Shown here: piece by piece, positions 1 to 34,981 of the stretch
How positions within the stretch are numbered: position 1 is the first letter of the stretch
Layout: each line of letters begins with the position of its first letter
Source: Chitinispirillia bacterium
Lineage (GTDB): Bacteria; Fibrobacterota; Chitinivibrionia; Chitinivibrionales; Chitinispirillaceae
Direction of reading: 5' to 3'
Length of the DNA: 34,981 nt
NCBI GenBank assembly: GCA_009786575.1
Contig: WQRV01000010.1
Span: 1 to 34,981, forward strand
The notes under the pieces: model-generated
Database searches by the model: none
What the model was told of the DNA's origin: nothing
The model's input: only the letters and a program-made list of their open reading frames with translations
Program-made: the position numbers and the translations under genes

Positions 1-100
1 CGTCCCCGGTCGCCCGCCAACGCATGGATTGCGTTATACGTTGAAATCAAACGCAATATCGTAATTCCGGCGGGCGATCGAGGGCGATCGCCCCTACAAA
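1..100. repeat. Nested inverted-repeat element (cgcccgcc/ggcgggcg outer, attgcgtt/aacgcaat inner) followed by the palindrome gggcgatcgccc
   Basis: tcgcccgcc (10-18) pairs with ggcgggcga (69-77); attgcgtt (28-35) pairs with aacgcaat (50-57); perfect 12-bp palindrome gggcgatcgccc at 82-93. May continue left of the window. Confidence 0.55.
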
Positions 101-162
101 ATCGTCTATTTTTATCATCCATTACAACAACAATTTCCCATTTGCCGCACATCCCCGCCTTT

Positions 163-307
163 TTTGTCTGAACCTTGATTTACATGATTAAAGGATTTCC
201 TTGATTAAAAATCAATGTCAAAACCCGGATTATCGGTGATTTTGACGTTGTCTTTTGACGTTTAATCATGTTAATCCTTTAATCAGGTAAATCATGTTTC
301 AGACAAT
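163..307. repeat. Imperfect ~44-bp terminal-inverted-repeat (MITE-like) element
   Basis: Left arm ttgtctgaaccttgatttacatgattaaaggatttccttgatt and the reverse complement of the right arm ttgtctgaaacatgatttacctgattaaaggattaacatgatt match with few mismatches. Confidence 0.7.
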
Positions 308-350
308 CAACGGCAACACACCGCCAAATTATTATTTGTACCACCCACCG

Positions 351-404
351 TGGCTTCGACTCCGCTCAGCCACCGGGACCGTTGCCTGAGCGGAGTCGAA
401 GGCA
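351..404. repeat. Short palindromic repeat containing cttcgactccgctcag / ctgagcggagtcgaag
   Basis: tggcttcgactccgctcagcca pairs with tgcctgagcggagtcgaaggca around a short loop. Confidence 0.7.
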
Positions 405-439
405 ACATTTGCGCCAAATTTACATTTACCGCAATCCCA

Positions 440-2404
440 TTACGGCAATACCATGATTTTACGTTTTTTAGACTCTTTTTTACCGGTCTGAGGGTTTGTG
501 GATTTTGCCGATATTACGTAGATTCCCGGGGTCAGGCGTCTGTTTGGGGTCCATTCGACCGATCCGTCGTCACGGCTTTGAAAGTCCCGGCTTCCCGGCC
601 CGTTTGTGTTCCAGCGCCCCAGCAGTTTCCCCTCTGTAGACACTATTGTTATCTCGCTGATTTCGCCGCCGGATATGTGTACGGTTTGGGACTGGCGGGG
701 CCTTACCACGTTCGGCAGTATGGCCAGGGGGGCGGTGTTTGGTTTCAGCGTATCCGGCTTGGTTGTGTCTATGTCTGCCGCGCTTCTTTCGATTTTTACG
801 GTTATGCTTCTGCTTGAGTTTCCGCTTCCGTTTGTGACGATTAGCAGGCAGCCTCCCTTATCCTTCCAGTTTTCGAGCGTGAAGTAGCCGCTGCCGCTCT
901 GGTTTATGGCTACCGGCGCTATCTCTGCGCTGTCGCTGTCCCGTTCCATTACCAATACGTTTGCCGCCCAGGTTTTGCCGGTTATTGAGGCGTCCCGCAC
1001 CCCGCTTATGCTGAGCACGAGCGTGTCGGCGTGGCTTGCCTGCGGGGTGTATAGGAAGAACCCCGCCGAGTGCGGCCTGACCGATTTGGTCTCCTGCGCC
1101 GCCGCGTCTGCCGCTGGGAGGGTCCAGGCGCCCATCAGTTCGGCGTCGCCGATGAACGTGCCGGGCCGGCGCGCCCGTTTGCCGGTGAAGTAGCTCTCGG
1201 CGTGGAATCTGTTTAGCAGCTCGGCCCAGCTCTTTTTTGCGTATTCCTGTGAGGCCAGCTCAATGTTTCTGTGGAAGGGCGGCGCCGCGTTGTCGCGGTT
1301 GTAAAAGTGGACGGCCTTAACGAGGCCGATGCTGTCGAGGGGGTTAGATTTTTCGTAAATGTACTTGAGGACGATCCCGTTCAGGTACTCGTCGCTGTTG
1401 CTTACGAGCGAGACCCTCGCCGGGTTTCTGAAGTAGCCGCCTATGTACTGCAGGTAGTCGTTTATCTCCGGGAACGCGATCTCCTCCATCAGCACCGCGG
1501 AGCCCTCGAGCCATCCGTAGGGAATGTCGTCCATGATGACGGTTCTGACCATCGCGTACTGCGGCGCGTGGAAAAACTCGTGCGCGGCGGTAACCAGCAC
1601 CGCGTCGTACGGCCGCTTGTCGTAGCCCATGCTTCCCCACATGTTAGACGGCCAGGAACTGTTGATCTCGATGTGGCTGGAGAAACCGTTGGCCGAGCTC
1701 ATGCGCCCGTCCTGCGGGTACGTCGCGCCGTAAAGGTTCTCATCGTTCAGGTTGGCGATTAGCACGTTGTAGCGGTCGGTCTCGCCGCTCGGCCCAGGCG
1801 TTGTGCGCGGTGCGGGGAAGCCGAAGCGGTCTATTATCATCGACCACGCGCTGTCGAGCCCGAACGCCGCCACGTCTACGTAGTCGGGGATGCCGTTGGG
1901 TATGGGGTAGCGATTGCGCCATGAAGACGGCCCGCCTCCGCCGTAGCCGATGGTGTCGGTAGCATCTACGCTATCTATGCCTGACGCCGTATAGAAGATC
2001 TTGAACCGGCCGGAGGGGGAGACGTACGACTCAAGGCCGGAGGGGATGGCGGTTGCTTCCTTGTAAAGCGCTTTGAATTCGGGAGTTAGGTCGTCCCACT
2101 TGCGCATTATAATCAAGAGGTCTTTTTGGGACGGGCGGATGGTGTTTCTTACGGTTTGGCGTTGCCCGGCGCGTTTTCCGCCATCAGAGTACGCGCGCCT
2201 GCTCTCGGCCCGGCCCTCGAAGAACGGGCGGAAGCGGGCCTCGATCCCGGCGGGGGGGAGGCCCGTTATGTCATCGGTATTGGCGCTTGATCCTGCGCGG
2301 GGCAATCCGCGGCTGCCGTTATCGTTAAGGGGAGGACGTTCCTTGGCGTGCGCGGACAGCGCAATCAGGATAATCAGGGCCGCCGTTTTTATAGTTTTAT
2401 TCAT
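440..2404 (-). CDS. Secreted putative zinc metalloprotease (MXAN_6640-like) with C-terminal FlgD/T9SS-like sorting domain
   Basis: Signal peptide MNKTIKTAALIILIALSAHA (start at 2404 preferred over the ORF-track start 2458); HExxH motif in AAHEFFHAPQY; C-terminal PGIYVISAKS...KKRKIMVLP beta-sandwich tail. Confidence 0.75.
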   Translation of the reverse strand: MNKTIKTAALIILIALSAHAKERPPLNDNGSRGLPRAGSSANTDDITGLPPAGIEARFRPFFEGRAESRRAYSDGGKRAGQRQTVRNTIRPSQKDLLIIMRKWDDLTPEFKALYKEATAIPSGLESYVSPSGRFKIFYTASGIDSVDATDTIGYGGGGPSSWRNRYPIPNGIPDYVDVAAFGLDSAWSMIIDRFGFPAPRTTPGPSGETDRYNVLIANLNDENLYGATYPQDGRMSSANGFSSHIEINSSWPSNMWGSMGYDKRPYDAVLVTAAHEFFHAPQYAMVRTVIMDDIPYGWLEGSAVLMEEIAFPEINDYLQYIGGYFRNPARVSLVSNSDEYLNGIVLKYIYEKSNPLDSIGLVKAVHFYNRDNAAPPFHRNIELASQEYAKKSWAELLNRFHAESYFTGKRARRPGTFIGDAELMGAWTLPAADAAAQETKSVRPHSAGFFLYTPQASHADTLVLSISGVRDASITGKTWAANVLVMERDSDSAEIAPVAINQSGSGYFTLENWKDKGGCLLIVTNGSGNSSRSITVKIERSAADIDTTKPDTLKPNTAPLAILPNVVRPRQSQTVHISGGEISEITIVSTEGKLLGRWNTNGPGSRDFQSRDDGSVEWTPNRRLTPGIYVISAKSTNPQTGKKESKKRKIMVLP

Positions 2405-2483
2405 GATTATCCTACCCGAAAAAATAAATAACAAAGGGCCGATAACTTGCGGAGGCACAAACGGTTATCGGCCCTGAAAATTA

Positions 2484-2558
2484 TGGTAGCGCTACGGGGA
2501 CTCGAACCCCGGTTTGATGGATGAGAACCACCTGTCCTAACCCCTAGACGATAGCGCC
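2484..2558 (-). tRNA. tRNA-Glu (anticodon CTC), CCA encoded
   Basis: Reverse complement GGCGCTATCGTCTAGGGGTTAGGACAGGTGGTTCTCATCCATCAAACCGGGGTTCGAGTCCCCGTAGCGCTACCA folds as a cloverleaf; anticodon loop TTCTCAT. Confidence 0.95.
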
Positions 2559-2565
2559 TTAAAAA

Positions 2566-2639
2566 TGGCTGGGGTGCAAGGATTCGAACCTCGATAACTG
2601 GAACCAGAATCCAGAGTCCTGCCGTTGGACGACACCCCA
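2566..2639 (-). tRNA. tRNA-Gln (anticodon CTG), CCA encoded
   Basis: Reverse complement TGGGGTGTCGTCCAACGGCAGGACTCTGGATTCTGGTTCCAGTTATCGAGGTTCGAATCCTTGCACCCCAGCCA; anticodon loop TTCTGGT. Confidence 0.95.
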
Positions 2640-2733
2640 ATTTGACCATCTTTTACTAATATAATTTACGGCGCCGCCAAAAAGCAAGAAAAAAATAAAA
2701 ATCGCCCGCGCCGCCAAAAAAAACATAAAATTA

Positions 2734-2763
2734 TTGACACGGTATGGGGCGTGAATGTAATTT
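2734..2763 (+). promoter_or_regulatory. Putative sigma70-type promoter for metF
   Basis: TTGACA (2734-2739), 18-bp spacer, TAATTT (2758-2763). Confidence 0.45.
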
Positions 2764-2789
2764 AATAGACTGGTTGCAAGTTATGGGAG

Positions 2790-2849
2790 TGGAGTTTGGA
2801 GTGTGGGGTTGACGTCAAAAAAATTCCAAACTCCACACTCCAAACTCCA
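2790..2849 (+). repeat. 17-bp perfect inverted repeat in the metF leader
   Basis: tggagtttggagtgtgg (2790-2806) and ccacactccaaactcca (2833-2849), 24 bp upstream of the metF ATG. Confidence 0.75.
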
Positions 2850-2873
2850 AACTAACAAAAACAGGCGGTTACT

Positions 2874-5140
<2,267 letters not shown>

Positions 5141-5167
5141 AAATAAGTTGTTGATATACGGATTGAA

Positions 5168-5195
5168 AAGGCGGCCAGCAATGGCCGCCTTTTTT
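5168..5195 (+). terminator. Rho-independent terminator after gdhA
   Basis: aaggcggcca-gcaa-tggccgcctt followed by a T-run. Confidence 0.9.
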
Positions 5196-5299
5196 ATGCG
5201 TTTTTGAAAAAAGATTTGAAGGCAGGGAGCGGTTTTGGGCAGGATTGGGTGGGTTTGTCGGGGATGTGGGTCTGCGGGGGCTAAAATAATCGCGAAAAG

Positions 5300-5328
5300 T
5301 TGATATTTTTTGGGCGATAACGTATATT
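5300..5328 (+). promoter_or_regulatory. Putative promoter for the FISUMP gene
   Basis: TTGATA (5300-5305), 17-bp spacer, TATATT (5323-5328). Confidence 0.5.
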
Positions 5329-5381
5329 TATGGTATGAATAGGCGGGCTGTTTAACAATTTAGAGCAAAGGATGGTGCAGT

Positions 5382-6245
5382 ATGATGGTATCTGTTCGTA
5401 AGGTTACGGGATTAGTTGCGGCGGTGGCGTTGGCGGCGGTGGTTGTGGCGGGGTGCGATGGGGATAATAATCCGGGAGACGGCCACACGCACAGTTGGGG
5501 TAACTGGAGCGTAACAACGCCGGCTACCTGCGACGCGCCCGGTTTGGAAATAAGATACTGTGCGCTTGATAACTCCCATACCGAAACCAAGACGATAGCG
5601 CAGCTGCCGGGTTCGAGTTGCGCGGCAGTTAGTACATTTACCGATTCGAGGGATGGGCAAACTTATCGTGCCGTGACGATAGGTACGCAGACGTGGATGG
5701 CGGAGAATCTGAATTACGACGCAGGAGACGGTAGTGTTTGTTATGATAGTTTGGCGTCCAATTGTGATACCTACGGCCGTTTGTATAATTGGGCAACGGT
5801 TATGGGGTTTGAATCAAAATGTAATTCAAGTACGTGCGCAAATCAGGTACAGAATCCGCATCAAGGAAAATGTCCTGCTGGCTGGCATGTGCCGAGTGAC
5901 GCGGAGTGGACGACATTAACGGGTTTTGTTGGTGGATTAACGGCAGGGACGAAGTTGAAATCAACAAGTGGTTGGAATAATCGTGATGACGGCGGTAGTG
6001 GCAACGGTACAGATGAATTCGGCTTTTCGGCTCTGCCCGGCGGCGCCGGCACCGGCGGCCTCGTCATCGGCGACTTCGGCTTTGCCGGCAACCTCGGCTA
6101 CTGGTTGAGCGCCACGGAGGACGATACGAGCAGCGCCTGGAACCGGAACATGAGTTACAACAACAACATCGTGCCCATGTTCAGACACGGTAAGATACTC
6201 CTGCAGAGCGTGCGTTGTGTTCGGGACTCCGCGGCCCCGCAATAG
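5382..6245 (+). CDS. Lipoprotein with Fibrobacter succinogenes major paralogous (FISUMP, Fib_succ_major) domain
   Basis: Lipobox VVAGC; TDSRDGQTYRAVTIGTQTWMAENLNY..., CPAGWHVPSDAEWTTL, GTDEFGFSALPGG, GYWLSATED...SVRCVRD. Confidence 0.9.
   Translation: MMVSVRKVTGLVAAVALAAVVVAGCDGDNNPGDGHTHSWGNWSVTTPATCDAPGLEIRYCALDNSHTETKTIAQLPGSSCAAVSTFTDSRDGQTYRAVTIGTQTWMAENLNYDAGDGSVCYDSLASNCDTYGRLYNWATVMGFESKCNSSTCANQVQNPHQGKCPAGWHVPSDAEWTTLTGFVGGLTAGTKLKSTSGWNNRDDGGSGNGTDEFGFSALPGGAGTGGLVIGDFGFAGNLGYWLSATEDDTSSAWNRNMSYNNNIVPMFRHGKILLQSVRCVRDSAAPQ
6096..6225 (+). other. Candidate DGR variable-repeat-like segment at the FISUMP C-terminus
   Basis: GYWLSATEDDTSSAWNRNMSYNNNIVPMFRHGKILLQSVRCVRD resembles C-terminal variable repeats of C-type-lectin-fold DGR targets; mixed AAC and AAC-derivable codons precede an SVRCVRD tail. 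Confidence 0.35.
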
Positions 6246-6323
6246 CGCAGCAACCGCAAGCCGCTGCTCCGAGCCGCGCTTTTTGCGGCACGTGCCGTGG
6301 CCGTTATGTTTTGAGGAATGTGC

Positions 6324-6357
6324 GGGGAGGCCGGTAGTCCGGCCTTCCCTTTATTTT
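6324..6357 (+). terminator. Rho-independent terminator downstream of the FISUMP gene
   Basis: gggaggccgg-tagt-ccggccttccc then tttattttt. Confidence 0.8.
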
Positions 6358-6431
6358 TGGGAATTATATGATAAATGCCAATTTATTGACCGCTATTAAC
6401 CGTATTTTCCACTAAATCGGGTGTTGAGCCA

Positions 6432-6531
6432 TTATGTTTTGTCGGTGCATTGAACATACGTGGTACCGTATACGGGGCCTCTTTTCCCAGTATACGGTAT
6501 CACGACAGCACAATGCACCGACAAAACATAA
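6432..6531. repeat. 100-bp nested near-perfect palindrome
   Basis: Outer 21-bp perfect arms (6432-6452 / 6511-6531), symmetric 6x6 internal loop, inner 15-bp arms (6459-6473 / 6490-6504) with one G.T pair. Confidence 0.9.
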
Positions 6532-6640
6532 TCCCATCGTCTTTTAAAGTCAAAGTCAAAGATAAATGGCCGACCGGTTCGGGGCGCTTAAACACTCTTC
6601 TGTATGGCCTCATGCGTTTACCGAGGCCGGTGTAGCAATG

Positions 6641-7867
6641 TCAGCAATCAACAATCACTTCCTCCCCGCCGACCATTACAAACGCTACCTTGGGGTCCGA
6701 CATTACTAATCTTTCCAGCAAATCTTCCCCGGCCTCATACGGGAAGCGCACCCCTACGATGTCGGCGCACTTGGCGGGCGCGATGCTTCCCAGTTTGTCG
6801 GATGCCCGGAGCGCCGCCGCCGGATTTTTCGTTACCCATCCGAACAGTTCCTGCGCGCTGATATGCGGGTATTCCCGCTTCAGTTCGAACAGGTCATCGA
6901 ACAGGTTTGTCCCCCCGGCGGCGACTATCCCTTCTGTCCCTAAGCAAATCTTAATTCCCCGGTTCCTCGCGAGCTCTACCGGGAAATCTTTGTGCCCCAT
7001 TACCTTGCTGTATCCCCGGCATATCGTGATGAACGCCCGTTTTGCCGCGAGGAGCCCGAGGTCGTAGCCCGTTACGTAGTTGCAGTGGTAGAGTATTGCG
7101 CGCGAGGGGATCAGGTTTTCGGAGATGGCGTATTGCACGGGCCCAAGGCGCGATTCGCCGGCGGGCCAGGGGTATTTGCGCGTTTGGCTGAAGAAGAAGT
7201 CGCCGGTTTGGTCGCAGAACGCCTGCATCTCCTCGGCGCTCTCGGCGGCGTGGCAGGCCCAGAGGCAGTTTGTGCCGTAGCCCTGCTCGATTATCTTGCG
7301 GTGCCCGCGGGGGGAGAGCGAGTAGACCGCGTGCGGGGCTGTGCCGTAGCCGAACGCCGGCCCGCCGCGCTCGTCGGCCATCCACGCCCGCACCTGCTCT
7401 ATGCCCTCGTTGAGAAACTCCTCGTCGGCGATCTCCCTGATGATCACCGCGCGCACGGCCTCGCCGGCGAGCGCCTCGGCGGAGAGGCCGGTGCGCGTGG
7501 TGTCGGCTACGGTTGTGATGCCCTGCGCCACCATCTCCCGCGCGCTGAGCTTGATTCCGCTGCGCACTTGCCCGGTGGTCAGCTGGCGCATGCGCGAGTA
7601 TTTGGAGCTGTTCCAGGCGGTGTAGGACTCGCCGGGCTCCTTGGTGTAGCTCCTTATGGGCGCCTCCTCGAGGTGCGTGTGCATGTTGATGAGCCCCGGC
7701 AGGAGCAGGATGTCGCCGAGGTTTACCGTTCGCTCGTCGGCCGACCGCCGCACCGCGCCGCGCGGCCCGACCTCGGCGATGGCCCCGCCGCAGACCGACA
7801 CGGCCCCGTTGTGCATGATCTCCCCGGTATCGAGCAGGATGTGTTTGGCGAAGTAGACGGTTGTCAT
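6641..7867 (-). CDS. Amidohydrolase (cytosine deaminase/ATZ-TRZ-like; possibly aminodeoxyfutalosine deaminase-like)
   Basis: LPGLINMHTHLE, WACHAAES, ILYHCNYV, CLGTEG. Start MTTVYFAKHILL at 7867 preferred over the ORF-track start 7909. Confidence 0.8.
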   Translation of the reverse strand: MTTVYFAKHILLDTGEIMHNGAVSVCGGAIAEVGPRGAVRRSADERTVNLGDILLLPGLINMHTHLEEAPIRSYTKEPGESYTAWNSSKYSRMRQLTTGQVRSGIKLSAREMVAQGITTVADTTRTGLSAEALAGEAVRAVIIREIADEEFLNEGIEQVRAWMADERGGPAFGYGTAPHAVYSLSPRGHRKIIEQGYGTNCLWACHAAESAEEMQAFCDQTGDFFFSQTRKYPWPAGESRLGPVQYAISENLIPSRAILYHCNYVTGYDLGLLAAKRAFITICRGYSKVMGHKDFPVELARNRGIKICLGTEGIVAAGGTNLFDDLFELKREYPHISAQELFGWVTKNPAAALRASDKLGSIAPAKCADIVGVRFPYEAGEDLLERLVMSDPKVAFVMVGGEEVIVDC

Positions 7868-7999
7868 TTGTAGAATATAATATTTTGGCGGGGCGGGTAC
7901 TGCGGTCAAAAATAATTTCGCCCCACCCGTCCGCTATAATATATATTTATGGATAGGCAGGCGGTTTATATCAGATAACAGAACAGCCAAGGCGGTTTT

Positions 8000-9127
8000 A
8001 TGGGTTCGGAGCGCAGGACAATATTGCTGGTTGACGACGACTTGACCAATTTGACGGTGGGGCGGAACGCGCTTGAGGAGCAATACGACGTTCTGACCCT
8101 GAATTCGGGGGCGCGGCTCATCAAGATGCTTGCGCGCAGCATCCCCGATCTGATCCTTTTGGATGTCGAGATGCCCGAGATGAACGGCTACGAGACGATC
8201 AGGGCGATTAAGGCCAACCCCGGCACGGCCAACATCCCGGTGATCTTCCTTACGGCCAAGAGCGACGGCGAGAGCGAGCTTGAGGGGCTGTCGCTCGGCG
8301 CGGTTGACTACATCACCAAGCCTTTTTCCGCGCCGCTTCTGCTCAAGCGCATTGAGCTGCACCTGCTTGTGGAGTCGCAGAAGGGCGAGCTTGTGCAGCA
8401 GAAGGACGAGTTGGCGCGGCTCAACACCGGCCTGCAGGGGATGGTGGAGGCCAAGACCAAGACCGTGGTGGAGCTGCAGGACGCGCTTTTGCGGACAATG
8501 GCGGAGCTCGTGGAGTGGCGCGACGACATCACCGGCGGGCACATCGAGCGGACGCAGGGGTATTTAGAAACGCTGCTCAACGCCATGGGCCGCCAAAATG
8601 TCTACATGGAGGAGATGGCCAAGTGGGACGTGAAGCTCGTTCTCCAGTCGGCCCAGCTGCACGACGTGGGGAAGATCGCCATTAAAGACAGCATCCTCAA
8701 CAAGCCGGGGCGGCTCACGCCCGAGGAGTTCGAGGAGATCAAGAAGCACACCACGTTCGGCGGCAAGGTCATAGACAAGATCAAGGAGGGGACGAGCGGG
8801 CAGGCGTTTCTGGACTACGCAAAGATTTTCGCCGTCACGCACCACGAGAAGTGGGACGGCACTGGGTACCCGGGCGGGCTGAAGGGGGAGGATATCCCGC
8901 TTCTGGGCCGGCTGATGGCGATTGCGGACGTATACGACGCGCTGCGGTCCGACCGCCCGTACAAGACGGCGTTTACGCACGCCGACGCGGTCAAGATAAT
9001 AATGGAGGGCAAGGGGACGCATTTTGACCCGGTGCTTGTAGACCTGTTTTTGGGCGTTGCGGACGAGTTCGACAAAACAGCCGAGCGGCTCAAGTCGGCT
9101 GCCGTTAACACGGTGACGAGGGATTGA
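8000..9127 (+). CDS. Response regulator with HD-GYP output domain (RpfG-type)
   Basis: REC: ILLVDDDLTN...LILLDVEMPEMNG...YITKPF; HD-GYP: LHDVGKIAIKD...HHEKWDGTGYPGGLKG. Confidence 0.93.
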   Translation: MGSERRTILLVDDDLTNLTVGRNALEEQYDVLTLNSGARLIKMLARSIPDLILLDVEMPEMNGYETIRAIKANPGTANIPVIFLTAKSDGESELEGLSLGAVDYITKPFSAPLLLKRIELHLLVESQKGELVQQKDELARLNTGLQGMVEAKTKTVVELQDALLRTMAELVEWRDDITGGHIERTQGYLETLLNAMGRQNVYMEEMAKWDVKLVLQSAQLHDVGKIAIKDSILNKPGRLTPEEFEEIKKHTTFGGKVIDKIKEGTSGQAFLDYAKIFAVTHHEKWDGTGYPGGLKGEDIPLLGRLMAIADVYDALRSDRPYKTAFTHADAVKIIMEGKGTHFDPVLVDLFLGVADEFDKTAERLKSAAVNTVTRD

Positions 9128-9131
9128 CGGG

Positions 9132-10373
9132 ATGAGAGACGCGTTGACGGTTACGGATGTTTTCAGATGGAGACGGCCCGGCAAAGTTGTTACGGCGGTT
9201 TGCGTGTTTCTTATGCTGCCTCTGGCGCTTTGCCTCTCATGCGACAGCGCGTCGAAGCAGCAGGCGCGGCAGGCGAAGCAGCAGCAGTACATCCTTATAG
9301 GCGCGCTCTTCCCGCTTACCGGCGGGCACTGCGACGAGGGGATCCGCGCGTTCAACGGCCTGCAGCAGGCGCGCTCAGACATCAACGATGCCGGCGGGGT
9401 GCTGGGGAAAAAGCTCGATATCATTATTCTCGATGATAAGGGGGACGAGGAGTACGTCGTCAGGCAGTATCAGGCCCTCAAGGAGCGCGGCGTCGCCGCG
9501 GTGATAGGCTCCAGTTTTTCAGATGTTACGATGGCGCTTGCCAGGGCCGCGGAGGGGGACGGCATCCCCATTATTTCTCCTACCGCCACCAACCCGGCGG
9601 TTACGGAGGGGCGCAGGAATGTGTTCCGGGTTACCTATTTAGACGACGTGCAGGCGGCGGTGGTCGCCGGGTTCGCACTTAGAACGCTGTCCGCCAAAAC
9701 AGCGCTGGTTATTCGCGGCGACAGCAGGTTCGACGCGCTGGCGGATGTTTTTTCGGCCGCTTTTAATGAGGGCGGCGGGCGCGTTGCTGGGGCCGAGCGT
9801 TATACCGGTCCGGCGCAATTCGACGATATCCTCAAAAAATACAAGAGCCGCCGGCCCGACGTTATATTCTGCGCGGCCGACTACGTAGATGCCGCGCAGC
9901 TGGCCGAGGCGGTGCACAGCGCCGGGTTCGAAGGCACGCGGCTTCTCGGCACCGATGCCTGGGACGGCATACTGAGCTTCGCGCACAATATAGACGCCAT
10001 GGAGCGCGTCTACTACGCCGCGCCGTTCGCGTTCGACGAGCCCGACCCCAAGATCACGCGGTTCTCTCAGGCCTACTTCGACAACTTCAGCTACACGCCC
10101 ATAAGCACCGCGGCGCTTACCTACTCGGCCGTGCAGATACTCGTGGCCGCGATGGAGAAGCACGGCACGGAAGCGGGCGGCGTCAAACCGGGATCCGCAT
10201 CCCTTGTTGATGTCATAAGGGGCAGCGAGTTCGACATCATCACGGGAAAGATCCGGTTTGACGAAAACAATAATCCCATCAGCCCGGACTCGTATGTGCA
10301 CATCATGCAGATAAAGGGCGGGTACTACGCCTCGGTAGAGAAAATCCGGTTGAACGGGAGAGTTGACAAATGA
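9132..10373 (+). CDS. Periplasmic amino-acid-binding-like lipoprotein (LivJ-type ABC substrate-binding fold)
   Basis: CLSCDS lipobox-like site; ILIGALFPLTGGHCDEGIRAFNGLQQARSDINDAGGVLGKKLDIIILDDKGDE. Confidence 0.85.
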   Translation: MRDALTVTDVFRWRRPGKVVTAVCVFLMLPLALCLSCDSASKQQARQAKQQQYILIGALFPLTGGHCDEGIRAFNGLQQARSDINDAGGVLGKKLDIIILDDKGDEEYVVRQYQALKERGVAAVIGSSFSDVTMALARAAEGDGIPIISPTATNPAVTEGRRNVFRVTYLDDVQAAVVAGFALRTLSAKTALVIRGDSRFDALADVFSAAFNEGGGRVAGAERYTGPAQFDDILKKYKSRRPDVIFCAADYVDAAQLAEAVHSAGFEGTRLLGTDAWDGILSFAHNIDAMERVYYAAPFAFDEPDPKITRFSQAYFDNFSYTPISTAALTYSAVQILVAAMEKHGTEAGGVKPGSASLVDVIRGSEFDIITGKIRFDENNNPISPDSYVHIMQIKGGYYASVEKIRLNGRVDK

Positions 10374-13012
10374 TAAGAAACATCCGCATACAGGTCAGGC
10401 TGCTCGTCTCTTTCTTCGCCATAGCGTTTATCACCATGCTCGCCGGCCTCACCGGGTTCATGAGCCTGCGCAGCATCGGCGACGATGCCGTGAAATCCAT
10501 CGCCGCGCTCAATGTACTCAACGATATGTACGATTACAATGTGGAGGCCGACAACGGCATTTATTATATGCTGCGTTTCCGCGACTCGCTCATCAGGGAA
10601 TACCTCGACAATGTTACCGCCGAGCGCATAGGGAAGATGCAGAGTTTCATGGCCGACTTCATCGCGCTGCACCAGAGCCGCTTCCGCCACATCTTTACGC
10701 CGGGTGAGGAGCAGGATATGATCAATTTGCTGCAGATATACAACGAGACATACCTGCCGATCTTAAACGAGATATTCGAGCTGCACGACAACGGCGACAC
10801 CGAGCGGGCGATCTCGCTCTACGAGCGGCGGCTCGACCCGATATACTGCGCGATCTACTACAGCGTGGGCAACGCGTTCGACAAGGTGTTCGAGTCTACG
10901 CAGGAGACAGTCTCCAGCAACAGCGCCCACGCCTCCGCCAGCGCGGCGTTTTTAGTGATGATGATCTTCGCGTCGTTCATCATGGCCGTCATCCTCACGC
11001 TCGTCGTTACCAGGTCCATCTCTACTCCGCTCGAAGACATCCGGCGCACGGCCGAGAAGATGGCGCACGGCAGCCTCGACGTAGACTTCAAGAGCGGGAG
11101 CGGCAAGGACGAGTTTTCTAATTTGGCCGCGAGCCTCAACGAGACGGTGCACCAGCTCAAGCAGGTGCAGCAGCTGCGGATGGAGGCGGTAGAGAGCCGC
11201 CACGAGAAGGAGAAAGCCGAGGCCGCCACCATTGCCAAGAGCCGCTTTTTGGCCAAAATGAGCCACGAGATACGCACCCCCATGAACGCCATCGTGGGCA
11301 TGGCCGAACTTGCCATGCGCGAAAATATTCCGCCTGCGGCGTACGATCAGGTGCAGACGATAAAGCAGGCAGGCGCGAACTTGTTATCCATTATCAATGA
11401 CCTCCTCGACTTCTCGAAGATCGAAAGCGGGAAGCTCGACATCCTCCCCGACAACTACGCGTTCTCTACGCTGATAAACGATGTCACGAGCATTATCAAG
11501 ACGAGGATTATCGACGGACCCTTGCAGTTTATAGTAGATGTAGACGACAACATCCCAAACGAGCTCTACGGCGACGAGGTGAGGATACGCCAGGTGCTGC
11601 TCAACATTTTGAGCAACGCCGTAAAGTATACTGAGAATGGGCACATCAGGCTCGTTGCGCGGGGGGAAACCGTCGAGACGAAAGAGGGCGTGTCCGTCAA
11701 CCTTACGATAAGTGTCACCGACACCGGCAAGGGGATAAGGAAAGAGGACATAGGCAAGCTCTTCGGCGAGTTCGTGCAGGTAGACCAGGCGAACAACAAG
11801 GGCATAGAGGGCACGGGCCTCGGCCTCGCCATCACATGGAACCTCGTTAAGGCGATGGGCGGAGACATTACGGTAGAATCGGAGTACGGCAAAGGCAGCA
11901 CATTTACCGTCACGCTGCAGCAGATGCGCGGCAAGTCCGACACGCTCGCGTTAAAGAGGGGGGCGCGGGCATTTGTCGCCCCCGACGCAAAGGTGCTTGT
12001 GGTAGACGACATAACCACAAACCTGAAAGTAGCCTCGGGGCTCCTTGCCCCCTACAGTATGCGGCTTACAATGTGCGAGAGCGGCGCGGCGGCGATAAAG
12101 GCGGTGAGCGAAGAAGTGTTTGACCTCGTATTCATGGACCACATGATGCCAGGGATGGACGGCATAGAAGCCACAAAGCGCATCCGCGAGCTCGGCGACG
12201 CACGGTTCGAAAAACTCCCGATAGTCGCGCTCACCGCCAACGCCGTCTCCGGTATGAAAGAGATGTTCCTCAAATACGGCTTCAACGACTTCCTCTCGAA
12301 ACCGATAGACACAATAAAACTGAATATGCTGCTTGACCAGTGGATACCGGCTGAAAAAAAGGTTGAGGCGGTAGACCCCGGCAATTTTAAGGGCAGCGAG
12401 GTTGTCGATATAGAGATTCCCGGCATCAACGCGAAAAACGGCGTAGCCACATCTGGCGGTACGGTAAAAAATTATCTGCAAACGCTCGCCGTCTTCACCA
12501 AGGACGGCCGCAAAAAGATCGACGAATTGAATAAAGCGCTCGAGGGCGACGACCTGCACCTCTACACGACATACGTCCACGCGCTGAAGAGCGCCGCGGC
12601 CAACATAGGCGCGTACCGCCTCTCAGAATCGGCCCGCGTACTCGAATCAGCCGGAAATGAGAAAAACCGCGAGTTCATACGCGCCAACAACAAAAGGATG
12701 CTCGGCGATCTCGAAGCCATATTAAAAGGTATAGACAAATACCTCGCCGAAAATGCAGAAACGCAGAGCGGCGACGTAGACATAAACGCCGTAAAAGACG
12801 CTCTCGCCAAACTGAATTCCGCGATAGACGAAATGAACGTAAGCGCCATCAGCGAGGCCGTCAAGTGCCTCAAACAGTTCACAAACGCCAAAAATATCGG
12901 AGCCGAGGTAGACAACATCCTCCAAAATGCGATGGTGGGGGAGTACGACGAGGCGGCGGAGCAGGCGGAGGGGTTGATTAAGGCGTTGGATGGCGGCAGC
13001 GGCAACGGGTAG
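10370..13012 (+). CDS. Membrane hybrid histidine kinase: 4-helix sensor-HAMP-HisKA-HATPase_c-REC-Hpt
   Basis: TM segments, SRFLAKMSHEIRTPMNAIVG H-box, NILSNAVKYT, GTGLGLAI, REC VVDDITTN...FMDHMMPGMDG, Hpt HALKSAAANIGA. ATGA overlap with the upstream gene. Confidence 0.93.
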   Translation: MIRNIRIQVRLLVSFFAIAFITMLAGLTGFMSLRSIGDDAVKSIAALNVLNDMYDYNVEADNGIYYMLRFRDSLIREYLDNVTAERIGKMQSFMADFIALHQSRFRHIFTPGEEQDMINLLQIYNETYLPILNEIFELHDNGDTERAISLYERRLDPIYCAIYYSVGNAFDKVFESTQETVSSNSAHASASAAFLVMMIFASFIMAVILTLVVTRSISTPLEDIRRTAEKMAHGSLDVDFKSGSGKDEFSNLAASLNETVHQLKQVQQLRMEAVESRHEKEKAEAATIAKSRFLAKMSHEIRTPMNAIVGMAELAMRENIPPAAYDQVQTIKQAGANLLSIINDLLDFSKIESGKLDILPDNYAFSTLINDVTSIIKTRIIDGPLQFIVDVDDNIPNELYGDEVRIRQVLLNILSNAVKYTENGHIRLVARGETVETKEGVSVNLTISVTDTGKGIRKEDIGKLFGEFVQVDQANNKGIEGTGLGLAITWNLVKAMGGDITVESEYGKGSTFTVTLQQMRGKSDTLALKRGARAFVAPDAKVLVVDDITTNLKVASGLLAPYSMRLTMCESGAAAIKAVSEEVFDLVFMDHMMPGMDGIEATKRIRELGDARFEKLPIVALTANAVSGMKEMFLKYGFNDFLSKPIDTIKLNMLLDQWIPAEKKVEAVDPGNFKGSEVVDIEIPGINAKNGVATSGGTVKNYLQTLAVFTKDGRKKIDELNKALEGDDLHLYTTYVHALKSAAANIGAYRLSESARVLESAGNEKNREFIRANNKRMLGDLEAILKGIDKYLAENAETQSGDVDINAVKDALAKLNSAIDEMNVSAISEAVKCLKQFTNAKNIGAEVDNILQNAMVGEYDEAAEQAEGLIKALDGGSGNG

Positions 13013-13035
13013 TATGCACCGGGCCCGGGTGCGCG

Positions 13036-13929
13036 TTAAAACGCGAATATATCCCCCAGGTACCTGACATACCCTTCCGCGCGCGGGTTGTCGAGGGCGC
13101 TTAGGGCCTGCAGGGCGTTTCTGTGGACCATTTTGTTGTCGCTTAGGAGGCATGAGCCTGCCGAGTCTATTACCTTTTGGCTTTTTGAGAATTTTACCTG
13201 TGTTATGACCCACAGGGCGGATGCTTTGTAGAGGGCGTCTTTGCTGGTTAGCATTTCCATTAGGTCTTCTTCGATGTCGGTGTGTCCGAGGTTGTGGAGC
13301 GCCTTGAGTACGTTGCCGCGGATGCGGTTGCTGGGGTCTTTGCGGTATTTGAAGAGGGCGGGCGCAAGTCGGGGGTTTCCAAGGCTTTCCAGCGCTTCGA
13401 CGGTGTTTGCGCGGACGCGTTTGTCTTCGTCGCCCAGCAGGGTCATGACCATTTGCTGGTCGTTTGGGCCCATCATTTTGCCGAGCAGTATGACGGCTGT
13501 GGCTTTGATTTTGGGGTCTTTGTCCTGCAGGAGCTTGGCGAGCAGGGTTTTTACGCGCGGGTGGCGGCGCAGGATGCCGAGCATTTGCAGGGCCGAGAGG
13601 CGCCTCGCGTTGTCGTTGGACATGAGGTCTTTGCTGATTTCGTTGATGATTTTGGGGTCGAGGGTTTGCAGGATTGTGGCGAGTTTGTGGCGCATTTCGG
13701 TGGTAAGCTCGCTGAAACGGGAGAGGAGGCTCTCCTTTATGATGGAGCAGATGGCCTCTACGGCGAGTTTTTTGACTGTGGGGTCGGTGCCGCCGCTTGA
13801 GGCTATGGGCATGAGCAGGGCGATGTCCGAGACCGTGCCGGCCTTGTTCATCAGCCGCATGGCGTGGACCATGTTGTCCTGGCTGCCGCGCGGCGTTTTT
13901 ATTTCGCGAATGGCTTCTTCTTTGGTCAT
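13036..13929 (-). CDS. HEAT-repeat protein
   Basis: Repeated helical units such as NARRLSALQMLGIL, DPKIKATAVILLGKM, DKRVRANTVEALESLG, SNRIRGNVLKALHNLG. Confidence 0.8.
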   Translation of the reverse strand: MTKEEAIREIKTPRGSQDNMVHAMRLMNKAGTVSDIALLMPIASSGGTDPTVKKLAVEAICSIIKESLLSRFSELTTEMRHKLATILQTLDPKIINEISKDLMSNDNARRLSALQMLGILRRHPRVKTLLAKLLQDKDPKIKATAVILLGKMMGPNDQQMVMTLLGDEDKRVRANTVEALESLGNPRLAPALFKYRKDPSNRIRGNVLKALHNLGHTDIEEDLMEMLTSKDALYKASALWVITQVKFSKSQKVIDSAGSCLLSDNKMVHRNALQALSALDNPRAEGYVRYLGDIFAF

Positions 13930-14048
13930 GCTGCCCGTTTCCCCGTATTAAGAGTAATGGCGGCAGGGGGCGGCGAGTCCCCCGCGGTCAAATTTCCCTA
14001 TAACAGTAATATACATCACAGGCAGGGGGGCGCGCCGGATTTTCGTAC

Positions 14049-16082
14049 TTATGCGCCGTTTTTTAGCCGGATCAGCGTATCCCGGAGCCTTGCGGCGCGC
14101 TCGAAGTCGAGGTTTTTGGCCGCCTCGATCATCTCCGCCTCGATTTCAGTTAATCGGCTGTCTCCGGCCTTTCCTGTAGTTTTTTTGCCCGCGGCGGCCG
14201 ATTTTTTGCCCGGCCTCCTGCCCCTCCCGGCCGATCCGAACCCGGACGGCTCGGCGGTTTCTAACGGCGGGTCGAGGGAGGCGTCGTACGGCGACAGTGA
14301 GGCGTCGCTTATTTTCCGCTCCACGCTGCGGGGGGTTATGCCGTGCTCCTCGTTGTACGCAAGCTGCTTCGCCCGGCGGCGGCCGCACTCCTCGAGCGTC
14401 TTGTTGATGGAGCCGGTCATAACGTCGGCGTAAAGGATGATCCGCCCGTTTATGTTGCGCGCGGCGCGTCCCGCTATTTGGACTATGGAGCGCGTGGAGC
14501 GCAGGAACCCCTCCTTGTCGGCGTCCAATATGGCAACTAAGGTAACTTCGGGCAAATCAAGGCCTTCCCGCAGCAGGTTTATGCCGATAAGCACATCGAA
14601 CTCCCCCTTGCGCAGGTCCCGCAGGATGTCTGTTCTTTCGAGCGTGTCGATCTCCGAGTGGAGGTAGCGGACGCGGAAGGCGAGGGATTCGAGGTACTCG
14701 GTGAGGTCTTCCGACATCTTCTTGGTAAGCGTGGTGACAAGCGCCCGCTCGCCGCGCCCGGCGACGCCGCGCAGCTGGTCTATGAGGTCGTCCACCTGGT
14801 TCTTGGCTGGGCGGATTTCGATGGGCGGGTCGACGAGGTGCGTGGGGCGGATGACCTGTTCGACTATCACCCCGCCGCTCTGCTCCAGTTCGTAGTCGCC
14901 CGGGGTCGCGGAGACGTAGATCAGCTTGTCGCACAGCCCCTCAAACTCCGGGAACTTCAGCGGGCGGTTGTCCATGGCGCAGGGGAGGCGGAAGCCGTGG
15001 TCGACTAAGGTTTGTTTGCGCGCGCGGTCGCCGTTGTACATACCGTTTATCTGCGGCACGGAGACGTGGGATTCGTCGATTATCATAAGGTACGGCGGCT
15101 TGAAGAAGTCGATCAGCGTGTAGGGGCGGGTCCCGGCGCCGCGCCCGTCGAGTACCCTCGAATAGTTCTCGATCCCGTTTACGTACCCGACCTCGGCGAG
15201 CATCTCCAGGTCGTAGCGCGTCCGCTGCTCTAACCGCTGGGCTTCAACGAGCTTGTTCTCCCGGCGGAGTATAGACAGCCGCTCCTCGAGCTCGTCGCCG
15301 ATGCGCTTTACGGCGTCTGCCATCGTTACGTCGGCTGTGGTCATGTAATGCTTTGCCGGGAATATAGTTATGTCGTCTAACTTAATTTTTGTTTTACCGT
15401 CTGTCGGGTTGATGAGCGAGAGCTGGTCGAGCTGGTCGCCGAAGGTTTCTATGCGGACGGCGTTTTCCTCGTAGGCGGGGAGGATTTCGATGACGTCGCC
15501 TTTGACGCGGAACGTGCCGCGCTCTAATGAGAAGTCGTTGCGGCGGTACTGCATCTCCGTCAGCGCCAGCAGGAAATCGCGGCGGGAGAGGTCCTGGCCG
15601 GCTTTCAGTTTGACGGCCGACGCGGCGTAGGCGTCGGGGGAGCCTATGCCGTATATGCAGGAGACGCTGGCCACGATGATGACGTCGCGGCGGGATAGCA
15701 GGGAGGTGGTCGCTTTGAGGCGCAGGCGGTCTATGTCGTCGTTTATCATTGAGGTTTTGGAGATGTAGGTGTCTGTGCTGGGTATGTAGGCTTCGGGCTG
15801 GTAGTAGTCGTAGAAGCTGACGAAGTATTCCACGGCGTTTTCTGGGAAGAACTCCTTAAACTCCTGGAACAGCTGCGCCGCGAGGGTTTTGTTGTGCGAT
15901 ATGATTAGCGTAGGCAGCTGCGTCTGCTCGATTACGTTGGCTATTGTAAAAGTTTTGCCTGAGCCGGTAACGCCGAGCAGCACCTGGCTATGGTCGCCGC
16001 GGTTGATGCCGTCGACTAATTCCTTGATGGCCTGGGGCTGGTCGCCGGCGGGGGAGTAGCCGCTGTGGAGTTTGAGTTTCAT
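14049..16082 (-). CDS. uvrB: Excinuclease ABC subunit B
   Basis: GYSPAGDQPQAI, LLGVTGSGKTFT, YFVSFYDYYQPEAYIP, INLLREGLDLPEVTLVAILDADKEGFLRS, UVR motif near the C-terminus. Confidence 0.97.
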   Translation of the reverse strand: MKLKLHSGYSPAGDQPQAIKELVDGINRGDHSQVLLGVTGSGKTFTIANVIEQTQLPTLIISHNKTLAAQLFQEFKEFFPENAVEYFVSFYDYYQPEAYIPSTDTYISKTSMINDDIDRLRLKATTSLLSRRDVIIVASVSCIYGIGSPDAYAASAVKLKAGQDLSRRDFLLALTEMQYRRNDFSLERGTFRVKGDVIEILPAYEENAVRIETFGDQLDQLSLINPTDGKTKIKLDDITIFPAKHYMTTADVTMADAVKRIGDELEERLSILRRENKLVEAQRLEQRTRYDLEMLAEVGYVNGIENYSRVLDGRGAGTRPYTLIDFFKPPYLMIIDESHVSVPQINGMYNGDRARKQTLVDHGFRLPCAMDNRPLKFPEFEGLCDKLIYVSATPGDYELEQSGGVIVEQVIRPTHLVDPPIEIRPAKNQVDDLIDQLRGVAGRGERALVTTLTKKMSEDLTEYLESLAFRVRYLHSEIDTLERTDILRDLRKGEFDVLIGINLLREGLDLPEVTLVAILDADKEGFLRSTRSIVQIAGRAARNINGRIILYADVMTGSINKTLEECGRRRAKQLAYNEEHGITPRSVERKISDASLSPYDASLDPPLETAEPSGFGSAGRGRRPGKKSAAAGKKTTGKAGDSRLTEIEAEMIEAAKNLDFERAARLRDTLIRLKNGA

Positions 16083-16327
16083 TAATTGTTGAACACCATC
16101 CCCAGTGACAGCGCTATCATAAAGACGAACCAGGCGTAGAGCAGGAGGCCGTTTAGGGCCTGCTCTACCTTCGAGTGCTCCTGCTTGTTTTCGGCGGGGG
16201 CCGCCGGTTGGGCCGCGGGGGCAGGTTTTTTTACGAATTTCGCCTTGATGTGCTTGTACACCGACCGGGCCGTGAAGGCGAAGAGCAGCAAGCCCGTTAT
16301 TTTTATCAATATTGCCGCCAGATCCAT
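16082..16327 (-). CDS. Small two-helix membrane protein of unknown function
   Basis: 81 aa; hydrophobic segments at both ends flanking a Pro/Ala/Lys linker; stop overlaps the uvrB start (TAATG). Confidence 0.6.
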   Translation of the reverse strand: MDLAAILIKITGLLLFAFTARSVYKHIKAKFVKKPAPAAQPAAPAENKQEHSKVEQALNGLLLYAWFVFMIALSLGMVFNN

Positions 16328-16340
16328 GCTTTCCGCCCTT

Positions 16341-16793
16341 TCAGTATCCGCCGAGGAAGTTGTAGTCGTCGAGCGGGTCCGGTTCCGGCCCCGGCCCGCC
16401 TCCGCCCGCGTCTACCTTCGCGGCTATGAGCCTCCGCTGGGCGATTTCCATGCCGTTCCAGAGCAGCACGAACTCGTACTCGCCCGGCTCGGGGAGGGGG
16501 AGGCCGGTAATGTTCCCGCCTATTTCGACGACAGCGCGCCGGTTGTCGGAGGCTTTCACTTCCCACGGCGGCATCGACATGGAGAAGGAGCCCCCCTCCT
16601 TGCGGAAGACGAGCTGCGCCTGGCTGTCGGCGGCCACGTCGGTGAGGGCTATGTATATCGCGCAGTTGCTGTGCTTCGTGGGGAAGCCGCCGCTGTTTAT
16701 CGCGCTGAAGGTGCCGGAGAGGATGCTCTTGCCGGTATGGACGTCGCGGTAGTAGTAGTCGCAGACGAGCATTGCCAGAACTATTGGTTTCAT
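16341..16793 (-). CDS. Hypothetical protein, possibly DUF6941-like
   Basis: 150 aa ORF with ...VLAMLVCDYYYRDVHTGKSILSGTFSAI...; co-directional with and close to the downstream gene. Confidence 0.55.
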   Translation of the reverse strand: MKPIVLAMLVCDYYYRDVHTGKSILSGTFSAINSGGFPTKHSNCAIYIALTDVAADSQAQLVFRKEGGSFSMSMPPWEVKASDNRRAVVEIGGNITGLPLPEPGEYEFVLLWNGMEIAQRRLIAAKVDAGGGGPGPEPDPLDDYNFLGGY

Positions 16794-16956
16794 ATTCTAT
16801 TAAGGTCCTTATGTTTTTGCGGCGGCGGCCGTCCCCGGCTGCGCGCGCTTTTAAAATCAACGGCAAAAATACATCAAAAAATTAACACCGTCCTCAGAGT
16901 ATAATATATATTATTATCGGCACCGAAAGTACATCTATTTTACGGAGAATTGAAAA

Positions 16957-17643
16957 ATGGCTTTGACCAAAGAGGAAATTACCCGGAAATTGCTGCATCT
17001 GTTTGCCCTTATCATGCCCGCCGGGCTGTTTTACTTCCCCCGGTGGGAGTTCTACCCCTATTGGCTGTCTGCGGCGCTGCTGGCGTTTTTTGTGGCCGGG
17101 TCTATTATTGTGGAGACGCTGCGGTTCAGGGTCCCGGCGGTGCAGGCGCTGTTCTACAAGTGCTTCGGGCACATGCTGCGGACTGAGGAGAAGGGCAAGG
17201 TTACGGGCAGCACTTACGTGGTCGGGGCCGCGCTTATCTGCTCGCTTATATTCTGGGACGAGCCGCTGAGGCACATATCCTTTATGGTACTTACGATGTT
17301 TATTCTGGGCGATGCCGCGGCGGCCCTTGTGGGGATCAGCATTGGGCGGATAAAGATCGGGAGGAAGAGCCTTGAGGGGAGTTTGGCTTGTTTTCTGCTA
17401 TGTATGATACTGTTCTACGCCCTGTTCCCGCACCTGCCGCACCTGCTTCCGCTTGCCTGGCAGGCCAGTAAGGCCAATATGCTCTGGATAGCCCTCGCGG
17501 CGTCGTTCTCGATAACGATTTTTGAGCTGGTACCGCTTAAAATCACATCAAAACTGACTATTAACGACAATCTGGCCGTGCCGGTCATCACCGGCCTGAT
17601 AATACTTCTTATGGAGAGGGTGCTTTTCAAAACCCCGTTCTGA
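16957..17643 (+). CDS. Dolichol/phytol kinase-like (SEC59/DGK1/VTE5-type) integral membrane protein
   Basis: EEITRKLLHLFALIMP N-terminus, KVTGSTYVVGAALI, ILGDAAAALVGISIGRIKIGRKSLEGSLACF, NDNLAVPVITG. Confidence 0.75.
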   Translation: MALTKEEITRKLLHLFALIMPAGLFYFPRWEFYPYWLSAALLAFFVAGSIIVETLRFRVPAVQALFYKCFGHMLRTEEKGKVTGSTYVVGAALICSLIFWDEPLRHISFMVLTMFILGDAAAALVGISIGRIKIGRKSLEGSLACFLLCMILFYALFPHLPHLLPLAWQASKANMLWIALAASFSITIFELVPLKITSKLTINDNLAVPVITGLIILLMERVLFKTPF

Positions 17644-18003
17644 TTGCTCTCCCATAGCTCCCGTATGCGGTAGCGGCCGGGGTATTTTAGTTCTGTCGGA
17701 AACACCGGCGCAGGGCGCGCGGGGCGGATGCCGCGGTGGAGGCGCGGCGGGGGAGCGGGTGCGCGCCGGCGGGCGCCGTTTTAAGGCGGGGGCCGGCGGG
17801 GCCGGGTATGGCGGGGCGACGGTTCCGCAGTGCGTAATTGACACTGGTGCAAACGGTTACGCGGCGCTCCCGTTTACAGGCGTACCGGGGGCGGGGGACG
17901 GCGTGTGGGGCAATAAAAGGCGGTTTGCGGCTGCCCGGCCCCGGCAAATTGAATCGAAAAATTGAAATAATTAAATCCAAAAACATTAAAATCACACAAT
18001 TAT

Positions 18004-18033
18004 TTGACGGGATGTTGGCATAAATACTATAAT
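18004..18033 (+). promoter_or_regulatory. Strong sigma70-like promoter for metY
   Basis: TTGACG, 18-bp spacer, TATAAT. Confidence 0.65.
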
Positions 18034-18099
18034 ATGGATAGTTTTGATATGATTATCAGGGGCTCGGTTAAGTAGCCCGCACAGCCCAAGGAGAGACAG

Positions 18100-19374
18100 A
18101 TGCCGTACAAGTTTGAGACATTGCAGCTGCACGCGGGGCAGGAGGCCCCCGATCCCGTAACCGGCTCGCGCACGGTGCCTATTTACGCCACTACCGCCTA
18201 CGTCTTCGACGACTGCGCTCAGGCGGCGGCGCGGTTCAACCTGACCGAGGGCGGGAACATCTACACGCGGCTCATGAACCCGACCACCGATGTTTTTGAG
18301 CGGCGGATGGCGGCGCTTGAGGGCGGCGTCGCGGCGCTTGCCACGGCCTCGGGCATGGCGGCGCTGGCTTACGCGGTGCAGAACATCACGGTAGCCGGGC
18401 AGAACATCGTCTCCGACAGGCGGATCTACGGCGGGTCGTACAATCTGCTGGCGCACACCCTGCCCGACTGCGGGATTACAACCAAATTTGTAGACGGCAG
18501 CGACCCAAACAATTTCAAAAACGCCATCGACGCGAACACGCGGGCCATATTTGTAGAAATGCTCAGCAACCCCAACTCGACCATCATCGACGTTGAGGCT
18601 ATCGCCAAAATCGCGCACGGCGCCGGCATCCCGCTCATTCTCGACAACACTTTCGCCACCCCGTACTACTTCCGCCCCATAGATTACGGCGCCGACATCG
18701 TCATCCACTCGGCCACCAAGTTTTTGGGCGGCCACAGCACGGTGATGGGCGGGGTAATCGTAGACGGCGGGAAGTTCGACTGGAAGCAGAACGACAAGTT
18801 CCCCGGCCTCGCGAAACCCACAGACAGCTACCACGGCGTGGTGATGGCCGATTTGGCCGGCCCGGCCGCGTTTGTGGTGAAGATAAGGGTAACGCTTTTG
18901 AGGGACACCGGCGCGACTATCAGCCCGTTCAACTCATTTTTGCTCCTGCAGGGGTTGGAAACGCTGTCGCTTCGCATGGAGCGGCACACGCAGAACGCGC
19001 TCAAAACCGTAGAGTTCCTGTCCAAACACCCGAAAGTGGAGAGCGTGAACCACCCTTCGGTAAAAACCCGTCAAGACAACGCGCTATATCAGCGTTATTA
19101 CCCCAAAGGGGCAGGCGCGATCTTCACGTTTGAGGTAAAAGGCGGCGTTGACGAAGCAAGGCGTTTCTGCGAGGCGCTGGAACTGTTCTCCCTCGTTGCC
19201 AACGTGGGCGACATGAAGTCGCTCGTTACCCATCCCGCCAGCATGACCCACTCGCAGCTCAACGAAAAAGAGCTTGCCGAGCAGGAGATCAAGCCCAACA
19301 CCGTGAGGCTGTCTGTAGGGGCGGAGCATATCGACGATATTATAGCGGACTTAGACAGGGCGCTTAACAGTTGA
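18100..19374 (+). CDS. metY: O-acetylhomoserine (thiol)-lyase / aminocarboxypropyltransferase
   Basis: FETLQLHAGQEAPDPVTGSRTVPIYATTAYVF, NPTTDVFERRMAALEGGVAALATASGMAA, SATKFLGGHSTVMGG. Confidence 0.93.
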   Translation: MPYKFETLQLHAGQEAPDPVTGSRTVPIYATTAYVFDDCAQAAARFNLTEGGNIYTRLMNPTTDVFERRMAALEGGVAALATASGMAALAYAVQNITVAGQNIVSDRRIYGGSYNLLAHTLPDCGITTKFVDGSDPNNFKNAIDANTRAIFVEMLSNPNSTIIDVEAIAKIAHGAGIPLILDNTFATPYYFRPIDYGADIVIHSATKFLGGHSTVMGGVIVDGGKFDWKQNDKFPGLAKPTDSYHGVVMADLAGPAAFVVKIRVTLLRDTGATISPFNSFLLLQGLETLSLRMERHTQNALKTVEFLSKHPKVESVNHPSVKTRQDNALYQRYYPKGAGAIFTFEVKGGVDEARRFCEALELFSLVANVGDMKSLVTHPASMTHSQLNEKELAEQEIKPNTVRLSVGAEHIDDIIADLDRALNS

Positions 19375-19436
19375 TAGTGCGGAGCGCGGGGCCTAACTCC
19401 AAACTGAATATAAATACCTTACCGATAGGGGATGTG

Positions 19437-20357
19437 ATGATGAAGGTTAGGGAGGTGCAGGACGAGATCATCCGGCTGAAGAAGGAGCGGGGCATCTGCG
19501 TCGCAGCGCACAGCTATCAGGCCCGGGAGATCATTGAGGCCGCAGATTTCACCGGCGACTCGTACCAGCTTAGCGTTATGGCCGCCAGGGCCCCGCAGAA
19601 CACTATCGTCATGTGCGGTGTAAAGTTCATGGCCGAGACGGTCAAGATACTCTCGCCTGAGAAGACTGTGCTGCTCGCCAACCCGACCGCCGGATGCCCC
19701 ATGGCCGACCAGATAGACAAGGAGCTCGTCCTCGCCGTTAAGGAGACCAACCCGGGCTACACGGTCGCCGCCTACATAAACACCACCGCCGACCTCAAGA
19801 CCGTCTGCGATGTCTGCGTAACCTCGTCGTCGGCTGTGAAGATCATCAGTAAACTGCCGGGCAATGAGATACTGTTTGTGCCCGACAGCAACCTCGGCGC
19901 GTGGGTTGCGCGGCAGGTTCCCAATAAGAAGATCAAGCTCCTGCAAGGCGGCTGCCCGGTCCACGAAAACGTGAACGCCAAAGATGTGCAGGCCATGCGT
20001 ACCGCCTGTCCCGACGCGCTGCTTTTGGTGCACCCCGAGTGCACCGCCGAAGTTTCGGCCCTCGCGGATTTCGTAGGGTCAACCACGGCCATCATGGAGT
20101 ACGCCGAAAAATCAGGCCACAGGGATTTTGTGATAGGCACTGAAATGAGCATAGTGGAGAACCTGCAGTACAAGTGCCCCGACAAGCGTTTCTATCCGCT
20201 CACGAAGGAGCTCATCTGCCCCGACATGAAACTGACCACGCTTGCCGACGTGCTGAACTGCGTGAGGGGCGACGGCGGGGAGGAGATAGTGCTCGACGAG
20301 GAGACGATTAAGGCGGCCCGTGTTTGTATAGACAAAATGATAGAGTTGGGGGAGTAA
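19437..20357 (+). CDS. nadA: Quinolinate synthase
   Basis: VAAHSYQAREIIEAADFTGDSYQLS, GVKFMAETVKILSPEKTVLLANPTAGCPMAD, FVIGTEMSIVENLQ. Start at 19437 chosen for the AGGGG RBS; ORF-track start is 19371. Confidence 0.93.
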   Translation: MMKVREVQDEIIRLKKERGICVAAHSYQAREIIEAADFTGDSYQLSVMAARAPQNTIVMCGVKFMAETVKILSPEKTVLLANPTAGCPMADQIDKELVLAVKETNPGYTVAAYINTTADLKTVCDVCVTSSSAVKIISKLPGNEILFVPDSNLGAWVARQVPNKKIKLLQGGCPVHENVNAKDVQAMRTACPDALLLVHPECTAEVSALADFVGSTTAIMEYAEKSGHRDFVIGTEMSIVENLQYKCPDKRFYPLTKELICPDMKLTTLADVLNCVRGDGGEEIVLDEETIKAARVCIDKMIELGE

Positions 20358-20603
20358 CGCCGCGCACGTGCCAACGCCGCACGTTCAGCAGGCCGGTAAG
20401 TACATATTGTAATTTTGAATTTGATGTGCCATTAAATTAAAACCAGCGGATTGCCCATTGCGGAAATATTTTTGTTTCGGATAACAGGATTTGTAAATAT
20501 AATAATAATAAACAATATAATTTTACAGCGTCCCATTGGTATTGCGGCTTTTCGGGGGAAAGGCGCATTAGATGTTACGTTGTAGAAAGAGGGGGGTTGT
20601 CTT

Positions 20604-22592
20604 ATGTTAGGCAATATCAAGTTAGGTCCCAAACTGATTGGCAGTTTCATGGTCATCGCCGTTATTGGCGCGTTTATCGGTGTTATGGGCATAAGAAGCA
20701 CCGTAGAGATTAACGCGATCGTCGATGAGCTGTATTTCAAGCGCCTCATTGCCCTCAGCGCTACAGACGATATTTCCTTAGGAATCATGCAGCTCCGCGT
20801 GGATACCTGGAGACTGGTGGCGATAAACAATGACAGCGAGCATAAGGTTACGGACGACGATGTCAGAGATGTGAAAGCGTTCATCGAAAAAGGGTTTGCC
20901 CAGTTAGACAGTACCATTTCGGACGATGAGGCGCGGAAAATACGGAACAAGCTATGGGCCGAGTACCAAAAGTACGCGCAGTTGGTAGCGAACATTATAA
21001 CCTTAACGGAGGCCGCCGAAAACAGGGCTGTTGTGCCGGCCAAATCTCAGGCGGCGCTCGGCGAGGCCGCGGTACAGGCCCATACCGCGTCCGACGTGGC
21101 GCGTGAGGCGGTCGTCATGAATGAAAAGCTGGCAAAGGCGGAGTGGGATAAAAGCGAGGTGGTTTACAAAAAGAACCGCGCCGCGCTCGTTATGCTCGTA
21201 TCATGCGGCGCGCTGCTCAGTATCCTGCTTGGGGTATTCCTGACGCGCCACATAACGCTACCGCTCAAAAAAGTGGTGGCGGAGCTCCACGAGATGAGCG
21301 GCGGCAACATGAGTGCGAAACTTGAACTGCACCGGGGCGACGAGGTCGGCACAATGGCCAATGCCATGGACGAATTCTCCGCGCACATGTACGAAGAGAT
21401 TGTCCATACCATGAAGATGATCTCCGACGGCGACCTGAGCGCCGAAGTCGCCATAGCCGGCCCCAGAGACGACATCGGCCCGGCGCTGAAAAATACCATA
21501 GAAACGCTGCGCAATATCCTGATAAACGACGGCGGGCGGGCCCTCGCGGCGGCTGCGAACAAAGACCTGACGCAGCATGTAGAAAACGACTACAAGGGCG
21601 AATTCGCGCGGATGAAGGAGAACATCAACACTTTGGTGAAGAACCTCGACGAGGCGATGGGGCAGGTATCGGAGGCGGTCGGGCAGGTGTCGAGCGCCAG
21701 CGGCGAGATCTCCAGCGGCGCGCAGGCTCTGGCGGAGGGCGCAAACGAGCAGGCGAGCTCGCTCGAAGAGATATCGTCGAGCCTCGAGGAGATGTCGTCC
21801 ATGACCAAGCAGAACGCCGACAACTCCACGCAGGCCAAGCACCTCATGGGCGAGGCCGGCGCGGCGGTAAACGAGGCCAACGCGGCTATGAAGCGCATGG
21901 CAGTAGCCATAAACGAGATCAAGACCTCGTCCGACAATACGGCGAAAATCCTCAAGACTATCGACGATATCGCCTTCCAGACGAACCTGCTCGCCCTCAA
22001 CGCCGCGGTAGAAGCGGCACGCGCGGGCGAGGCCGGCAAGGGCTTCGCGGTGGTCGCCGAAGAAGTCAGAAACCTCGCGATGCGCTCTGCCGAGGCATCG
22101 AAAAACACCGCCAGCATGATCGAGGAGTCTGTGAAAAACGCCGACGGCGGAGTGAAAATCACCGAGGAAGTCGCCAAGGCGCTCGACAAGTCTGTGATAA
22201 GCTCAAGCAAGGTGGCCGACCTCATAGCGGAGATCGCCGCCGCCTCAAACGAGCAGTCGCAGGGCGTCGAACAGATCAACGTCGCCGTGGCCTCCATGAA
22301 CACGGTAACACAGCAGAACGCCGCGAACTCCGAGGAGTCGGCGAGCGCGTCGGAAGAACTTTCGAGCCAGGCGGCAGAGCTCTCCAATATGGTACAGAGC
22401 TTCATCATCAGCTCCTCCGGCGGCAAGACACAGGCCAGAATGCCGGCGCGCTCGATGACAAAGAAGCTGGCGTCTATCCCCGACAAGAGGACGCAAAGCA
22501 TACAGGTCGCGAAGAAGCCAACCCAATCCATGAAAGCCGCCAAAGCCACGGAGGTTATCCCGCTGGACGATGACGAGCTGATGGATTTTTAA
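20604..22592 (+). CDS. Methyl-accepting chemotaxis protein
   Basis: Two TM segments, 4HB-type sensor, HAMP, signalling tip [42 protein letters not shown]. Confidence 0.95.
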
Positions 22593-22627
22593 TTGATGCC
22601 GGCGTATCTGTGAACTGAATCTGTGCA

Positions 22628-22657
22628 GGGACGGGTTTTACACCCGTCCCCTTTTTT
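22628..22657 (+). terminator. Rho-independent terminator after the MCP gene
   Basis: gggacgggt-ttta-cacccgtcccc followed by ttttttt. Confidence 0.85.
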
Positions 22658-22670
22658 TACTATAAAATCT

Positions 22671-24959
22671 CTATATCCTCACCCGCCCGTGAATCATCCT
22701 GTTATCGGCCTTCAGCCTGTAAACATACACTCCAGGCGCCATCTTACCCGTCTGCCAATTCAGCTGATGGCTGCCCGTCGCGTACTTTCCGCTTGTCAAC
22801 CTGCCAACTTCCTTGCCGGCGATATTGTAGACGCGAAGCTGTACGTTTCCTGCCTCCGGAAGGGTGAAATTGAACGCCACGTTCGAGCGCGAGAGTACAC
22901 GGTGGGTTACGGAGAGGCCGGGCCCGGGGCGGCCGGATTTTTTGGGGTCGGAAACATTTATGTATGATTCGTCGTATACAAAGACCGCCTCGATGTTGTA
23001 CTGCCCGTCGGGCGACAGGGATACGGTCAGCACGGAATCACCGAACTCCGTCCCGTTGACGAGCCACTTGTCTATGCGGTAGCCGGATTTGCCCCTGCCG
23101 CTTACCGTGATGGGGATGTTTGCGTAGTAGGTGCCGCTCCAGGGGTAGATTTGCGAATTTGTGCCGGGCAGTTTTGAGTCTACGGTTATCGAGTTTATCT
23201 TTATGAACCCGTGCGCGGTGTCGCTTACTAATGTAACGCTGCGGTCGTTGCCGGCGTTGAAATAGGTTCTCACGGTGTTGCGGTATGCTGCAGGCTTGCT
23301 TTGGTATAGGCCGCGAAGCCTTGTAATCTGGGTTTCCCATGTGGCGGCATCGAAAACGGCGGGTGCGCCGCCGAATCCGCCGCCTGAGGATGGAATGCCC
23401 CAGCGTTTGACGTGTGCGTCTGCCACGGGCCTTATGCTTGCCGCGATGCTGTCGATGACCGCGGCTGCCCTTTCGGGGTGGAGCGCGGAGTTCAGCATGT
23501 CCGGGAAGCGGTTGATGAAGCTGTTCTTTACGGATTCGTTCTTCATAAGGTTGAGGAACAGTTCGTTGCCCGGGTTGGACGCGGTAAAAAGTATGGCGAA
23601 TGTGGGTTCGCTGCTGCTGTTGCCCCATATTTCCATAATCTGGTCGAGGTCGCAGACGAGCCAGCGGAACCGCCCGTCGCGCCCCGCGGGCGCGTTTGCG
23701 TCGAAACTTTTGCGTTCGCGCCACATCTTATGGTTGTGGTGGGTGCCGCTCCGGCTGATGCCGTCAGCGTTGCCGAAGTACATCTGCACGGCGAAGAAGT
23801 CGAGGTAGCTGTCAACGTCCATCAGCCTGTGCATAGAATCCATTGCGGCGGAGTTTGAGAGGTCGTTATTTCTCGCGTATGCCGCCATGGCGCTGTAGGC
23901 GACGGTGTCTCCAGGTTCCGGCGTGAGTGAAACTCCGCTTGTTGTGCTGCTGTAGAAATCGAGGAGGTCAACGCTGTCGGGGTCTACGCCGTATGTTCTT
24001 TGCAGGTAGTGCTGGTCGTAGCGCTCCCTGAAGTTGTGCCACCCCCAAAACTCGCCGTTTATGAAGACGGTGACTGAGCGGAACGCCTGCGTGCCGACGT
24101 TAAGGTGGGAGATCATGTATTGCGCCGACGCGTCGCGTATGAGCGTCGCCTCGCAGTCGTTCCCGCCGCCGCGCAGCAGCAGCCGTTTGAAGGTATTGTA
24201 GGGGAGGTAGTGGAACAGCGGCCCGTTAAAAAAGTTGAGCGTTTCGGCCCCGTAGCTCTTGCGCGCGTAGACCCTCATGGTTTTTTGCGGGTTGCGCCTT
24301 GTCCATCCGCCGTGTATCCGGATCCCGGCGGTCTGGGCTATTACCGGCTGGCCGTCTGCCCTGAAGTACTCGAAACTGCTCTCGCGCTCCCAGTCGTCGC
24401 CTTTCATGTAGTAGTTGCCGGTCCCCGCGTTTCCTGTTTGATAATTTGCGCCGGGCACGTAGATGCCGCTGTCGTGCCCGAAGAACCCCATGCTGTCGGA
24501 GATTATCGAGACTATGGGCAGCGAGCGGAACGGGCTGTTGTCCGGGAACACGAAGAATGTGCCGCTTACGGTTGGGGATACGCTGCCGTCCTTGAACGCC
24601 GCGGCGCGGATGGCCGTCCCCTTGGCTACGTTCCCCGACGGCTCCCTCCACGTTATAACCTGCATCATGCCCGTCGCCGCGGGGTTGGTGCGGATCCTGG
24701 AGAAGACATTGGGGTCGCCGGTGCGGTCGGCGATATTAATCGTCCCGCTAAAAACAGGCGAATTATCGTTGGGTTCCGACCCGTTAGTAGTATAGCGTAT
24801 CACCGCCCCCTCCTCCCGGTGCGTTATCGCCAGCTCGAACGGCTCCCGGTAGACCCCCGGGGTATGAGAGAACCTGGGCGCACCGTCTAACCCCTGGCCA
24901 ATAACCGCCGTTACCGCGGCCGGGATGAAAAACAGCGCAAAAATATTTCGTGACGGCAT
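22671..24959 (-). CDS. Secreted CotH-kinase-family protein with chitobiase C-terminal-like domain and T9SS-type sorting tail
   Basis: FSHTPGVYREPFELAITHREEGAVIRYTTNGSEPN (CHB_HEX_C-like); LLRGGGNDCEATLIRDA, FINGEFWGWHNFRERYDQHYL, FRWLVCDLDQIM (CotH); tail MAPGVYVYRLKADNRMIHGRVRI. Confidence 0.85.
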   Translation of the reverse strand: MPSRNIFALFFIPAAVTAVIGQGLDGAPRFSHTPGVYREPFELAITHREEGAVIRYTTNGSEPNDNSPVFSGTINIADRTGDPNVFSRIRTNPAATGMMQVITWREPSGNVAKGTAIRAAAFKDGSVSPTVSGTFFVFPDNSPFRSLPIVSIISDSMGFFGHDSGIYVPGANYQTGNAGTGNYYMKGDDWERESSFEYFRADGQPVIAQTAGIRIHGGWTRRNPQKTMRVYARKSYGAETLNFFNGPLFHYLPYNTFKRLLLRGGGNDCEATLIRDASAQYMISHLNVGTQAFRSVTVFINGEFWGWHNFRERYDQHYLQRTYGVDPDSVDLLDFYSSTTSGVSLTPEPGDTVAYSAMAAYARNNDLSNSAAMDSMHRLMDVDSYLDFFAVQMYFGNADGISRSGTHHNHKMWRERKSFDANAPAGRDGRFRWLVCDLDQIMEIWGNSSSEPTFAILFTASNPGNELFLNLMKNESVKNSFINRFPDMLNSALHPERAAAVIDSIAASIRPVADAHVKRWGIPSSGGGFGGAPAVFDAATWETQITRLRGLYQSKPAAYRNTVRTYFNAGNDRSVTLVSDTAHGFIKINSITVDSKLPGTNSQIYPWSGTYYANIPITVSGRGKSGYRIDKWLVNGTEFGDSVLTVSLSPDGQYNIEAVFVYDESYINVSDPKKSGRPGPGLSVTHRVLSRSNVAFNFTLPEAGNVQLRVYNIAGKEVGRLTSGKYATGSHQLNWQTGKMAPGVYVYRLKADNRMIHGRVRI

Positions 24960-25107
24960 AGTTGCAGCTCCTTAATTGAGGTGGCCCGGCATATTGTTAC
25001 TATATAAAGATAATACACGGTTATAGATGTGGTCAAATTTATTAGGGGAGTTCAGCCAACCCCCAATTTACCGCGAATGGGACGGCATAAATTATATTAG
25101 GGAGACA

Positions 25108-25824
25108 ATGGATATGAACGATCAATCCCCTGAACACCCGTTCACACGTCTCGAGATGCTCGTCGGCTCCGAATGCCTGAAGGCGCTGGCTGATGCCGCG
25201 GTTATTCTGTTCGGCGTTGGAGGGGTGGGAAGCTGGTGCGCAGAGGCGCTGGTGCGGTCGGGGATATGCAGGTTAACGATTGTCGATTCGGACGATGTGG
25301 CGGTGACGAACATCAACCGCCAGCTCCCGGCTACATCCGCTACAGTCGGGCGGCCCAAGGTGGAGGTGATGGGGGAGCGGCTGCGTGAGATCAGCCCCGG
25401 TGCGCAGATCGTTACCCGGCAGCGTAAATACAGCTGGGAGGTCAAGGATGAGTTTGATCTTGGGGCGTATGATTATGTGATCGATGCGATTGACAGCCTC
25501 TCAAGCAAGGTGGAGCTGATAATAAACGCCAGCGCCGCCGGGGTTACGCTATTCTCCGCGCTCGGGGCGGCCTGCAAGATCGATCCGGGAATGATAAAGA
25601 CAACCTCTATCTGGAAGACCGACAGGTGCAAACTGGGGAGATTCGTCCGCAAAAGGCTGCGGCGGCGCGGGTTTGACGGGGATTTTTTGTGCGTCTGGAG
25701 CGGCGAGGAGTCCTATGTTCCAACGAACAAGAGCGTGAATGGCTCGCTGGTCCACGTGACCGGGGTGTTCGGGTTCACGCTGGCCGGGCTGGTAGTTCAG
25801 GACATCATAGCCAAAACACCCTAA
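25108..25824 (+). CDS. tcdA: tRNA threonylcarbamoyladenosine dehydratase-like (E1/ThiF fold)
   Basis: FTRLEMLVGSECLKALADAAVILFGVGGVGSWCAEALVRSGI, DSDDVAVTNINRQLPA, YVIDAIDSLSSK. Start at 25108 preferred (AGGGAG RBS) over 25027. Confidence 0.88.
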   Translation: MDMNDQSPEHPFTRLEMLVGSECLKALADAAVILFGVGGVGSWCAEALVRSGICRLTIVDSDDVAVTNINRQLPATSATVGRPKVEVMGERLREISPGAQIVTRQRKYSWEVKDEFDLGAYDYVIDAIDSLSSKVELIINASAAGVTLFSALGAACKIDPGMIKTTSIWKTDRCKLGRFVRKRLRRRGFDGDFLCVWSGEESYVPTNKSVNGSLVHVTGVFGFTLAGLVVQDIIAKTP

Positions 25825-26118
25825 ATGGGATCAAAAACGGCGTTTGGGGGCCGGGGCGGCATAATTAAAGGGATAATTCCATCCGTATTTGCCGTGCGGT
25901 GTGAAATGAAGGCGATACCAACACAAAACTGCAACAATTTACCGTCATTACAACAAACTGATGTAATCTGTCAACCTGTTGATATAATTATGATAAATAT
26001 GTATAATATTTGATTGATTTATGTCAAGGTCGGGATAAATTATTTTTACAAAAAAACGCTGTTTTTACCCCCAAAAACCGCGTTTTTCACTTTATTTCAA
26101 ACTATTTTTCAAAATCAC

Positions 26119-26147
26119 TTGATATTTAATCCGAATGTGGCTATACT
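26119..26147 (+). promoter_or_regulatory. Sigma70-like promoter for an unannotated short transcript
   Basis: TTGATA (26119-26124), 17-bp spacer, TATACT (26142-26147). Confidence 0.55.
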
Positions 26148-26212
26148 GAAATTAGATACCGTTTTTGATGTTGTGCAGTATCAAATTTTAACGGTTTTGG
26201 AGGGTTTGCACA

Positions 26213-26248
26213 ATGGGTCTTTTGCAGGGCGCGGCGGTTCTTAATTAA
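26213..26248 (+). CDS. Possible 11-aa micro-ORF (MGLLQGAAVLN)
   Basis: GGAGG (26199-26203), 9-nt spacing, ATG...TAA. Confidence 0.3.
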   Translation: MGLLQGAAVLN

Positions 26249-26295
26249 TGATCGTAATGTATATGAAATATAGAATTTTGGGGGGCAGTACCGGC

Positions 26296-26333
26296 GGGAG
26301 AGGGGTGTATAAAAACCCCTCCCCGTTTTTTTT
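26296..26333 (+). terminator. Rho-independent terminator
   Basis: gggagaggggt-gtataaaa-acccctcccc then gtttttttt. Confidence 0.85.
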
Positions 26334-26358
26334 ATTACGTGAATCCGTATAGGCGTCC

Positions 26359-27702
26359 TCATTCCGCGTAGAGGTCGTAGTCGCTCGCGCCTATGATTCT
26401 GGCGGGCAGGATTTGGCCTGTTTCGTAGCTGCCCGACCTGATGAAGACGCGGCCGTCAACTTCCGGGGCGTCGCCTTTTGTCCGCCCCTCATAATTAAAA
26501 TCGGGGTCATCGCTTATTCTGTCTATGATAATCTCCGTCTGGCTGCCCACTTTTGATTCGAGGATTTCGCGGCTGATTTCCTGCTGGGCCGACATCAGCT
26601 CTTCGCACCTTCTTTGCACGGTATTTGCGCGCGGGCGGCCCGGCATTGCGTATGCGGGGGTGCCCTCTTCGGGGGAGAAGGGGAAGACGCCCAATTTGTC
26701 GAAGCGTACGGCCTGTATAAATCGCGTCAGCTCGCCGAACTCTTTTTCAGTTTCGCCGGGGAACCCTGCGATGAATGACGTGCGGATCGTCGCGCCGTCC
26801 GCGTATTTTCTTATCCTGTCAATCATGGCATTGATGCCGCCCGACAGCGGCTGGCGGTTCATCGCGGTCAGTATATTGTCGTTTATGTGCTGCAGCGGGA
26901 TGTCAAAATACCGGCAGAGCCTGCTTTCGGACGCTATCAGTTTCAGCAGGTCGTCGCTTACCAATTGCGGGTGCAGGTACATCATCCTTATCCACGGGAA
27001 AGCGGTGCCTTTCAGCAATGATTCTAACAGGCGGACGAGGTTTGTGCCGATGTCCCTCCCGTAAAATGAGGTATCCTGTGCGACTAATATCAGTTCCCTA
27101 GTGCCCTGCCCGTAGAGCCACTTTGCTTCTTGCATTATATCGTCTATTCCCCGGCTCCTGAAGTTCCCCCGGATAGACGGTATGACGCAGAACGAGCATT
27201 TGTGTGAGCACCCTTCCGCTATCTTAAGGTACTGGGTTGACAGCGGTTCGGAGAGTATTCTTTTGAAAGATTTTTTAGGTTGAGAAATGCCGTTAATTGG
27301 CATTGATTGGGGTGATTCGTGCGCATCTTTGTTTTTAGCTGAGAAATTTTCTGCCAGGCCGGATAAGAGGTTTTCCCAGTCGTCAACCCCGGCCCATACA
27401 TCTACCTCCGGCAGCTGTTCTTTGACAAAGTCACGGTAGCGCTGGGAGAAGCAGCCGCTTACGATCAGCGTTTTGCACTGTCCCTTCTTGCGCAGTTCGG
27501 CCATTTCGAGTACGGTTTCTACTGCCTCTTCCTGGGCTTCTTTTATGAACGCGCAGGTATTGACTATGATGATGCCGGCGGCGGAGGCGTCTTCTGTGAT
27601 TTCGAATCCGTTAGAGGCGAAGAGCGCGAGGATGCGCTCTCCGTCGATTTGGTTTTTGCTGCAGCCGAGGTTTTGGATGGCCGCTGTTTTTTTACCGCTC
27701 AC
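26359..27702 (-). CDS. rimO: Ribosomal protein S12 methylthiotransferase
   Basis: LGCSKNQIDGERIL, VNTCAFIKEAQEEAVETVLEMAE, radical-SAM CSHKCSFCVIPSIRG, TRAM-like C-terminus. Confidence 0.95.
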   Translation of the reverse strand: MSGKKTAAIQNLGCSKNQIDGERILALFASNGFEITEDASAAGIIIVNTCAFIKEAQEEAVETVLEMAELRKKGQCKTLIVSGCFSQRYRDFVKEQLPEVDVWAGVDDWENLLSGLAENFSAKNKDAHESPQSMPINGISQPKKSFKRILSEPLSTQYLKIAEGCSHKCSFCVIPSIRGNFRSRGIDDIMQEAKWLYGQGTRELILVAQDTSFYGRDIGTNLVRLLESLLKGTAFPWIRMMYLHPQLVSDDLLKLIASESRLCRYFDIPLQHINDNILTAMNRQPLSGGINAMIDRIRKYADGATIRTSFIAGFPGETEKEFGELTRFIQAVRFDKLGVFPFSPEEGTPAYAMPGRPRANTVQRRCEELMSAQQEISREILESKVGSQTEIIIDRISDDPDFNYEGRTKGDAPEVDGRVFIRSGSYETGQILPARIIGASDYDLYAE

Positions 27703-28547
27703 CAGTCATCCGATCCCCATTCGTCCTTTGAGTTCTTCTTCGCCGGCTGGGGAGGCGGAGGGGGGTTGGCCGTAGAGGGCGTATGGGCGGGTTTAGCCGC
27801 GGGTGCCGGTGCCGGATTAGTGGGAGGCGGAGGCGGTGGTGCTGCATGTGCCGCCGGTGCCGGATGCGGCTGGGCGGGTTGTGCAGCGGGTGCCGGCGCA
27901 GACGCCGGTGCAGGGGCGGCCTGATACTGCTGGGCGGGGGCGCCCGTGCCGAAGCCTGAGCCTTTTACGCCCACGTCGTCGTTGGACTTCCTGTCTACCC
28001 AGTAGTCGTACCCGGCGGGCCGCAGCGCGGCTTCACCGAAGTCCCTCGCTTCCGACATCCCGCTGAAACCGCCAACGCGGACGCGGAAGAATACGCCGAA
28101 CAGGTCGGGGGTCGGGTTATGAACCGTGGCCACGTAGGCGGGGTAGCCCATGCCCTTCAGCTTTTTAACTAACCTGTTTGCCCCGGGCTCCGACGCGGTG
28201 GAGAGTATCTGCACCACATAGCGGCCTGAGGGGTTGAAACTCCACGTTCCGCCGCCGGCGCTGCCGGACGGCAGCGCCGCCCCGGCTCCCATGTGACGGC
28301 GGACGGGCTCGGCGGCCCCCGTTTTTGCCGTGGGGATAGATTCAGCCGCGGCCTTCTTGGAGTCGCTGATGTAAAATTCGTCAAAAATGTCGGAGGCTTT
28401 CTTCGACGGGGCAGACTCCGGTCTGGGCGGAACTTGGTCCTCGTCCTCGGCCGTCTCCTTCTTGTTACAGCCCGCTAACGCCAGCGCGGCAATCGCGGCG
28501 GCTGCGATAAAGTACTTCGTTTTTAGTGACATGGTCATTCCTTTCAT
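27699..28547 (-). CDS. SPOR-domain lipoprotein with Pro/Ala-rich C-terminal tail
   Basis: Lipobox ALAGC; RYVVQILSTASEPGANRLVKKLKGMGYPAYV...FFRVRVGGFSGMSEARDFG; low-complexity tail. Start could also be 28532. Confidence 0.75.
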   Translation of the reverse strand: MKGMTMSLKTKYFIAAAAIAALALAGCNKKETAEDEDQVPPRPESAPSKKASDIFDEFYISDSKKAAAESIPTAKTGAAEPVRRHMGAGAALPSGSAGGGTWSFNPSGRYVVQILSTASEPGANRLVKKLKGMGYPAYVATVHNPTPDLFGVFFRVRVGGFSGMSEARDFGEAALRPAGYDYWVDRKSNDDVGVKGSGFGTGAPAQQYQAAPAPASAPAPAAQPAQPHPAPAAHAAPPPPPPTNPAPAPAAKPAHTPSTANPPPPPQPAKKNSKDEWGSDDW

Positions 28548-28598
28548 TGGCCAATATAATAAAAATAATAAAAGATTATTGGCAATGTCAACTTTTTT

Positions 28599-29198
28599 TT
28601 AAATAACGCCCTTCGTGCTCGGCAGGGAGTCCGCCGCACGGGCGTTGATTTCACACGCTTCCGAGAGCGCCCGCCCAAACGCCTTGAACACCGCCTCAAG
28701 CGAATGGTGGCTGTTCCGGCCCCGCAAAAGGTCGATATGCACGGTCGCGGAGCAGTGGTCGCAGAACGACTTGAAGAAGTCCTCCGCAAGGTCGCACTCG
28801 AAATCGTTGATCCTCCGGTCGGTCAGAGGGACCGAGTAAATCAGGTTCGGGCGCCCCGAAATGTCGAGGCAGACCCGCGCCAGAGACTCGTCCATGGGCA
28901 CGTGCGCCGACCCGTAGCGCCGGATACCCCGCATATCCCCCAAAGCCTCCCGAAACGCCTGCCCGAGGCAGATGCCGATGTCCTCCGCGCTGTGGTGGAA
29001 GTCCACGTGCGTGTCGCCGTTGCAGGCAAGGCTCAGGTTGAACAGCCCGTGCCGCGCAAAGAGCGCCAGCATGTGGTCCATGAACCCGTTGCCGGACTGA
29101 ATATTGTTGTCAACCGCCGCATCCCCGTCGATCGTAAGGTCAAGGCTGATGTCGGTCTCCTTCGTCGTACGGACGACGTTTGCTTCGCGAATGCCCAT
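28599..29198 (-). CDS. hisB: Imidazoleglycerol-phosphate dehydratase
   Basis: GNGFMDHMLALFARHGLF, DVDFHHSAEDIGICLGQ-type metal site (HVDFHHSAEDIGICLG), SFCDHCSATVHIDLLRGRNSHHSLEAVFKAFGRAL. Confidence 0.96.
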   Translation of the reverse strand: MGIREANVVRTTKETDISLDLTIDGDAAVDNNIQSGNGFMDHMLALFARHGLFNLSLACNGDTHVDFHHSAEDIGICLGQAFREALGDMRGIRRYGSAHVPMDESLARVCLDISGRPNLIYSVPLTDRRINDFECDLAEDFFKSFCDHCSATVHIDLLRGRNSHHSLEAVFKAFGRALSEACEINARAADSLPSTKGVI

Positions 29199-29199
29199 A

Positions 29200-30312
29200 T
29201 TAATTGCCCCGGTTAAAAAATTTATCTATCGACTCACGTAATTTCAAATTTTCTTCCTTTGTCCCCACGCTTATCCTCAAACAATTCTCAAGCAGCGGGT
29301 AAGACGACACGTCCCGCACCAAAATCCCGTCTCCCCGCAAATGGCCGAACAATTCCTGCTTTTTGGGCGTGCGGACGAGGATGAAGTTCGCCTCGCTGGG
29401 GTAGACTTTGCCGAACGGTTTGGTTTTGAGGTATTGGTACAGGCTGTCCCGCTCGTCAACAAGCATTTTGACGGTATCTTTGACTATTGACACATTATTA
29501 AGGATGGTTGACGCCGCGTGTTCGGTGAAGAAGTTGATGTTGTAGGGGAGCTTGATCTTGTTGATCTCGGTGATCAGGTCCGCGTTGCCGATCATGTACC
29601 CTAACCGCAGCCCCGCCCCGGCCATTGCCTTGGAGAATGTGCGCGTGACGATTAAATTGGGGTAATCCGCCAGCAGTTTGACCCCGTCGAACCCTCCGAA
29701 CTCCATGTAAGCCTGATCAAAGATGCATATCCCGGTATGCGCGTCAAGTATCCCCCGCAGGTCATCTTCCGCAATAACATTTCCCACAGGGTTGTTGGGG
29801 GAGCAGATGACGAGGATCGCCCCGGGGTTGCCGGCCGCGGCTTTTTTGATGCCGCAGGCATCGTACTGTAAATCTTCGGTCAGGCTGACGTTCACCGCTT
29901 TTGCCCCCATCCCCTCGGCCAGCAGCCGGTAGACGGTGAAGGTGGGCTGGCAGATGATGACGGATTTGGCCTTGGCCGCGAACGAGAGGAGCAGTACGAG
30001 GAGCATCTCGTTGGAGCCGTTCCCGACAATCACGTTTTCCGCGCTTATTTCGCCCCCGCCGGCGTGCCTTGCCAGCGCCGCCCGGAGTTCTTCGGGGATG
30101 AAGTTGGGGTACCGGTTCCACGGCCGCCGCACAAAAAAATCCGCCGCTGCCCGCTTAACGTCTTGCGGCCAGTCGCACGGATTTTCGTTCTGGTTGAGCT
30201 TGATACCGCACTCTTCGGGCGTAAGGTGGTACGCCTTGAGGGCGCGGACGCTGTCGTTGACGAGCGTAACGGCCTGTTCAGATTTTTGTTTTTGCTTCGT
30301 CTGCGTCGGCAT
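29200..30312 (-). CDS. hisC: Histidinol-phosphate aminotransferase
   Basis: GIKLNQNENPCDWP, VGNGSNEML, CSPNNPVGN, TFSKAMAGAGLRLGYMIGN. Confidence 0.94.
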   Translation of the reverse strand: MPTQTKQKQKSEQAVTLVNDSVRALKAYHLTPEECGIKLNQNENPCDWPQDVKRAAADFFVRRPWNRYPNFIPEELRAALARHAGGGEISAENVIVGNGSNEMLLVLLLSFAAKAKSVIICQPTFTVYRLLAEGMGAKAVNVSLTEDLQYDACGIKKAAAGNPGAILVICSPNNPVGNVIAEDDLRGILDAHTGICIFDQAYMEFGGFDGVKLLADYPNLIVTRTFSKAMAGAGLRLGYMIGNADLITEINKIKLPYNINFFTEHAASTILNNVSIVKDTVKMLVDERDSLYQYLKTKPFGKVYPSEANFILVRTPKKQELFGHLRGDGILVRDVSSYPLLENCLRISVGTKEENLKLRESIDKFFNRGN

Positions 30313-30445
30313 AACGCTTCTTGACCCTCTCTGCCAGTTCTATTGTCACCTTTTCGATTTCGTTCAGTTCAATGGTGAGGTAGAATACCAGAGCTATGGA
30401 ACCGAGAAAGGCACCCACAAACAGTATTACCCAGAAAAATAGCAT
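30278..30445 (-). CDS. 55-aa single-TM membrane mini-protein overlapping the hisC start (absent from ORF track)
   Basis: MLFFWVILFVGAFLGSIALVFYLTIELNEIEKVTIELAERVKKRYADADEAKTKI; GGGGG upstream of ATG; N-terminal TM plus charged helix. Confidence 0.55.
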   Translation of the reverse strand: MLFFWVILFVGAFLGSIALVFYLTIELNEIEKVTIELAERVKKRYADADEAKTKI

Positions 30446-30724
30446 CACAACCCCCGCTTGGTTTTGAGTGGAATCTCGCCCGGAGCTTTGGCCCTCACCG
30501 CTATAAATATAATTTATTGCCGGACAAAAATGCTAATTAATTGAATTTATAGCAACTTTCGCCTCTGCCATTGATTATTTTTATATCGTGCGGCCGCTCC
30601 GGCGCCGTCATATATACTGATACGTGTTCGGTAGGATAATTATTGATACACATTTACCAATATCGTAGAATTTTGCCGGTATTGTGTAAAAAAACGGACT
30701 TTTTTCGGGAAAAGGCGGTTAATT

Positions 30725-33706
30725 ATGGCGAAAGTGCCGGTTCAGGGGATAAAAAACGGCGAAATCATCGGCGGGTTCAGGTTAGAGCGGATAGTGGAGA
30801 TACCAGAGCTGCGGTCCTCGGCGTACCAGTTCGTCCACGGGAAGACGGGCGCGCGCCTTATTCATTTATATAACGACGACGCCAACAACCTCTTTTCCAT
30901 CGCCTTCCGCACGCCCGTCTCCGACAGCACCGGCGTGCCGCACATCCTCGAGCACTCGGTACTGTGCGGTTCTAAGAAGTTCCCGGTCAAAGACCCCTTC
31001 CAGGAGATGCTGAAAGGGTCGCTGCAGACCTTCCTCAACGCCATGACCTACCCCGACAAGACCGTCTACCCGGTATCGTCCCAGGTCGAGAAGGACTTTT
31101 ACAACCTCGTAGACGTCTACTGCGACGCCACCCTGAACCCGCTCCTCACCGAAAATACCTTCTATCAGGAGGGGTGGCACTACGATCTGGAGGATGAAAA
31201 CGGCCCCGTGGGCATCAAGGGGATAGTCTACAACGAGATGAAGGGCGTTTTCTCCGACTTTTCGAGCGTTGTTGGGCGGGAGATCCTCTCAAAGCTCTTC
31301 TCCGACACCTCGTACGTCCACGAGAGCGGCGGCGATCCGGAGCATATCCCGGAGCTGACTTACAGGCAGTTTAAGGATTTCCACAGGCGGTTCTACCACC
31401 CCTCCAACTCGTTTATCTTCATATACGGGAACCTCCCGTCCGAAAAGACGCTGAATTTTATCAACGATAAATACCTGTCGGCGTTTGATATGCTGCCTAT
31501 CGACTCATCGGTCAAACCGCAGCTCCCGTGGAGCGGCCCCCGCACGCTCTCCATAGAGGCCCCCGCTTCCGAAGAGGACGACGGCACGGCTTCCGTAATC
31601 TGCGCGTGGATAGTCGGCGATACCACCGACCCGGTCGCCGTCTTTACCGGCTCAATCCTCTCAAGCTACCTCCTGTCAACCGAAAGCTCGCCCTTAAAGC
31701 GCGCGCTCGTAGATTCGGGGCTGGGCGAGGACCTCGACGACCTTAGCATGTTCGACTCCGACCTGGCGCAGTTAGTCTTCATGGCCGGCCTGAGGAAGAC
31801 GAAGCCGGAGCACGCCGGCGCGGTGCTCGACATCATCATAAACACCCTCAAAAAAGAGGCTGAAAACGGCCTCGACAAGGACCTTATCGAGGGCGCGATG
31901 CGGCAGGCAGAGTTCAGTCTGCGTGAGATCATCGGCGGGCACTACCCCTACAATTTGCGCCTGGGCGACAGGTGCTACCGCTCGTGGATCAACGGCGGCG
32001 ACCCGTTCGCGCTGCTGGCGTTCGAGGAGCCGATCAATACCATCAAGGCGGGCATGGCAAAGGGCGGGCACTTCGAACGGTTCATCAAAGAGAAATTTCT
32101 CGGCAACCCCCACCGGCTGCACATTGTGGCTACCGCCTCTGCGGAGAAGGGGAAGAAGCTTGAGGAGTTCACCGAGGCGCAGGCCGGGCGGCTGACGTCG
32201 GCGTTTACCGACGGCGACAAGCGGCGCTGCCTTGAGCTGACCGCCGCGCTGCGGGAGCAGCAGGCCGCGCCGCCGTCGCCCGAGGCGCTGGCCACCCTGC
32301 CCTCCATAAATAAGTCCGACCTGCCGAAAAATGGGCGGACGGTGCCCGTTGACAGGGGAAATCTGGGCGGTGTGCAGCTGATAACGCACCCCATCTTCAC
32401 ATCGGGCATCGCCTATCTCGACATAGGCTTCGATTTCTGCGGCGTCCCGCCCAACCTGCTCCCGTACATCCCGCTCTACCTCGAACTGCTCACACGGTGC
32501 GGCGCGGCGGGGCACTCTTACGAGGATATGGCGAAGCGGATCTCCCTCTCTACCGGCGGGATAGACGCGTCGGTCTCGTGCAAGACGAAGATCGGCACTT
32601 CCGACGGCCTCTTCCTCGTGGGATTCATCCACGGCAAGGCCCTCGAATCGCGCTTCGGCGAGATGCTCGGCATTTGGGAAGACCTGCTGCTCAGCCCGGA
32701 ACTAACGAACAGGAAGCTCGTAAAGGACCTGCTGCTCGAGGGGCGGAACGCGCTGAACTCGTCGGTGATACACGCCGGCCACAGTTTCGCGGTTACGAGC
32801 GCGTCGTCGCGGCTTTCGAGGAGCCGTTTGAAGGATGAAATACTGGGGGGGGTAACGCAGCTGCGCTTTTTAGACGCCATCGTCAAGAAAGAGGAGTACG
32901 GCGAGGCCGAAGATGCCTGCGTAAAGCTGCATGAATTCCTGATCAACCGCAGCACCTGCGTAGTCTCGATGACTGCCAACGACCCCTCGAAATTCACCGG
33001 GCAGATAGAGAAGCTTATTGGCAGGCTGCCGTCTCGGGAGAGGGCGGGGGAGAGCAGCTACGACAACTCCGCCGGTGCCGCCGGAAGCGCCGCGGTCTTT
33101 GATTCCGTGCAGAAGAACCTTGGCGTAGAGATCAACTCCGCCGTGAACTTCGCCGCCCGCGCCTGGAAAATACACGGCCTCACCGCCGGCGAGAAGGGCC
33201 TGCTATTCCTGCTGGCCCGCAACCTCTCGACCGGCTACCTGTGGGACAAGATCCGCGTGGAGGGCGGGGCCTACGGCGGCTCGGCCGGCATGTCTACCTG
33301 CCACCCCATCTTCTCCTGCTCGTCTTACCGCGACCCCAACCTCGAAGGCACGCTCGCGCACTTTACGAAGGGGCTCGAAGAGGTCGCCGGCCTCATAGAC
33401 AGGGAAAAGGTAGACCAGAGCATAGTAGGCGCTATCGGCAAGATAGACCACCCGAAAAACCCGCACAGCCTCGGCCTCGGCGAAACGATGGACATCCTGA
33501 CCGGGTACACCGCCGAGTACCAGCAGGAACTGAGGGACGCGCTTCTGGGCGCTACGCCGGAAGACATGAAGCGGATAGCGGAGAAGGTTTTGGCGTCCAA
33601 AGAGTCGGCGGTCACGGTACTCGGCTCGGCGGCGGCGTTCGACAAGGCGGCGGCAAGCGGGGCCCAATTCGACAGGGAGAAACTGCTGCAGGATATAAAT
33701 TGTTGA
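30725..33706 (+). CDS. M16C metallopeptidase, presequence protease (PreP/Cym1)-like
   Basis: 993 aa; inverted zinc motif HILEHSVLCGS, KDPFQEMLKGSLQTFLNAMTYPDKTVYPVSSQ, YNEMKGVFSD. Confidence 0.93.
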   Translation: MAKVPVQGIKNGEIIGGFRLERIVEIPELRSSAYQFVHGKTGARLIHLYNDDANNLFSIAFRTPVSDSTGVPHILEHSVLCGSKKFPVKDPFQEMLKGSLQTFLNAMTYPDKTVYPVSSQVEKDFYNLVDVYCDATLNPLLTENTFYQEGWHYDLEDENGPVGIKGIVYNEMKGVFSDFSSVVGREILSKLFSDTSYVHESGGDPEHIPELTYRQFKDFHRRFYHPSNSFIFIYGNLPSEKTLNFINDKYLSAFDMLPIDSSVKPQLPWSGPRTLSIEAPASEEDDGTASVICAWIVGDTTDPVAVFTGSILSSYLLSTESSPLKRALVDSGLGEDLDDLSMFDSDLAQLVFMAGLRKTKPEHAGAVLDIIINTLKKEAENGLDKDLIEGAMRQAEFSLREIIGGHYPYNLRLGDRCYRSWINGGDPFALLAFEEPINTIKAGMAKGGHFERFIKEKFLGNPHRLHIVATASAEKGKKLEEFTEAQAGRLTSAFTDGDKRRCLELTAALREQQAAPPSPEALATLPSINKSDLPKNGRTVPVDRGNLGGVQLITHPIFTSGIAYLDIGFDFCGVPPNLLPYIPLYLELLTRCGAAGHSYEDMAKRISLSTGGIDASVSCKTKIGTSDGLFLVGFIHGKALESRFGEMLGIWEDLLLSPELTNRKLVKDLLLEGRNALNSSVIHAGHSFAVTSASSRLSRSRLKDEILGGVTQLRFLDAIVKKEEYGEAEDACVKLHEFLINRSTCVVSMTANDPSKFTGQIEKLIGRLPSRERAGESSYDNSAGAAGSAAVFDSVQKNLGVEINSAVNFAARAWKIHGLTAGEKGLLFLLARNLSTGYLWDKIRVEGGAYGGSAGMSTCHPIFSCSSYRDPNLEGTLAHFTKGLEEVAGLIDREKVDQSIVGAIGKIDHPKNPHSLGLGETMDILTGYTAEYQQELRDALLGATPEDMKRIAEKVLASKESAVTVLGSAAAFDKAAASGAQFDREKLLQDINC

Positions 33707-33794
33707 TAAAAATGCAGCATTTACCGGTAAAAAATGGTACATTTATAGTATAGACGCAGTCTGTATACCATCAACACAACGAAAGGACAGCGCC

Positions 33795-34535
33795 ATGCGC
33801 TCAAAAACCCTTGTTTCATCGTTGACGCTGCTCGTTGCCCTGACGGCACTCCTCGCGGCGTCATTCGCGTCCCCCGCCTGTGCCCAGGACGACCGCGCAA
33901 CCGTACGGAAAATCCTCGACAAGGTCGGCCGCAAGGACGACAAGGTCGAAGACGTCGCCGATTTCAGCCGCGAGGGCCGGGTCATCAAGCTCAACCTCAC
34001 CCGCCGCGGGCTCTCCACCGAGCCCTTCAGCGAATTCCCGGCCGAGATCCTGCACCTCACCGCGCTCAAGGGGCTTCTGCTCAAGGGCAACTCCATTAAA
34101 TCCATCCCGCACGAGATCGGCAACCTCACCGGCCTTATCGAAATCGACCTCGCCAACAACACAGATATCGGCACGCTGCCGCCGTCTATGGGCAACCTGA
34201 CGAACCTTAAAAAATTAGACGTCCGCTTCTGCGGCCTCAGCACCCTGCCGTTCAGTTTCGGCAACCTCAAATCGCTTGAGATGCTGCAGCTGTGGGGCAA
34301 TTACTTTACAGATCTGCCGAGCTGCGTGACGGAGATGACGGCGCTAAAAGACCTGCACCTCAACAACAACAAAATCACCACGCTGCCGCCGGACATCGTC
34401 AAGATGCCGAACCTTACCTACATAGACGTACAGAGGAACAACATCTGCAACGTCGCGCCGACGGTAGACGCATGGCTGACGCACCTCAGCAAGGGGTGGA
34501 AGGACCACCAGTGGTGCGAGAATGTGAAGCATTAG
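33795..34535 (+). CDS. Secreted leucine-rich-repeat protein
   Basis: Signal peptide MRSKTLVSSLTLLVALTALLAASFASPACA; ~23-aa repeats (LTGLIEIDLANNTDIGTLPPSMGN LTNLKKLDVRFCGLSTLPFSFGN LKSLEMLQLWGNYFTDLPS). Confidence 0.88.
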   Translation: MRSKTLVSSLTLLVALTALLAASFASPACAQDDRATVRKILDKVGRKDDKVEDVADFSREGRVIKLNLTRRGLSTEPFSEFPAEILHLTALKGLLLKGNSIKSIPHEIGNLTGLIEIDLANNTDIGTLPPSMGNLTNLKKLDVRFCGLSTLPFSFGNLKSLEMLQLWGNYFTDLPSCVTEMTALKDLHLNNNKITTLPPDIVKMPNLTYIDVQRNNICNVAPTVDAWLTHLSKGWKDHQWCENVKH

Positions 34536-34625
34536 GATAAATGGCATAGGGCAATGGGGTAAACCCCCTTGTCAGGAAATGGGATATGACAAGGGGATTT
34601 ATCCCATTGTGGTATTGGATAAATG
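34535..34625. mobile_element. MITE-like inverted repeat flanked by 9-bp direct repeats
   Basis: ggataaatg at 34535-34543 and 34617-34625 flanks 23-bp arms caatggggtaaacccccttgtca (34552-34574) / tgacaaggggatttatcccattg (34587-34609). Confidence 0.55.
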
Positions 34626-34693
34626 ATTATTTAGCGCGATAATGCCGTTGTAAAGGCGTTGCGTGTAACGCCCATTCGGCAGGGGGATACCCG

Positions 34694-34981
34694 TCACGTC
34701 AGGGCGAACTCTTTCTCTGCCTCTTCGATGGTATGGCCATTTTTGAGGAATTCGATGACATTGCGGGTTCCCTTCCGCTCGCCCTCCTGCCACCCCTCTT
34801 GGCGTCCCTTCCGCTCGCCCTCCTGCCATCCCTCCTGCTTAAAGGCATCGGAAACCCCGCTTGCAATGGCTATACGCCTAGCCATAGTTTGCATATCGTC
34901 CACGTACCCCTCCTTTGATAAGAATGTTAAATTTTCGTTATATACCGTCGTTAACCACGGGGTCAGGTGCATCCAATGCTC
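34694..34981 (-). CDS. Partial PD-(D/E)XK nuclease/transposase (Rpn-like) family protein, C-terminal part only
   Basis: Frame stays open through the window edge (EHWMHLTPWLTTVYNENLTFLSKEGYVDDMQTMARRIAIASGVSDAFKQEGWQEGERKGRQEGWQEGERKG...); Q/E/G/K-rich tail typical of this family. Confidence 0.6.
   Translation of the reverse strand, partial: EHWMHLTPWLTTVYNENLTFLSKEGYVDDMQTMARRIAIASGVSDAFKQEGWQEGERKGRQEGWQEGERKGTRNVIEFLKNGHTIEEAEKEFALT

Follow-up and report, generated by a model that had tools for sequence, protein, structure and literature searches.

The locus analysed here raises the question of how a lipoprotein gene of the FISUMP (Fib_succ_major) family came by a 3' end that is richer in GC and more variable in its codons than the rest of its coding sequence. 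The window, i.e., the whole stretch of 34,981 nucleotides under analysis, belongs to a MAG (G000; 2.89 Mb, 200 contigs, 91.7% complete). An earlier note on this DNA had proposed two origins for the gene end, namely that it is the variable repeat (VR) of an orphan or remote DGR target, or that it is a product of gene conversion among FISUMP paralogs. We have approached the question via the window gene itself, its paralogs in the same genome and the loci of related genomes.

The window gene and its 3' end

The features of the window on which the argument is built are as follows.

5382..6245, + strand: FISUMP (Fib_succ_major) lipoprotein gene, 287 amino acids, candidate remote variable-protein gene (open reading frame with PF09603 and TIGR02145 matches)
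5382..5456, + strand: lipoprotein signal peptide with a lipobox-like VVAGC (sequence)
5673..6224, + strand: FISUMP domain, residues 98-281; predicted model resembling C-type-lectin-like folds, with weak support (profile and structure model)
6023..6230, + strand: probable VR, GC-rich, made of NNC codons variable at positions 1-2 (boundaries inferred by aligning it with the template repeat of contig C123)
6271..6297, + strand: stem-loop element GAGCCGCGCTTTTTGCGGC..., a candidate homing-site hairpin, specific for the region 3' of FISUMP VR genes (pattern search)
6324..6349, + strand: terminator-like hairpin, then TTTATTTTT (a similar element lies behind the C123 template repeat)

The encoded protein has a single FISUMP domain (PF09603, E=3.6e-29; TIGR02145, E=3.3e-47), its whole-domain profile match of 102.8 bits standing against a curated cut-off of 33.9, and the VR sits at the 3' end of the gene, inside this domain. 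A PDB sequence search with the protein gave nothing useful. The C-type-lectin fold for which the earlier note had suggested a structure prediction is plausible on the AlphaFold model (pLDDT 75, pTM 0.77, nine sequences), of which the best PDB match is the Legionella Lcl C-terminal domain (probability 0.97 but E=0.075), with C-type lectins and 4eps ranking further down; in a viral library, the top hits are phage proteins that take their names from the FISUMP domain.

The layout WSATE...SVRCVRD, which the earlier note had taken as that of a DGR VR, is present as quoted, but was rejected as proof by itself, being a family layout common to paralogs with and without a VR. Other parts of that description held up. 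The shift from AT-rich to GC-rich composition is seen as a rise of GC3 within the FISUMP domain from 0.43 upstream to 0.85 in 6023-6230, and a GC3 jump of at least 0.25 at the VR start is common to 46 FISUMP copies in the genome (window included); the shift begins at the VR start and recurs in these copies, i.e., the VR carries the composition of the template. The proposed variation of AAC-derived codons at their A positions was likewise borne out: at the 20 codons that are AAC or AAT in the template repeat of this genome, the third base in the window is C in 85%, while positions 1 and 2 vary. In a comparison with 26 paralogs, differences at codon positions 1/2/3 amount to 0.226/0.283/0.479 upstream of the VR and to 0.395/0.375/0.196 in the VR region, a reversal that the paralogs share (third position differing most in the 5' part of the domain and least in the VR).

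A leave-one-out analysis, with A sites inferred from paralogs as the window's own template is not in the assembly, placed 28/48 mismatches of the window at A sites vs. 19/135 elsewhere (Fisher p=9.6e-9). Some enrichment at these sites is also found in paralogs without a VR, because the FISUMP family varies there, and so the mismatch rate elsewhere weighs as much as the p-value; this rate is 0.14 for the window vs. about 0.3-0.5 for most no-VR paralogs. At conserved non-A sites the window differs in 6 of 96 positions (range in other paralogs, 0-12). Measured against the sites of the C123 template repeat (TR1), the window has mismatches at 27/52 adenines and 39/139 other bases, and against heterologous templates of relatives it displays a modest A-site enrichment (p=0.004-0.09). 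In its second half, the window VR includes codons (ATG, AGA, GGT, CAG) that are not simply A-derived from the group consensus, for which reason this VR may be old or decaying.

Just past the stop codon, the GC-rich palindromic stretch pointed out in the earlier note turned out to contain a recurrent element. The stem-loop pattern GAGCCGCGNNTTTTGCGGCACGGGGCG, derived from several VR genes and searched with up to 3 mismatches, yielded 8 matches in the genome (reversed control, 0), 7 of them directly 3' of FISUMP VR genes (that of the window at 6271-6297) and the eighth at a contig end. This pattern search supersedes rough earlier regex counts of hairpins (20/45 VR-like genes vs. 2/27 others). 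The element may correspond to the hairpin that known DGRs have at their target sites, or it may be a mere part of the duplicated unit.

At the other end of the gene, DNA 5354-5622 (promoter side and N-terminal lipoprotein part) shares 82-83% identity with two other FISUMP loci, and for residues 1-140 a locus on contig C28 reaches 85% identity. The loci that match 5354-5622 diverge in their later parts, suggestive of module exchange among paralogs. Further downstream, 6425-6540 holds an imperfect palindrome with arms at 6431-6477 and 6486-6532. This MITE- or REP-like element recurs at >30 sites in the genome, mostly as a 67-bp part, with several copies at contig ends.

A template repeat and dispersed variable paralogs in the same genome

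The search for a template suggested by the earlier note was partly successful: an AAC-rich template repeat (TR) was found on contig C123, and a TR exactly matching the VR of the window gene was not found in the 91.7%-complete assembly.

C123:6566-6756 (FISUMP match 6566-6766), - strand: non-coding AAC-rich TR (191-base alignment to the adjacent VR)
C123:8060-8518, - strand: full FISUMP gene with VR, about 1.3 kb from the C123 TR, same strand

The C123 TR corresponds to the C-terminal part of the FISUMP domain only, reads NRNTNGTFNNAGTNGNWWSATENGSGNAYNRNMNSNNANVNENNNAKGNGFSARCVR and has a hairpin behind it and no FISUMP N-terminal part ahead. Over 191 aligned bases, the neighboring VR departs from it at 19 of the 52 adenines and agrees with it at all 139 other bases; that all 19 differences should fall on A by chance has a probability of 1e-12. 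This TR/VR pair bears the signature of A-directed mutagenic homing, and the lack of any non-A change suggests that homing there was recent. No RT (reverse transcriptase) was found beside this template. A search of the genome with the inferred template revealed C123 as the only N-rich copy among the 40 of 103 candidates scored, a coverage at which a second template could have been missed.

FISUMP copies in this genome are numerous (about 73 substantial matches), and some 40-46 of them combine the GC3 jump with NNC codons varying at positions 1 and 2, the third base being mostly fixed. The number of VR-bearing paralogs depends on the criterion applied (43, 45 or 46), with the groups assigned by visual inspection of the alignment. 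Tabulating the codons of about 27 paralogs (the window gene among them) brings out such NNC codons, with variable bases 1-2, between constant blocks. The variability of paralogs is concentrated at sites that are adenines in the C123 template, with a mean entropy of 1.26 bits vs. 0.49 elsewhere (26 other paralogs, p=5e-13); to keep the test from being circular, the C123 template defined the site classes, and diversity was taken from 26 paralogs that had no part in the choice of sites. Contig ends cut FISUMP genes in 12 cases vs. about 6 expected, and because this enrichment is mild, assembly breakage was left out of the evidence.

Reverse transcriptases in this genome and its relatives

Searches of the 91.7%-complete G000 assembly with PF00078, with an RT protein of the same genus and with an RT profile recovered no RT, and Avd was not found in it either; PADLOC gave generic RT matches only. 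An RT-like match of the same-genus query on contig C1 (E=0.16) was too weak to be counted. At this completeness, the RT and Avd may either have been lost or lie in a gap of the assembly. A full RT of the DGR clade is missing in 6 of 8 assemblies of the genus (G000, G001, G002, G004, G005, G007), and FISUMP VR-like genes persist in the latter five. In G002, short matches to the Avd-like protein and RT (G002:C266:24090-24218 and G002:C274:16137-16235) are possible remnants of a lost DGR.

Two members of the same genus, G003 and G006, have a cassette in which an Avd-like fusion protein is followed by a TR and then by an RT (the G006 TR copy being poorly preserved); in G019, from another genus, a TR and RT of this type occur together with an Avd-like ORF. 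The RTs of all three carry the motif IGNLTSQ, which we take to be the DGR form of that motif. The nearest records of this RT clade are Chitinispirillales/Fibrobacteria MAGs of the same genus as the window, e.g., Nl494_bin39 and GUT77, presumably termite-gut genomes. The RT profile has matches in 37 of 168 Fibrobacterota genomes, some of them more distant RTs, and most of the closer loci examined have an N-rich FISUMP-type TR alongside; broken RT frames occur in other Fibrobacterota (e.g., G040, G098, G157). The TRs of relatives (e.g., WWSATENNSNNAWNRNMNYNNSNVNRNNNNKSYLFSVRC) are similar to the template deduced for the window's group. An IMG/VR contig (L257:3009-6960) carries a complete phage FISUMP DGR, made up of a tail fibre with a FISUMP domain at its end, a TR and an RT 64% identical to the Fibrobacterota RT. 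In six complete FISUMP VR-TR-RT cassettes (relatives and one phage-type contig), 140 of 146 TR/VR mismatches are at template A and 6 elsewhere.

Congeners also have N-rich FISUMP template-like repeats at G003:C118:2059-2259 and G004:C224:1170-1364, the former being the second in G003, apart from the RT-adjacent template on C131. A second DGR-type RT, with an HRDC-domain protein, is present in the same genus and family (L151, L162 and L152, on G006:C176, G003:C109 and G010:C19, respectively); one of these loci, L162, has an N-rich segment of the FGE-sulfatase type (RGGSWNNDARNCRVSNRNNNNPDNSNNNTGFRL).

Competing explanations, precedents and implications

The 3' end of the window gene is very probably a DGR VR, i.e., a DGR RT copied a FISUMP template with errors at adenines, in an ancestor and possibly still. 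The remote-target proposal of the earlier note stands because of the TR in the same genome, the A-only TR/VR pair, the A-site variability of paralogs and the cassettes of relatives; its RT and Avd were not found in the incomplete assembly. Past DGR action on the window gene is well supported, and present activity is no more than possible. As a mechanism, the RNA of an A-rich FISUMP template would be copied by a DGR RT that errs at adenines, and the resulting mutated cDNA would replace, in trans, the last ~210 bp of the window gene and of some 40 other dispersed FISUMP genes, the outcome being a repertoire of surface lipoproteins with differing ligand-binding faces. By analogy with known DGR targets, the variable face presumably binds ligands. 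The VR of the window gene probably goes back to a TR of the same family that the assembly lacks, and the RT would be either in the unassembled part of the genome or recently lost.

A retroelement would not be needed if the region merely reflected natural variability within a large and fast-evolving family of paralogs, with FISUMP gene conversion reshaping it, and the large number of paralogs, the variation of the same codons in no-VR paralogs and a mosaic identity (e.g., to C78, 98% over 5712-5805 but 80% over 6083-6359) are all in line with it. Yet gene conversion does not predict changes at template adenines alone, and the C123 pair (19 vs. 0) argues strongly against it as the sole cause; nor would it lead one to expect C to be kept at most third positions amid variable positions 1-2, or an N-rich copy that is non-coding, and it is further countered by the RT-TR-VR cassettes with the same domain in relatives. 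We regard it as improbable as the whole explanation, and of the gene-conversion claim in the earlier note we retain that, given the mosaic identities, such exchange may also be acting, above all on the 5' part.

Two further scenarios concern the whereabouts of the enzyme. In a sub-case of the DGR reading, to which we assign a real, if minority, chance, the VRs were written by a since-lost DGR, and the copies now drift or recombine. The absence of RT and Avd from G000 and of a full RT from five congeners that keep VR-like genes, the broken RT frames elsewhere in Fibrobacterota and the solitary C123 template are consistent with such a loss; on the other side, the C123 VR points to recent homing, a TR without an RT would be expected to decay, and repeat-rich loci are often missed by MAGs. 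Alternatively, the RT might act in trans from a mobile element, e.g., a phage, outside the bin. The phage-type contig L257 speaks for this, but the RT cassettes of G003 and G006 adjoin apparent housekeeping genes rather than phage genes, and no element linked to G000 was seen. We hold this scenario to be unlikely.

Returning to the DGR reading as a whole, it is quite possible, with our own leaning slightly to the negative side, that this Fibrobacterota lineage has a genome-wide hypermutation system, in which a few free-standing TRs feed >40 dispersed surface-protein genes via one trans-acting RT, and that DGR activity largely accounts for how the FISUMP "major paralogous domain" expanded in Fibrobacter and relatives. 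One gene end far from any RT has led to about 40-46 targets in a 2.9 Mb genome, and dispersed VR targets offer a testable explanation of why FISUMP paralogs are so abundant in Fibrobacterota, to which fibre-degrading bacteria of the gut belong. Should the RT be present and active, a large share of what the cell exposes at its surface would be hypermutated.

Fib_succ_major is a listed DGR target domain (PMC4159848, PMC8143477, PMC8934634). The Fib_succ_major DGRs of gut metagenomes and Bacteroides phages (PMC4159848, PMC8143477) share with the present case a C-terminal FISUMP/Fib_succ_major domain and A-directed TR/VR differences, as well as, in one instance, a variable protein that is a lipoprotein; they are loci of the usual type, whereas G000 has its VR genes dispersed and a lone TR without an adjacent RT. 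Similarly, the Fibrobacterota and L257 cassettes have the same RT clade, kind of TR (ENDANNAWNRNMN...) and target domain, but their VR, TR and RT are adjacent and the L257 target is a phage tail fibre. The TvpA DGR of Treponema denticola, with up to 7 targets for one TR and RT (PMC4891356), is comparable in having several dispersed lipoprotein targets per genome with a C-terminal VR and in the persistence of VRs in strains without a full DGR; it differs in its lower number of targets, in the RT of its complete-system strains and in its target family. In cyanobacteria (PMC7517822), remote VR genes are also dispersed as paralogs alongside no-VR paralogs, with 121 DGR-diversified genes across 21 genomes and, unlike here, varied N-terminal domains (kinases, caspases and others). 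Thus, neither the targeting of FISUMP by DGRs nor the existence of remote targets is new, and the novelty lies in scale and layout: dozens of dispersed targets with a free-standing TR exceed the 7-target case in the open-access literature, and a larger case may be published elsewhere. In that literature, DGRs in Fibrobacter are covered by nothing beyond surveys, and no papers were found under the word FISUMP. A global DGR survey confined itself to the neighborhood of the RT and notes that targets at remote sites escape it (PMC8144416), and another reported a genome with 91 TR-VR pairs, called atypical, with few A-to-N changes (PMC6642488).
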